From contig CANQBP010000011.1 of the NCBI GenBank assembly GCA_947589415.1, positions 1 to 54,152 on the forward strand: DNA of 54,152 nt, written 5' to 3'. The stretch is from an uncultured Clostridia bacterium. GTDB lineage: Bacteria; Bacillota; Clostridia; Oscillospirales; Acutalibacteraceae. Within the stretch, counting starts at the first letter, position 1. Each line of letters opens with the position of its first letter. Positions 1 through 54,152 of the stretch are shown here, one piece after another. The notes beneath the pieces are model-generated. The model had not been told where the DNA came from, ran no database searches, and saw nothing but the letters and a program-made list of their open reading frames with translations. A program made the translations under genes and the position numbers.

Positions 1-223
1 ATCTGCCGTTATCCAGACGCTTGTAAAGCAGCAGAAAACCATCACCTTCCCACAGCAATGCCTTGATTCTGTCGTACCTTCGTCCGCAAAACAGAAATAC
101 TGCTCCCGAACATACATCAAGCTTAAAATTCTGCTGAATGATACCTGCAAGTCCGTCAATACCCCGACGAAGATCTGTGTATCCGCACACAATGTAATAC
201 GGTCCACTTATTTCCTTTAACAT
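1..223 (-). CDS. tnpB: IS66 family accessory protein TnpB (partial, C-terminus off window)
   Basis: The visible N-terminal part (about 74 codons) starts MLKEISGPYYIVCGYTDLRR and continues GIDGLAGIIQQNF, then a VFLFCGRR-type stretch. This is the hallmark of the IS66 Orf2/TnpB accessory protein, which is needed for transposition but has no known catalytic motif. The start ATG overlaps the tnpA stop by 7 bases (ATGTTAA), the usual IS66 translational coupling. The reading frame is open to the window edge, so completeness cannot be judged. Confidence 0.85.
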   Translation of the reverse strand, partial: MLKEISGPYYIVCGYTDLRRGIDGLAGIIQQNFKLDVCSGAVFLFCGRRYDRIKALLWEGDGFLLLYKRLDNGR

Positions 224-570
224 GATCTCATCCCTCGAAGTATGGCTATCATCAGCTCAGCTGATATGGTTGTTGGCAGTTCGATTTCTATTCCGTTTCC
301 GTTAATATGTATTTTCTCATCTGACTTTGTTGTACTCATATCTGACGGCATTTCGGTTTTACACTTCATCACCGGTACAATATCATGTTGGTTGGTTTCG
401 TTAAGCAGTTCCTCACGGATCACTTTCAGACGATAGTAAAATGTCTTTACCGATAGTCCCTGCATGACACACCAGTCATTAACCTTCATGCCGCTCCGCT
501 GATATTCTTCATACATCCGTTTCCAGTTATCATGTCTGACAACTTGCTTTACCTCCGCTATTTTATCCAT
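217..570 (-). CDS. tnpA: IS66 family accessory protein TnpA
   Basis: A 117-residue protein of the IS66 Orf1/TnpA type, a small helix-turn-helix protein thought to bind the element's ends. The conserved core is W..MYEEYQRSGMKVNDWC followed by LSVKTFYYRLK, the helix-turn-helix that recurs in IS66 TnpA. I start it at the ATG at 570 (MDKIAEVK) because an AAAAGGAG ribosome binding site lies 9 bases upstream. The in-frame ATG at 600 has no such site. It overlaps tnpB by 7 bases. The frame is intact, so the element may still be functional on this side. Confidence 0.85.
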   Translation of the reverse strand: MDKIAEVKQVVRHDNWKRMYEEYQRSGMKVNDWCVMQGLSVKTFYYRLKVIREELLNETNQHDIVPVMKCKTEMPSDMSTTKSDEKIHINGNGIEIELPTTISAELMIAILRGMRSC

Positions 571-710
571 TCTGATCAACTCCTTTTCCGGTCTTAACAC
601 TTATCCAGACCTGCTTGGAGTTATTTTACCATTTTCAAATTATTATTTGAAGTCGCTGGAGAATTGAGGGGATACGATACAGCAGGCACGGGAGTTAAAT
701 ATTACCGTTA

Positions 711-752
711 AAAAAACACAACCGTACTTGAAAAAGCCCGGTTGTGTTTTTT
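711..752 (-). terminator. Intrinsic terminator of the ftsE-ftsX-peptidase operon
   Basis: A 14-base perfect inverted repeat (AAAAAACACAACCG at 711-724, complement at 739-752) begins 20 bases past the stop of the peptidase gene. On the minus strand the stem ends in six T residues, and the mirror-image A/T flanks would also stop leftward and rightward readthrough between this operon and the IS66 element. Confidence 0.85.
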
Positions 753-771
753 ACATATTGTCATAACAAAT

Positions 772-2064
772 TTATTCGTATTCATCAAGGGGATTGTAGC
801 GCACACCGTAGTACTGCATTTCAAAATGCAGGTGCGGACCTGTTGAATATCCTGTAGAACCTACATATCCTATAAGCTGTCCCGGAACGACCTCCGTTCC
901 CGGAGAAATTGCAACTCCCGAAAGATGTCCGTATATAGAAACCTTTCCGTTTCCGTGATCTATCATAACATAATTTCCGTAACCTCCGCCGCAGCCGCAG
1001 CTTGATGATTTTCCGTAATCGTGCGGACAGCCTTCAAAGGTCGACATAACCGTTCCGTACCAACAAGCAACAACCGGCGAACCATATACATCACCGTCGG
1101 CAATATCAAGTGCGCCGTGGTTATCCGCACCTCTCCACTCTTCAAACGTTGAAGTAAGATATGTATGCCCCGGACAAGGCCAGACAAAGCCTCCGGTCGT
1201 ATCAACAAACGATTCATCATTGCCATTATCCGTATTTGTGTTATTATCTCCTCCGGAGGACTGTTGCTGCTGTTGTTGCTGCTGCAACAACTCAAGTCTG
1301 CGTTTTTTGATTTTTTCCGCAAGCTCTTTGTTGTATTCTTCGAGTGCCTTTTCAAGCTCCTGCTGACGTATTTGATTTTCCTTCATTGCCTGTTCCGTAT
1401 CCTGCTTATGTTGTGTAAGTTCGAGAATGACGGACGAATTTTCTTCAGACAATGCGTTGATCTCTTTCTTACTCTCTTCAAGTTTCTTTTTTTCGTTTTC
1501 AACCGCGAGCTTATCACTGCGAAGTTTTTCCTGTTCCTTGCCGATACCCTCCATTTCGGCCTTTAGGCCGTTTATAAGATTACTGTCATAAGCCGATATA
1601 CTTTGCGCAAGCTCCATTTTATCTACAAAATCAGAAAAATCCTTTGCCTTGAGTATCACTTCGAGCGTTGACACATCACCTGCCATATAAAGTGAACGCA
1701 ATCTCGCTTTCAGCAAATTAAGTCTGTCATCAATAGCCGAAAGACGTTCATCTATACGAACTTGATTTTCCTTAATTTCCGAATTAAGTTCCTTTATTTT
1801 GTTATTGCTGTCTTTGATTTTTGTTGTAAGCTCCGATATTTGTTTTTGCAGCTTTTTGCTGTATTCTTCTTTCTCCTTTAAAGCCTTTTCGGTTTCCTCA
1901 AGCTCTTGAGCATACTCGGAGTTTTCCTGCTGAAGCTGTTCATGCTCACGGGAATTTTCTTCCTCATCAAACGCATATGTATTAGATACAGCAACCATAG
2001 ATGCAGACAGCACAACAGATGCAAGACAGATAAAAAATCTCCTCAGTTTATGTTTACCAGCCAA
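772..2064 (-). CDS. Secreted coiled-coil M23 family murein hydrolase (PcsB/EnvC-like)
   Basis: A 430-residue exported protein. A signal peptide (positive MAGKHKLRRF, hydrophobic core, cleavage near TYA-FDEE) is followed by a long Glu/Lys/Gln coiled coil at about residues 35-265, a polyglutamine and Ser/Gly/Asn linker, and a C-terminal LytM/M23 peptidase domain (about 295-430). The zinc-site motifs HGALDIA (HxxxD) and HLHFE (HxH) are intact, so it should be an active peptidoglycan endopeptidase. A Cys-rich insert (CPHDYGKSSSCGCGGG) sits inside the domain. The start is a TTG at 2064 preceded by GGAGGGG. It overlaps ftsX by 11 bases. FtsEX is known to gate coiled-coil hydrolases or activators of this shape (PcsB, CwlO, EnvC), so the operon order supports that pairing. 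The specific substrate bond is inferred only. Confidence 0.88.
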   Translation of the reverse strand: MAGKHKLRRFFICLASVVLSASMVAVSNTYAFDEEENSREHEQLQQENSEYAQELEETEKALKEKEEYSKKLQKQISELTTKIKDSNNKIKELNSEIKENQVRIDERLSAIDDRLNLLKARLRSLYMAGDVSTLEVILKAKDFSDFVDKMELAQSISAYDSNLINGLKAEMEGIGKEQEKLRSDKLAVENEKKKLEESKKEINALSEENSSVILELTQHKQDTEQAMKENQIRQQELEKALEEYNKELAEKIKKRRLELLQQQQQQQQSSGGDNNTNTDNGNDESFVDTTGGFVWPCPGHTYLTSTFEEWRGADNHGALDIADGDVYGSPVVACWYGTVMSTFEGCPHDYGKSSSCGCGGGYGNYVMIDHGNGKVSIYGHLSGVAISPGTEVVPGQLIGYVGSTGYSTGPHLHFEMQYYGVRYNPLDEYE

Positions 2065-2968
2065 GAATTTCCCCTCCTTCTCTTCGCAAATACTTTGTTA
2101 TTGAAATAACTCCCCCAAGTGCGCCTATAAGGATTCCCGCACCCGAAAATCCGAGTAATACCCTAAGCCATATATCCCCAAGCGGAATGGTTGAGGAGGC
2201 AATCATTGAAAGCATACTTCCGGCAGATTCTCTTATCGGTTCATATAAACAAATAAGCACCACGGAAGAGAAAAGACCGGCTATAAGTCCTATTGACATA
2301 GCTTCAATAATAAACGGGATACGAACGAATGTATTTGTAGCACCCACGGATTTCATTATGCTGATTTCAAATCGTCTTGAATACATAGTCATTTTTATAG
2401 TATTGGATATAATGAAAAGCGTAACCACTCCGAGTATGAGAACAAGCCAAAATCCGGCAATAGTTACGAAGTAATTCAGCTTCGTAAGGGTTCTTGCAAC
2501 CGCAGCCCTGTCACTCACACTCACAACACCGTCAATTTTCTTAATTTCGTTTATCGTGCTTTCATATTCTGACAAGTCCTTTAGTCTTACCTTATAGACA
2601 TGACCGAGAGGATTATCATCACCCTGCATACTTTGGTAGATGTCATTGCCGATTTTATCCTTAAATTCCTTAATACCCTCGTCCTTAGAATAAAATTCAC
2701 ATTGATCTACATTTGAAATTTTCTTAATTTCAGGTCCTAATTTTATCGCATCAATATCGGACATCTTATAATCAAGGTATATGTTTATCTGATTATCGTC
2801 GCCTATGGTTGAAATAAGGCTGTTGACATTTGCCGAAAGAAGTATTGCCGCCCCCGTTATGATAAGACAGGAAACAAGGACAACTATCGAGGCAAGTGAC
2901 ATCATTCTGTTATTCCAAATATTTTTAAGACCTTCTTTTACAAGATATCTGCTGCTTGTAAATTTCAT
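2054..2968 (-). CDS. ftsX: Cell division ABC transporter permease FtsX
   Basis: 304 residues with the FtsX layout: a cytoplasmic N-terminus (RYLVKEGLKNIWNNRMMS), TM1 at about residues 25-45, a large extracytoplasmic loop (about 50-165) ending near DGVVSVSDRAAVARTL, then three more membrane segments. The FtsX signature (SRRFEISIMKSVGATNTFVRIP) lies between TM2 and TM3. FtsX does not transport a solute. It couples ATP hydrolysis by FtsE to activation of periplasmic or extracellular murein hydrolases. The ATG overlaps the ftsE stop by 4 bases (ATGA), and GGAGG sits 7 bases upstream. The extracellular loop would contact the coiled coil of the next gene's product. Confidence 0.95.
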   Translation of the reverse strand: MKFTSSRYLVKEGLKNIWNNRMMSLASIVVLVSCLIITGAAILLSANVNSLISTIGDDNQINIYLDYKMSDIDAIKLGPEIKKISNVDQCEFYSKDEGIKEFKDKIGNDIYQSMQGDDNPLGHVYKVRLKDLSEYESTINEIKKIDGVVSVSDRAAVARTLTKLNYFVTIAGFWLVLILGVVTLFIISNTIKMTMYSRRFEISIMKSVGATNTFVRIPFIIEAMSIGLIAGLFSSVVLICLYEPIRESAGSMLSMIASSTIPLGDIWLRVLLGFSGAGILIGALGGVISITKYLRREGGEILGW

Positions 2969-3696
2969 TGTTCTGCCTCCTCACTATTATCATCAATATT
3001 ATCAATTTCCTTTAAAGGATGATATTTTGTAGGAAGCTGTTGGTCAACTTCAATTTCTCCGTTTTTTATTATAATGACCCTTCCGCCGAATTTCTTGACC
3101 AACTCATGTTCATGGGTCACAACTATAATCGTTGTACCCCTGTTATTTATTTCCACCAGTTTCTTCATAATATCAAAGGACATTTTCGGATCTATATTTC
3201 CGGTCGGTTCGTCCGCAATAAGCATTTCGGGATTATTAACAAGAGCCCTTGCAAGGCTGACTCTTTGCTGTTCCCCTCCCGAAAGTTCGTTAGGCCGGCA
3301 TTTTTCCTTACCGTTAAGCCCGACCATATCTATTACGAATCTCACACGTTTTTTAATATCCCTTTCATGCGCCCCTATTGCCCTCATTGCAAACGCTATG
3401 TTGTCATAAACATTCATTTTATCAATAAGTCGGAAATCCTGAAAAACAATTCCCATTGTTCTCCTGAGATAGGGGATTTTTTGCCTTTTTATTTTCATGA
3501 GGTCATACCCGTTTACCGTAATCTTACCGAAATTGGCGGTTTCCTCACGTATAAGAAGTTTAAGAAATGTACTTTTTCCCGCACCCGAAGGCCCGACTAT
3601 AAAAACAAACTCTCCCTGTTTTATATCAAGGCTTATATTTTTAAGTGCCTCGGTACCGTTGGGGTATATTTTGGTAATATTTTCAAGATGAATCAT
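2965..3696 (-). CDS. ftsE: Cell division ATP-binding protein FtsE
   Basis: A 243-residue ABC ATPase. Walker A GPSGAGKST lies near residue 36, followed by the Q-loop region (GIVFQDFRLI), the signature LSGGEQQR, Walker B MLIADEPTGNID and the H-loop histidine in VVTHEHEL. The PTGNID form and the partner gene ftsX make FtsE secure rather than a generic ABC ATPase. The C-terminus carries an acidic extension. It is the first gene of the operon and has an AAGGGTG ribosome binding site and a good promoter at 3752-3780. It acts at the inner face of the membrane at the division septum. Confidence 0.95.
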   Translation of the reverse strand: MIHLENITKIYPNGTEALKNISLDIKQGEFVFIVGPSGAGKSTFLKLLIREETANFGKITVNGYDLMKIKRQKIPYLRRTMGIVFQDFRLIDKMNVYDNIAFAMRAIGAHERDIKKRVRFVIDMVGLNGKEKCRPNELSGGEQQRVSLARALVNNPEMLIADEPTGNIDPKMSFDIMKKLVEINNRGTTIIVVTHEHELVKKFGGRVIIIKNGEIEVDQQLPTKYHPLKEIDNIDDNSEEAEQ

Positions 3697-3751
3697 CTGT
3701 ATCGCACCCTTATTTAACGTATGTATAAATGTATTTTTATATCCTTATCTA

Positions 3752-3780
3752 ATTATACAATATATTACCCGCAAGGTCAA
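3752..3780 (-). promoter_or_regulatory. Sigma-A promoter of ftsEX operon
   Basis: On the minus strand TTGACC (3775-3780) and TATAAT (3752-3757) are separated by exactly 17 bases, about 55 bases upstream of the ftsE start. The rest of the gap between ftsE and the next gene (3781-4099) is AT-rich with a few hairpins and no gene that I can support. Confidence 0.8.
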
Positions 3781-3959
3781 ATATAAAACACTTAACTTGA
3801 AAAATAAATTTGGAAATGCCGTTTCGTTCGGAAAATTTACGGCATAAAGTTTTCTTTTTCGGTATTTTTTATCATTTACGAAATGTTTTAGAGTATTTTT
3901 GCAAAATAAAACCAATTTCCGCAGTCTTTCAAAGCAATGCACAAAAAATTACTTTTAAA

Positions 3960-3976
3960 TACGGGGCCGCCCCGTA
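3960..3976 (-). terminator. GC-rich hairpin, possible terminator of the CdaR-type gene
   Basis: TACGGGG and CCCCGTA form a 7-bp stem with a 3-base loop in an otherwise AT-rich gap. On the minus strand it is followed by ATTTAAAAG and then TTTTTT after a delay, so it is a weak terminator candidate about 125 bases after the stop at 4100. Another 7-bp inverted repeat (ACTAACG/CGTTAGT, 4030-4054) lies closer but lacks a T-tract. Confidence 0.35.
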
Positions 3977-4099
3977 ATAGGACGACCCCCGCATAATGGT
4001 TTTCAAACACATCTTTCGGCCGTGCCGTGACTAACGATGCCAAGACCCGTTAGTAATAATACGTACAATGAACCGTATTCGTGCGAAAACGCAGTATTA

Positions 4100-5185
4100 T
4101 CAATATTTTATGGGATTGGAGGAAAGGTATTTCTTTACCATGAGTGCTACCTTAAATATAATGGCGTCCTCAAATTCTCTCAAATCCAAACCGGTCAGTT
4201 TCTTTATTTTTTCAAGTCTGTAAACAAGAGTATTTCTATGTACAAACAGCTTTCTTGATGTTTCGGAAACATTAAGGTTATTTTCAAAGAAACGCTGTAT
4301 TGTAAACAAGGTTTCCTGATCGAGCGACTCTATGGAGCCTCTCTTAAATACCTCTTTAAGGAACATATCGCAAAGGGTTGTCGGGAGTTGGTATATAAGT
4401 CTTGCAATTCCCAGCTTGTCATAATTTACGATCGAACGTTCCGTGTCAAAAACCTTACCTACCTCAAGAGCAACTTGTGCTTCCTTGAATGAACGTGCAA
4501 GATCCTTAATTCCGGTCACGGGCGTTCCTATTCCTATAACACAGTGCGTATAAAATTCTCCCGAAAGCGTGTCCACTATCGAACCGGCAAGTTTTTCAAG
4601 ATCCTTTGAGTCGATATCCTGCTTAATTTCCTTGACAAGCGCTATATCGGTTTCATTTATGTTGATAACAAAATCCTTAGACTTATCGGGGAAAAGGTTT
4701 TGTATGACGTCAAAAGCGGAAATATCCGTTTTTGAAGATATTTTTATAAGCATACATACTCTTGTTACATCGGAATTAAATTTAAGCTCTCTTGATTTCA
4801 AATAAATATCTCCCGGCAGTATATTGTCGAGAATAACATTTTTAATAAAATTGCCTCTATCGTATTTTTCATCATAGTATTGTTTAATGCTGCCGAGCGA
4901 TATAGCAAGTATTGCGGCATATTTTTGAGCGGCATAATCATTTCCCGCAACAAAAACGGCATACTCATTTCTCGGATTGTTGCCGAACGACTTATATGTA
5001 TAACCGTTAAGAACAAACGGAGCGGCAGATGTAAGCATTTCCGAAGTTATATGCTCGTTTACTTCGCCGATCTTACCGAGTTCGCTGCAAGCGATAACCA
5101 CGGAGGTTTCATCAATAACACCTATTGTTCTGTCTATGGTATCTCTCATCTGGTGTATTACACCTTGAAACAATCTGTTAGACAT
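4100..5185 (-). CDS. CdaR/PucR-family transcriptional regulator
   Basis: A 361-residue protein. The C-terminus (LFVHRNTLVYRLEKIKKL then GLDLREFEDAI) is the PucR/CdaR-type helix-turn-helix (HTH_30), preceded by a GGDEF-like CdaR middle domain (about 130-260: GIGTPVTGIKDLARSFKEA then VALEVG). The N-terminal 120 residues resemble a sensor-type region (IGVIDETSVVIACSELGKIG, then a Tyr-containing domain). Relatives sense sugar acids, purine-breakdown metabolites or amino acids; the ligand here is unknown. I prefer the ATG at 5185 over the upstream GTG at 5200, because that GTG is part of the GTGAGGG ribosome binding site. It stands alone between two operons. Its binding site and targets cannot be read from the sequence. 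Confidence 0.8.
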   Translation of the reverse strand: MSNRLFQGVIHQMRDTIDRTIGVIDETSVVIACSELGKIGEVNEHITSEMLTSAAPFVLNGYTYKSFGNNPRNEYAVFVAGNDYAAQKYAAILAISLGSIKQYYDEKYDRGNFIKNVILDNILPGDIYLKSRELKFNSDVTRVCMLIKISSKTDISAFDVIQNLFPDKSKDFVININETDIALVKEIKQDIDSKDLEKLAGSIVDTLSGEFYTHCVIGIGTPVTGIKDLARSFKEAQVALEVGKVFDTERSIVNYDKLGIARLIYQLPTTLCDMFLKEVFKRGSIESLDQETLFTIQRFFENNLNVSETSRKLFVHRNTLVYRLEKIKKLTGLDLREFEDAIIFKVALMVKKYLSSNPIKY

Positions 5186-5648
5186 ATTTTGTTCCCTCAC
5201 TTTAAAATAGAAAATATAAAAAATAGATTTAAAACGTTTGTAGAGTACAGTTTAGAAATAAATAAAAACATAAATCTACAAAACCTCTATATACATTTTA
5301 CACAAAACGATTTGAAAATGCAACTGTTTTATTAAATTTTTATTATTTAAAACATAAAAAATTATGAAACTTAACGGAAATTATATTTTTTAGAAATTTT
5401 TTATGGAAAATTTAACCCATAATTCGACAAAGAGCAGTAAATTTTTTAGTCAGTAATTAACGATTATGAGTCTGTTTTTTACATATTGATGTTTTTAACA
5501 TGGGAAAACGTTATTTTGACTATATTCTATACAGCAATTTAATGTATATAAATTGTGAAAAAACAGGTATTTGCGGATAATTAAGTAAATTAAATGATAA
5601 AAGCAGCAAAACGGTAATTCGTTATGTAATTTATGTAAATAAGCTGTC
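5186..5648. other. AT-rich divergent intergenic region
   Basis: About 460 bases between the CdaR-type gene and the methionine synthase operon. It is very AT-rich and holds no supportable gene. A second, weaker plus-strand promoter is possible (TTGACT at 5516 with TAATGT 18 bases on). I looked for SAM, SAH and cobalamin riboswitch cores, which would be natural before metH, and saw none. Confidence 0.5.
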
Positions 5649-5677
5649 TTGAAAATAGTATCGGAATATGGTATCAT
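5649..5677 (+). promoter_or_regulatory. Sigma-A promoter of the methionine synthase operon
   Basis: TTGAAA (5649-5654), a 17-base spacer and TATCAT (5672-5677). Transcription should begin near 5684, which rules out the in-frame ATG at 5668 and points to the TTG start at 5704. Confidence 0.75.
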
Positions 5678-5703
5678 TATTGTACGACAGTGAGGTGAGA
5701 AGT

Positions 5704-6309
5704 TTGAAAAGCAGTGATATTTTTATGATAAACGCAAAAGCGGAAAGTGTAGAAATAAATAAAAATGAGCTTGCTCAGCGTTTGAAAGTGGAACGCGGAT
5801 ACACAAATGATGTTATTGAGTCGTGTAAACGTTCGCTGCTCGGAATAATAAATTATAAATGCGTATATATACGCACTAATGTTGATTTAAGCGGGGGGAA
5901 TGTATGTGATTTCGGGTTTATGAAAGCATACAGCAAAAACCTCTACAAAAATCTTCACGGGTGCAGTGAAGCCTTCGTTATGGCCCTTACTGCGGGGATA
6001 GCCGTTGACAGAGAACTTGCAAAGCTGAAAATAACTTCACAAGCCGAATATTTTATAACCGATGCTGCCGCATCGGCGGCAATAGATTCGTTTTGCGATT
6101 ATGCCTGCAATATCATGGGGGACGGTCTTGACTGCGCCGTAAGGTTCAGTCCGGGATACGGGGATCTTTCCCTCACACTTCAAAAACCGCTGTTAGAAAG
6201 GCTTAACGCTCAATCACTTCTCGGAATAAGTCTTAGTCCGTCATATCTGATGACACCTATGAAATCTATAACTGCTGTAATGGGGATAAAAAATGAAAAA
6301 CATACTTGA
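5704..6309 (+). CDS. B12-dependent methionine synthase activation-domain protein
   Basis: A stand-alone protein of about 201 residues. Its C-terminal half carries the pattern RFSPGYGDLSLTLQ, then LLGISLSPSYLMTPMKS and ITAVMGI, which is the methionine synthase SAM-binding reactivation module. Clostridial MetH enzymes commonly lack this module, so a separate protein is thought to do reductive methylation of inactivated cob(II)alamin using SAM. The start TTG at 5704 follows GAGGTGA by 5 bases and lies downstream of the predicted transcription start, whereas the ATG at 5668 falls inside the promoter. It overlaps metH by 17 bases, so the two are translationally linked, which fits a dedicated partner. 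Confidence 0.82.
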   Translation: MKSSDIFMINAKAESVEINKNELAQRLKVERGYTNDVIESCKRSLLGIINYKCVYIRTNVDLSGGNVCDFGFMKAYSKNLYKNLHGCSEAFVMALTAGIAVDRELAKLKITSQAEYFITDAAASAAIDSFCDYACNIMGDGLDCAVRFSPGYGDLSLTLQKPLLERLNAQSLLGISLSPSYLMTPMKSITAVMGIKNEKHT

Positions 6310-8665
6310 ATTGATAAAAGAAAAAAGAATATATTTTGACGGGGGAACGGGAACGGTTCTCCAAAATATGGGACTTCCTGCCGGTCAGCCTCCGGAATTA
6401 TGGAACATAGCATATCCCGAAAAGATAATTGCCTTGCATAATATGTATTTTGATGCCGGTGCAAATATAGTAAAAACCAATACATTCGGCATTAACCGTG
6501 ATAAGTTTGAGAATTACGGCGAACTCATAAGGGCGGGAATAAAATGCGCAAAAACGGCTGCCGACGGCAGAAGTGATGCATATGTCGCTTTTGATATGGG
6601 GCCGACAGGTCAGCTTCTCGAACCGTTAGGTCAGATGAAATTTGAGGAGGCAGTATCGGTTTTTGCAGATAATGTAAAGGTTGCGTCAGAATGTGGTGCA
6701 GACCTTATACTGATAGAAACCATGAATGACAGTTATGAAACAAAAGCAGCCGTTATTGCCGCTAAGGAAAATTGTGATTTACCGATATTCGTTACAAATG
6801 TATATGACGAAAGCGGAAAACTGATGACAGGGGCAAATCCCGAAGCAATGATTGCTATGCTTGAGGGACTCGGAGTATCGGCTCTCGGAATGAATTGTTC
6901 ACTCGGCCCGGATATAATGCTCGGAATAATAGGGAAATTTAGGGAGTATTCCTCTATTCCCGTTATAGTTAATCCTAATGCGGGACTTCCGGAGGTGAGA
7001 AACGGGGAAACGGTATATAATATCAATGCAGATGAATTTTCTGATTATATGGCGGAAATTGCCGAACAGGGAGGTACGATACTCGGCGGGTGCTGTGGAA
7101 CTACACCCGAATTTATCGAGAAAATGATCAAAAAAACCGAGTCACTTCCGTATGTATTGCCCGATAAAAAGGAGCATACCTGCGTATCGTCATATACACA
7201 CGCTGTTTTTGTACATAAAGAACCTGTTCTAATCGGCGAGCGCATAAACCCTACCGGTAAATCTAAACTCAAAGAGGCACTCCGAAGCGGAAATCTCAAT
7301 TATATTCTAAACGAAGGTATAAAGCAGACAGATGCTGGAGCGCATATTCTCGATGTAAATGTGGGATTGCCCGAAATAGACGAAACAGAAATGATGATAA
7401 AATGCGTTTCAGCCCTGCAAGCCGTGACGGATTTACCGCTGCAAATAGATTCGACAAATTATGATACCCTCGAAAAAGCCGTAAGAATATATAACGGCAA
7501 ACCGCTCGTTAATTCTGTAAACGGTACGGAAGAAAGCATGAAAAATGTTTTCCCGATCGTTCGGAAATACGGCGGAGCATTGATTGCGCTTACAATTGAT
7601 GAGAAAGGCATACCCGATACGGCGCAGGGACGTGCGGATATAGCACGAAAAATTATCGAATGTGCGGATACATACGGCATATCAAAAAACAATATAATAG
7701 TTGACCCCCTTGCACTCACAATATCATCAAATCCCGAAAGTGCCGTCGTTACTCTCGAATCAATAAGACTAATACGTGACCTCGGTGTAAAAACGAGTCT
7801 TGGCATTTCCAATATTTCATTCGGTCTGCCCCAAAGAGATCTGATAACATCAACATTTTATTCAACCGCCCTCCAATGCGGTCTTAATTGTGCGATAATG
7901 AACCCTTTCTCTTCCGCCATGATGAATGTATATTATGCATACCGTGCGTTAAATATGCTCGACAACGGGTGCGTTGATTATATATCATACGCTTCCTCGG
8001 ATATCAATGCCCCGTCAAAACAGACCGAAATAAAATCCGAGGAAACACTTCGTTCAAGTATCGCAAGGGGACTTAAAGACAGCGCGGTTATACAAACCGA
8101 AAAATTATTGGAAGATAATACCGAACCGCTTGATATAATAAATAACCATATAATACCTGCTCTTAATGAAATAGGAACGGCGTTTGAACAAAAAAAGGCA
8201 TATTTGCCCCAGCTTCTTATGAGTGCTGATGCGGCAACATCTGCATTTGAGTGTGTTAAGAAAAAAATACCGTCCGAACAATCGGATAAAAGCAAGGCTA
8301 TCGTCCTTGCAACCGTAAAGGGGGATATACACGATATCGGTAAAAATATCGTCAAGGTACTTATGGAAAGCTACGGATTTACGGTTTACGACCTCGGCAG
8401 AGATGTACCCCCGGAGGAGATAAAACAATGCGCACTTGAACATAATTGTAAACTTGTCGGATTGAGTGCGCTAATGACAACAACCGTGCCGTCCATGGCT
8501 GAAACGATAAAGCTGCTTAACGAAACCGACAGAAATATTAAAATCATGGTGGGCGGCGCCGTACTTAATCAGGAATATGCCGATATGATAGGTGCGGATT
8601 TTTACGGTGCAGACGCTATGGACAGCGTGCGCTATGCGGAGAGTTTCTACGGCGGCAAGAAATAG
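6293..8665 (+). CDS. metH: Methionine synthase, cobalamin-dependent (short form)
   Basis: A 790-residue enzyme that methylates homocysteine using methyltetrahydrofolate via methylcobalamin. Domains in order: homocysteine-binding barrel (1-290) with the zinc cysteines near 202 (GMNCSLGP) and 266-267 (GGCCGTTP); pterin-binding barrel (about 310-570, starting VLIGERINPTGKSK); four-helix cap (about 590-660); cobalamin-binding Rossmann domain with GDIHDIGKNIV, whose histidine (near residue 680) is the lower axial ligand. It stops after the B12 domain, without the about 330-residue activation domain of the E. coli enzyme (1227 aa). That function is supplied by the upstream overlapping gene. Cytoplasmic; last step of methionine synthesis. 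No terminator is obvious before the next gene. Confidence 0.95.
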   Translation: MKNILELIKEKRIYFDGGTGTVLQNMGLPAGQPPELWNIAYPEKIIALHNMYFDAGANIVKTNTFGINRDKFENYGELIRAGIKCAKTAADGRSDAYVAFDMGPTGQLLEPLGQMKFEEAVSVFADNVKVASECGADLILIETMNDSYETKAAVIAAKENCDLPIFVTNVYDESGKLMTGANPEAMIAMLEGLGVSALGMNCSLGPDIMLGIIGKFREYSSIPVIVNPNAGLPEVRNGETVYNINADEFSDYMAEIAEQGGTILGGCCGTTPEFIEKMIKKTESLPYVLPDKKEHTCVSSYTHAVFVHKEPVLIGERINPTGKSKLKEALRSGNLNYILNEGIKQTDAGAHILDVNVGLPEIDETEMMIKCVSALQAVTDLPLQIDSTNYDTLEKAVRIYNGKPLVNSVNGTEESMKNVFPIVRKYGGALIALTIDEKGIPDTAQGRADIARKIIECADTYGISKNNIIVDPLALTISSNPESAVVTLESIRLIRDLGVKTSLGISNISFGLPQRDLITSTFYSTALQCGLNCAIMNPFSSAMMNVYYAYRALNMLDNGCVDYISYASSDINAPSKQTEIKSEETLRSSIARGLKDSAVIQTEKLLEDNTEPLDIINNHIIPALNEIGTAFEQKKAYLPQLLMSADAATSAFECVKKKIPSEQSDKSKAIVLATVKGDIHDIGKNIVKVLMESYGFTVYDLGRDVPPEEIKQCALEHNCKLVGLSALMTTTVPSMAETIKLLNETDRNIKIMVGGAVLNQEYADMIGADFYGADAMDSVRYAESFYGGKK

Positions 8666-8777
8666 CACACTGATTGTATGTTTTGATATTTCACATAGAG
8701 GATTATCATTTTGCTCAATACTTATTCATAAACATTAACAACAAGATAACCAAAGTTATATGGGAGAGTTAATGCTT

Positions 8778-9422
8778 ATGAAGAAGATAATTTTTTCGTC
8801 ACCGTTTCGTAAAAAAGGATATGTCAGACTGCCGGAGATAAGAAAAAATCTGTTATTCGTTGTTTTTATGCTGACGCTTTTTGCGGGAATAACATTGGGT
8901 GCCCTCGGCGGCAGGGCAGCGGATAAACAGCTTATGGAAAGTCTTGATGTAATTTTTTTGACAAATTTTAAGGTCAGATGTTCACAAAGTATGATTGATG
9001 CGTTTGTAGCTTCTTTTGCATCTGCGTTTATATTTATATTGGTTGTTTTTTTATTGGGGCTTTCCGTCTGGGGCGGTTTTATTGCCGTATTTGTGCCGTT
9101 TATAAAGGGGTACGGATACGGGCTTTCGGTCGGATATCTCTATGCCGCATACGGCCTTACCGGAATACTTTACAATATTTTGATTATACTGCCGGGAGCT
9201 TTTTTATGTTCCGCCGTAATTGCTGCGGCTTCTCAAGAGGCTTTCCGCAACTCGATAAAAATAATATCCGTATTCAGAAAAACCGCTGTAAGCGATGACC
9301 CGCATATACAGATGAAAAAATATCTCCTGTCTATGCTATGGCTGCTTTTTCTTGCGGCAATATCCTCGGCAGTTGATATGCTGTTCTCTTTTATGTTTTC
9401 GTGGCTGTTCGGTTTTCAGTAA
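8778..9422 (+). CDS. SpoIIM-family integral membrane protein
   Basis: About 214 residues, five or six hydrophobic segments, and the SpoIIM-type core: a G-rich helix (LGLSVWGGFIAVFVPFIKGY), then a GYGLSVGYLYAAYGLTGILY segment and LPGAF. In sporulating Firmicutes SpoIIM belongs to the DMP complex needed for septal peptidoglycan thinning and engulfment. Other superfamily members (DUF95) have unknown roles. The start is ambiguous. In-frame ATGs lie at 8760, 8772 and 8778, and GGGAGAG (8762-8768) is best spaced (9 bases) for 8778. The next membrane gene follows 37 bases later and is probably co-transcribed. Whether this is the true SpoIIM is not certain because neighbouring spoII genes are absent. 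Confidence 0.68.
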   Translation: MKKIIFSSPFRKKGYVRLPEIRKNLLFVVFMLTLFAGITLGALGGRAADKQLMESLDVIFLTNFKVRCSQSMIDAFVASFASAFIFILVVFLLGLSVWGGFIAVFVPFIKGYGYGLSVGYLYAAYGLTGILYNILIILPGAFLCSAVIAAASQEAFRNSIKIISVFRKTAVSDDPHIQMKKYLLSMLWLLFLAAISSAVDMLFSFMFSWLFGFQ

Positions 9423-9459
9423 GCCGATATCGGTAAAAATTGTTTAGGAAGTGTAAACG

Positions 9460-10392
9460 ATGGAAAAAAATCAAACAAAGTATAAAAAAATGACATTATC
9501 GGACTTTTTGGGAGGGTATTTTGAAAATGCAGGCAAGCTGACGCTGGTAAATATGTTGTTCTGTATTCCTGTCGCCGTCTTTGCCGTAATTATATATCTG
9601 CTTTATAATTTCGGAGTTAATAACATATTTATAATTTTTCTTGCCATACCGTTTCTGTCGCCGTTTTTTGCGGGACTGTTCTATGTTGTCAGAAGGGTAA
9701 CTATCGGGGAAGAAATTCACCCCGTCAAAGATTTTATAAAAGGTATCAAAGAAAATTCATTTTATTTCCTTATAAATTCGATAGTCCTTTATATCATTTC
9801 AATCGGACTTTTTGTCACGTTTTCATTTTACGGTACGGGTCTTAATGATTCTTTTATGACAGTATTGTTCGGAATGACAATATTCTTTACACTCTTCTTT
9901 CTTTTTTTTGAAAACAGTTTCCTTACCATGTGTGTTACCGTCGATTTAAAATTGGGGGATATAGTAAAAAATTCTGTACTTCTCGTCATAAAAGGCATTG
10001 CAGGTCATCTTAAAACCGTAATTTCTTTTGCTTTCACGGCTGTAATCATATATTCAATATTCATGTTTGCAAGAAATATATATTTAATACTGGCGATTAT
10101 GTCAATTTTAACAATATTGCTTCTGCCTGTCATGTGTTCATATATTATAGTATTCAATTCTTATAAAACATTGAAAAAACACGTAATTGATCCGTATGTT
10201 GAGGAAAAAAAATATCAAGATGAAATTTCAAAAAATAATAACGCAGATGATGAGCTGTATTATGAAGATATCGAAAAACTCAGGTCACTTTCAAAAGGTG
10301 ATGAAAACGAATTTGTATTTTTAAACGGAAAGATGATAAAACGCAAAACCGTTATAAATATACTTAAAAAATACGATAATGATAATGAATGA
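9460..10392 (+). CDS. YesL/DUF624-like membrane protein
   Basis: 310 residues. An N-terminal cytoplasmic stretch and FLGGYFENAGKL lead into a membrane domain of about five or six helices (residues 28-240). The pattern NMLFCIPV, then SPFFAGLFYVVRRVTIGEEI and DFIKGIKENS is typical of the DUF624/YesL family. A charged cytoplasmic tail of about 70 residues (Glu/Lys/Asp-rich, ending YDNDNE) is longer than in YesL itself. The function is unknown; some relatives lie near sugar transporters, but nothing here supports that role. AGGAAGTG precedes the ATG. It is the last gene before a strong terminator and follows the SpoIIM-like gene, so the two form a small membrane-protein operon. Confidence 0.62.
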   Translation: MEKNQTKYKKMTLSDFLGGYFENAGKLTLVNMLFCIPVAVFAVIIYLLYNFGVNNIFIIFLAIPFLSPFFAGLFYVVRRVTIGEEIHPVKDFIKGIKENSFYFLINSIVLYIISIGLFVTFSFYGTGLNDSFMTVLFGMTIFFTLFFLFFENSFLTMCVTVDLKLGDIVKNSVLLVIKGIAGHLKTVISFAFTAVIIYSIFMFARNIYLILAIMSILTILLLPVMCSYIIVFNSYKTLKKHVIDPYVEEKKYQDEISKNNNADDELYYEDIEKLRSLSKGDENEFVFLNGKMIKRKTVINILKKYDNDNE

Positions 10393-10413
10393 AACAATAA
10401 TGTCATAAATATC

Positions 10414-10462
10414 GGAGTTTCTGTTTTAAGCCGAACGGCTCAAAGCAGAAACTTCTTTTTTT
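10414..10462 (+). terminator. Intrinsic terminator after the YesL-like gene
   Basis: A long imperfect hairpin (GGAGTTTCTG.TTTTAAGCCG with CGGCT.CAAAG.CAGAAACTTC) closes with a run of seven T residues at 10456-10462, starting about 22 bases after the stop codon. Confidence 0.85.
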
Positions 10463-10683
10463 AAAAAATCGTGTAAATATCTAAAATAATTATATTTTTC
10501 GGACTGTCATTGTGCATGATTAAAAAACATCGGGATATCATGGGTATATCTTGCATAAAAGTTATCCGAACAAATCATTATATAATAATAGAAATTAAAC
10601 AAAGAATTGAAAAATTTAACCGAATTGAATTTTTCCTGCCGCAAAACCGTCAAAATATACAGGGAAAAAGTAAAAAAATAATA

Positions 10684-10701
10684 TTGACAACTTTTTAACA
10701 A
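10684..10701 (+). promoter_or_regulatory. Rex-type redox operator overlapping the adhE -35 box
   Basis: TTGACAACTTTTTAACAA is 18 bases long and matches the clostridial Rex operator TTGTTAA-N4-TTAACAA, with a perfect right half and two changes in the left half. It covers the -35 element and the first 12 bases of the spacer. Rex is a repressor that leaves DNA when NADH is high, and adhE is a standard Rex target in Clostridia. No rex gene is in the window, so the assignment rests on the site and the known regulon. Confidence 0.7.
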
Positions 10702-10712
10702 TCCTATATAAT
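10684..10712 (+). promoter_or_regulatory. Consensus sigma-A promoter of adhE
   Basis: TTGACA (10684-10689) and TATAAT (10707-10712), both perfect consensus, with a 17-base spacer. Transcription should start near 10719, giving a leader of about 55 bases and a GGAGG ribosome binding site 10 bases before the ATG. Such a strong core promoter suggests the gene is controlled mainly by repression. The rest of the gap (10463-10683) is AT-rich; it also holds an 8-bp inverted repeat GAAAAATT/AATTTTTC at 10609-10635. Confidence 0.88.
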
Positions 10713-10773
10713 ATTATTGTATTGGAGAAGATGATGAGTCACAGTACAATATATAAATGGAGGAATAACAACT

Positions 10774-13401
10774 ATGGCTAATAATAATGAAGTCGATGTT
10801 AAAATTACACCGGACGGTCTTGTTGAGGATCTCGACAGCTTTAATAAAAAGCTCCAGGAAGTAAGAGAAGCTCAAAAGATTTTTGCAACCTATACTCAAG
10901 AACAGGTTGATGAAATTTTTAAGGCCGCCGCAATAGCAGCCAATCAGGCACGTATTCCGCTTGCCGTTATGGCTGTTGAAGAAACAGGAATGGGAGTTAA
11001 GGAAGATAAGATAATAAAGAATCATTATGCTTCCGAGTATATATACAATGCATATAAAAATACCAAGACCTGCGGTGTGATCGAATATGATTCCGCATTC
11101 GGACTGAAAAAGATAGCAGAACCTATCGGAGTTATAGGGGCTGTTATTCCTACAACTAACCCGACATCTACCGCAATATTTAAGACACTTATCTGTCTTA
11201 AAACAAGAAACGGTATAATCATAAGCCCGCACCCCCGTGCAAAGAAATCCACTATTGCTGCCGCTAAGATTGTTCTTGATGCAGCAGTAAAAGCAGGTGC
11301 GCCGAAGGGGATAATCGGCTGGATAGATGTGCCGTCACTTGAACTTACAAACGAGCTTATGAGAAATGCAGATACAATTCTCGCAACCGGCGGACCCGGA
11401 ATGGTTAAGGCTGCATATTCTTCCGGTAAACCGGCTCTCGGAGTCGGAGCGGGCAATACACCCGTAATTATTGACAGTACTGCCGATATCAAGGTTGCTG
11501 TAAGCTCAATAATCCACTCTAAGACATTTGATAACGGTATGATCTGCGCATCGGAGCAGAGTGTTACGGTTCTGTCGGACATATATGATGAGGTTAAGAA
11601 GGAGTTTGCGGAAAGAGGTTGCTATTTCCTCAAGCCCGATGAACTTGATAAGGTAAGAAAAACGATTATTATTAACGGTGCGCTCAATGCAAAGATTGTC
11701 GGACAAAAGGCGCACACTATTGCAAAGCTCGCCGGAGTTGATGTTCCCGAAGATACAAAAATTCTTATCGGTGAGGTAGAATCAGTAGATATAAGCGAAG
11801 AGTTTGCACATGAAAAGCTCTCTCCCGTACTTGCCATGTATAAGGCTGAAACCTTTGACGAGGCACTTGAGAAAGCTGCGCAGCTCGTTGCTGACGGAGG
11901 ATACGGTCATACCTCTTCACTGTATATACACCCCGCACAACAGGAAAAGATTGAAAAGCACTATAATGCGATGAAAACCTGCCGAATACTCATAAATACA
12001 CCGTCATCACACGGCGGTATCGGTGACTTGTATAACTTCAAGCTGACACCGTCACTCACACTCGGCTGCGGTTCGTGGGGCGGAAACTCCGTATCGGAAA
12101 ATGTCGGAATTAAGCATCTTTTGAATATTAAGAGCGTAGCCGAACGCAGAGAAAATATGCTTTGGTTCAGAGCGCCGCAAAAGGTATATTTCAAAAAAGG
12201 CTGTATGCCCGTTGCCCTTGACGAACTCGGATCTGTTATGGGAAAGAAAAAGGCATTTATCGTAACTGATGAATTTCTTTATAAAAACGGCTATGTAAAG
12301 CCCATTGAAGATAAACTCGACGAGCTTGGAATACAGCATACCGCATTTTATAATGTTCAGCCCGACCCGACTCTCGCCTCTGCAAAAGAGGGTGCGGAAG
12401 CTATGCGCCTTTTTGAACCCGATACAATAATAGCACTCGGCGGAGGTTCGGCAATGGATGCCGGAAAGATAATGTGGGTACTTTATGAACACCCCGAAGC
12501 TGACTTCCTTGATATGGCAATGCGTTTCATGGATATCAGAAAGAGAATTTACACGTTCCCGAAAATGGGTGAAAAGGCTTACTTTATTGCTATTCCTACT
12601 TCATCGGGTACAGGCTCCGAGGTTACTCCGTTTGCCGTTATCACGGACGAAAAGACAGGAATTAAGTATCCGCTTGCCGATTATGAACTTATGCCGAACA
12701 TGGCAATTATTGATGCAGACAATATGATGAACCAGCCGAAAGGTCTTACAAGTGCATCGGGTATAGATGCTTTAACACACGCACTTGAGGCTTATGCATC
12801 TATAATGGCTACTCCGTACACGGACGGTCTTGCACTGCAGGCAATGAAAACTATATTTGAGTATTTGCCGTCTGCATATGAAAACGGTGCGAATGATCCT
12901 ATTGCCCGTGAAAAAATGGCTAATGCATCAACAATGGCAGGTATGGCGTTTGCCAATGCATTCCTCGGTGTATGCCATTCAATGGCTCATAAACTCGGTG
13001 CTTATCACCATATACCGCACGGTATTGCCAATGCACTTCTTATATCCTATGTCCTCAGATATAACGCCGTTCCGGTTCCTCCGAAAATGGGAACGTTTTC
13101 GCAGTATGCATACCCGCATACGCTTGAAAGATATGTTGAATGTGCTAATTTCTGCGGCGTGTACGGAAAAGACGATAATGAAACTCTTGAACTCTTCATT
13201 CAAAAAATTGAGGAACTCAAAGAGAGATGCGGAGTCAGGAAAACTATTGCGGACTACGGTGTAAAAGAAGAAGATTTCCTTGCAACACTCGATGAAATGG
13301 TTGTTAATGCTTTTGACGACCAGTGTACCGGAGCTAATCCGAGGTATCCGCTTTTCTATGAAATTAAGGAAATATATCTTAAAGCATACTATGGTAAATA
13401 A
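10774..13401 (+). CDS. adhE: Bifunctional acetaldehyde-CoA/alcohol dehydrogenase AdhE
   Basis: An 875-residue cytoplasmic enzyme that reduces acetyl-CoA to acetaldehyde and then ethanol, consuming two NADH. The N-terminal aldehyde dehydrogenase domain (1-440) has its catalytic cysteine near 257 (NGMICASEQS). A linker leads to the iron alcohol dehydrogenase domain (from M462, MLWFRAPQKVYFKKGC) with the NAD loop GGGSAMDAGK, PTSSGTGSEVTP, and the four metal ligands Asp665, His669, His735 and His749 (GIDALTH, GVCHSMAH, HHIPHG). Full length for the family, so both activities should be present. AdhE proteins assemble into spirosome filaments. A consensus promoter overlapped by a Rex-type operator precedes it, and a partial terminator separates it from a degenerate copy of its own ADH domain. 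Confidence 0.97.
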   Translation: MANNNEVDVKITPDGLVEDLDSFNKKLQEVREAQKIFATYTQEQVDEIFKAAAIAANQARIPLAVMAVEETGMGVKEDKIIKNHYASEYIYNAYKNTKTCGVIEYDSAFGLKKIAEPIGVIGAVIPTTNPTSTAIFKTLICLKTRNGIIISPHPRAKKSTIAAAKIVLDAAVKAGAPKGIIGWIDVPSLELTNELMRNADTILATGGPGMVKAAYSSGKPALGVGAGNTPVIIDSTADIKVAVSSIIHSKTFDNGMICASEQSVTVLSDIYDEVKKEFAERGCYFLKPDELDKVRKTIIINGALNAKIVGQKAHTIAKLAGVDVPEDTKILIGEVESVDISEEFAHEKLSPVLAMYKAETFDEALEKAAQLVADGGYGHTSSLYIHPAQQEKIEKHYNAMKTCRILINTPSSHGGIGDLYNFKLTPSLTLGCGSWGGNSVSENVGIKHLLNIKSVAERRENMLWFRAPQKVYFKKGCMPVALDELGSVMGKKKAFIVTDEFLYKNGYVKPIEDKLDELGIQHTAFYNVQPDPTLASAKEGAEAMRLFEPDTIIALGGGSAMDAGKIMWVLYEHPEADFLDMAMRFMDIRKRIYTFPKMGEKAYFIAIPTSSGTGSEVTPFAVITDEKTGIKYPLADYELMPNMAIIDADNMMNQPKGLTSASGIDALTHALEAYASIMATPYTDGLALQAMKTIFEYLPSAYENGANDPIAREKMANASTMAGMAFANAFLGVCHSMAHKLGAYHHIPHGIANALLISYVLRYNAVPVPPKMGTFSQYAYPHTLERYVECANFCGVYGKDDNETLELFIQKIEELKERCGVRKTIADYGVKEEDFLATLDEMVVNAFDDQCTGANPRYPLFYEIKEIYLKAYYGK

Positions 13402-13412
13402 TTAAAAATTAC

Positions 13413-13458
13413 AGGTTCTGTCATGACAGTATGCACAGGTTATGGCAGAACCTTTATT
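13413..13458 (+). terminator. Hairpin between adhE and its paralog (probable leaky terminator)
   Basis: AGGTTCTGTCAT (13413-13424) pairs with ATGGCAGAACCT (13442-13453), with one G-T pair and a 17-base loop. The stem is followed by TTATTCTTAT, which is not a clean T-run. I expect partial termination, which would lower expression of the downstream two genes relative to adhE while keeping them on the same transcript. Confidence 0.55.
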
Positions 13459-13484
13459 CTTATATAAACGGAAGGTGTAGAATA

Positions 13485-14585
13485 ATGCTTTGGTTCAGAA
13501 TACCCGAAAAGATATATTTTAAAAAGGGCTGTATGTGGTCATCGCTTGACGAATTGAAAACCGTATATGGCAAAAAAAGAGCATTTATCGTTGCTGACAA
13601 TGAATTATATAAAAAAGGTTATGTTAATTCTATCGGGAGAAAACTCAAGTCTGTCGGAATACAATGTACGGTATTCAGTAACATACCCTCTGAAATTACA
13701 TTTGAATGTATTGCCGAGGGGGCAAAGGCTATGAGCCTTTTCGGAGCTGATACCGTGATTTCATTTGGAACATATAAATCGGCAAATGCTGCGAAACTAA
13801 TGCGGGCATTTTATGAAAAACCGGATTTGAAACCGAAAGATCTGATTGAAAAATTTGTCGATTTACGAAATACCGAGGAAATATTCTCAAAGGAAAACAG
13901 AAAATCACTTCTTGCCGTAATTCCTGTTTTGTACGGAAACGGCTCGGAGGTGACACCGTATGCGTTTGTCAAAGACGAAAAGAACGACAGCATACATATA
14001 GCTGCCAATTACAGCCTTATGCCCGATATTAGTATTATTGACTCGGATTATACCTGCGAACTTCCCGAAATACTCGATAATGCTCCGGGCTTCGCTCAGC
14101 TTACACTTGCAATTTCCGCATATATATCGGAATATTCATCTGAATATACGGACGGGTTTGTAATCAAGGCTGTTAAGAATATTTTTGAATATCTCCCTTA
14201 TATATATCAAAACGGTACAAGGAATGTAATCGCAGAGGAAAAAATATCCGAGGCTTCGGCTATGGCAGGTATTGCCGCTGCAAATACGGATGCGGGTCTG
14301 CTTTGCGGTTTGGATATTATTTATGGAGGTCTTGTTTGTGCGGTTTTGCTGCCTTGTGTTATTCGCCGTCTTATAAAAGACAATGCAAATATCGCCGAAA
14401 AACTGACTGAAATGGCTAAATTGCTGGGTATGAATGATGCAGAGGCTCTAATATCAAACATTGAAGAACTTAGGGATAAATGCGGTCTTGCTAAAAGTAT
14501 TTCCGAGCTGAAAACAGAAAAAGCGGACTATTTCTCTGCCATTGAGAAACTGATAAACCCTGTACTTAGGGAAGCCTATGAATGA
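13485..14585 (+). CDS. Catalytically dead paralog of the AdhE alcohol dehydrogenase domain
   Basis: 366 residues, colinear with AdhE from its M462. Both start MLWFR, and the first 15 bases of coding DNA are identical. KKGC, LDEL, KK.AFIV, YVN.I, GSEVTP, YTDG and IFEYLP blocks are retained. Every catalytic feature is gone. The NAD loop GGGSAMDAGK reads FGTYKSANAAK, the ligand block GIDALTH reads GFAQLTL, and the region with the last two histidines reads GLLCGLDIIYGG with about six residues lost nearby. No metal ligand remains. Yet the frame is open throughout, with a GGAAGGTG ribosome binding site, so it is not simple decay. I infer a pseudoenzyme from duplication of the neighbouring adhE 3' half, possibly a structural partner or modulator of AdhE. 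It overlaps the next gene by 8 bases. Confidence 0.85.
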   Translation: MLWFRIPEKIYFKKGCMWSSLDELKTVYGKKRAFIVADNELYKKGYVNSIGRKLKSVGIQCTVFSNIPSEITFECIAEGAKAMSLFGADTVISFGTYKSANAAKLMRAFYEKPDLKPKDLIEKFVDLRNTEEIFSKENRKSLLAVIPVLYGNGSEVTPYAFVKDEKNDSIHIAANYSLMPDISIIDSDYTCELPEILDNAPGFAQLTLAISAYISEYSSEYTDGFVIKAVKNIFEYLPYIYQNGTRNVIAEEKISEASAMAGIAAANTDAGLLCGLDIIYGGLVCAVLLPCVIRRLIKDNANIAEKLTEMAKLLGMNDAEALISNIEELRDKCGLAKSISELKTEKADYFSAIEKLINPVLREAYE

Positions 14586-15477
14586 CAAGGATTTTATCGT
14601 ATGCTCGTTATGTCCGAGAAATTGTAATGCAGTAAGAACGGCTGAAAAGGGCAGAGGTTTTTGTAAAGCGGGGTATCTTCCTAAAATAGCAAGGGCAGCT
14701 CCGCATATGTGGGAAGAACCGTGTATAAGCGGAAAAAACGGGTCAGGAACGATTTTCTTTTCGGGATGCGTGCTTTCGTGTGTATTCTGTCAAAATCAAA
14801 AAATAAGCTCGCAGGGTCACGGTAAGAGCATAACCGTTTCGGAACTTATCGGGTATATTAAAAAACTTGAGGAGCTGCAAGTACATAATATCAACCTTGT
14901 AAGTCCCACGCCGTATGTTGATAGTATTATTGAGGCATTGTCACATTATAAACCGTCCGTACCCGTCGTTTACAATACGGGAGGATATGAGAAAGCCGAA
15001 ACAATTAAACGGCTTGAGGGAATGATTGACATATATCTGCCGGATCTCAAATATATACGGAATGATATTTCAGCGAAGTATTCGGGTGCATCCAATTACT
15101 TTGAATATGCATCACGGGCATTGGAGGAAATGGTGCGTCAGACCGGAAAGCCGGTTTTTGACGATAACGGAATGATGTTAAAAGGTACGATCGTAAGACA
15201 TTTAATTCTGCCGCAGAATACAAGAAATTCGATCGAGGTCATAAAATATCTTGATGATACCTTCGGGGATAACATTCTGGTTAGCCTTATGGGGCAGTAT
15301 ATTCCCGTTGCCAATGCTAAAGATTACCCCGAAATAAACCGCTGTATCACCCCGCGAGAGTATGATAAGGTACTTAACGAACTGACAAAAACGTCACTTG
15401 ACGGCTTTGCGCAGGAACTTAATTCTGCCAATAAGTCATATATACCCGATTTCAATATAGATGACACAATAAAATAG
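14578..15477 (+). CDS. PflA-like radical SAM protein (COG1313 type)
   Basis: 299 residues. The radical SAM cluster motif CxxxCxxC is at Cys64, Cys68 and Cys71 (GCVLSCVFCQNQ). A second cysteine set near the N-terminus (Cys9, Cys12, Cys16, Cys29: CSLCPRNC and GFCKAG) is typical of the COG1313 group, which resembles pyruvate formate-lyase activating enzyme but has no established substrate. Downstream motifs NLVSPTPYV, VVYNTGGYE, IYLPDLKY and LPQNT fit this group. The start ATG overlaps the stop of the dead ADH gene by 8 bases, so translation is coupled. No glycyl radical enzyme gene is adjacent. The closest context is the dead ADH-like gene, so a joint role with AdhE is a hypothesis only. Confidence 0.85.
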   Translation: MNDKDFIVCSLCPRNCNAVRTAEKGRGFCKAGYLPKIARAAPHMWEEPCISGKNGSGTIFFSGCVLSCVFCQNQKISSQGHGKSITVSELIGYIKKLEELQVHNINLVSPTPYVDSIIEALSHYKPSVPVVYNTGGYEKAETIKRLEGMIDIYLPDLKYIRNDISAKYSGASNYFEYASRALEEMVRQTGKPVFDDNGMMLKGTIVRHLILPQNTRNSIEVIKYLDDTFGDNILVSLMGQYIPVANAKDYPEINRCITPREYDKVLNELTKTSLDGFAQELNSANKSYIPDFNIDDTIK

Positions 15478-15496
15478 TATAACATAACATAAAGAA

Positions 15497-15535
15497 AAAG
15501 GAAACTTCCGCTTTTTAATCGGAAATTTCCTTTAT
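15497..15535. terminator. Bidirectional terminator between convergent genes
   Basis: AAAGGAAACTTCCG (15497-15510) and CGGAAATTTCCTTT (15520-15533) form a 14-bp stem with one mismatch, A-rich on the left and T-rich on the right. It sits 20 bases after the radical SAM gene and directly before the stop of the leftward membrane gene, so it can serve both. Confidence 0.8.
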
Positions 15536-16336
15536 TTATTGTTTTTTGTTTCTGTCTTTTCTAAAAATAAATTTTTTTACTTCCTCTGAAATTTTTCTGT
15601 ATTTTATCGAACGCAACTGGGAAAAAGAACGAATAAGACGTAACTGCTGGCGATTAAGACTTTTAACAAATTTCTCATAAGTCGAATTGATCTTTTCATA
15701 TGCGGAGGTTGACTGAAATTTGTCGTTCAAATTTACACGAATTTGACCTATATTCGAGGCAAGTCCCTTCAACTTTTCGTTGAAGCTCGAAAAACCCAAC
15801 ACGGTATGCAGACAGTCTATTAAAATTAAAAACAGTAATCCTGCACAAACATAGTGGAACAAAGGATATGACAGCTTGTCGGTAAGTGAAACCACAAACG
15901 GGTGTATAAAATAGACAAGCAGTACGGACAGCGTTCCGAATGCAATCGCACCGACAAGACAAACTCTTCCGTTTATATTGAATTTTCCTACAAAAATTTC
16001 TTTTCCGAATACGGTAAACTTAAAATCGTTATAATCCCACCAACGTACATTAAATATCTTTTCCATAACGACAGAGGTTATATATTCCAGCAGACAGGTA
16101 AGCACTGCACTTGATACAAACAAAACAATCGGATTGTACCTGAGATTACCGAGTACCAAAACATCAAGCAGAGAACCGAAACCGTAAATAGGGCAATACG
16201 GCCCGTTAAGAAATCCGCGGTTTACAAGACGTTTTTGTCTGAAAGACTCAAGTGCGGATTCATATACCCAACCAGCAAAACTATACATAACAAGCCAAAA
16301 GAAATATCTTTCCAACGTCAGCGCCAAATCAGGCAT
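15536..16336 (-). CDS. CmpB-family (PF06541) integral membrane protein
   Basis: 266 residues with about five membrane helices. The family pattern is clear: FAGWVYES, then RGFLNGPYCPIYGFG, LEYITSVVMEKIF, RWWDYNDFKF and NGRVCLVGAIAFGTL. The family is often labelled putative ABC transporter permease, but no ATPase partner is nearby and no transport activity is established. The last 75 residues are a basic cytoplasmic helix region (FQSTSAYEKINSTYEKF, then a Lys/Arg-rich end). It overlaps the upstream HD-domain gene by 8 bases (HD stop at 16329, this ATG at 16336), so the two are probably translated together. Note that the family occurs widely in Firmicutes with unknown function. Confidence 0.78.
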   Translation of the reverse strand: MPDLALTLERYFFWLVMYSFAGWVYESALESFRQKRLVNRGFLNGPYCPIYGFGSLLDVLVLGNLRYNPIVLFVSSAVLTCLLEYITSVVMEKIFNVRWWDYNDFKFTVFGKEIFVGKFNINGRVCLVGAIAFGTLSVLLVYFIHPFVVSLTDKLSYPLFHYVCAGLLFLILIDCLHTVLGFSSFNEKLKGLASNIGQIRVNLNDKFQSTSAYEKINSTYEKFVKSLNRQQLRLIRSFSQLRSIKYRKISEEVKKFIFRKDRNKKQ

Positions 16337-16826
16337 TTATATCAACTCTCCTAAATATTCTAACTATTTTATTTTTAAATCCCCCCACGGTTTCATATGT
16401 TGCGCAAATTTTATCGGAAATGCATAAAATAACAGCCTCCCGATATTTCGGCGGTTTCGGAGTAAGCGGGAACATATGCCGCAATATCATATTTTGTTCG
16501 ATTTTTCCGAGGAAATATTCTTTATTTGCATTTTCAAGGGCTATTTTAGGGTGTTTGAAGCCATGAAGTTTTTTCTGTTTTGTAGGCTTATGCCAGTCGT
16601 AGAGAAAATAATCATGAAGCAGAGCTCCTCGCACCATTGCTCTTTCATTAACCTTTATCCTTAACTTTTTTGATATTACTATACACATGGACGTCACAAA
16701 AAGCGAATGTTCATAAACGCTGAAGCTGCCGTGCTGAACACATAACTTTTCGATTTTCATTCCTTTTGACTCAAGTATATCCTGTCCGTATTTTTTTATT
16801 ATATCGAAATACTTGACAACCTTCAC
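16329..16826 (-). CDS. HD-domain phosphohydrolase-like protein
   Basis: About 165 residues with an HD-superfamily metal-binding pattern: YEHSLFVTSMCIVISKKL supplies the first histidine, LLHDYFLYDWH the HD pair, and KHPKIALEN and ILRHMFPLTP later histidines. An ISDKICATYE motif near the end provides the final aspartate. This subgroup is common in clostridia and usually annotated as HD domain-containing protein; the substrate is unknown, though nucleotide or signalling nucleotide hydrolysis is typical of the superfamily. I start it at GTG 16826, after GGAGGTG, because the promoter at 16852-16880 places the transcript start near 16845, downstream of the farther ATG at 16880. It overlaps the CmpB-family gene. 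Confidence 0.75.
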   Translation of the reverse strand: MKVVKYFDIIKKYGQDILESKGMKIEKLCVQHGSFSVYEHSLFVTSMCIVISKKLRIKVNERAMVRGALLHDYFLYDWHKPTKQKKLHGFKHPKIALENANKEYFLGKIEQNMILRHMFPLTPKPPKYREAVILCISDKICATYETVGGFKNKIVRIFRRVDINA

Positions 16827-16851
16827 ATTCACACCTCCATTCGCCTCTACA

Positions 16852-16880
16852 ATGATAACATGAATAAAGAAAAAAAGCAA
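16852..16880 (-). promoter_or_regulatory. Promoter of the HD/CmpB operon
   Basis: On the minus strand TTGCTT (16875-16880) and TATCAT (16852-16857) are 17 bases apart with an extended -10 (TGT before TATCAT). It is divergent from the DUF4317 promoter about 55 bases away. Confidence 0.7.
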
Positions 16881-16934
16881 CTGTTAAAAAGGATATTATT
16901 GATACGGAAATGACAAAATATCTGTTAATAGTTA

Positions 16935-16963
16935 TTGTTTTTCGCACATTTTCCTGCTATAAT
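16935..16963 (+). promoter_or_regulatory. Promoter of the DUF4317 gene
   Basis: TTGTTT (16935-16940), a 17-base spacer and TATAAT (16958-16963), with an extended -10 TGC immediately before TATAAT. Transcription should begin near 16970, which excludes any start upstream of the ATG at 17025. Confidence 0.75.
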
Positions 16964-17024
16964 TTATATTTACGGGGATATATATATCCCATACATTTAT
17001 TTATTACCAAGGAGAAATGATATT

Positions 17025-18230
17025 ATGACTGACAAAGAATTGGCTGAAATCAAAAAACGTTTTAAACCCGACAAAGGAAATATTGCATATGTACATGGCT
17101 GCTATGTTGCCGCCACAAAAGAAATAGTTTCAAAATTTGAAGTGCCTGTCAATATGCTTTCCGAAGAACAGCAGGACTGGCTTTTGAAACTTATGAAAAA
17201 GAGTATCAGCGGAGCTGTCGGACGCAATCTGATGAATATTGAATTTAGTACGGAACAGGTCGAAAGCGGGGAAGAGTACAAACTCCTTTCCGATATAAGA
17301 GAAAGTGAGCTTAAAAATGAAGAGCTTCTTGACACCCTCTATGAAAAAATAATATCATCTTTTGTAACAGACGGGAACTATCTTATATTACTGGCATACG
17401 ATGCCTACGATGTACCGTCATTTTCCAAAAATGATGAGGATCTTATGGATTCAACGGATATTTTCAGATATTTCGTATGCAGCATATGTCCCATAAAAAT
17501 AACGAGAGCCGCCCTCGGATTTTCCACAGCAGACAACAGTTTCCGCAATATAGGTGCAGAATCCGCCGTTTCGGCACCCGAGATAGGATTTATGTATCCG
17601 TGTTTCGATGATCGTAAAACAAACATATATAATGCGTTATTTTATACAAGAAGCACGAAAGAAAATTATGCCGAAGTTGTTGAGTCGCTTTTCGGTGTAA
17701 CGGCACAAATGCCGGCAGCCGAACAAAAACAGACATTCAGAAATGTCGTTTCCGATTCCACCTCGGAAAGCAGAAATTTAGGATTTGTCCAATCTGTACA
17801 TAACATGATTTCCGATATGATAACGGAGCATAAGGAAAGCAAAGATCCCGAACCGCTTATGCTTGATAAAAATGACGTAAGACGTGTTCTCACCACCTGC
17901 GGCGCAAAAGATGAAGAAATGGTATCGTTTGATGAGAATTTTGTAAACGGGTTCGGAGAGAAGATCGAAATTCCTCCGCAGAATATTATCGACCCCAAGC
18001 AATTTGAACTTAAAAATTCATACGTATCTATTAAGGTAGACCCGAAATTCAGTTTTATGGTAGATGCAAAGGTAGTTGACGGGGTCAAATACATAATGAT
18101 TAGGGCAGACGAAGGAGTAGAAGTAAACGGCATAGGTATTCATTTTGACGGAGAACCTCTCCCGCAAAAAGCCGCTGTGTATGATGAAGTAAACGATACA
18201 GACGGCAACGACGGAAATACACAAGAGTAA
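17025..18230 (+). CDS. DUF4317 family protein
   Basis: 401 residues. It matches the clostridial DUF4317 family in length and in the N-terminal pattern ELAEIKKRFKPDKGNIAYVHG followed by CYV and KEIVS, an acidic middle, and the block CSICPIKITRAALGF, then GFMYPCFDDRKTNIYNALFY. There is no signal peptide or membrane segment, so it is cytoplasmic. The family's function is unknown. AAGGAG lies 10 bases before the ATG. It is a single-gene transcript, with its own extended -10 promoter and a terminator hairpin. The C-terminus is acidic and probably disordered (VNDTDGNDGNTQE). Confidence 0.82.
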   Translation: MTDKELAEIKKRFKPDKGNIAYVHGCYVAATKEIVSKFEVPVNMLSEEQQDWLLKLMKKSISGAVGRNLMNIEFSTEQVESGEEYKLLSDIRESELKNEELLDTLYEKIISSFVTDGNYLILLAYDAYDVPSFSKNDEDLMDSTDIFRYFVCSICPIKITRAALGFSTADNSFRNIGAESAVSAPEIGFMYPCFDDRKTNIYNALFYTRSTKENYAEVVESLFGVTAQMPAAEQKQTFRNVVSDSTSESRNLGFVQSVHNMISDMITEHKESKDPEPLMLDKNDVRRVLTTCGAKDEEMVSFDENFVNGFGEKIEIPPQNIIDPKQFELKNSYVSIKVDPKFSFMVDAKVVDGVKYIMIRADEGVEVNGIGIHFDGEPLPQKAAVYDEVNDTDGNDGNTQE

Positions 18231-18245
18231 AATAATATCGTAATT

Positions 18246-18290
18246 AAAATGCGGCAGTCCTGTTTACGGGAATACCGCATTTTAGTTATT
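18246..18290 (+). terminator. Terminator of the DUF4317 gene
   Basis: AAAATGCGG (18246-18254) pairs with CCGCATTTT (18275-18283), and the inner GTCC/GGGA bases can extend the stem. It is followed by TAGTTATT, a weak T-tract, and the A/T flanks could also act on the leftward rubrerythrin transcript. Confidence 0.6.
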
Positions 18291-18371
18291 CTGCCTTATA
18301 AATCCGTTTCTGTGGAACGGTCAAAGCCGTATTTTATTGTTTTTGCACCTCTTTCGGCACATCAAATATTA

Positions 18372-19019
18372 TCAATAATTTTCGGCATGAACCTCAAAAT
18401 AGCTCTGCGGGTGTGCACAAACAGGGCAGACATCGGGAGCTTTTGTTCCAACAACTATATGACCACAGTTTCGACATTCCCATATTTTAACTTCACTCTT
18501 TTCAAATACCTGCTGCATTTCAACATTTTTCAAAAGGGCACGGTAACGCTCCTCGTGATGTTTTTCTATTTCCCCGACAGCACGAAACTTTGCCGCAAGC
18601 TCGCTGAAACCCTCTTTTTCCGCCGTTACGGCAAAACTCTCATACATATCCGTCCATTCATAATTTTCACCGTCAGCGGCAGCTTCAAGGTTTTCAGCCG
18701 TATTTCCTATTCCTTTAAGCTCTTTGAACCACATCTTTGCGTGTTCCTTTTCGTTGTCGGCTGTTTTAAGAAAAAGCGCGGAAATCTGTTCATACCCTTC
18801 CTTTTTTGCAACGGAAGCAAAATAAGTATATTTATTCCTTGCCTGCGATTCACCGGCAAAAGCTGCCTCAAGATTTTTTTCCGTTTGAGTTCCGGCATAC
18901 GGATTTTTCTTAATTTCCTCTGCCGCTTTAAATGTTCCTGTCTGTTTACATTGCGGGCATTGCTCTATCGGCTCTTTTCCCTCATAAACATATCCGCAGA
19001 CGTTACATACATATTTCAT
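18372..19019 (-). CDS. Rubrerythrin with rubredoxin-like domains at both ends
   Basis: 215 residues. The N-terminus has a rubredoxin-like iron or zinc site (Cys5, Cys8, Cys21, Cys24: [10 protein letters not shown] and CPQC). The middle is the ferritin-like diiron domain ([35 protein letters not shown]). The C-terminus has a second rubredoxin site ([20 protein letters not shown]). Rubrerythrins reduce hydrogen peroxide with NAD(P)H-derived electrons in anaerobes. The classical form has only the C-terminal rubredoxin and the reverse form only the N-terminal one, so this carries both. AAAGGAG precedes the ATG. A TATAAT lies on the minus strand at 19052-19057, but its -35 is poor. It is divergent from the AraC-type gene. 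Confidence 0.9.
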
Positions 19020-19127
19020 AATTGTTATCTCCTTTGTATAATTTTATTGGTATTATAGTAGATTTTTTGATAAAAATATAGTATAATATTATCAGAAATT
19101 TTGGATTATCGTATTTTGAGGTGTGTT

Positions 19128-20018
19128 ATGCAAAATTCATCATGGAACGGTTCTGCTGCTGATTATCCCGTTATTTGCGGCGGCGGTGATTTTTCCGTAC
19201 GCATTATAAAAGGCGTATTATCTGCATATTCCAAGGATCAAATCCCTGCACATTGGCATGATGACATTGAAATACTGCAGATACTTGAGGGGAGTATTAT
19301 AAACCGGGTAAACGGATATGAAAATGAACTCAAAAAAGGGGATATTATTTACATAAACTCACGCCAGTTTCATCTTAACCGTATACGGCACGATAATTGC
19401 CACTATCGTATGATAAAAATAAACCCGATATTTATTTTATCGGCAGTATCTGCAAACAGCACAATCGGACGTTTACTTAAAGACCCTACTTTCCGTTTCT
19501 GCATTTACAGAAACGACGGTTTGGAAAACAATGAAATTTCGGAGCTTATTTCCGCTGTTTTCCTCGCATACGATGAGAAAAATCAATTCTATGAACTTGA
19601 CGTGTTATCATTGGTATGTAAACTCTTTAAGAAGATATGCGCCAACTATGAATCCTCCGATGTAAAGGTTATGTTTTTGTCCGATCCCGACCTTGAAATC
19701 CAAAGAAAAATGCTGGCGTTTATATATGAACATTTTTCGGAAAAAATTACGTTGGAACAAATTGCCTCTTCCGGTCATATAAGCAGAAGCAAATGCTGTA
19801 AAATGTTTTTACAGTACCTTTCCTTCTCACCGATAGGCTTTTTAACGGATTACAGACTCAGAGAAAGCTGCCGTCTTTTAATTGAAACCGACCGCCCCTT
19901 GTCCAGAATTGCACAAAGCTGCGGTTTTTCCGAGCAGAGTTATTATAACCGTATGTTTAAGCGTAAATACGGCTGCACCCCGAAAACATACAGAAAATCT
20001 TACGGTAATATAAAATAG
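19128..20018 (+). CDS. AraC-family transcriptional regulator
   Basis: 296 residues. The N-terminal half is a cupin-like AraC sensor domain (HWHDDIEILQILEGS, then KKGDIIYINSRQFH), of the type that binds small ligands, often sugars. The C-terminal 100 residues hold two helix-turn-helices (ITLEQIASSGHISRSKCCKMF, and LSRIAQSCGFSEQSYYNRMF followed by GCTPKTYR). The ATG at 19128 follows GAGGTG by 5 bases; the in-frame TTG at 19101 has no site. It is transcribed together with the nrnA-like gene 31 bases downstream or adjacent to it. Its targets are not identifiable. A TATAAT at 19082-19087 is a possible -10. Confidence 0.9.
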   Translation: MQNSSWNGSAADYPVICGGGDFSVRIIKGVLSAYSKDQIPAHWHDDIEILQILEGSIINRVNGYENELKKGDIIYINSRQFHLNRIRHDNCHYRMIKINPIFILSAVSANSTIGRLLKDPTFRFCIYRNDGLENNEISELISAVFLAYDEKNQFYELDVLSLVCKLFKKICANYESSDVKVMFLSDPDLEIQRKMLAFIYEHFSEKITLEQIASSGHISRSKCCKMFLQYLSFSPIGFLTDYRLRESCRLLIETDRPLSRIAQSCGFSEQSYYNRMFKRKYGCTPKTYRKSYGNIK

Positions 20019-20049
20019 AATGAGCAGCATATAAAAAGGAGAAAGAATT

Positions 20050-20997
20050 ATGAACGATGCTTTAAACCTAATGGCAATGAAATTGAGGGAATATGACGAA
20101 TTTACAATCGTCTACCACATAAGACCCGATGGTGATTGTATAGGCTCGTCGTTTGCATTGGCGCTTGCTTTGAAATCACTCGGTAAAAAATGCAGGGTGA
20201 CGGGGGAGTACCCTGTTCCGAATATACATAGAGAAATGACCGATAAAATCCCGCAGGATAAAGTAATAAATCCGGTATATATTGCAGTCGATTCATGCTC
20301 GCCCGATCGTCTTGGCATATACGAAAAAGAACACTTTACGTTTTGTATCGATCATCATAGGGGTAATACCATAAAAGCAGACTTTAAGTATGTTGAGGCT
20401 GACTGCGGAGCTTGCAGTGAAATTATTTTTAAACTTATAAAATCTATGGGAGTCGATGTAAACAAAGAAACGGCAAATCTTTTGTACACGGCACTTATAA
20501 CCGATACCATGTGTTTCAGAACATCGGATACAAGCATACAATCGCTTGAAACGGCGGCAGAACTTGCCCGCTGCGGTGCGGATATATATAATATTGCCAG
20601 AAAAAATATGTTCGTAAAATCCTTAGGGCGCATAAAAATCGAAAATATGCTGACAAGCAGTTTTCACTTTACCCATGAAAATCAAATTTTAACAGGCATT
20701 ATCACACTGAAAAATTTAGAGGACGCAGGTATTCCCGATTCCGAACTTGAGGGTATAAATTCTTTGGTAAATCAAGTCGAGGGAGTAAAGATAGGTGTAA
20801 CCATAAGGGAACTTCCCGACGGTACGACAAGATGTTCCATGAGAACAACCGACAATATTTCCGCAAATGATATATGTAATTCTTTGGGCGGCGGAGGACA
20901 CTTTTATGCGGCAGCCTGTATTTTAAAAACCGATGTGTATAATGCAAGAGAAATTATGGAAAATGTCTGTGGAAAGTTTCTTGAAAATTCACAATAA
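20050..20997 (+). CDS. nrnA: DHH/DHHA1 phosphoesterase (NrnA-like nanoRNase/pAp phosphatase)
   Basis: 315 residues. The N-terminal DHH domain shows HIRPDGDCIGSS near residue 20, VDSCSPDRLG, and the name-giving CIDHHRGN, all metal-binding. The C-terminal DHHA1 domain has VSIRE-type IGVTIRELP, SMRTTDN and the GGGGHFYAAAC nucleic acid-binding loop. Members of this NrnA family degrade 2-5 nt RNA and dephosphorylate 3'-phosphoadenosine 5'-phosphate. NrnA versus GdpP-like is decided by the absence of membrane, PAS and GGDEF parts. AAAGGAG sits 7 bases before the ATG. A bidirectional terminator follows. Confidence 0.85.
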   Translation: MNDALNLMAMKLREYDEFTIVYHIRPDGDCIGSSFALALALKSLGKKCRVTGEYPVPNIHREMTDKIPQDKVINPVYIAVDSCSPDRLGIYEKEHFTFCIDHHRGNTIKADFKYVEADCGACSEIIFKLIKSMGVDVNKETANLLYTALITDTMCFRTSDTSIQSLETAAELARCGADIYNIARKNMFVKSLGRIKIENMLTSSFHFTHENQILTGIITLKNLEDAGIPDSELEGINSLVNQVEGVKIGVTIRELPDGTTRCSMRTTDNISANDICNSLGGGGHFYAAACILKTDVYNAREIMENVCGKFLENSQ

Positions 20998-21017
20998 ATC
21001 ATAAAAACAGCAATAAA

Positions 21018-21058
21018 AAGTGCAGGTTTTTTAAAGACACAAACCTGCACTTATTTTA
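21018..21058. terminator. Bidirectional terminator between nrnA and nrdG
   Basis: AAGTGCAGGTTT (21018-21029) and AAACCTGCACTT (21041-21052) form a perfect 12-bp stem with an 11-base loop. T-rich sequence follows on the plus strand (ATTTTAG) and on the minus strand (TTTTATTGC), so it can end both convergent transcripts. Confidence 0.85.
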
Positions 21059-21583
21059 GTCATTAAGAGGGGAAAGGACAATTTTTCCGCTTTTTCTCGT
21101 TTTTTTCATATCTATTATCCTTTGATTTTCCGAGCCTCTGAAATTAAGTGATATGTTGCGCAGCTCCTCAACAAATCTTCCGTCTACGAGTATGTCAATG
21201 CTGTCCAATATTTCATCGGTACATTCGATATAACGGCAGCCCCCCGGTATTAAATCTTTTTCGTAAGTAAAACCGGTGTATATCCATATGTTTCTGTACG
21301 GCAGCTCGGATTTTACCCTGCGAATAAGTTTTATTATTTCTCTTTGGTTTGACGGTTCAAACGGTTCGCCGCCGAGTATCGTCAGACCGTCATAATAACT
21401 TTTAGATAATTCCTTAATGATATAATCCTCATGCTTTGACGTATAAGGCTGACCGTATTCAAAATCCCATGTCTGCGGTTGGAAACAACCCTTACAATGA
21501 TTTGTACACCCCGAAACAAACACACTAACTCTTATTCCGATACCGTTTGCACAGTCAGATGTTATTATTTCTCCTATATGCAT
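21056..21583 (-). CDS. nrdG: Anaerobic ribonucleotide reductase activating protein NrdG
   Basis: A 175-residue radical SAM activase. CxxxCxxC is present in SVFVSGCTNHCKGCFQPQTW, the characteristic NrdG signature, followed by GLTILGGEPFEPSNQ (the glycine-rich SAM-binding strand) and NIWIYTGFTYE. It uses SAM and a 4Fe-4S cluster to create the glycyl radical on NrdD. The last residues (LRNISLNFRGSENQRIID) match NrdG of normal length. It follows nrdD by 114 bases, with a strong hairpin between them, on the same strand. Expression probably depends on the nrdD promoter controlled by NrdR boxes. Confidence 0.95.
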   Translation of the reverse strand: MHIGEIITSDCANGIGIRVSVFVSGCTNHCKGCFQPQTWDFEYGQPYTSKHEDYIIKELSKSYYDGLTILGGEPFEPSNQREIIKLIRRVKSELPYRNIWIYTGFTYEKDLIPGGCRYIECTDEILDSIDILVDGRFVEELRNISLNFRGSENQRIIDMKKTRKSGKIVLSPLND

Positions 21584-21642
21584 ATAATACTACACCTTTC
21601 AGATCAATACAGCTTTTTCTCATCCGGTTTCAGTTTTTGCAG

Positions 21643-21687
21643 TCAATTCCCCGATGCCGGTCACAGCGTCGGGGAATTGATTTATTT
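21643..21687 (+). terminator. Perfect 12-bp hairpin between nrdD and nrdG, T-tract on the antisense strand
   Basis: TCAATTCCCCGA (21643-21654) pairs perfectly with TCGGGGAATTGA (21669-21680). The T-tract (TTTATTTTTTACC) follows it on the plus strand, opposite to the nrdDG direction. On the coding strand the hairpin is followed by CTGCAAAAAC, so it should not terminate nrdD mRNA. It may stabilise the nrdD 3' end or block antisense transcription. Confidence 0.6.
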
Positions 21688-21697
21688 TTTACCTATT

Positions 21698-23914
21698 TTA
21701 TGCTTCGGACACCATGCCCTTATCCGAAAGTACAGAATTTGACAAATGCAGCACTCTTTCTTTTATTTCCTGAGTTCTTCCCTGATTCCAGAACTGCGTT
21801 CCGATATATCCGCAAGTCCTCCTTGCGACATTCATTTTATTTTGGTCTGTATTTCCGCAGTTGGGACATTTCCAAATAAGTTTACCGTTATCATCTTTTA
21901 CTATTCGTATTTCTCCGTTATAACCGCACACTTGACAAAAATCACTCTTTGTATTAAGCTCGGCATACATGATATTATCATATATAAACTTAATGACCTG
22001 CATTACCGCCGGGATATTCTGCTGCATATTCGGAACTTCAACATACGATATTGCTCCCCCCGGTGACAAAGTCTGAAACTCGGATTCCAGCTTGAGTTTG
22101 TCAAAGGCACTAATTTCTTCTGTAACATGAACATGATAGCTGTTTGTTATATAATTTTTATCCGTAATGCCCTTAATAATTCCAAACCTCTTTTGGAGAG
22201 ATTTTGCAAATTTGTAGGTCGTACTCTCAAGGGGCGTTCCGTAAATACTGTAATCTATATTTTCCTCGGCTTTCCATTTTGCACAATATTCATTCAGCTT
22301 TTTCATGATCTCAAGACCAAGACTCTTGCCTTCTTCGTCTGTCAGCTTTTTGCCTATAAGACTGTAAACACATTCCCACAAACCGGCATAACCGAGAGAT
22401 AGGGTAGAGTACCCGCCATAAAGCAGTTTATCTATGGTTTCGCCTTTTTTAAGCCTTGAAATCGCACCGTACTGCCATAAAATTGGAGCTGCATCAGAAA
22501 GAGTTCCTTTCAGTCTTTCATGACGGCAACGCAAAGCCCTATGACAAAGATCCATACGCTCGTCAAATATCCTCCAAAAGTCTGCCATATTTTTGTTTGC
22601 ACTAAGACCGATATCTACGAGGTTTACAGTTACTACACCTTGATTAAAACGTCCGTAATATTTCGGTTTACCGTTTTCATCAATATATGGAGTAAGAAAG
22701 CTGCGGCACCCCATGCAGGTGTAACAATGACCGTCACCGTTTTTATCTATCTTATTTTTAAGCATTACTTTTTCGGAAATATAATCGGGTACCATACGTT
22801 TAGCCGTACACTCGGCGGCAAGCTCGGTAAGATAATAATACGGATCTCCCTCATGTATGTTGTCCTCCTCAAGAACATATATAAGTTTCGGAAAAGCGGG
22901 AGTTATCCATACGCCAACTTCATTTTTTACACCCGTACAGCGTTGACGAAGAGTTTCCTCAATTATCATAGCGAGGTCTTTTTTCTCTCTTTCGTTTTTT
23001 GCTTCATTCAGATACATGAACACGGTAACAAACGGTGCCTGACCGTTAGTTGTCAAGAGAGTAACCACCTGATACTGTATGGTTTGCACACCCTTTGTAA
23101 TTTCTTTTCTTAAACGTTCCTCAACGATTTCATTTATAACATCTTCGGAAATTTCAACTCCCATAGTCTTAATTTCGTTAAGAAATTCTTTTTTGATTTT
23201 TTCACGGGAAATTTGTACAAACGGTGCAAGATGAGTAAGACTTATACTCTGACCGCCATACTGATTGCTCGCTACCTGTGCGATAATCTGCGTTGCTATA
23301 TTACAAGCTGTGGAAAAACTGTGGGGTTTCTCAATAAGAGTTTCACTTATAACAGTCCCGTTTTGAAGCATATCCTCAAGGTTTACAAGGTCACAATTAT
23401 GCATATGCTGTGCGAAATAGTCCGCATCATGAAAATGTATAATTCCTTTTTCGTGTGCATCAACTATGTCCTGCGGAAGAAGAATCCTTCGGGTAAGGTC
23501 TTTGCTTACTTCGCCTGCCATATAATCTCTCTGTACACTGTTTACCGTCGGATTTTTATTGGAATTTTCCTGCTTAGCTTCCTCATTATTACATTCTATA
23601 AGGCTAAGTATCTTATCGTCTGTCGTATTCGAGGAGCGCACAAGCGAACGGTTATATCTGTACCTTACATAATTTCTTGCAAGTGAAAAAGCACCTTTTG
23701 CCATTATTTGTTCTTCGACCATATCCTGGATTTCCTCAACCGATACCGCTCTATCCATTTTTGAGCATCTGTATTCTACATATCCCGCTATGTCACCAAT
23801 CTGCTCATTAGTGATTTTTCCGTTCTCGGTAGCATTATTTGCTTTATTTACCGCATTGACTATTTTTTCAATTTTAAACGGTTCTTCCGAACCGTTTCTC
23901 TTTATAATGCGCAT
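21698..23914 (-). CDS. nrdD: Anaerobic ribonucleoside-triphosphate reductase NrdD
   Basis: A 738-residue class III ribonucleotide reductase. The N-terminal ATP-cone (about 1-90, MRIIKRNGSEEPFKIEKIV) is the allosteric dATP/ATP switch. The large barrel contains GGQSISLTHLAPFV and YTCMGCRS. The zinc site near the end is CQVCGYNG with CPNCGNTD. The glycyl radical loop RRTCGYIGTQFW carries the radical glycine at about 702. It makes dNTPs without oxygen, using formate as reductant in the best-studied form. GGAGATG precedes the ATG. Its promoter region holds two tandem NrdR boxes (23942-23989). Confidence 0.96.
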   Translation of the reverse strand: MRIIKRNGSEEPFKIEKIVNAVNKANNATENGKITNEQIGDIAGYVEYRCSKMDRAVSVEEIQDMVEEQIMAKGAFSLARNYVRYRYNRSLVRSSNTTDDKILSLIECNNEEAKQENSNKNPTVNSVQRDYMAGEVSKDLTRRILLPQDIVDAHEKGIIHFHDADYFAQHMHNCDLVNLEDMLQNGTVISETLIEKPHSFSTACNIATQIIAQVASNQYGGQSISLTHLAPFVQISREKIKKEFLNEIKTMGVEISEDVINEIVEERLRKEITKGVQTIQYQVVTLLTTNGQAPFVTVFMYLNEAKNEREKKDLAMIIEETLRQRCTGVKNEVGVWITPAFPKLIYVLEEDNIHEGDPYYYLTELAAECTAKRMVPDYISEKVMLKNKIDKNGDGHCYTCMGCRSFLTPYIDENGKPKYYGRFNQGVVTVNLVDIGLSANKNMADFWRIFDERMDLCHRALRCRHERLKGTLSDAAPILWQYGAISRLKKGETIDKLLYGGYSTLSLGYAGLWECVYSLIGKKLTDEEGKSLGLEIMKKLNEYCAKWKAEENIDYSIYGTPLESTTYKFAKSLQKRFGIIKGITDKNYITNSYHVHVTEEISAFDKLKLESEFQTLSPGGAISYVEVPNMQQNIPAVMQVIKFIYDNIMYAELNTKSDFCQVCGYNGEIRIVKDDNGKLIWKCPNCGNTDQNKMNVARRTCGYIGTQFWNQGRTQEIKERVLHLSNSVLSDKGMVSEA

Positions 23915-23941
23915 TACATCATCTCCATTTTAATTCTTATA

Positions 23942-23989
23942 CCGCTATATAATGTGGTTCGCAGTAAGTACGAACGCTATATGTTGTAT
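23942..23989 (-). promoter_or_regulatory. Two tandem NrdR boxes upstream of nrdD
   Basis: CCGCTATATAATGTGG (23942-23957) matches the NrdR consensus ACACWATATATWGTGT at 12 of 16 positions, and ACGCTATATGTTGTAT (23974-23989) at 13 of 16. The 16-base gap gives a 32-base, three-turn spacing, the arrangement known for NrdR. The upstream box overlaps the -10 edge and the other lies in the leader. NrdR represses ribonucleotide reductase genes when (d)ATP is high. No nrdR gene is in the window. Confidence 0.78.
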
Positions 23990-24016
23990 TATAGCATAAG
24001 CATTGTCTTTTTGCAA
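23988..24016 (-). promoter_or_regulatory. nrdDG promoter
   Basis: On the minus strand TTGCAA (24011-24016), a 17-base spacer and TATAAT (23988-23993), with an extended -10 (TGC before TATAAT). An NrdR box begins inside the -10 element, so bound NrdR would cover the transcription start. Confidence 0.82.
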
Positions 24017-24242
24017 TATAATTTTTTACGTCTTTCGACAATATATTGACATTGTAATTTTATTATAACGATTGGACTTGATTATAACTATATTCAATAA
24101 TATATAGAAATATTAAAAATATTTTTTAGTATTCTAATTTTCACATATAATCAATTTGCAAACTCATCGGTTTAAATAAAAAAAGAAATATATACAGATT
24201 ATGAGAATTATTGAAATTCTTGACTTATCTTATAATAAAATC

Positions 24243-24495
24243 TGTTTTACACATTACAAAATTTAAAAAATAAGCAGAATTTATCTTCCGTATTTTTACA
24301 CCTACTCCGAGGTGCGCAAAATAATGATTTTGTACACCTGCATATTATCCGATTTGAAGTAAAGTTTTATCCTCAAACACCTTCCCCTTTTAGTTATTGA
24401 TGTTTTTGTTTTAACCGGCTGTTTAACGTTTTGGCGAACAAGTTCTTGTTTTTAAGCCGTGAGTGATGAAAAAATAACATCATTCACGGCTTTTT
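24243..24495 (+). ncRNA. Candidate small RNA (unrecognised family)
   Basis: Between nrdD and the next leftward gene lies about 600 bases without a coding gene. A strong plus-strand terminator ends it at 24495, although no plus-strand gene precedes. Possible promoter: TATAAT at 24231-24236 with a weak TTATTG 17 bases upstream. The intervening sequence can form CACCT/AGGTG and CAAAAT/ATTTTG hairpins and then shows a C-rich single-stranded stretch (CACCTTCCCC) of the kind small RNAs use to pair with ribosome binding sites. I do not recognise 6S, SRP, tmRNA or RNase P. The start coordinate is a guess. Confidence 0.35.
24454..24495 (+). terminator. Strong plus-strand terminator without an upstream gene
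   Basis: AAGCCGTGAGTGATG (24454-24468) and CATCATTCACGGCTT (24478-24492) form a 15-bp stem with one G-T pair and a 9-base A-rich loop, followed by TTTTT. On the minus strand the stem is followed by AAAAA, so it does not look like a terminator for the leftward gene ending at 24522. Confidence 0.75.
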
Positions 24496-24521
24496 GATAA
24501 CATACTATTATTACAATCGTA

Positions 24522-25319
24522 TCATTTTTTTAATTTCCTGTACTGTTTAATGCACACGAAAATTCCTATTGCAACAGCTGCCGCAGCACCTATAAGAGCA
24601 TTATAATTCGGTGAGCTTTTACTAAGCGGGTCGTTATGCGTAGTTATATCATATTCATTCGTACCCGATGATTGTTCATCTAACGGAACTTGTACTTCGG
24701 AATCAGTACCGTCAGATTCCATATTGCGGCTGCTGTCCGTTTCAAGTTTAGCAGGAACTTTTTTTGAATTTTCGGCAAAAGATTTATCCGTATCCGAGAT
24801 CGGCTGTTTACTTTTTTCTATTACAGACGTTGAGCTTTCCGTCGTCTGCGTTACCTCCACTTTAACCTCTGACGGAGATATACTGTCGATTTTATTTTTG
24901 TTATCGGAATATGCCTCTATGGGATATGCGTAAAAACTATATTCGTTTATATCATAACTAAGCTGTTTAAATCTGATCTTAACAGTTTTTTCCCTTTGAG
25001 ATTCTTTTGACATAAAGATATAGCTGATTTTTCCGCCGTTTAAAACCTTATACTTAAAAAAATCACCATTATGCTTTTCTTCCAAAGAGGCTGATGAAAA
25101 CTCCAAAAAGTTGTTGTCATATTCCAAGCAGATATTTACCGCACCAAACGGCTCATCGGATTTGACGGTTATGTATGTATCAAAGGATTTCCCGTGTTTT
25201 ATATTATCATCAGCAGTTATATATATTTTATTCACGGAAAAAACGCTGTAAGAGAAAACATTAAGCATTAAAAATAAAATAATAAAGAATGAAGATATAT
25301 ACTTTCTGATTTTGATCAC
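24522..25319 (-). CDS. Membrane-anchored protein with a cohesin-like domain
   Basis: 265 residues. A signal peptide (MIKIRKYISSFFIILFLMLN onward) is followed by one immunoglobulin-like domain at about 28-155 resembling a cohesin (a FDTYITV strand, then FGAVNICLEYDNNFLEFSSAS, a cohesin hallmark, and VKIRF). A Ser/Thr/Asp/Glu-rich linker of about 80 residues follows, then a C-terminal membrane helix (LIGAAAAVAIGIFVCI) with a basic tail. It should be displayed on the cell surface. Cohesins bind dockerins on glycoside hydrolases in ruminococcal and clostridial cellulosomes, but no dockerin is in the window. The start (GTG 25319) is uncertain since GGAG lies right next to it. It follows the amylase gene by 28 bases and is likely co-transcribed. 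Confidence 0.65.
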   Translation of the reverse strand: MIKIRKYISSFFIILFLMLNVFSYSVFSVNKIYITADDNIKHGKSFDTYITVKSDEPFGAVNICLEYDNNFLEFSSASLEEKHNGDFFKYKVLNGGKISYIFMSKESQREKTVKIRFKQLSYDINEYSFYAYPIEAYSDNKNKIDSISPSEVKVEVTQTTESSTSVIEKSKQPISDTDKSFAENSKKVPAKLETDSSRNMESDGTDSEVQVPLDEQSSGTNEYDITTHNDPLSKSSPNYNALIGAAAAVAIGIFVCIKQYRKLKK

Positions 25320-25347
25320 TCCAACTATTTTTCGGCAAATTAAATCC

Positions 25348-26901
25348 TTAATTTATTTTCATAACTTTGATTGACTGCGGCAGCATTATAATTTTATTGT
25401 TTTTAATGCAAAATTCTCCTATCGAAAATACAGGTTCATCACAACTGTATTCAAACGGTGCGCTCTGCTCTTTATCTGTCGGATTTACCGCAATAATAAA
25501 TCTTCCTCTTTTGAATATGAACGGATATTTACCCTTTTCGGCATATATTACTTCAAAATCACCGTCTGACTGCAAATCTTCATATTTATGACGAACAGAT
25601 ATAACTTTTTTGATTGTGTTAAGGATCGAATCGGGATCCGATTCCTGTTCCTCAACTGTCGGCGCATCGGCACCCGTATCTACGGGAAGATACAGTTTTT
25701 CCGGCGGAGCTGCGGAAAAACCCTTGTTAATACCGTTGTTCCACTGCATAGGAGTTCTCGTACCGGTACGGCTGAAACCTCCCTCCTTACTCACAAGTCC
25801 CTCGGCGTACTTCATTCCTATTTCATCGCCATAGTAAAGAAACGGCACTCCGGGCATTAGAAATACGAATGAATAAGCAATTTTCGCTTCGAGAGGCGTA
25901 AACATTCTTGTCATTCTCGGAGTATCATGATTACAGGTAATAAAACTTATATAACCCTTCCCCTTGGTTTCATTAAGATCGTCAAGATATTCTTCAAGAA
26001 ATTTTGTTATATCCCCTTTTCCGTTTTTAGAAAAAATTGCTGTACACTCACCCGTTTTCATATTTTTTTCTCTAAACAGATGTCTGTATCCGTTATCATC
26101 ATGGTCAAGATAGAAATCAGCATGAAAACCAGCTCCGAGTGATACCTTCGGATTACACCATTCGGAAATTATTGCCGCCTCCGGATATTCTTTGTCAAGC
26201 ATATTCCTGATATTACGCCATATCTTACAGGTTTCGGGCTTTTCCCCGTCCTCGTTTTTAACAAGTGAATCTGCCATATCGACACGAAAACCGTCACACC
26301 CCATATCAAGCCAGAAACGCATAACATCTTTCATTGCCTCAACGGTAGCCGTACAATCGGGATCAGCAGGAGATTTTTGCCATGCGGAATGGGTAATATT
26401 ATTAAAACCGTAATTAAGTGCAGGCTGCGAACTAAAGAAATTAACAAGATAATTTCCGTCCCTGTCAGTAACTCCGCACACGAATTTATACTGAGGAGGA
26501 GCTTCCCATACGCTGTCCGTCCATATATATCTCCCGCTGTATTCATTTTGTTTCGGGTCTTTGCTTTTAATAAACCACTCATTTTGGTCGGAAGTATGCC
26601 CCGGAACAAGATCAAGAAGTATTTTTATACCCTTTTCATGTGCAGTCTTAAAAAGATGTTTGGCATCCTCATTTGTTCCGTATCTCTCGGCAACAAGATA
26701 ATAATTCCTGACATCATATCCCGCATCTTTAAAAGGGGAATCATAAATCGGATTGAGCCATATAGCGTTACAGCCAAGACTTTTCACATAATCGAGTTTT
26801 TCCTCTATTCCCTTCAAATCCCCTATTCCGTCACCGTTACTGTCATAATAGGTTTGGGGGTAAATTTCATAAAAAACTGCATTTTTTAACCAATTCGGCA
26901 T
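25348..26901 (-). CDS. GH13 alpha-amylase family glycosidase (cytoplasmic)
   Basis: 517 residues. The GH13 barrel (1-430) has all seven usual motifs, including ILLDLVPGHTS, GFRVDMAD with the nucleophile aspartate, IISEW with the acid/base glutamate, and TCNHDTPR with the transition-state aspartate. A beta-sandwich domain C of about 90 residues follows. The closest types are oligo-1,6-glucosidase, alpha-glucosidase or trehalose synthase-like enzymes; the exact specificity cannot be told from sequence alone. No signal peptide or dockerin is present, so it is intracellular and probably acts on imported oligosaccharides. The start ATG at 26901 follows GGAGGT by 6 bases. It is upstream of the cohesin-like gene in the same direction. 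Confidence 0.88.
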   Translation of the reverse strand: MPNWLKNAVFYEIYPQTYYDSNGDGIGDLKGIEEKLDYVKSLGCNAIWLNPIYDSPFKDAGYDVRNYYLVAERYGTNEDAKHLFKTAHEKGIKILLDLVPGHTSDQNEWFIKSKDPKQNEYSGRYIWTDSVWEAPPQYKFVCGVTDRDGNYLVNFFSSQPALNYGFNNITHSAWQKSPADPDCTATVEAMKDVMRFWLDMGCDGFRVDMADSLVKNEDGEKPETCKIWRNIRNMLDKEYPEAAIISEWCNPKVSLGAGFHADFYLDHDDNGYRHLFREKNMKTGECTAIFSKNGKGDITKFLEEYLDDLNETKGKGYISFITCNHDTPRMTRMFTPLEAKIAYSFVFLMPGVPFLYYGDEIGMKYAEGLVSKEGGFSRTGTRTPMQWNNGINKGFSAAPPEKLYLPVDTGADAPTVEEQESDPDSILNTIKKVISVRHKYEDLQSDGDFEVIYAEKGKYPFIFKRGRFIIAVNPTDKEQSAPFEYSCDEPVFSIGEFCIKNNKIIMLPQSIKVMKIN

Positions 26902-27181
26902 AAAAAGACCTCCGTATTTCAAATTTTCTAAAAAGATGATGTATTCTATAATTGATTATACCTGATTATGTCATTATCACCATTTTGTGTCTACATTGTA
27001 ACATATTTTGATATAAAATTCAAGTAATTATATACAAAACATAATATAATCATATCATAATTTGTCGGTCATTCAAATTATTGATTTTGCATTTTTTTAA
27101 TTTTAATTTGCCAATATAAATACGAAATTACGGCATTTATCAATAAATTTTTGATAAATTCTGCAAGTTTCAAAAAATGTC
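26902..27181. other. Divergent intergenic region, amylase and gltB
   Basis: Very AT-rich, about 280 bases, no gene. On the minus strand a TATAAT about 60 bases upstream of the amylase start could be a -10, but I see no good -35. Nothing else is recognised. Confidence 0.5.
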
Positions 27182-27210
27182 TTGCATTTTCGAGGTTATA
27201 GTGTTATAAT
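27182..27210 (+). promoter_or_regulatory. gltBD promoter
   Basis: TTGCAT (27182-27187), 17-base spacer, TATAAT (27205-27210). The transcript start would be near 27217, giving a leader of about 185 bases before gltB. Confidence 0.8.
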
Positions 27211-27216
27211 ATCAAT

Positions 27217-27402
27217 GTTGCACGGACCGGACAGAAATGCAAACTTGTAACACGGAAAATCTGCGGGCAGCTTCCTGCGAATATTTATCGTCGGAAAAAC
27301 ATAATCTTTATTTCGGATTGCAGACGGTTTTTTTGTTTGTGTCGCAGCAGTAGAAATAATCAGTTGATACGGCTTGCCGTATTTGCGAAAGGGTGAGAGT
27401 TA
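27217..27402 (+). promoter_or_regulatory. Structured leader of gltB with possible attenuator
   Basis: The leader can form a GC-rich hairpin (GCGGG/CCTGC around 27262-27277) and an imperfect stem ATCGTC/GACGGT (about 27288-27333) that runs into TTTTTTTG, an intrinsic-terminator shape well upstream of the gltB ribosome binding site. I see no known glutamine, glnA-type or T-box core, nor clear A1/G4 hexaloops of ANTAR targets. Attenuation in response to nitrogen is therefore inference. Confidence 0.4.
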
Positions 27403-30400
27403 ATGAAAAGAGAAGAGGAAAAGATCCGTTCAAAGCTGTATTCTCCTAAGTTTGAACATGATAACTGCGGCATAGGTGCAGTTGTGAACATTAAAGGTAT
27501 CAAGTCACACAATACCGTAAATGATGCTCTGACCATAGTGGAAACATTGGAACATAGAGCAGGTAAGGACGCCGAAGGAAAAACCGGTGACGGTGTAGGT
27601 ATCCTTCTCCAGATTTCGCATAAATTTTTTAAGAAAGCAGCAAAAAAAGATCTGGGCATAACCCTTAACTCCGAGAGAGATTATGCGGTAGGTATGTTCT
27701 TCTTCCCCCAAAATGAGCTTGCAAGAAATCAGGCAAAAAAGATGTTTGAGATAATTGCCTCCAAAGAGGGTCTTGAAGTTCTCGGTTGGAGAAATGTTCC
27801 GTCAAGACCGGAAGTACTGGGACAAAGGGCTGTCGAGTGTATGCCGGCAATTATTCAGTGTTTTATTAAACGTCCGGCAGACGTTAAGAAAGGTATTGAT
27901 TTTGACAGACGTCTTTATGTTGCAAGACGTGTATTTGAACAATCCAACGAGGATACTTATGTTGTTTCTCTGTCAAGCAGAACGATCGTGTATAAGGGAA
28001 TGTTCCTTGTGGGTGATCTTAGGAATTTCTTTCTCGATTTGCAGGATCCCGATTACGAATCGGCTATTGCTATGGTTCATTCGAGATTTTCAACAAATAC
28101 AAATCCGAGCTGGCAAAGAGCCCACCCCAATCGTATGATGGTTCATAACGGCGAGATAAATACCATAAGAGGAAATGCCGATAAGATGCTTGCGAGAGAA
28201 GAAAATATGAAATCAGAGCATCTCAAGGGTAATCTTGACAAGGTTATACCTGTTGTAAATACCGAAGGCTCGGACTCGGCAATGCTTGATAATACGCTTG
28301 AATTTCTCGTTATGAGCGGTATGGATCTTCCGCTTGCCGTAATGATAACCATTCCCGAGCCGTGGGACAATAACAAGGCTATGAGTCAGAAAAAAAGAGA
28401 TTTCTATCAGTATTATGCAACAATGATGGAACCGTGGGACGGCCCTGCTTCCATTCTTTTCTCGGATGGTGATATAATGGGTGCCGTTCTTGACAGAAAC
28501 GGTTTAAGACCGTCAAGGTATTATATAACAGATGACGGAAACCTTATTCTATCGTCCGAAGTAGGCGCACTTCCCGTTGATCCCGCAAAAATCGTTACAA
28601 AAGAAAGACTGCGTCCCGGAAAAATGCTTCTTGTCGATACGGTTGAGGGACGACTTATAGATGATGAGGAAATCAAGGAACATTACGCCGGCAAACAGCC
28701 CTATGGCGAATGGCTCGACAGTAACCTTGTACGTCTTAAAGATCTCAAAATACCCAATATGAAAGTCGATGAACATAACAGTGAGGACAGAAAGCGTCTG
28801 CAAAAGGCATTCGGTTATACCTATGAGGAAGTAATGACGACCATTCTGCCTATGGCGAGAAATGCCTCGGAGGCTATTTGCGCAATGGGTAATGACAGTC
28901 CCCTTGCCGTTCTGTCTAACCAACCGCAGCCTCTGTTCAATTATTTTAAGCAGTTGTTTGCCCAAGTAACAAATCCGCCGATCGACGCTATTCGAGAGGA
29001 GATCGTTACGGCAAGCAATGTATTCATAGGCAGATCCGGTGATATACTTGAAGAAAAGCCTGACAACTGCCGTGTTATGAAAATACAAAATCCCATTCTC
29101 ACTTCAACCGACATACTTAAAATAAAGAGCCTTCAAAAGCCCGGTTTCAAATCTGCGGTTATTCCTATACTTTACTATAAGAACACAAGACTTTCAAAGG
29201 CAATCAACAGGTTATTTATAGAGGCGGATAAGGCTTATAATGACGGAGCGAATATACTTATACTTTCCGATAAGGGTGTAGATGAAAACCACCTTGCTAT
29301 CCCCTCTTTGCTTGCGGTATCCGCCCTTCACCAACACCTTGTTGTTACAAAGAGAAGGACATCGCTTGCAATTGTTCTTGAAAGCGGTGAACCGAGAGAG
29401 GTACACCATTTTGCAACACTTCTCGGTTACGGTGCGTCCGCAATCAATCCTTATCTCGCTCAAGAAACCATACATCAATTGATAAATGATGATCTTCTTG
29501 ACAAGGATTACTATGCTGCCGTTAATGATTATAACAATGCTATTCTCCACGGCATCATCAAGATTGCATCAAAAATGGGTATTTCCACTATCAGATCATA
29601 CCAAGGCTCGCAGATATTCGAGGCAATAGGTCTTAGTGCCGATGTTATTGATAAATACTTTACGGGAACAGTCAGCAGAATCGGCGGTATAACAATAAAG
29701 GATATCGAGGACTATGTTGACAGACTTCACACTGCTGCTTTTGATCCCCTCGGACTCGGCACGGATAATCAGCTTGAAGCAAGAGGAAGTCATAAGTACA
29801 GAAGCGGCAAGGAGGAGCATCTGTATAATCCCATGTCGATATATCTTCTTCAAAAAGCTACACGCACGGGAGATTATGCAACTTTTAAGGAATATACAAA
29901 ACTCATTTCCGAACAGCTTGACCCTGTAAATATAAGAGGTCTTATGGACTTTAATTACGCAGAAAAGCCGATACCGATTGATGAAGTCGAAAGTGCCGAA
30001 AACATAGTTAAACGTTTCAAAACGGGTGCTATGTCCTATGGTTCTATTTCACAAGAAGCACATGAGGCTCTTGCAATAGCAATGAACAGACTTCACGGCA
30101 AATCAAACTCCGGTGAGGGCGGTGAAAGTCCCGAAAGAATTGCCACAAAAGGAACGAACGAGGATCGTTGTTCGGCTATTAAGCAGGTTGCATCTGGTCG
30201 TTTCGGCGTGACCTCAATGTATCTTAATTCGGCAAGAGAAATTCAGATAAAAATGGCACAAGGCGCAAAACCCGGCGAGGGCGGACATCTTCCCGGTGCA
30301 AAAGTATATCCGTGGATAGCAAAGACAAGACATTCCACTCCCGGTGTTTCCCTTATCTCTCCCCCGCCGCATCATGATATATATTCGATAGAAGACCTTG

Positions 30401-31947
30401 CACAACTTATCTATGACCTTAAAAATGCCAATAAATCCGCAAGAATATCGGTAAAGCTGGTATCTGAATGCGGCGTTGGTACTGTCGCTGCGGGTGTGGC
30501 AAAGGCAGGTGCGGAATGTATCCTTATTTCCGGTGCGGACGGCGGAACGGGTGCAGCTCCGAGAAATTCGATATATAATGCCGGACTTCCCTGGGAACTC
30601 GGTGTTGCGGAAGCACATCAGACACTTATTCAAAACGGACTCCGAAACAAAGTCGTAATAGAAACAGACGGTAAGCTCATGACAGGACGTGATGTTGCTA
30701 TCGCAGCAATTCTGGGTGCGGAGGAATTCGGTTTTGCTACCGCTCCCCTTATTACCCTCGGCTGCGCAATGATGAGAGTATGTAATCTTGATACCTGTCC
30801 GTTCGGAGTTGCTACACAAAATCCCGAATTAAGAGCAAAATTCCCCGGTAAACCGGAGTATGTAATAAACTTTATGATGTTTATTGCTCAAGAGTTGAGG
30901 GAATATATGTCCAAACTCGGCGTAAGAACTCTTGATGAGCTTGTCGGAAGAGTTGATCTTCTCAAAAGAAAAGACAATATTGAGGGTCGTGCTGCGTGTG
31001 TAGATCTCAATAATATTCTTAACTCCGATTTTGCAAACGAAAAAATCGAATACAATAACAAGAAGCCTTATAATTTTGAACTTCAAAAAACTCTTGACGA
31101 AAAAGTCCTTATAAAACAGCTTATGCCCTCACTGAAGAAAAAGCAGAAGAAAACCGTAAGCGTTGATGTTAAGAATACCGATCGTTCTTTTGGTACAATA
31201 TTCGGTTCGGAAATAACAAAGCTGTACGGTTCCGACCTTGAAGATGACACCTACACGGTAAAATGTAACGGTTCGGGCGGTCAGAGCTTCGGTGCATTTA
31301 TACCGAAAGGTTTAAGACTCGAACTTATCGGAGATTCAAATGACTATTTCGGCAAAGGACTTTCGGGCGGAAAACTTATTGTATATCCGCCAAAAGAGAG
31401 TAAGTTTGATGCGAGTGAAAATATCATAATAGGTAATGTCGCACTATACGGTGCAACAAGCGGTAAGGCATTTATAAACGGTGTGGCAGGCGAGCGTTTC
31501 TGCGTAAGAAATTCCGGTGCGCTTGCGGTTGTTGAAGGTGTAGGCGACCACGGTTGTGAATATATGACCGGCGGTAAGGTAGTAGTACTCGGTAAGACCG
31601 GCAAAAATTTTGCGGCAGGTATGTCCGGAGGCGTTGCGTTTGTTCTTGATGAGGACAGAGATCTTTATACAAGACTTAACAAGGAAATGGTAGAATTTAC
31701 CGAGCTTAGCGAAAAGTATGATATAATCGAGCTTAAAGCGGCTATTGAAGAACACGTTGCCGCAACGGGTTCGGAAAAAGGTAAGCAAATTCTTGAAAAT
31801 TTTGAGAGTTACATTCCTAAGTTCAAGAAAATCATTCCTTATGACTATAAGAAGATGATGTCTGCCATAGCCTCCTTTGAAGAAAAAGGGCTTTCTCCCG
31901 AACAATCGCAGATCGAGGCATTTTACGAAATTGTAAAGCATAAATAA
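27403..31947 (+). CDS. gltB: Glutamate synthase large subunit GltB
   Basis: 1514 residues. The class II amidotransferase domain begins after a short propeptide with Cys22 (HDNCGIGAVV) as nucleophile, and releases ammonia from glutamine. The central domain and the FMN-binding synthase barrel (about 800-1200) follow, containing GTGAAPRNSIY and the 3Fe-4S cluster motif CAMMRVCNLDTCPFGV, then the GXGXG C-terminal domain (FGAFIPKGL onward). It converts glutamine and 2-oxoglutarate into two glutamates with GltD supplying NADPH electrons. Normal length for bacterial GltB. AAAGGGTGAGAG precedes the ATG, and gltD follows 13 bases later. Confidence 0.97.
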   Translation: MKREEEKIRSKLYSPKFEHDNCGIGAVVNIKGIKSHNTVNDALTIVETLEHRAGKDAEGKTGDGVGILLQISHKFFKKAAKKDLGITLNSERDYAVGMFFFPQNELARNQAKKMFEIIASKEGLEVLGWRNVPSRPEVLGQRAVECMPAIIQCFIKRPADVKKGIDFDRRLYVARRVFEQSNEDTYVVSLSSRTIVYKGMFLVGDLRNFFLDLQDPDYESAIAMVHSRFSTNTNPSWQRAHPNRMMVHNGEINTIRGNADKMLAREENMKSEHLKGNLDKVIPVVNTEGSDSAMLDNTLEFLVMSGMDLPLAVMITIPEPWDNNKAMSQKKRDFYQYYATMMEPWDGPASILFSDGDIMGAVLDRNGLRPSRYYITDDGNLILSSEVGALPVDPAKIVTKERLRPGKMLLVDTVEGRLIDDEEIKEHYAGKQPYGEWLDSNLVRLKDLKIPNMKVDEHNSEDRKRLQKAFGYTYEEVMTTILPMARNASEAICAMGNDSPLAVLSNQPQPLFNYFKQLFAQVTNPPIDAIREEIVTASNVFIGRSGDILEEKPDNCRVMKIQNPILTSTDILKIKSLQKPGFKSAVIPILYYKNTRLSKAINRLFIEADKAYNDGANILILSDKGVDENHLAIPSLLAVSALHQHLVVTKRRTSLAIVLESGEPREVHHFATLLGYGASAINPYLAQETIHQLINDDLLDKDYYAAVNDYNNAILHGIIKIASKMGISTIRSYQGSQIFEAIGLSADVIDKYFTGTVSRIGGITIKDIEDYVDRLHTAAFDPLGLGTDNQLEARGSHKYRSGKEEHLYNPMSIYLLQKATRTGDYATFKEYTKLISEQLDPVNIRGLMDFNYAEKPIPIDEVESAENIVKRFKTGAMSYGSISQEAHEALAIAMNRLHGKSNSGEGGESPERIATKGTNEDRCSAIKQVASGRFGVTSMYLNSAREIQIKMAQGAKPGEGGHLPGAKVYPWIAKTRHSTPGVSLISPPPHHDIYSIEDLAQLIYDLKNANKSARISVKLVSECGVGTVAAGVAKAGAECILISGADGGTGAAPRNSIYNAGLPWELGVAEAHQTLIQNGLRNKVVIETDGKLMTGRDVAIAAILGAEEFGFATAPLITLGCAMMRVCNLDTCPFGVATQNPELRAKFPGKPEYVINFMMFIAQELREYMSKLGVRTLDELVGRVDLLKRKDNIEGRAACVDLNNILNSDFANEKIEYNNKKPYNFELQKTLDEKVLIKQLMPSLKKKQKKTVSVDVKNTDRSFGTIFGSEITKLYGSDLEDDTYTVKCNGSGGQSFGAFIPKGLRLELIGDSNDYFGKGLSGGKLIVYPPKESKFDASENIIIGNVALYGATSGKAFINGVAGERFCVRNSGALAVVEGVGDHGCEYMTGGKVVVLGKTGKNFAAGMSGGVAFVLDEDRDLYTRLNKEMVEFTELSEKYDIIELKAAIEEHVAATGSEKGKQILENFESYIPKFKKIIPYDYKKMMSAIASFEEKGLSPEQSQIEAFYEIVKHK

Positions 31948-31960
31948 GGAGGGGATAAAA

Positions 31961-33445
31961 ATGGGAAAACCAACAGGATTTATGGAATATAAAAGAACGG
32001 ATTTTGAGGCGGATTCCGTAAAAGAGCGTATCAAGAATTATAATGAATTTCACACTCCCCTCAGTCCCGAACAACAGCAGCAGCAGGCTGCAAGATGTAT
32101 GGAATGCGGTGTTCCTTTTTGTCAGTCGGGTATGATGATCGGCGGTATGATGACAGGTTGTCCGCTAAATAACTTAATCCCGGAATGGAATGACCTTGTA
32201 TATAAAGGTTGTTGGGAACAGGCATACCAAAGACTTAGAAAAACCAATAATTTTCCCGAATTTACTTCAAGAGTATGTCCCGCACTTTGCGAAAAAGCGT
32301 GTACCTGCGGTGCAAACGGAGATGCTGTAACCGTAAGATCGAATGAATATACGATATCCGAAAGAGCATATGCCGAGGGTTTTGCGTGTGCTAATCCCCC
32401 GAAAGTAAGAACGGGAAAGAAAATTGCCGTTATAGGTTCCGGCCCGTCAGGTCTTGCCGCTGCCGATCAGTTAAACAAAAGAGGTCATAGCGTAACTGTA
32501 TTTGAACGTTCGGATAGAGTCGGAGGTCTTTTGATGTACGGTATTCCGAATATGAAACTCGAAAAACATATTATCGACAGGCGCATAAATATAATGGAAA
32601 ACGAGGGAATTGTATTTAAAACAAATTCCGATATAGGAAACAATGTAAAAGCAAGTGAAATTCTTGAAGAATTTGACAGAATAATACTTGCCTGCGGCGC
32701 ATCGGAGCCGAGAGATATCAAGGCTGCGGGCAGAGAAGCAAAAGGAATATATTTTGCTGTTGATTTCCTCACTTCTACAACAAAATCGCTGCTTGACAGC
32801 GATCTTGCGGACGGAACATATATTTCCGCAAAAGGCAAAAAAGTAATTGTCATAGGCGGCGGTGATACGGGTAATGACTGCGTCGGCACTTGTGTGCGCC
32901 ACGGTGCGGAAAGCATACTGCAGCTTGAAATGATGCCTAAACTTCCCGACGAAAGAGCCGAAAACAATCCTTGGCCCGAATATCCGAGAGTATGCAAAAC
33001 GGATTACGGTCAGGAGGAGGCTATCGGCGTATTCGGCAGTGATCCGAGAATTTATCAGACGACTGTTAAGGAGTTTTTGTCGGATAAGGACGGAAAACTT
33101 ATCGGTGCGGTACTTGTACGTCTCAGACCGGAGAAAGACCCGACAAGCGGCAGAACAATCATGAAGGAAATTGAGGGAACGGAATATACGGTAGAAACCG
33201 ATCTTGTACTGATTGCCGCAGGTTTTGTAGGTGCGCAGAATTATGTAACAAATGCTTTCGGTGTTGATAAAAATGCCCGCGGTAATGTTTCCGCGCAGCA
33301 GGGCAGTCATAAGACGAATGTAGAAAAAGTATTTGTATGCGGTGATATGCACCTCGGACAGTCATTGGTTGTACGGGCAATCAGAGAAGGCAGAGATGCC
33401 GCCAAAGAGGTTGACGAAAGTCTTATGGGGTACACTAATCTGTAA
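31961..33445 (+). CDS. gltD: Glutamate synthase small subunit GltD
   Basis: 494 residues. The N-terminal region binds two 4Fe-4S clusters (CMECGVPFCQS, CPLNNLIPEW, CPALCEKACTCG). An FAD-binding Rossmann fold follows (VIGSGPSGLAAADQL) and then an NADPH-binding fold (VIGGGDTGNDCVG), ending in VFVCGDMHLGQSLVV-type FAD contacts. It passes electrons from NADPH to GltB. AAGGAGGGG precedes the ATG. It is co-transcribed with gltB and ends about 65 bases before a bidirectional terminator. Confidence 0.96.
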   Translation: MGKPTGFMEYKRTDFEADSVKERIKNYNEFHTPLSPEQQQQQAARCMECGVPFCQSGMMIGGMMTGCPLNNLIPEWNDLVYKGCWEQAYQRLRKTNNFPEFTSRVCPALCEKACTCGANGDAVTVRSNEYTISERAYAEGFACANPPKVRTGKKIAVIGSGPSGLAAADQLNKRGHSVTVFERSDRVGGLLMYGIPNMKLEKHIIDRRINIMENEGIVFKTNSDIGNNVKASEILEEFDRIILACGASEPRDIKAAGREAKGIYFAVDFLTSTTKSLLDSDLADGTYISAKGKKVIVIGGGDTGNDCVGTCVRHGAESILQLEMMPKLPDERAENNPWPEYPRVCKTDYGQEEAIGVFGSDPRIYQTTVKEFLSDKDGKLIGAVLVRLRPEKDPTSGRTIMKEIEGTEYTVETDLVLIAAGFVGAQNYVTNAFGVDKNARGNVSAQQGSHKTNVEKVFVCGDMHLGQSLVVRAIREGRDAAKEVDESLMGYTNL

Positions 33446-33511
33446 ATAAAATACAATAATTTCAGTCAGAAAACAGATCAGTTTAATACAAACCAATATA
33501 AAAAATTATTT

Positions 33512-33545
33512 AACGGGTGTCCTTTGAGCGGGACACCCGTTTTAT
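33512..33545. terminator. Bidirectional terminator between gltD and asnB
   Basis: AACGGGTGTCC (33512-33522) and GGACACCCGTT (33531-33541) form a perfect 11-bp stem with an 8-base loop and T-rich sequence on both sides, serving the convergent gltBD and asnB transcripts. Confidence 0.88.
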
Positions 33546-33577
33546 ACTTACAGCAATAACATCTTAAATTAAACTGC

Positions 33578-35416
33578 CTAATTTACTATTGAAACCGTGT
33601 TTTTTCTGAACCAATAATCGATCTGAATTATATAAGCAAGTATCTGCGGGGCACGCATAAGCTGTCCGTACCACGGGGAAGATATTTGGTCGGGATTTTG
33701 AATAATACTTTCCACTCCCTCCGGGTCAAGTATGTCCCTTATGGGAGATGTACTGTCGGAAAGTATTTCACGCACCTTGTTTGCACATAATTCAAAATAC
33801 AAAGGATTATGCGTTTTAGGATACGGACTTTTTTTCCTGTCTATAATACTGTCGGGAAGAAGTCCCCTGAATGCCGCACGGACTATCCCCTTTTCCCTGC
33901 CGTTAAGTGCTTTCATGCTCCATGGAAGATTGAATGCATAATCCACTATCCTGTAATCACAAAACGGTACTCTGACCTCAAATCCGTTATACATGGACAT
34001 TCTGTCTTTTCTGTCCAAAAGCGTCTGCATAAACCAATGGAAATTAAGCGAAAACATCTCCCTCATTCTGGCTTCAAGTCGGCTGTCGCTTTTTAATTTT
34101 TCGGTATTATTGCAGGTATCAAGATATCGCTGACGAACATACTCCTCACCTTTAGGCAAAAATCCTTTCTTCAAAATACTTTTCCTTATATCAAGTGAGC
34201 GTGACCACGGAAAATTATCATCAAACAATATTTCTTTATTATGATACCACGGATATCCGCCGAAAAGCTCATCAGCACATTCACCCGAAAGACCAACGGT
34301 AAAATCTTCTTTCATTTTTCCGCAAAATAAAAGAAGTGATGAATCAACATCAACCATACCCGGAAAATCTCTTGCATCTACCGCATCGGTAAGTGCCTTA
34401 AAAAGCTCATAATTATTGATTGTTACGTTGTGATGCTTAGAGCCTATATAGTCTGTCATTATACCTATAAATTCACTGTCCGGCGTAGGCTGAAAAAGAC
34501 TTTTCTGAAAATATTTATTATTATCGGTATAATCTACCGAATAGGTATCAATAGGTGCAAGACCGTTTCTCCTGTTATACTCCGATGCCGCATAGGATAT
34601 TATACTCGAATCAAGCCCCCCCGACAGAAAACAGCAAAGCGGAACATCTGATACAAGCTGTCTTTCTATTGAGTCGATAAGCAGTTCCCTTACTTCTTTT
34701 ATACTTGTAAGTGTATCGGAGGTATGCTCATGTGCCTTTAGGGTAAAGTATCTTTCCCTTATCATTCCTTTTCCGTCATATATAGCATATTCACCGGGAA
34801 GAAGCTCGCCTACACCCTTGTATATACCTTGACCGAGTGTTCTGCCCGGCCCTATAAGGAACAATTCGCAAAGTCCCTGTTCGTCAATATGCGGTGCAAC
34901 AAGCGGATTTTTCAGAAGTGTTTTCACCTCCGAAGCAAAAATAAGTCCGTTATTATATTCATAAAAAAACAGCGGTTTAACACCGATTCTGTCCCTTGCA
35001 AGGAATAAACAGCCGTTTTTTCTGTCCCATACCGCAAAGGCAAATATCCCGTTTAATTTATATACACATTCCTTTCCCCAATGAATATAGGAAGTAAGCA
35101 CTACCTCGGTATCACTGTTTGTACTAAAGCCGTATCCCTTTTCTTCCAACTCTTTCCTAAGCTCGGAGGTATTGTATAATTCCCCGTTATAGACAATAGT
35201 GTACGTATCCTCTCCGATACTTTTCGTCATGGGTTGTTTTCCGTTTTCCACATCTATTACGGCAAGCCGTCTATGAATAAGGGCAACGGGATTTTCAATA
35301 AATATACCGCTGTCGTCGGGCCCTCTTTTTTTCATGCAGGCAGACATTTCACACAAAATGTTCTGTGCCTCATTCATGTTCACATTTTTATCGTACCAAC
35401 CTGCTATTCCGCACAT
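33578..35416 (-). CDS. asnB: Asparagine synthase (glutamine-hydrolysing) AsnB
   Basis: 612 residues. The start is fixed by the nucleophile Cys2 (MCGIAGWYDKN) and by GGAGG upstream; the in-frame start 29 codons farther is not functional for this family. The N-terminal glutaminase domain (1-210) has RRLAVID and YNGELYN. The synthetase domain has the pyrophosphate loop FLSGGLDSS and the LSGECADELFGGYPWY and FEVRVPFCD motifs. It makes asparagine from aspartate, glutamine and ATP. It follows ylbJ by 29 bases on the same strand but is functionally unrelated, so it may have its own promoter inside ylbJ. The neighbouring gltBD genes are also nitrogen metabolism. Confidence 0.95.
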   Translation of the reverse strand: MCGIAGWYDKNVNMNEAQNILCEMSACMKKRGPDDSGIFIENPVALIHRRLAVIDVENGKQPMTKSIGEDTYTIVYNGELYNTSELRKELEEKGYGFSTNSDTEVVLTSYIHWGKECVYKLNGIFAFAVWDRKNGCLFLARDRIGVKPLFFYEYNNGLIFASEVKTLLKNPLVAPHIDEQGLCELFLIGPGRTLGQGIYKGVGELLPGEYAIYDGKGMIRERYFTLKAHEHTSDTLTSIKEVRELLIDSIERQLVSDVPLCCFLSGGLDSSIISYAASEYNRRNGLAPIDTYSVDYTDNNKYFQKSLFQPTPDSEFIGIMTDYIGSKHHNVTINNYELFKALTDAVDARDFPGMVDVDSSLLLFCGKMKEDFTVGLSGECADELFGGYPWYHNKEILFDDNFPWSRSLDIRKSILKKGFLPKGEEYVRQRYLDTCNNTEKLKSDSRLEARMREMFSLNFHWFMQTLLDRKDRMSMYNGFEVRVPFCDYRIVDYAFNLPWSMKALNGREKGIVRAAFRGLLPDSIIDRKKSPYPKTHNPLYFELCANKVREILSDSTSPIRDILDPEGVESIIQNPDQISSPWYGQLMRAPQILAYIIQIDYWFRKNTVSIVN

Positions 35417-35445
35417 AAAATTCCTCCTATCAACAATTGACAATT

Positions 35446-36576
35446 TCAGAAAAATCTGCGGGTCAATTCCTTTTTTCGCAGACTTAAAAGAAAAACGGCA
35501 CACATTATTATCAGTGCGGCACTTCCGATAAGAGTCGTTGATGAAGTTTCCGCTTCTGCCCCGCCCAAAACCGAAAACACCTCCGATGCGGGAGAATAAA
35601 ATGCAAAAATAATATAGGCTGCCAATGTGGAAATTACAGCATTTATCAGCCGAAATAATATATACCCTCCCCTTTTTACCGGAATATCACGCAATATGCC
35701 GAAAATTTGCATATGGACACAAATTCCCCCGAAACCGGCAGCAAGAGAAAAATACCAAACGGGTAATGAAAGTGTTTTAATTTGGCTGCAAGCCATTGTT
35801 ACCTCCGAAAATATCGGTATTATTATTTCCCACTGACGTGACTGCATATCCGAAATATTGAAAAAATCTGTTATCAATTCTTCAAGTCCCGATTTGGTAT
35901 AAACATTAAGCAAAAGAGAAAATATTGCCACAAGTGCGGTCATTGACATAACAGCCGCCGCACCGTCGGACGAGGCTTCAAGTATTGCCGTTATAACCGA
36001 TGACTTTTTATTTACGGTATTTTTAACCGTAACTGCGCTGTCGGAGTTTTTATTTTTTATACGGCTGTACAACCCCGTACATACTCCGATAATAATGCAT
36101 GAAAAAATCTGCGTAATATATAATATTATTCCCGCCTCAATATTGTGAAGCATAACAGCTCCTATTGCGGTTACAAGAAAGGCAGGCCCGGAACAAACAC
36201 AAAATAGCATCATTCTTTGCGCCTGTTCGGCGGTTATTTTTTTATCCTTATAAAGAAGTTGGACGCACTTTGCACCGACAGGATATCCGCCTATAAAACT
36301 GAGAATTATTGCGGACGAGCATACGGGCGGAAGATTAAATAATATTTTGGTTACGGGGGCAAATATTTTTCCGATATATTTATCCGCACCGGAATAAATT
36401 ATAAATGACGAAAGCACCATATACGGAAATAATGATGGTATAAGTATTTTACAGGCATTTTCAAGACCGTTTACAATTCCTTCGACACAATATGTCGGAT
36501 ATGCCAGAAGTAATGCTGTCATGCAAACAGAAAGAAAGAGAGGTATGCTTTTTTTAATTTTTATTATCCCTAACAT
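35446..36576 (-). CDS. ylbJ: Sporulation integral membrane protein YlbJ
   Basis: 376 residues with about eight membrane helices. Two nucleoside-recognition (Gate) repeats are visible: ILIPSLFPYMVLSSFIIYSG with GGYPVGAKCVQLL, and later IIPIFSEVTMACSQIK with GGICVHMQIFG. GGYPVGA and the overall length fit YlbJ, which in B. subtilis is controlled by sigma-E and needed for spore cortex formation. AAGGGTGATG precedes the ATG. It is divergent from yqfC-yqfD, another sigma-E pair, with about 80 bases between them. What it transports, if anything, is not known. Confidence 0.88.
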   Translation of the reverse strand: MLGIIKIKKSIPLFLSVCMTALLLAYPTYCVEGIVNGLENACKILIPSLFPYMVLSSFIIYSGADKYIGKIFAPVTKILFNLPPVCSSAIILSFIGGYPVGAKCVQLLYKDKKITAEQAQRMMLFCVCSGPAFLVTAIGAVMLHNIEAGIILYITQIFSCIIIGVCTGLYSRIKNKNSDSAVTVKNTVNKKSSVITAILEASSDGAAAVMSMTALVAIFSLLLNVYTKSGLEELITDFFNISDMQSRQWEIIIPIFSEVTMACSQIKTLSLPVWYFSLAAGFGGICVHMQIFGILRDIPVKRGGYILFRLINAVISTLAAYIIFAFYSPASEVFSVLGGAEAETSSTTLIGSAALIIMCAVFLLSLRKKELTRRFF

Positions 36577-36603
36577 ATCATCACCCTTAAATATATATGC
36601 CGA

Positions 36604-36634
36604 TGTAATTTTTATATTTACTAATGCATAAAAT
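36604..36634 (+). promoter_or_regulatory. Possible sigma-E promoter of yqfCD
   Basis: CATAAAAT (36627-36634) matches the sigma-E -10 CATACAHT at seven of eight positions. GTAATTT lies about 15 bases upstream as a poor -35. On the minus strand CATATATA (6 of 8) lies at the right distance from ylbJ. The assignment rests mainly on the known sigma-E control of both gene families. Confidence 0.4.
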
Positions 36635-36659
36635 TTGAAAGAGTAAACGGGGTGATATA

Positions 36660-36923
36660 ATGAAAAGGCAGAAAAAACGGAAACTGTCCGATAATAATAT
36701 GCTTATGGACAAAATAAGCGGCGTTAATATGAATATATGCGGCAACAAAGAGGTTATTTTTGAGGGAAGCCGAGGAATTGTCGAATATAATGAAAATTCC
36801 ATAAAAATAAATACCGGAAAATACATAGTCGCATTTTCCGGAAGAGGACTGCATATAAGGTGTATGAATGAATTTAGTCTTGTGATTGCAGGTTTTATAA
36901 CATCTATCGAATATATTATGTGA
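36660..36923 (+). CDS. yqfC: Sporulation protein YqfC
   Basis: 87 residues. It has the small YqfC pattern: GNKEVIFEGSRGIVEYNENS, then IKINTG, GRGLHIRCMNEFSLVIAG and the end FITSIEYIM. B. subtilis yqfC lies with yqfD in a sigma-E-controlled group; the role is uncertain but spore-related. GGGGTGATATA precedes the ATG. It is directly followed by yqfD. In this genome the usual phoH and yqfF neighbours are absent; the pair is followed instead by a convergent ricT. Confidence 0.82.
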   Translation: MKRQKKRKLSDNNMLMDKISGVNMNICGNKEVIFEGSRGIVEYNENSIKINTGKYIVAFSGRGLHIRCMNEFSLVIAGFITSIEYIM

Positions 36924-36931
36924 GGTTTATA

Positions 36932-38131
36932 ATGCTGATTGTAAAATTATTGCGGTGGCTATTCGGATATTTTGATTTTGAAATAAAGGGCAGATTTCCC
37001 GAAAGGTTTATAAATCTTGCCATACGGAACGGGCTTAATTTGTGGAACATGAGGGGCGAAAAAGAGGAACTTCATGCAACGGCAAAAATTGCCGATAAAA
37101 AAACGGCAATACTGTTTGCACAAAAAGCCGAAAGCGAATTATTTGTCATAAAAGAGCATGGGCTTCCCTATTTATGCAGAGTCTATAAAAACAGAGCAGG
37201 TCTTTTTGCAGGACTTGTTATCGGTGTTGCCCTGTCTTGCTGGTTATCGGGATTTATATGGAATATACAGATCAACGTACCCCCGGAGTTGAATGAATAT
37301 GAAATAAGAAATCAACTCAAAACTTTGGGATTTTATGAGGGCGTAAGATATGACACAAAGGAAATCGACAATATAAAAAGGAAAATGAAATTGAACGACA
37401 GCAGGATAAGTTGGATAAGTATCAATGTATTCGGTACAAATGCAGTTGTGGAGTTAAGTCCTAAAATCAGCTCGGGAAAAGACAATGACAATGATGACAA
37501 AAAAATAACCGTCAGCAACCTTAAATCTACTGCTGACGGTACAATAACAAAAATCAATGTACACAACGGTACTGCTATGGTTGAAGTAGGTGAAGGGGTA
37601 AGAAAGGGGCAGCTTCTTGTAAGCGGCATAATGGAATATAATGACGGTACAAATGTAATGGCTGACAGTAAGGGAACAGTCTATGCCAAGACCTGCCGTT
37701 CGATTACATTGAGCATACCCGAAAAATACGATAAAGTTACAGACTCCGATGAATTTGTCTGCAAAAAAGAACTGAATATTTTCGGCATAAATTTTCCCAT
37801 AACACTTTGCGGAAACCCTATCGGGGAATATTATAAAAATCAAAGTAAGCTAAAGCCTACGCTTTTCGGTAATGATTTGCCAATAACCGTAACCGAGGAA
37901 GAGTGGCAAAAATATCATATCGATAAAGTAACACTCGGCAAAGAGGACGGTAAAAAAATTTTAAACAACCGTCTCAAACTGTATGAAACATTTATGCTTT
38001 ACAGTGACAAACGTTCGATAATCTCAAAAAAGACAAAATTCGAGGAAAAAAACAACACGTATTACCTTATCGCAGACTATGAGATAGAGGAAGACATTTG
38101 CGAAAAATTTCCTATTCAGCTCAAAGAATAA
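36932..38131 (+). CDS. yqfD: Sporulation protein YqfD
   Basis: About 399 residues. The N-terminus (LLRWLFGYFDFEIKGRFPER, then FINLAIRNGLNLWNMRG) and a single membrane helix (about 90-110: GLFAGLVIGVALSCWLSGFI) lead to a large domain with the family sequence NEYEIRNQLKTLGFYEGV and AVVELSPKI, typical of YqfD/YqfB-type sporulation proteins. B. subtilis YqfD is expressed under sigma-E. The start ATG at 36932 follows GTGAGG; the upstream GTG at 36920 is part of that ribosome binding site. It begins 8 bases after the yqfC stop. Several charged low-complexity stretches (KDNDNDDKK) occur in the external domain. Confidence 0.85.
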   Translation: MLIVKLLRWLFGYFDFEIKGRFPERFINLAIRNGLNLWNMRGEKEELHATAKIADKKTAILFAQKAESELFVIKEHGLPYLCRVYKNRAGLFAGLVIGVALSCWLSGFIWNIQINVPPELNEYEIRNQLKTLGFYEGVRYDTKEIDNIKRKMKLNDSRISWISINVFGTNAVVELSPKISSGKDNDNDDKKITVSNLKSTADGTITKINVHNGTAMVEVGEGVRKGQLLVSGIMEYNDGTNVMADSKGTVYAKTCRSITLSIPEKYDKVTDSDEFVCKKELNIFGINFPITLCGNPIGEYYKNQSKLKPTLFGNDLPITVTEEEWQKYHIDKVTLGKEDGKKILNNRLKLYETFMLYSDKRSIISKKTKFEEKNNTYYLIADYEIEEDICEKFPIQLKE

Positions 38132-38166
38132 TATGCTCATTACAAATTACACGGAAAGAACAAAAT

Positions 38167-38210
38167 AAAGTGTGCAGATAAGATTAAGAATATCGAACCT
38201 GCACACTTTA
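38167..38210. terminator. Terminator after yqfD (bidirectional)
   Basis: AAAGTGTGCAG (38167-38177) and CTGCACACTTT (38199-38209) form a perfect 11-bp stem. The 21-base loop is larger than usual, and T-rich sequence follows (AATATG), so it is a moderate terminator. Confidence 0.65.
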
Positions 38211-38276
38211 ATATGTCAAATATTAAACAAAAGAAATACCACACAAGAATTTATATATTGATTCGCAAGCAATCCG

Positions 38277-38310
38277 AAAACGGTATGTACGGGTTTTTAC
38301 CGTTTTTACA
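38277..38310 (-). terminator. Terminator of the holB-ricT operon
   Basis: AAAACGGT (38277-38284) and ACCGTTTT (38299-38306) form an 8-bp stem 13 bases beyond the ricT stop at 38319, followed by A/T tracts on both strands. Confidence 0.6.
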
Positions 38311-38318
38311 CCAATATA

Positions 38319-39188
38319 TCAATTCTTTTCAAGTTTTTTCAGCCTTTCTATTTCCGACTGGTCAAGTTTAATCTGTCCGTCTTTTATCACCTTGACCTCC
38401 GACACGTTATAGGTGTGCGGTGCTGCATCAGGCGACTTATTCAGCGACACGGTAAGAACACCCGTTATAAGATTTACGTCAATAACGTTGCCGTTGCCGT
38501 CAGGCGTTTCAACTATTGCCCCGATTTTAGGAGTAGTTTTAAGCAGACCCGTATATACATCCTGCTCATATTTAAGGCAACACATCAGCCTTCCGCACGT
38601 TCCGGATATCTTTACGGGATTAAGTGACATTCCCTGCTCCTTAGCCATTTTGATCGATACGGGCTGAAACTCTCCGAGGAATGTATTACAGCAGAACGGT
38701 CTGCCGCATATGCCGAGTCCTCCGAGCATTTTTGCCTCATCTCTCACACCAATCTGCCTTAATTCTATTCTTGTTCTGAATACATAAGCGAGATCCTTTA
38801 CAAGCTCTCTGAAATCTACTCTTCCGTCTGCCGTAAAATAAAACAGTATCTTATTATTGTCAAAGGTATATTCTACCTCTACCAGCTTCATCTGTAAATT
38901 GTGTTTTAATATCTTCTCCTCACATATCTTAAATGCTTCGACTTCTTTCTTTTTATTTTCCTCAACAATTTTAAGGTCATCGTCGGTTGCTTTCCTTATC
39001 ATCTTTTTAAGCGGCTTGTTGATCTTATCATCGGTCAGCAATTTATTTGGCATTGCAACTTTTCCGCATTCTATGCCTCGGCTTGTTTCAACAATAACAC
39101 TATCCCCCGTATGCAGTTCTTCCCCGGCGGGGTCAAAATAGTAAATTTTTCCTACATCTTTAAATCTTACACCTATTACACAAATCAT
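38319..39188 (-). CDS. ricT: PSP1-domain regulator RicT (YaaT)
   Basis: 289 residues. The PSP1 domain (about 50-150) and the two cysteine motifs that bind an iron-sulphur cluster in RicT (GLGICGRPFCCNTFL and SGTCGRLMCCLKYE) are intact. In B. subtilis RicT works with RicA and RicF as the Y-complex that affects RNase Y-dependent mRNA processing, sporulation and biofilm genes. GGAGG precedes the ATG. It follows holB by 16 bases, the same order as in B. subtilis (holB-yaaT), and shares its promoter. Confidence 0.9.
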   Translation of the reverse strand: MICVIGVRFKDVGKIYYFDPAGEELHTGDSVIVETSRGIECGKVAMPNKLLTDDKINKPLKKMIRKATDDDLKIVEENKKKEVEAFKICEEKILKHNLQMKLVEVEYTFDNNKILFYFTADGRVDFRELVKDLAYVFRTRIELRQIGVRDEAKMLGGLGICGRPFCCNTFLGEFQPVSIKMAKEQGMSLNPVKISGTCGRLMCCLKYEQDVYTGLLKTTPKIGAIVETPDGNGNVIDVNLITGVLTVSLNKSPDAAPHTYNVSEVKVIKDGQIKLDQSEIERLKKLEKN

Positions 39189-39204
39189 ATTTTCCTCCGA
39201 AAAT

Positions 39205-40173
39205 TTATACTTTCAGCATAGACGAAAGCCATGTGCTGAAAAAATTTAGATTAACATTAGTTTCAAGAACCTGCTTAGCCCTCTCTATATTTTCCGCAAG
39301 CCTTAATATTCTGCCTTTGGTCATTCGTTTTGCAGTATCCTCGGCAACAGCCGACAGGGTCTTTATGCCTACCGACGCTCTTACACATTCCGCAACATTC
39401 TCGGTCAGAAAATCAAGAACACTTACTGCAAGAGTTCGGCTTGCGGTTATTTTGTTTGTCGACGTAAGTACTGTATATTCGTTTCCTTTTATGGCGGCAG
39501 TAAATATTTCATCGGCAATTTTTTTCGCCTCTTCCCCGCCGCTTTCAAGCATTTCCAATGTTTTTCCGATATTCCCGTCACACAATTGTGCCGTATGAAG
39601 TATATCCCCATAATCTTTCTCCGGAAAAATTCGATAAATGTATTCCGCCGCCGCTTGTGGTTGAACGGGATAAAGAGTATATAAGCGTGAACGTGAACGA
39701 ACAGTCTGTAAAAGCATATTTGCAGACGTAACCGTCATTATAAATACAACATTTGCCGGCGGTTCTTCAAGTACTTTCAGAAAAGAATTTTGTGCCGGTG
39801 CAAGCATTTTATCGCAGTTTAGGAGAAGATATACCTTTGTTGGCGCTTCATTCGGCTTAATGTAGGCATCTGCACGAATATTTCTTATAGCATCAACCGT
39901 AAGTTCTCCTGTATTATTGCCGTTTGCGATAAAAATATCGGGGTGCGACAAATGCTCTGCTTTCAGGCAGGCAGGGCATTTCCCGCAGGGTTTTATATCA
40001 GACGTACCTTCAGACGTACATACAAAACTTCGGGCTATAATTTTTGCAAGTGTCTGTTTTCCCGTACCCTTTGCACCGTCCAAAATAATTGCATGAGGCA
40101 GCGTATTTGTTTTCACCGCTTCGGTTATTTCTTCAATTAGTCGATCATTCGCAACAAATTCATTAAACCTCAT
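39205..40173 (-). CDS. holB: DNA polymerase III delta' subunit HolB
   Basis: 322 residues. An AAA+ clamp-loader fold with Walker A GAKGTGKQT near residue 30, a zinc-binding loop (CGKCPACLKAEHLSHPDI), LEEPPANVVFIMTV (the Walker B/sensor region) and the arginine-rich SRSRLYTL. Delta' is the clamp-loader subunit that does not need ATP hydrolysis itself. GC content and the neighbours ricT fit the conserved Firmicute order. A promoter with 17-base spacing lies just upstream. Confidence 0.9.
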   Translation of the reverse strand: MRFNEFVANDRLIEEITEAVKTNTLPHAIILDGAKGTGKQTLAKIIARSFVCTSEGTSDIKPCGKCPACLKAEHLSHPDIFIANGNNTGELTVDAIRNIRADAYIKPNEAPTKVYLLLNCDKMLAPAQNSFLKVLEEPPANVVFIMTVTSANMLLQTVRSRSRLYTLYPVQPQAAAEYIYRIFPEKDYGDILHTAQLCDGNIGKTLEMLESGGEEAKKIADEIFTAAIKGNEYTVLTSTNKITASRTLAVSVLDFLTENVAECVRASVGIKTLSAVAEDTAKRMTKGRILRLAENIERAKQVLETNVNLNFFSTWLSSMLKV

Positions 40174-40220
40174 AACATAAACCGCTTTCCGTAAAATTTT
40201 ACAAACTTACCGCCTATGCT

Positions 40221-40249
40221 ATTATAAACTATTTTTATATAATTTACAA
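40221..40249 (-). promoter_or_regulatory. holB-ricT promoter
   Basis: On the minus strand TTGTAA (40244-40249), 17-base spacer, TATAAT (40221-40226). It ends within five bases of the stop codon of the next upstream gene (40254). Confidence 0.75.
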
Positions 40250-40253
40250 GTTT

Positions 40254-41615
40254 TTAATTTTTCCTTTTTTTCATTTTACTAACCGAATTTTTATCAAATC
40301 TGTAATTCACTTCTTTTGACAACAAAATAAGTGCCGCAAGGTTAGGTATTGCCATAAGACCGTTAAGCGTATCGGATATGTCCCATACAAGTGATATACT
40401 CATTATACTGCCGATATAGGCAGTTAGGGTATAAATAAAACGATATGCGCCGATATATTTTCCCCCCGTGAGGTATTCAAGACTTTTCTCCCCGTAGTAA
40501 CACCATGATACAAGCGTAGCAAAGGCAAAAAGAATTATAGACAGCGAAATGAAGATTTTTCCTATAATTCCGAGTGCCCCCTCAAATGCCGCTGTACTTA
40601 ATGCTATTCCGTCAAGCTGATAGCCGTCAAGGTCGGTTGTAATAATACATAATGCCATAAGCGTACATAAAACAATAGTATCCGTAAATACCTGAAACAT
40701 TCCCCACATTCCCTGTCTGTACGGATCATCGGTATCTGCCGCCGCATGAACTATGGGAGAACTTCCGAGTCCTGCCTCGTTTGAAAATACGCCCCTTGAT
40801 ATACCGTATTTTATTGCCCTCGACATACCGTAACCCATAAATCCGCCTGCAACGCAGCGCAGATCAAAGGCTTCCGTAAAAATTTTGCAAAATGCTGTCG
40901 GTATCTGACGGAAATTTATAACTATAACCGTGACAGCGGCAAGAATGTACAAAACAGCCATTGTCGGAACAAGTTTTTCGGTCAGTGCCGCTATACGCTC
41001 TATGCCGCCTATAATAACTACTCCTACCGCGGCAGCTATTACAATACCGCTTATTTGAGGGGATATGCCAAAACCCTCGTTTAATGCTCCCGCAACCGAA
41101 TTTGCTTGTGTCATATTTCCCATACCGAGTGCCGCAACCGTACATATTACAGCAAAAACCACGGCAGCCCATTTACAATGAAGTCCCTTTTCTATGTAAT
41201 ACATAGGCCCTCCGACATATTTTCCGTTTCTTTTTTCTCTGTATTTAACTCCGAGTACATTTTCGGCAAAAATAGTTGCCATACCGAAAACAGCGGCAAC
41301 CCACATCCAAAATATTGATCCCGCACCCCCAAGGCTTATCGCTCCGGCAACACCTACAATATTTCCCGTTCCTATTGCTCCCGCAAGTGCCGTAGCCATA
41401 GCCTGAAACGGTGAGATCTTCCCCTTTCCCCTTTCCCCGTTGTTTTTTCTGAAAATAGACATAAAGGTTTCGTTCCACCAATATTTGAAATTTCTTATTT
41501 GAAAAAATTTGAGTTTGAATGTATAGAATATACCGATACCCAAAAGTACACAAAGCATGAACGGCCCCCATACAATACCGTTAATAAATGAATTGATTTT
41601 TTCAACAGTTTCCAT
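40254..41615 (-). CDS. Sodium:alanine (AGCS family) amino acid symporter
   Basis: 453 residues with about 11 membrane helices. The AGCS family motifs are present: FQAMATALAGAIGTGNIVGVA in the first sodium/substrate region, GPMYYIEKGL, FSNEAGLGSSPIVHAAAD, and the C-terminal WCYYGEKSLEYL. It imports alanine or glycine with sodium. Normal length. A GGGGTG ribosome binding site lies about 10 bases before the ATG. It is a single gene, divergent from the Nudix gene. Confidence 0.92.
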   Translation of the reverse strand: METVEKINSFINGIVWGPFMLCVLLGIGIFYTFKLKFFQIRNFKYWWNETFMSIFRKNNGERGKGKISPFQAMATALAGAIGTGNIVGVAGAISLGGAGSIFWMWVAAVFGMATIFAENVLGVKYREKRNGKYVGGPMYYIEKGLHCKWAAVVFAVICTVAALGMGNMTQANSVAGALNEGFGISPQISGIVIAAAVGVVIIGGIERIAALTEKLVPTMAVLYILAAVTVIVINFRQIPTAFCKIFTEAFDLRCVAGGFMGYGMSRAIKYGISRGVFSNEAGLGSSPIVHAAADTDDPYRQGMWGMFQVFTDTIVLCTLMALCIITTDLDGYQLDGIALSTAAFEGALGIIGKIFISLSIILFAFATLVSWCYYGEKSLEYLTGGKYIGAYRFIYTLTAYIGSIMSISLVWDISDTLNGLMAIPNLAALILLSKEVNYRFDKNSVSKMKKRKN

Positions 41616-41666
41616 TTTAATACTTCACCCCATACATATATATATTTATTTTAATGTTTATATGAA

Positions 41667-41696
41667 TTGCAAATTTATATAAACATATGGTATAAT
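41667..41696 (+). promoter_or_regulatory. Promoter of the Nudix-Rsm22 operon
   Basis: TTGCAA (41667-41672), 18-base spacer and TATAAT (41691-41696) with an extended -10 (TGG before TATAAT). The Nudix start is 30 bases farther. Confidence 0.72.
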
Positions 41697-41725
41697 TGGT
41701 TTATTGAACAAAATGAGGTGTAACC

Positions 41726-42244
41726 ATGGAAATGTGGGATCTTTACAGACGTGACGGCAGCAAGACAGATATTAAATACGACAGACATTGCGGTCTTGAA
41801 ATACCGAACGGACTATATCATTTATCATGTGATGTCTTAGTACGTCATACGGACGGTGATTATCTTATTATGCAAAGATCGTATGACAAAAAAGACTATC
41901 CCGGCTATTATGAAGCAAGTGCGGGAGGTGCTGCATTGAGCGGTGAAACTCCCGTTGAATGTATAAGGCGGGAGCTTTTTGAGGAAACGGGCATAATTTC
42001 AAACAATTTTAAAGAAATTGACTTTAATATTCTTGACAATGATAAATGCCTTCTTTACTCGTATATTACGGTAACGGATATATCGAAAGATAAGATAGTT
42101 TTGCAGGCAGGCGAAACTATTTCATATAAATGGCTTAATAAGAAGGCTTTTGCTGATTTTATAAACTCCGAAAACTCTATTTCGAAGCAAGTCAAAAGAT
42201 ATAAAAATTATTTGATAAAAAATGGTATTTACAGAGAGGTATAA
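41726..42244 (+). CDS. Nudix hydrolase (IPP isomerase-like, COG1443 type)
   Basis: 172 residues. The Nudix box is intact: GGAALSGETPVECIRRELFE then ETGI, fitting GX5EX7REUXEEXGU. The flanking sequence (MEMWDLYRRDGSKTD, LYHLSCDVLV, YPGYYEASAG) resembles the Idi-like Nudix group whose substrates are mostly unknown; the nearby genes do not suggest a pathway. GAGGTG precedes the ATG. It ends 2 bases before the Rsm22-like gene. Confidence 0.85.
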   Translation: MEMWDLYRRDGSKTDIKYDRHCGLEIPNGLYHLSCDVLVRHTDGDYLIMQRSYDKKDYPGYYEASAGGAALSGETPVECIRRELFEETGIISNNFKEIDFNILDNDKCLLYSYITVTDISKDKIVLQAGETISYKWLNKKAFADFINSENSISKQVKRYKNYLIKNGIYREV

Positions 42245-42246
42245 AA

Positions 42247-43224
42247 ATGGAATTTCCGTCCGAACTTAAAAACCAAATCGAATTGTATATATCTCAATGG
42301 AAATTATCCGAATTAAAGAAGTCTTCGGAGTCCATAACTAAGAGATATAAATACGAAAGCGGAAAAGGTAAAAGGCTTATAACAAACAAACTTGATGCCG
42401 CCGTGTATTCTGCGGTTCGTATGCCTGCAACTTTTGCGGCTGTATCCGATGCAATTTCCCATACGCTTGAAATTATCGGGGACAGATACGACATAAAAAC
42501 ACTCCTTGATGCGGGAGCAGGCACGGGCACTGTTTCATGGGCTGCGGACTGTCTGCTTAAACTTGAGAGGATAATATGTTTGGAACGTGAAACGGAAATG
42601 GCAGCACTCGGCAGAAAATTTATGGAGTCCGGCAGTAATGCACTAAAAAATGCCGAATGGATACCTTACGATATCTTACGTCCCGAACTGCCATACGGCG
42701 CAGATTTGGTCACGGCGGCATATGTTCTTAATGAAATATCTGATGAGCAGCGTTCCGATGTAATAAACAAGCTTTGGAAAGCGACAAATAAGGTACTTAT
42801 TTTAATAGAACCCGGTACACCCGACGGATTTGAAAATCTTAGAAAAGCAAGAAGTATTTTGCTGAAAAACGGCGCACATATTGCCGCCCCGTGTACGCAT
42901 GAAAATAAGTGCAGGATAACAGCCGATGACTGGTGTCATTTTACTGCAAGAGTACAGCGCAGCAAACTGCATAAGACCCTCAAAGGCGGTGATGCTCCTT
43001 TTGAAGATGAAAAATATTCATATATTTCATTCGTGCGTGACAATATAAAAGTCAACGGTTCAAGAATACTTCGTCACCCGTATATAACAAAGGGTAAAAT
43101 ATCACTTGAACTATGTACGGAAAATGAAAACCGTTCCGAGATTATAACAAAAAAGCAAGGGGAATTATTTAAAACTGCGAAAAAATTAAAATGCGGTGAT
43201 TTGATAAAGTATATTTATACATAA
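42247..43224 (+). CDS. Rsm22-like ribosomal small-subunit methyltransferase
   Basis: 325 residues. A SAM-binding Rossmann fold (LLDAGAGTGTVSWAA, then LVTAAYVLNEIS and ILIEPGTPDGFENL) is followed by the conserved Rsm22 block IAAPCTHENKC with WCHFTARVQRSKLHK, which includes cysteine and histidine residues of the family. The mitochondrial relative METTL17/Rsm22 binds the small ribosomal subunit and carries an iron-sulphur cluster; bacterial members are less studied. It follows the Nudix gene by 2 bases, with a GAGAGGT ribosome binding site in that gene's end, so they are co-expressed. Confidence 0.82.
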   Translation: MEFPSELKNQIELYISQWKLSELKKSSESITKRYKYESGKGKRLITNKLDAAVYSAVRMPATFAAVSDAISHTLEIIGDRYDIKTLLDAGAGTGTVSWAADCLLKLERIICLERETEMAALGRKFMESGSNALKNAEWIPYDILRPELPYGADLVTAAYVLNEISDEQRSDVINKLWKATNKVLILIEPGTPDGFENLRKARSILLKNGAHIAAPCTHENKCRITADDWCHFTARVQRSKLHKTLKGGDAPFEDEKYSYISFVRDNIKVNGSRILRHPYITKGKISLELCTENENRSEIITKKQGELFKTAKKLKCGDLIKYIYT

Positions 43225-43243
43225 ATACTTTACGAATTTTTTG

Positions 43244-43272
43244 TTGACTTTTAACAAAGAATACTGTATCAT
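43244..43272 (+). promoter_or_regulatory. Promoter of the alarmone synthetase gene
   Basis: TTGACT (43244-43249), 17-base spacer and TATCAT (43267-43272). It lies in the 73 bases before the ATG at 43298, and so the gene can be read independently of rsm22. Confidence 0.75.
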
Positions 43273-43297
43273 TGTAGAAAACAAAGGAGATGAAATA

Positions 43298-44026
43298 ATG
43301 AAAGAAGAACAGTTTTTGAAAACAGCCGATAAGGTTGCCAAAGAACTGGCGGAAATTACTCGTCAGGCTGATATAAACGAAGAATTTTTTCTTGATTTGA
43401 TTGAGGAGCAGATACTCCCCGTTGAACAGTTTTTTGCAAATTATGCTTGTGCAATAATGGAGGTCGAAACAAAATTCAAGGTTCTCAACGAGCAGTTTTC
43501 ATTAAAATATGACGGTAATCCCATTGAATCCATACATTCAAGAATAAAAGACTATGACAGTATCATCAGGAAAATCATACGTAAAAATATTCCACGAACA
43601 CTTGAGTCCATAGAGGAAAATATAAATGATATAGCCGGTGTACGTGTTATATGCTCGTTTGTTGATGATATATACCGTCTTGCGGATTGCCTTTTGCAGC
43701 AGGACGATATTACACTTCTAAGAAAAAAGGATTATATTAAAAATCCGAAACCCACGGGATACAGAAGTCTGCACCTTATTGTGCAAGTACCTATTTTTGT
43801 GGAAAATGAAAAACGGCTTGTTAAGGTTGAGGTTCAGCTGCGCACGATCGCTATGGATTTTTGGGCAAGTCTTGAACATAAACTAAGGTACAAGAAAAAT
43901 ATTTCCCCTGACATGATGGCAAAACTTTCCCACGAATTGACCGATTGTGCCGAGATAAGTGCTTCCCTCGACAGCCGTATGCAGAACGTAAGAAATTTAA
44001 TATTATCGGAAAATGATAATCGTTAA
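43298..44026 (+). CDS. Small alarmone synthetase (GTP pyrophosphokinase, YjbM/SAS1-like)
   Basis: About 242 residues. A stand-alone RelA/SpoT synthetase domain without hydrolase or regulatory parts: DIAGVRVICSFVDDIYRLAD, KNPKPTGYRSLHLIV, and VEVQLRTIAMDFWASLEHKL with the catalytic glutamate. It makes (p)ppGpp from GTP or GDP and ATP under stress. The start ATG follows AAAGGAG by 8 bases; an in-frame TTG at 43241 lies in the promoter and cannot be the start. Next comes the alaS T-box leader. Confidence 0.9.
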   Translation: MKEEQFLKTADKVAKELAEITRQADINEEFFLDLIEEQILPVEQFFANYACAIMEVETKFKVLNEQFSLKYDGNPIESIHSRIKDYDSIIRKIIRKNIPRTLESIEENINDIAGVRVICSFVDDIYRLADCLLQQDDITLLRKKDYIKNPKPTGYRSLHLIVQVPIFVENEKRLVKVEVQLRTIAMDFWASLEHKLRYKKNISPDMMAKLSHELTDCAEISASLDSRMQNVRNLILSENDNR

Positions 44027-44203
44027 GCAAAACAAATTAACAGACAAGAAGTCCGAATTTGTGTATCTGTACCGTGAGTAATAGAACTCAACAGAGAGCT
44101 TTGTAACTTTGAAACCGAGCTTTCAACAGAAACTATACTATCAAAAATTCGTCAGCATGAAAGAATATATGGATATATTTTCCTTAGCATAACAAAAAGT
44201 GCT

Positions 44204-44230
44204 TGACATCGGGAAAAAAAGAGTTATAAT
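44204..44230 (+). promoter_or_regulatory. alaS promoter
   Basis: TTGACA (44204-44209) and TATAAT (44225-44230), both consensus but with a short 15-base spacer. It stands directly before the T-box leader. Confidence 0.65.
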
Positions 44231-44463
44231 ATTGTTGTTAAATATATTAGGCTGTGATGAGAAAAAGAACGGCATCTGCACCAAAGAGAAGGGAGCAACG
44301 GTGTGATATCCCCGTGTAAGACCGTTCGGGCTGACTCGGAGTCCTGCAAAAAAATGCAGCGTTTAACCGCGTTAAGGTTTTTGAGCGGCATACGTTTTTG
44401 TGTGCAATTTGGGTGGTAACACGGATTCTTTCGTCCCATGTCGAAAGGATTCGTGTTTTTTTG
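44231..44463 (+). ncRNA. T-box leader of alaS
   Basis: The T-box sequence TGGGTGGTAACACGG (44410-44424) lies before a terminator stem CACGGATTCTTTCG/CGAAAGGATTCGTG (44420-44454) ending in seven T residues. Upstream is stem I with a GATGAGAAA K-turn-like stretch (44257-44265), an ACCAAAGAG stretch and GGGAGC. The UGGU bulge in the T-box pairs with the ACCA end of tRNA-Ala, which has an A discriminator. A GCA alanine codon at 44278-44280 is a candidate specifier. Uncharged tRNA-Ala would stabilise the antiterminator and allow alaS transcription. Confidence 0.9.
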
Positions 44464-44522
44464 AGCAGCGTACCGAAAATAAATGATACAACAGCCAAAA
44501 AATTTATAAAAAGGTGATAAAA

Positions 44523-47150
44523 ATGAAATGGACAGGACTTAACGAACTAAGAGAAAAGTATCTATCTTTCTTTGAGTCAAAGGGGCATTTGCGACTTCCG
44601 AGCTTTCCCCTCATTCCCCGTGATGATAAGAGTCTTCTGCTTATCAATTCGGGTATGGCTCCTATGAAAAAATATTTTACGGGTGAGGTTACACCCCCGC
44701 GCAAGAGAGTTACTACTTGTCAAAAATGTATCCGTACACCCGATATTGAAAGAGTGGGAATTACTGCACGTCACGGAACATTTTTTGAAATGCTCGGCAA
44801 TTTTTCTTTCGGAGATTATTTCAAACACGAAGCTACAAAATGGGCATGGGAATTTTGTACCGATGTGCTTGATTTACCCGTTGATAAAATATGGGTATCA
44901 ATATATGAAAACGATGACGAAGCCTTTAAAATATGGACTGATGAAGTCGGAGTTTCCCCCGACCGTATAGTACGTCTTGGGAAAGAAGATAACTTCTGGG
45001 AACACGGTGAAGGGCCCTGCGGCCCATGCTCCGAGCTTTATTTCGATAGAGGAGAAAAATACGGCTGCGGAAAACCGACCTGCGGTGTCGGCTGCGACTG
45101 CGACAGGTACGTTGAGTTTTGGAATAATGTTTTTACCCAATTTGACAATGACGGAAACGGAAATTATACTCCGCTGGATCACCCGAATATTGATACCGGT
45201 ATGGGACTTGAACGTCTTGCCTGCATAATGCAGGGTGTAGACAACCTTTTCCTTGTTGATACCGTACAAAATATTATGAAAAGAATTTCCGAATTAGTTG
45301 GCGTCAAATACGGAGATAGTGATAAAACGGATATTTCACTGCGTGTTATAACCGATCATATCAGAAGCGTTACATTTATGATTGGTGACGGTGTTACACC
45401 GTCCAACGAAGGAAGAGGATATGTACTCCGCAGACTGCTCAGAAGAGCAGCACGTCACGGCAGACTGCTCGGTGTTTGCGAACCGTTCCTTTACAAAGCA
45501 GTCGATACCGTAATAAACGAAAATCCGGCATATCCGGAACTCTCCGAAAAACGTGAGATTATAGTAAAAATAATCAAAAATGAAGAGGAATCCTTCTGCC
45601 GCACTCTTGATCAGGGTTTTTTACTTCTTAATGAAATAATAGAAAAATCCGAGGTAAACAGGATCTCCGGAGAAGATGCTTTCAAACTTAATGACACATT
45701 CGGTTTCCCGATTGATCTCATTAAGGAAATTGCGGCGGAAAAAGGTATGATCGTCGATCTTGACGGATACGAAAAACTTCTCAAGGAACAGAAAGAAAGA
45801 GCTAAGGCAGCAAGAAAAAATGCCGGTGCCGAGGCATGGCTAAGTGATTCGGTCGATTTCGGTGATATAGAAAAAACTGTATTTCTGGGATACGGACAGC
45901 TCAACTCGGAGTCAAAAATTCTTGCTGTTGTAAAAGACGGAGAAAAAGTAGAGTTTGGCGGCACGGGTGATAATGTTGTAATTGTCCTTGACAAAACGCC
46001 TTTCTATGCCGAAAGCGGAGGACAAATCGGTGATATCGGCACATTAACCGCACAAAACGCTGTTGTTAAGGTTATAGATACCGTCAAAGATAATAACGGT
46101 ATATATATGCATCGTTGTGAGATTACCGAAGGTACTATTGAAAACGGAGATACCGTAAATGCGCAGGTTGATGAGGATACAAGATATAATATAATGCGAA
46201 ATCATACGGCGGCGCATCTTCTTCAAGCAGCACTTCGACAAGTTCTCGGAACTCATGTCGAGCAGGCAGGTCAGCTCGTAACAGCGGATAAGCTGCGTTT
46301 TGACTTTACCCATTTTTCTGCCGTTACACCGCAGGAACTGAAAAAAGTCGAAAGTCTTGTAAACGAACAAATCTTTAAGGGCATCGAAGTCATTACAAAA
46401 GAAATGCCGGCAGACGAGGCTAAAAAACTCGGTGCAATGGCTCTTTTCGGAGAAAAATACGGCGATATCGTCCGTGTTGTAATGGTTGATGAATTTTCCA
46501 AAGAGTTTTGCGGTGGAACACACATTGAAAATACCTCAAAGATCGGACTTTTCCATATCATCGGAGAAAACTCCGTTGCGGCGGGTGTAAGAAGAATTGA
46601 AGCAGTAACGGGACGAGGAGTTCTTTCCGTACTTGATGAAATTACCGATATCGTTACCAAGTCCATGAAGATGTTTAAGGCTACTGCAATTTCAAATTTT
46701 GTTTCGGCAAGTGAAAAAGTGATTGAGGAAATGAAGTCAAAGGATAAGGAAATAGCTTCCCTTACATCTAAGCTCTCCGCACAAAGCGTGGACAGTATGC
46801 TCGCATCGGGAATAGAAAGAAACGGTGTGCGCATAGCTGCCGCAAAGTTCTCCAATACCAATACCGCAACGCTTAAAACAATGACTGACAGATTGCTTGA
46901 TACGGCTCCGGATTGTATTGCCGTGATGTTTGGTATTGACAACGGAAAGGCTAATATATCCGTTGCAGTAGGCAAAGAGGCACAAACCAAAGGTGGTCAT
47001 GCCGGTAAAATCGTTAAGTCTGTTGCCGAACTTGTCGGAGGTAAAGGCGGCGGAAAACCCGAACGTGCTATGGCGGGTGTCGGAGATATTTCAAAAATTG
47101 ATTCCGCACTTGAAAAAATCGAACAAATCATTCTTCAGTATATTAAATAA
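44523..47150 (+). CDS. alaS: Alanyl-tRNA synthetase
   Basis: 875 residues. The class II catalytic core (1-240) shows RTPDIERVGITARHGTFFEM and NFSFGDYFKHEA, followed by the tRNA-binding region, the editing domain with its zinc site (HTAAHLLQAAL and CGGTHIENT), and the C-Ala domain ending at GGKGGGKPERAMAG. It charges tRNA-Ala and clears mis-serinylated product. The ATG at 44523 follows AAGGTG; a GTG three codons upstream overlaps that site. It is controlled by its T-box leader and ends in a hairpin terminator. Confidence 0.97.
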   Translation: MKWTGLNELREKYLSFFESKGHLRLPSFPLIPRDDKSLLLINSGMAPMKKYFTGEVTPPRKRVTTCQKCIRTPDIERVGITARHGTFFEMLGNFSFGDYFKHEATKWAWEFCTDVLDLPVDKIWVSIYENDDEAFKIWTDEVGVSPDRIVRLGKEDNFWEHGEGPCGPCSELYFDRGEKYGCGKPTCGVGCDCDRYVEFWNNVFTQFDNDGNGNYTPLDHPNIDTGMGLERLACIMQGVDNLFLVDTVQNIMKRISELVGVKYGDSDKTDISLRVITDHIRSVTFMIGDGVTPSNEGRGYVLRRLLRRAARHGRLLGVCEPFLYKAVDTVINENPAYPELSEKREIIVKIIKNEEESFCRTLDQGFLLLNEIIEKSEVNRISGEDAFKLNDTFGFPIDLIKEIAAEKGMIVDLDGYEKLLKEQKERAKAARKNAGAEAWLSDSVDFGDIEKTVFLGYGQLNSESKILAVVKDGEKVEFGGTGDNVVIVLDKTPFYAESGGQIGDIGTLTAQNAVVKVIDTVKDNNGIYMHRCEITEGTIENGDTVNAQVDEDTRYNIMRNHTAAHLLQAALRQVLGTHVEQAGQLVTADKLRFDFTHFSAVTPQELKKVESLVNEQIFKGIEVITKEMPADEAKKLGAMALFGEKYGDIVRVVMVDEFSKEFCGGTHIENTSKIGLFHIIGENSVAAGVRRIEAVTGRGVLSVLDEITDIVTKSMKMFKATAISNFVSASEKVIEEMKSKDKEIASLTSKLSAQSVDSMLASGIERNGVRIAAAKFSNTNTATLKTMTDRLLDTAPDCIAVMFGIDNGKANISVAVGKEAQTKGGHAGKIVKSVAELVGGKGGGKPERAMAGVGDISKIDSALEKIEQIILQYIK

Positions 47151-47155
47151 AACAC

Positions 47156-47198
47156 TAAAAATCGAGCGATCACAAACTGATGACCGCTCGATTTTTTT
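47156..47198. terminator. Terminator after alaS
   Basis: AAAATCGAGCG pairs with CGCTCGATTTT across a TGATGA-containing loop, with seven T residues following (47191-47197). The complementary A-tract on the left could also stop the leftward gene ending at 47247. Confidence 0.85.
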
Positions 47199-47246
47199 GC
47201 AACAGCATAAATATCAATGCCGTATTCCGAACTTAAAAAATTGATT

Positions 47247-48944
47247 TCATAGGGACATTCCGTTATTACCCGCTATGGAAGGTATAGAGGGCGACTCTGC
47301 GGGCGAAAATACATTTTCGTATTCCTCTTTTGTAATACCGAAAAGATTTTTTTGCGCATTGATCGTATTCATTTCCGGCTCGGAAGAAACACCTATTTTT
47401 ATCGAAACCGAAGAGCCCGAAGGTGTACCGTACGAAGAATTTACGGGTATATCAAAACTAAATTCGACAGAATTTTTATCCTTTTTTACATCACATACAT
47501 AAGAATTACCGCCAAAAGTTAATTTGAGCTTACCGTTAGCATCATCATAATCCAACCTTGCAATCTCTTGACTTTCCGTATTGCCGCCTTTGTTTAAATC
47601 AGCACTGAGAACATAAGATACCGTTCCGTCTTTTACTTCTTTATACAGCGTTGCACTCGCAGTAAAAATACCGCTCGTACCGGTAATCTTAATATTCATA
47701 TAAGGATCTCTTGAAAATTCCAGCGTGAGCTTAACATTTGCAGAATTAGAAGAAGAATTTTTAAACTCAAACTCAAGTTTCGCTATTTCATTGTTGTCCT
47801 TCCTCATATGGTTCTTAACAACAATCACCATATTTTTTGCTTGTGAAGATTCGGTAATGGACGAAATCAATTCATCTGCACTTTCTTCAACTTTTTTCCT
47901 ATACTCATCATAATTTTCGATTTTATCCTTATTTTCGGATAAATAGTTCAAAAACTCGGTCTTTACATCGTTACAAATTGCAACAATGGCATTATAATCA
48001 AACGTATATGTAACTGTATCAACAGCAACATCGCTGCCGTTTACGGTTGTGTTTCCCTCATCAACAGTTACATTACAGTCCTGCTCGATTTTTTTAATGA
48101 TATTGTCGAAAAGTCCTTCTAAATCATTCTTTGAACTGTCACCGTTCGATAATTTGCTGTACATTTCCTCAACCCGCTCGATTAACGTATTGAATTGTTC
48201 CTGCGTGACATTCAAAACATTATCCTTTGCGGGAGAGAAGATAGAATTTTCTGCCTGTTCTCTGATTTTTCCCGGCTCAATATAGTACTGACCGCTTTTG
48301 TCGGGTAAATTAAAATTAAAATCAACCCTGTCGATATTACTGTAAAGCTCAAACAGAATATTCTGCACAGAACTTGTATCATTCGGAACTGCACCAAAAT
48401 TTGACTTAAAATAATACTTATTTTCGGGAACATTATATGAGAACTGCATATCCGAGGAAAAACTTCCGACGGCGTTTGTATCGTTACCGTTTAATTCTGT
48501 CGAAACGCCTATATTACCCTTTTCCTCACAATTATTCAATACCGCAAAAATGTCATTGTCTTCCGTACCGCTGTTGTTAAAAAACGTCTGATAGGAACTA
48601 AAAACATACTTTGTCGGATTATCTGACAGGTATTTTCTCTCTAACCTGTTTTTGATGAAAATAAAACCGAAAACTCCCAAAAGTGCGACCAAAAGTGCAA
48701 TAAGCGCAATAATAATGCTCTTTTTTACAACAGATGACGACCTTTTGCTTTCGACAACTTCTGCCGAACCTGATGACATAAAAGCAGGGGTTGAAAAATC
48801 ATTACTCATGTTTTGAAAATTTTGTGTGTACGGGTTAGCATTGGAACTGCTGCCGTTCATTTGGTTCGCATCAAGTCTGCTGCCGCATGACAAACAAAAT
48901 ATTTCATTATCCCCGCATTCTTTTCCGCATTGCGGACAAAACAT
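47247..48944 (-). CDS. Zinc-ribbon membrane protein with large extracellular domain
   Basis: 565 residues. A zinc ribbon opens it (CPQCGKECGDNEIFCLSC, cysteines at 3, 6, 17 and 20). A Ser/Asn/Gln-rich linker leads to one membrane helix (about 76-98), so the ribbon faces the cytoplasm and about 460 residues lie outside. The outer part is mostly beta-like with Asn/Ser-rich stretches and two similar halves separated by an acidic helical region (about 240-345). I do not recognise an enzyme motif. Families with this layout are common in clostridia and of unknown function. The ATG at 48944 follows AAAGGAG; upstream in-frame starts lack one. Confidence 0.7.
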   Translation of the reverse strand: MFCPQCGKECGDNEIFCLSCGSRLDANQMNGSSSNANPYTQNFQNMSNDFSTPAFMSSGSAEVVESKRSSSVVKKSIIIALIALLVALLGVFGFIFIKNRLERKYLSDNPTKYVFSSYQTFFNNSGTEDNDIFAVLNNCEEKGNIGVSTELNGNDTNAVGSFSSDMQFSYNVPENKYYFKSNFGAVPNDTSSVQNILFELYSNIDRVDFNFNLPDKSGQYYIEPGKIREQAENSIFSPAKDNVLNVTQEQFNTLIERVEEMYSKLSNGDSSKNDLEGLFDNIIKKIEQDCNVTVDEGNTTVNGSDVAVDTVTYTFDYNAIVAICNDVKTEFLNYLSENKDKIENYDEYRKKVEESADELISSITESSQAKNMVIVVKNHMRKDNNEIAKLEFEFKNSSSNSANVKLTLEFSRDPYMNIKITGTSGIFTASATLYKEVKDGTVSYVLSADLNKGGNTESQEIARLDYDDANGKLKLTFGGNSYVCDVKKDKNSVEFSFDIPVNSSYGTPSGSSVSIKIGVSSEPEMNTINAQKNLFGITKEEYENVFSPAESPSIPSIAGNNGMSL

Positions 48945-48988
48945 AAAAATCACTCCTTTTTGTAATGTATAACAAATTTCGCCATATC

Positions 48989-49016
48989 CGCAGGTATTGC
49001 GGTCAATCGCAGGTAT
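48989..49016. repeat. Tandem operator-like direct repeats upstream of the zinc-ribbon gene
   Basis: CGCAGGTAT occurs twice (48989-48997 and 49008-49016), 19 bases apart start to start, about two helical turns. On the minus strand they read ATACCTGCG on either side of a TTGACC, about 60 bases before the zinc-ribbon start. The -10 for that TTGACC is poor. Confidence 0.45.
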
Positions 49017-49030
49017 ATCCGTATTTCTAT

Positions 49031-49435
49031 GTATTCTCCGACATCTTAGCTGCAGTAACAACCCCGTGCGTTATTATGAAAATGCCTTACAGCATATCAT
49101 ACGAAACGAAAATCACAAGCCGGAAATAAACAATTTCGTGAAAAATCGGATAATATTGAACCGCATCACGCAACGATAAATTCGGACATCAAGTTATGCG
49201 TCTGTTACTACATATATGCTGATGATCTTTCTATCAAACAAAAATAAATAAAACAGAACTTTTATCCTGTCCGTTTTGATCATCTCGGAATACGTGAACA
49301 TATGCATAATATATGCCCACCTTGATTATACATCAAAAAAAGTAAAATGCGTCAATTTTATATAAAATTTTATATTTTTGTATATACTCACAAAATATGG
49401 ACGGGATTTTTTATTAAATTCACCAATTCTTACGT
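49031..49435. other. Intergenic region, no supportable gene
   Basis: About 400 bases between two leftward genes. The first half reads as open but unrecognisable fragments, possibly decayed coding sequence. The second half (49250-49435) is AT-rich. A minus-strand TATAAT (49325-49330) has a TTGACG 19 bases upstream, a possible distant promoter of the zinc-ribbon gene. Confidence 0.4.
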
Positions 49436-50419
49436 TTAACGTGTACCGCTCTTTTCCTTAAATACATCAATACTATTTCCGTCTGAAGCAAGTATAACAC
49501 AACCGTCATAGTCGGTTCTGCAAATTGATGCACCCGCCTCGTTTATCCTTTTTACGGTATCGTTGTTTGGCAGATATTTATTACCCTTACCCACAGAAAT
49601 TACGGCATATTTTGGACATACTGCCTCTATAAATTCACTTGACGTTCCGGTTTTGCTTCCGTGGTGGGAAACTTTAAGAATATCCGCAGATATGTCCGCA
49701 TTATTTTTAAGCAGCTCATTTTCCGCCGCATTACCCGCATCACCTGTAAAAAGCACAGATATATCTTTATATGAAATTTTAACAACTATCGAATTGTCAT
49801 TATCGTTACTGTATTGTTTATCGGGTGATAAAACATCTACATACAAATCACCGACTTTATATCTGCCGATTTCGGGGCTTTCTATACTAATATCATATTT
49901 TTGAGCAATTTCATACATAATTTTTTCATTTTCGGTCATATCCTCTTTTTCATCATATGCATATTTGTTTATCCACATACCGTGTATTTTGAATTTTTCG
50001 GCAATATGTGAAAAATCGCCTATGTGGTCACTGTCATTATGAGTTGCTATAAATAAATCTATATCATCTGTACCGAAATGTTGAAGATATTCCGCTGATG
50101 TACCGTTAAGGGAATACTCCCCCGCATCGATCATCAGATCCGTATTTTCAGTATGTACAAGAATTGCATCTCCGTTGCCTACATCAATAAAATGAACAGA
50201 AAAAGGATATGAATCGGCATTTGAAGAAAACTCGGACATTCCGAAAAATTTATATACACTTTTGCTTATAACGTCATACGTTCCCGATATGTATAAGAAA
50301 TAAAAAGCAATCACCAAAAATACAGACATCACAGATATAAAATATGCCATGAACTGTCTGTATTTTTTCCTGATTTTAAATTGCTGCCACGAATTAAGAT
50401 ATTTATATGTTTTCTTCAT
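49436..50419 (-). CDS. ComEC-like metallo-beta-lactamase-fold hydrolase, membrane-anchored
   Basis: 327 residues. A basic N-terminus and one membrane helix (about 24-45) precede an external metallo-beta-lactamase fold like the C-terminal domain of ComEC: FIDVGNGDAILV, ATHNDSDHIGD (the HxDxDH metal motif), VLFTGDAGNAAENE and VSHHGSKTGTS. Relatives of this kind degrade DNA or RNA outside the cell or have unknown roles; ComEC's channel domain is absent, so it is not the DNA uptake channel. It overlaps the upstream CNNM gene by 17 bases, so translation is coupled. Confidence 0.85.
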   Translation of the reverse strand: MKKTYKYLNSWQQFKIRKKYRQFMAYFISVMSVFLVIAFYFLYISGTYDVISKSVYKFFGMSEFSSNADSYPFSVHFIDVGNGDAILVHTENTDLMIDAGEYSLNGTSAEYLQHFGTDDIDLFIATHNDSDHIGDFSHIAEKFKIHGMWINKYAYDEKEDMTENEKIMYEIAQKYDISIESPEIGRYKVGDLYVDVLSPDKQYSNDNDNSIVVKISYKDISVLFTGDAGNAAENELLKNNADISADILKVSHHGSKTGTSSEFIEAVCPKYAVISVGKGNKYLPNNDTVKRINEAGASICRTDYDGCVILASDGNSIDVFKEKSGTR

Positions 50420-51680
50420 TTGATTTCGGTAGGTAAATCATTATTATTGAATTTATACGCTGATCTTCGATATCGGTAACGGTAATTTTGAGTTCTTTAT
50501 ATTCAAAGGACGAATTAACTTCCGGTATATCACCTATTTGTTCAATAACCCAGCCGCCGACAGATTTACTGTTGGAGTCAATGTATTTGTCATCTTTATC
50601 AATAAGCTCAAGCATATCATCAATATTCATATCTCCGCTTATCTCATACATATTATCTTGAAGTTTTTTGAATTTATGCTCTACTTCTTCGTCCTCGTCC
50701 CATATATCACCCACAAGCTGCTCAAGGAGATCCTCCATTGTCACTATTCCTAATGTTCCTCCGTAATCATCGGTAACGATTGCAATATGGATCTTCTTAT
50801 ACTTGAAATCCGCAAGAAGTGATGAAAGTTTTTTACTTCTGTACACAAAGTGCGCAGGCTGAATTAAATTCCTTATGTCCGGGGATGCATTTCCCAATAA
50901 CGCTTCGAGATAATCCCTCGTGTGAAGTATTCCTACTATATTGTCGATATTTTCCTTATATACGGGTATCCTCGTATATCTCTCGGCAAGAATTATCTCC
51001 TTTATCTTCTCGACATCTTCATCTATATCAATAGCAGTCATATCCACTCTTGGCGTAAGAATATCGTAAGCCGTTTTTTCATCAAAATCAAGTGCCGACT
51101 GCACCAATTCGCTCTCCTGCTCCTCCAATACGCCTTCCTCTTCGATACTCTCAACGATAAACTTTAATTCGTCCTCGGTAACACTCGGTTCTTTTTCCTT
51201 ATTTCTATTTCTCACGGCAACTTTGGCAAAAGCATTTTTTATTTTCAGCAGTATAAAACTGAACGGCGTAAGGAGTGTCATAATAAACAGTAATATCGGT
51301 GCTGTCGAAATACAAATATTTTCATTGTTTTCTATCGCAAAGTTTTTAGGAAGTACCTCACCGCATATAAGCACTACGATAGTTATTACTACCGTACTTA
51401 CGATAGTACCCGCCGCATCACCCAAAAAAGAAACAAACATCAATGTTGCTAATGACGAAGAGGCTATATTAACAATATTATTGCCCACCAAAATTGCAGA
51501 AAGCGCCTTATCGTAATTTTCGGTTATATAAAATGCCTTTTCAGCTTTTTTATCCCCATTCTCCGCTTTATTTTTAAGCCTGATTTTGCTTACCGACGAA
51601 AATGCGGTTTCGGTTGCGGAAAAGAATGCCGAACACATTATCAAAACTGTTATTATAGCCACCATAAGCCATATATTCAA
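50403..51680 (-). CDS. CNNM/CorC (hemolysin-family) membrane protein with CBS domains
   Basis: 425 residues. An N-terminal DUF21/CNNM membrane domain (three to four helices, with CSAFFSATETAFSSVSKIRL) is followed by a CBS pair (about 195-320: ILTPRVDMTAID, RYTRIPVY, GGTLGIVTMEDLLEQLVGD) and a CorC-HlyC C-terminal domain (GGWVIEQIGDIPE). Relatives move or regulate magnesium. The start is a TTG at 51680 with AGGAG 8 bases before; the ATG at 51755 and its extra 25 codons are unlike the family. A consensus promoter lies about 275 bases upstream, leaving a long leader. Confidence 0.88.
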   Translation of the reverse strand: MNIWLMVAIITVLIMCSAFFSATETAFSSVSKIRLKNKAENGDKKAEKAFYITENYDKALSAILVGNNIVNIASSSLATLMFVSFLGDAAGTIVSTVVITIVVLICGEVLPKNFAIENNENICISTAPILLFIMTLLTPFSFILLKIKNAFAKVAVRNRNKEKEPSVTEDELKFIVESIEEEGVLEEQESELVQSALDFDEKTAYDILTPRVDMTAIDIDEDVEKIKEIILAERYTRIPVYKENIDNIVGILHTRDYLEALLGNASPDIRNLIQPAHFVYRSKKLSSLLADFKYKKIHIAIVTDDYGGTLGIVTMEDLLEQLVGDIWDEDEEVEHKFKKLQDNMYEISGDMNIDDMLELIDKDDKYIDSNSKSVGGWVIEQIGDIPEVNSSFEYKELKITVTDIEDQRINSIIMIYLPKSNEENI

Positions 51681-51949
51681 AAAAATCACTCCTGTTTTTT
51701 TATTATCCGTGCCGAACTTTATTTTAATACGTCCTCGGACTTCAGCATACTGCAATCATCGTTATACATATAATCAAATCCGACCGGAAATCGAAACTTC
51801 GTACAATTGCTTCTTAACGACTATGTACATTCATTCTCTATTCAGAAATACATCATTACAAAACTTTCAGCTCCGATCCGTGAAACAACCGTATTTTATG
51901 ACATACTGATTTTTCTGCAAAATTACCCGACCTTCAATAAAATCATTCA
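51681..51949 (-). promoter_or_regulatory. Long untranslated leader of the CNNM gene
   Basis: About 270 bases between the predicted transcript start and the TTG codon. I see no M-box, yybP-ykoY or other riboswitch core that I can name, and no terminator with a T-run just before the start. Length alone suggests post-transcriptional control of a metal-related gene. Confidence 0.4.
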
Positions 51950-51955
51950 TTACAG

Positions 51956-51984
51956 ATTATAATGCTTTGCACCGATATTGTCAA
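51956..51984 (-). promoter_or_regulatory. Consensus promoter of the CNNM/ComEC-like operon
   Basis: On the minus strand TTGACA (51979-51984), exactly 17 bases, and TATAAT (51956-51961), both perfect. No other leftward gene lies between it and 51680. Confidence 0.8.
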
Positions 51985-52089
51985 GATACTTGAAATATTC
52001 CGACAAAATATTATAAACAAGTTGCGTGATGTACTATCATGTCCGGTTTAATAAATTTTATTTCATACTCATTAAATTGTAACCATGTA

Positions 52090-52155
52090 AAAAATAAAAG
52101 CAAATGTTATCATTCTTTTCCGAGGTATCATAAAAACAGAATGATAGCATTTGCT
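52090..52155 (-). terminator. Terminator of the YtxH-like gene
   Basis: On the minus strand AGCAAATGCTATCATTCT pairs with AGAATGATAACATTTGCT (52099-52155, 18 bp with one mismatch), followed by TTTTATTTTTT. It begins about 23 bases after the stop at 52178. Confidence 0.85.
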
Positions 52156-52177
52156 CCAAAGTGTTAAAAATTTGTCC

Positions 52178-52357
52178 TTATTTAAACATATCCTGAACGC
52201 TTTCTATAACTCCCTCTACTGTTCCGAGCGCCCTGTTTATTCTCTTCCTGCTTTTTTTGCTGTCCTTTAGTACAGTCGAACCTATTATTCCGAGCATTGC
52301 TCCTGCCGCAAGACCTAATCCGATACCTTTGAACATCGTAGCCGTATTTCTTACCAT
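52178..52357 (-). CDS. Small YtxH-like membrane protein
   Basis: 59 residues: MVRNTATMFKG, a glycine-rich membrane helix (IGLGLAAGAMLGIIGSTVL), then a basic/amphipathic tail (KDSKKSRKRINRALGTV). This is the shape of short YtxH-type proteins found in many Firmicutes, of unknown function and often general stress-linked. The ATG at 52357 follows GGAGG by 11 bases; the longer upstream reading would add an unlikely 14 residues. It is a monocistronic gene with its own terminator. Confidence 0.7.
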   Translation of the reverse strand: MVRNTATMFKGIGLGLAAGAMLGIIGSTVLKDSKKSRKRINRALGTVEGVIESVQDMFK

Positions 52358-52602
52358 TATATAAAACCTCCATATTACAAACAGATATTTTGTTTTCATA
52401 TAAAATTATCCCCTTGATTTTACAATTTATACATTTCGTTTTATGCAAACCTTTCTCATTAAGTATTTCATATAAGTATGTTCTTTATTCGGATAGACTC
52501 AATATATATGGTCACACTAAACAATAAATCGGTGAAAATAACTTTTGTTTTGGACAAGTAACCGTTTTTTAGTAAAATACTATAATTTTTCAAGACTTTT
52601 AT
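52358..52602. other. Divergent intergenic region
   Basis: AT-rich, no gene. On the minus strand TTGTAA with TATATG 17 bases on is a weak possible promoter for the YtxH-like gene. Confidence 0.4.
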
Positions 52603-52631
52603 TTGACAAACTGCTGAATAATAGTTATAAT
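52603..52631 (+). promoter_or_regulatory. Consensus sigma-A promoter of the DUF6465 gene
   Basis: TTGACA (52603-52608), 17-base spacer, TATAAT (52626-52631), both perfect consensus, predicting high basal expression. A leader of about 80 bases follows before the ATG. Confidence 0.88.
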
Positions 52632-52717
52632 TCAATTAAAACAAAGCGCATTTATTTTGATTTGCCTTGTTTTACCATGTTCAACACGATAATTTTTTTG
52701 AAAGAGGGAAATTCATC

Positions 52718-53101
52718 ATGGCTAGAGCTAAGAAAGAAACTGCTAAGGCAACTGAAGAAAAAGAAACGGTAGTCAAGGCTGAACCTGTTACCGAGGTTAA
52801 GGCTGTAAAGACAGAGGCTGAGGCAAAGACGGAAACCAAAGCTGCAAAAAGCGTTAAAGCCGAGTCCGCCGAAGTCAAGAAAACAGCTTCCAAGACCGTT
52901 AAGGAAACAATCAAGTGTACGATTGAGTTTGGCGGCAAGAATACAACTATCGAAGAGATTGTTAATTCTATCAAAGAGAATTACAAGTCTGAAGGAAATA
53001 AGGCTGCTATTAAAACACTTGATGTTTACATTCAGCCCGAAAAGAATGTTGCTTACTATGTTGTAAACGGTGAAGCAGAAGGAAAGAGCATTGATTTCTG
53101 A
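52718..53101 (+). CDS. DUF6465 family protein with Lys/Ala/Glu-rich N-terminal tail
   Basis: 127 residues. The first 62 are a low-complexity, highly charged tail made of repeated Lys, Ala, Glu, Thr and Val (for example KTEAEAKTETKAAKSVKA), histone-H1-like in composition. The C-terminal half (IKCTIEFGGKNTTIEEIVNS, then KENYKSEGNKAA and LDVYIQPEKNVAYYVVNGE) is the compact domain named DUF6465, common in clostridia. There is no signal or membrane segment. Function is unknown; the basic tail could bind nucleic acid, which is inference only. GAGGGAAATTCATC precedes the ATG. Strong promoter and terminator make it a one-gene unit. Confidence 0.8.
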   Translation: MARAKKETAKATEEKETVVKAEPVTEVKAVKTEAEAKTETKAAKSVKAESAEVKKTASKTVKETIKCTIEFGGKNTTIEEIVNSIKENYKSEGNKAAIKTLDVYIQPEKNVAYYVVNGEAEGKSIDF

Positions 53102-53118
53102 TATTTGAAAAGATTGGG

Positions 53119-53160
53119 AACGGATCGGCATTTGTGTGCCGATCCGTTCTTTTTCTTTAT
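53119..53160 (+). terminator. Terminator of the DUF6465 gene
   Basis: AACGGATCGGCA (53119-53130) and TGCCGATCCGTT (53137-53148) form a perfect 12-bp stem with a 6-base loop, followed by CTTTTTCTTTATTT. Confidence 0.92.
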
Positions 53161-53254
53161 TTGAACAGAATCCGAACAAAAATATTTCGATAAAGCCCAA
53201 AACAGCAGGATTAGTAATTTTATTAAAAAATTTACTAAAAAATCAATTTTTTTG

Positions 53255-53283
53255 TTGATAAAATCAGATTGATGTGTTAAAAT
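53255..53283 (+). promoter_or_regulatory. Promoter of the Dabb-domain gene
   Basis: TTGATA (53255-53260), 17-base spacer and TAAAAT (53278-53283) with an extended -10 (TGT before TAAAAT). The start codon is 76 bases downstream. Confidence 0.72.
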
Positions 53284-53358
53284 CAATATAAGTAGATTTG
53301 CAAAATATACTTTATTGTGTATTTTTACAAATTTATAATTTAAGAAAGGATGATGCCA

Positions 53359-54152
53359 ATGGTTAAGCATATTGTGCTTTGGAAGATCCGTCAAGATGAT
53401 CAAACGCAGAAGAATATTGATCATATGATAGATATTCTTACTTCACTGGTTGGTAAAATAGACGGACTTATCAGCATGGAAATGGGCTATAACTTTAATA
53501 CCGATTCCGATTATGATGTAGTTCTTTATGCTACATTCAAAAATGCCGCAGCACTGCGATGCTATCAGAACCACCCCGAACATATTAAATGCAAGGAGTT
53601 TATATCTCAGGTTTCTGTAAGTCGCACAGCGGCAGATTATTTTTGCGAGGATAGTGTGGTGACGACTCCCTCACAGGATAAATGCAGTATTTCGGAAAAA
53701 AATTCATCATCAGATAAATCCGATGTTTCCGAAACCGATACGGAATCTGTACCTAAGAGTGATACTGTCAGCGAAAAAGCACAAAAATCCGCTGCGGTTG
53801 AAACCGAAACCCCCGCACATAACGTGGAAAACGTTTATACAGGCGAGCCGGATAAGAACATATCAAAAACGGAAACGACAGAAGTTCCCGAAATGAAAGC
53901 CCCCGTACCCGAAACAAAATTTAGTGCTGCTCCTACTACTCCCGCTATTCCCATTTCCCCCGTTGCTCCTGTGGTTGACCCCGCACCGGAGAAAAAGGGT
54001 ATTTTCGGCGGTAAGGCGAAAGAACCGTCAAAACCGAAGAGTGACGGCACAATCAATACCGCCGCTACGATACAAGGTAATGACACATGGACTTGCCCGA
54101 AATGCGGTAAGGTTATGCCGAAATATGTTGGTACTTGCGGCTGCGGTGAACC
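53359..54152 (+). CDS. Dabb-domain protein fused to a linker and C-terminal zinc ribbon (partial)
   Basis: At least 264 codons, open to the window edge. Residues 1-97 are a Dabb (stress-responsive alpha/beta barrel) domain: MVKHIVLWKI, then VGKIDGLISMEMGYNF and YDVVLYATFKNAAALRCYQN, HPEHIKC. A long Ser/Thr/Pro/Glu/Lys-rich linker (about 100-245) follows, and then a zinc ribbon, WTCPKCGKVMPKYVGTCGCG (cysteines in CPKC and CGC). Dabb proteins are small dimeric barrels, mostly of unknown function. The fusion of Dabb with a distant zinc ribbon is unusual. AAAGGATG precedes the ATG, and an extended promoter lies upstream. Because the gene runs off the edge, more domains may follow. Confidence 0.82.
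   Translation, partial: MVKHIVLWKIRQDDQTQKNIDHMIDILTSLVGKIDGLISMEMGYNFNTDSDYDVVLYATFKNAAALRCYQNHPEHIKCKEFISQVSVSRTAADYFCEDSVVTTPSQDKCSISEKNSSSDKSDVSETDTESVPKSDTVSEKAQKSAAVETETPAHNVENVYTGEPDKNISKTETTEVPEMKAPVPETKFSAAPTTPAIPISPVAPVVDPAPEKKGIFGGKAKEPSKPKSDGTINTAATIQGNDTWTCPKCGKVMPKYVGTCGCGE

Follow-up and report, generated by a model that had tools for sequence, protein, structure and literature searches.

A selected, catalytically dead copy of the AdhE alcohol dehydrogenase domain encoded behind adhE is a candidate spirosome partner

Directly 3' of adhE in the 54,152-nucleotide stretch of DNA analyzed here (the window), which comes from an uncultured member of the Acutalibacteraceae, lies a gene whose product, referred to as pADH, is a pseudoenzyme that arose when the 3' half of adhE was duplicated in place. 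Comparison with related genomes showed that pADH is held by purifying selection. Judging from its sequence, we put at about even the chance that pADH pairs with the alcohol dehydrogenase (ADH) domain of AdhE and in doing so ends the AdhE filament, or spirosome, or holds back a free AdhE dimer.

Results

The adhE locus of the window

The features of the locus that are used in the text are as follows.

10774..13401, + strand: adhE, bifunctional aldehyde-alcohol dehydrogenase of 875 residues (P0002), scoring 1387 bits against NF010378 (cut-off 951)
Within 10774..13401, + strand: AdhE Y682 and M724, the spirosome knob and pocket positions by alignment
13413..13453, + strand: hairpin between the adhE and pADH cistrons with a 15-pair outer stem, from folding without a shuffled control
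13470..13477, + strand: ribosome binding site GGAAGGTG, identified by eye
13485..14585, + strand: pADH (P0001), 366 residues, catalytically dead copy of the AdhE ADH domain
13485..13556, + strand: pADH residues 1-24, N-terminal arm and β1 strand, with pocket residues I10 and F12 equivalent to E. coli I460 and F462 (passages in PMC6778083 and PMC8836905)
13767..13778, + strand: degenerate NAD glycine loop, GTYK replacing GGGS, from alignments
14094..14108, + strand: lost metal ligands, A204 and L208 for AdhE D665 and H669, from alignments
14145..14147, + strand: Y221, spirosome knob position (E. coli F670), from alignment and a passage in PMC6778083
14271..14273, + strand: I263, pocket position (E. 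coli I712), from alignment
14578..15477, + strand: gene for a radical-SAM protein of 299 residues, overlapping pADH by 8 bases

The adhE and pADH genes are spaced by 83 bases, and translation of the pADH frame gives 366 residues with no internal stop. An alternative ATG at 13431, 54 bases earlier in the same open frame, would yield a protein of 384 residues; the start at 13485 is preferred because the ribosome binding site, which by eye sits 7 bases 5' of that ATG, fits it. The radical-SAM product is presumably PflX-like, so a link to pyruvate formate-lyase is conceivable. The genome contains one pyruvate formate-lyase gene, located on a different contig (L112, G000:C1:178827-181061). Elsewhere in the window, at 5668-8665, an ORF of 213 residues is followed by one of 790 residues; by eye, we take the pair to resemble a free-standing activation domain of methionine synthase followed by a short MetH core.

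Homology of pADH to the ADH domain of AdhE

BLASTP placed M1 of pADH at M462 of the AdhE encoded in the window, with identity at 153 of 386 positions (40%; E 1e-85). A preliminary description of this DNA had begun the match at the same residue and had listed MLWFR, KKGC, GSEVTP, YTDG, and IFEYLP as motifs common to the two proteins, and both BLASTP and the alignment agree with it. The N- and C-domains of iron-containing ADHs (Fe-ADHs) were recognized in pADH by Pfam (PF00465, 100.4 bits with a cut-off of 31.3; PF25137, 56.2 bits with a cut-off of 27), with scores lower than those of the same domains in AdhE. Against the AdhE profile NF010378, pADH scored 254 bits over the ADH part alone, short of the cut-off of 951. 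ErcA (NF041833), an alcohol-dehydrogenase-like protein annotated as regulatory, also has the Fe-ADH fold; pADH is nearer to AdhE than to ErcA, for which it reached 108.4 bits (cut-off 550).

At the positions of the four AdhE metal ligands, D665, H669, H735, and H749, pADH has A204, L208, C274, and G281, and its glycine-loop region reads FGTYK, in line with the earlier claim that the ligands and the NAD loop are all replaced. That description had also held that ligands retained under an alternative alignment would make the protein an active enzyme; none was regained for the window pADH in any of four alignments, in which the last two ligands fall in a gapped, poorly aligned stretch. Compared with active Fe-containing (group III) ADHs, pADH has the homology and lacks the Asp-His-His-His ligands and the GGGS loop. 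It combines descent from an active enzyme, loss of the catalytic residues, and purifying selection, as a pseudoenzyme does.

Distribution of pADH in the genus and the family

We searched 64 genomes of the genus with pADH and again with a profile of a short N-domain form (mini), and the adhE region was read in 58 of them, the window included. A pADH-type ORF directly 3' of adhE was found in 33 of the 64 genomes. In 24 of these it is full or near-full, although cut by a contig end in two (G026 and G053), and the complete full copies span 294-382 residues when counted from the residue aligned to AdhE M462. The remaining nine carry the mini form of 116-130 residues, G002 and G027 having been recovered by the mini-profile search. 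In another 21 genomes adhE is followed by the radical-SAM gene at a distance of 43-285 bases with no pADH between, and these non-carriers have no match to the mini elsewhere in the genome at E 1e-8. A contig end hides the locus in five genomes (G005, G021, G045, G052, and G057), and five (G004, G022, G035, G039, and G063) have no placeable adhE or pADH match. Two carriers have an extra ORF between pADH and the radical-SAM gene, of 307 residues and lipoprotein-like by eye in one (L046 2443-3366; G016) and of 170 residues in the other (L074 2714-3226; G048).

The family was sampled with 150 genomes, 148 of them from outside the genus, at E 1e-25, a threshold that minis would escape. No side-by-side pair of matches occurred in the 148 genomes among the matches listed, and pADH stood behind adhE at none of the 20 loci read in other genera (20 genomes, 19 genera), including that of G083, where 1.3 kb 3' of adhE is readable. 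At one of these 20 loci (G147) a radical-SAM gene lies near adhE. As far as sampled, pADH is a feature of one genus.

Loss of the catalytic half in full pADH

Residues are numbered hereafter as in E. coli AdhE (from NC_000913). Of the four metal ligands, D653 and H737 are present in none of the 23 full copies, H723 in one, and H657 in 12; in a second alignment, the third ligand is present in no full copy. The GGGS glycine loop is found in three of the 23, and some copies retain SGTGSE. Positions 721-730, 751-770, and 821-868 are mostly gaps in full pADH and positions 811-820 are half gaps, so that loop 3, which contacts AlDH, and the C-terminal CTGANPR are gone. The second helix bundle, which comprises the metal site, loop 3, and the C-terminus, is absent, and loop 2 (561-589) is free of gaps. 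An active dehydrogenase with a rearranged metal site could appeal to H657 and GGGS where these survive; given the universal absence of D653 and H737, and the deletion or unalignability of CTGANPR and of the stretch from H723 to H737, we consider this reading highly improbable.

Purifying selection on pADH

All 31 complete copies (22 full and nine mini) are intact from start to stop, and most are preceded by a stretch that resembles a ribosome binding site by eye. Stops in G009, G010, G024, and G025 were considered as possible disruptions and dismissed; each is the terminal codon of its ORF, because the match extends to or beyond it. Under a codon model, dN/dS of pADH was 0.059-0.337 in 21 of 21 pairs, with a median of about 0.13, and the gain in lnL over dN/dS = 1 ranged from 5.4 to 102.6, the mini pairs being the weakest; the pairs were picked for closeness and are not independent, and for some of them dS has reached saturation (as high as 4.3 for pADH and 10 for the radical-SAM gene). 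The corresponding dN/dS values were 0.021-0.156 for the radical-SAM gene (median about 0.08 over 17 pairs) and 0.005-0.051 for the AdhE ADH domain (21 pairs). Thus pADH is under constraint, if somewhat less tightly than its radical-SAM neighbor. The preliminary description had concluded from an open frame that selection kept the gene; a single genome is insufficient for that step, and it is the comparison across species that confirms the selection. The signs of decay that it had named, dN/dS near 1 and frameshifts in sister genomes, were looked for in these copies and not found.

A decaying pseudogene left by a tandem duplication would diverge rapidly, and in the window's four-species clade dN is indeed 0.10-0.32 for pADH against 0.005-0.010 for AdhE, about 10- to 54-fold higher; the large internal deletions and the 21 species without pADH point the same way. 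Nevertheless, the low dN/dS of every pair, the intactness of every complete copy, and the lack of any loss within the carrier clades of the tree described below led us to reject decay for the copies seen, and the probability that we leave to it is negligible.

Origin by duplication in place

A tree rooted on nine AdhE sequences of other genera, for which we dropped the minis, G026, four very long pADH rows, and part of the AdhE rows, placed 19 full pADH in one clade (support 100/100) nested within the AdhE of the genus (99/96). In an unrooted tree of the ADH domain with 23 full copies, pADH is set apart from AdhE (100/100). In the ADH-domain tree the non-carrier G031 adjoins the minis G003 and G018 (98/93). 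An N-domain tree of 99 columns shows the minis as one clade (100/100), on a long branch, amid the full pADH and beside G009 (97/93); full and mini forms make up a single side of this tree with support of 14/62. Their position argues that the minis are likely to descend from the same duplication as the full form.

The carriers were also placed on a tree of AdhE plus the radical-SAM protein (58 rows, rooted on G008 for drawing). One clade (91/99) consists of 23 members that all have the full form; in another (100/100), all eight readable members have the mini, and G057 is unread. G055 has the full form and lies outside both carrier clades, which reflects either a deeper origin followed by losses or a transfer. 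The three states (full, mini, and none) cost 3 changes on this tree, compared with 22.5 when labels were shuffled. In a quick AdhE tree, carriers of both forms fall into a single clade of 30 rows (support 94). A clean count of losses was attempted and given up, as the trees conflict on whether there are one or two carrier clades and on the placement of G031.

The DNA behind the genes bears on the same question. The motif TTTTCTCAAATTTGCAATT was chosen by eye from the same data and scanned in 50 loci with up to four mismatches. Four non-carriers (G008, G036, G037, and G051) have it 5-7 bases past the stop codon of adhE. Eight full carriers have it 5-10 bases past the stop codon of pADH, as does the mini carrier G003 at 25 bases, and in none of the carriers among the 50 loci does it lie just behind adhE. 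There were six more matches elsewhere and none near either stop in the other loci, and a simple shuffle gave one match. Across these 13 loci, what was the 3' UTR of adhE is now found behind pADH in the nine carriers, as a tandem duplication would be expected to leave it.

Residues of the spirosome joint in pADH

In the passages cited here, AdhE is described as dimerizing via AlDH, with the dimers linked into spirosomes by ADH-ADH contacts (PMC7080775 and PMC7286902) and with loops 2 and 3 forming the AlDH-ADH contact (PMC7080775). At the joint, F670 inserts as a knob into a pocket of I460, F462, and I712 (PMC6778083); loss of the knob breaks spirosomes. The E. coli ADH domain alone is a dimer resembling that of the spirosome (PMC7470043), and β1 strands pair across the dimer in an Fe-ADH (PMC8836905). 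Spirosomes are also formed by C. thermocellum AdhE, whose knob is Tyr, and V. cholerae AdhE forms longer ones when its knob and a second residue are changed to those of E. coli (PMC12204686). Among solved chains, the window AdhE scored highest with the C. thermocellum spirosome AdhE 8UHW, and nearly equally with 13he.

The knob position is Tyr in all 23 full pADH and in all 55 AdhE rows of the genus, whereas the I712 position separates the two, with Ile in every full pADH (23) and Met in every AdhE row (55). At F462, 19 full copies have Phe and four have Ile, and I460 is loosely kept (V in 11, I in six, L in five, and T in one). The minis have Ile460 and Phe462 in seven of seven and stop short of the knob. 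The inter-turn contacts R488, N492, and Q821 are lost in pADH and are also absent from the AdhE of the genus. Of the 24 columns of the arm, 12 are conserved in at least 21 of the 23 full copies; the remaining N-domain has 36 such columns of 166, the first helix bundle has 15 of 76, and the part beyond residue 716 has none of 152. By these counts only the arm and single positions stand out, the second bundle is lost, and the first bundle as a whole is no better conserved than the N-domain.

Gene conversion was considered as the means by which the arm of the full form is maintained and was rejected, the fraction of shared residues with identical codons there being 0.61 within genomes and 0.57 between them. 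Outside the arm, the within- and between-genome fractions are 0.51/0.46, 0.49/0.47, and 0.52/0.47, and for the minis the fractions within the genome alone are 0.55, 0.64, and 0.45. A single-chain AlphaFold model of pADH from a four-row alignment was too poor for use (pLDDT 59.9; pTM 0.49; arm unresolved).

The preliminary description had tied pADH to the ADH-ADH contacts of spirosomes. That tie is plausible and specific at the level of sequence: the four joint residues named in the cited passages, which make this a small test since no others are named there, are largely kept, and the catalytic half is gone. Several points speak against pairing with AdhE. The dimer surface that is kept could as readily serve a homodimer of pADH, the fixation of Ile in place of Met in the pocket might be a move away from AdhE, and 21 species of the genus have adhE and no pADH. 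The mini, being devoid of the knob and of the helix bundle, cannot build the whole joint.

Intergenic hairpins and gene order

Every one of the 24 full-type genomes has a gap between adhE and pADH that folds into a hairpin (without a shuffled control); by eye, most of these hairpins have no T run, and the arms of several are GGCTCTGTC-like. Hairpins likewise follow adhE in 21 of 21 gaps of non-carriers. Six of the seven minis measured start 3-15 bases past adhE with no hairpin. The mini of G046 is separated from adhE by a run of short ATGTRCA-type repeats that forms one long hairpin (L072 3302-3442). Given these differences in the gap, the dose of pADH relative to AdhE may differ between species with the full form and those with the mini. 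That the adhE terminator keeps the pADH dose low is only partly supported, because the gaps of non-carriers fold too and most of the minis measured have no hairpin.

On the other side of pADH, all 18 carrier gaps folded (the window's clade excluded) have a T-tailed, terminator-like hairpin by eye; under a stricter scan, only 10 of 29 carriers have one shortly after pADH, compared with 18 of 21 non-carriers that have one shortly after adhE. The four species of the window's clade instead have a pADH that runs up to the radical-SAM gene or overlaps it (gene starts extrapolated from tblastn). This arrangement would suit a pADH that forms an independent homodimer with a job unrelated to AdhE, such as sensing a ligand or serving the radical-SAM protein. 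The surface in question commonly makes Fe-ADH dimers, and the GGGS or SGTGSE kept in some copies suggests that some may bind NAD. We nevertheless find such a homodimer unlikely, as pADH is always behind adhE (33 of 33 carriers), the hairpins described above lie between it and the radical-SAM gene in the carrier gaps folded, other genes may do so as well (G016 and G048), and the NAD loop is not conserved across pADH. The idea of a ligand sensor, raised in the preliminary description, is weakened by the rarity of GGGS among full copies and by the lack of a C-terminal domain in the mini.

Discussion

In the reading that we favor, pADH would bind the ADH domain of AdhE through the ADH-ADH joint in the way that ADH domains pair along the spirosome. 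Having no AlDH half, it would be unable to prolong the chain, and each pairing would either terminate a filament or keep back a free AdhE dimer. Spirosome length would be set in this manner, and with it the balance of the forward and reverse reactions of AdhE; section 3.4 of PMC12173503 describes short spirosomes as better in the reverse reaction and equal in the forward one. The mini form would fill the same role using little beyond the β1 edge strand and the Rossmann core. It had been suggested beforehand that the dead copy may cap, space, or regulate the filaments, and of these roles a cap appears the best fit because the AlDH half and the AlDH-contacting loop 3 are absent. The retention of β1 and the knob, the loss of loop 3, the metal bundle, and the AlDH half, and the constant location behind adhE together give pADH, we infer, the look of a chain terminator. 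The fuller scenario, that the genus evolved a dedicated end-cap for AdhE spirosomes from a duplicate of the joining domain of AdhE, with the active site disabled and the chain-extending half removed, and that one branch pared it to an edge-strand protein of 116 residues, is offered tentatively, as somewhat less probable than its opposite.

The joint residues and the gene order would equally serve a prozyme-like allosteric subunit, which would pair with the ADH domain of AdhE and alter its catalysis or cofactor response, with filament length a side effect. Dead paralogues of this kind exist: as described in the cited passages, the T. brucei AdoMetDC prozyme (PMC5201418) and the dead deoxyhypusine synthase (PMC3663545) are likewise kept beside an active oligomeric parent, which they bind and activate. 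Those systems are eukaryotic and are described there without filaments, whereas pADH is so far a putative binder of AdhE and its gene immediately follows that of its parent. No allosteric path is indicated by the sequence of pADH, and we rate this possibility as low.

Relative to the ADH domain of AdhE (E. coli; C. thermocellum 8UHW), its parent, pADH has the same strand, Rossmann domain, first bundle, and knob and pocket positions, but is a stand-alone gene product with no AlDH half, metal site, loop 3, or C-terminal motif. Pseudo-GTPase septins are comparable in that degenerate nucleotide-binding subunits of a polymer are changed at the assembly interface; they differ in being cytoskeletal, eukaryotic members of the polymer itself (passage in PMC10731463).

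Among the papers listed by literature searches, none fitted a pseudoenzyme of AdhE or a regulator of spirosomes. If pADH is indeed a cap that pairs with AdhE, it would be, to our knowledge, the first separately encoded spirosome regulator.

Spirosome length has been described as varying with the expression host (passage in PMC12204686), and a cap in the form of pADH would make testable what sets this length and what length does. A natural mimic of the ADH domain would also be a tool for shortening filaments in vitro and in cells with AdhE left unmutated, and the graded series of full, truncated, and mini forms would tell which part of the joint suffices. More broadly, pADH would be a case in which the regulation of an enzyme filament arose via gene duplication and catalytic loss.
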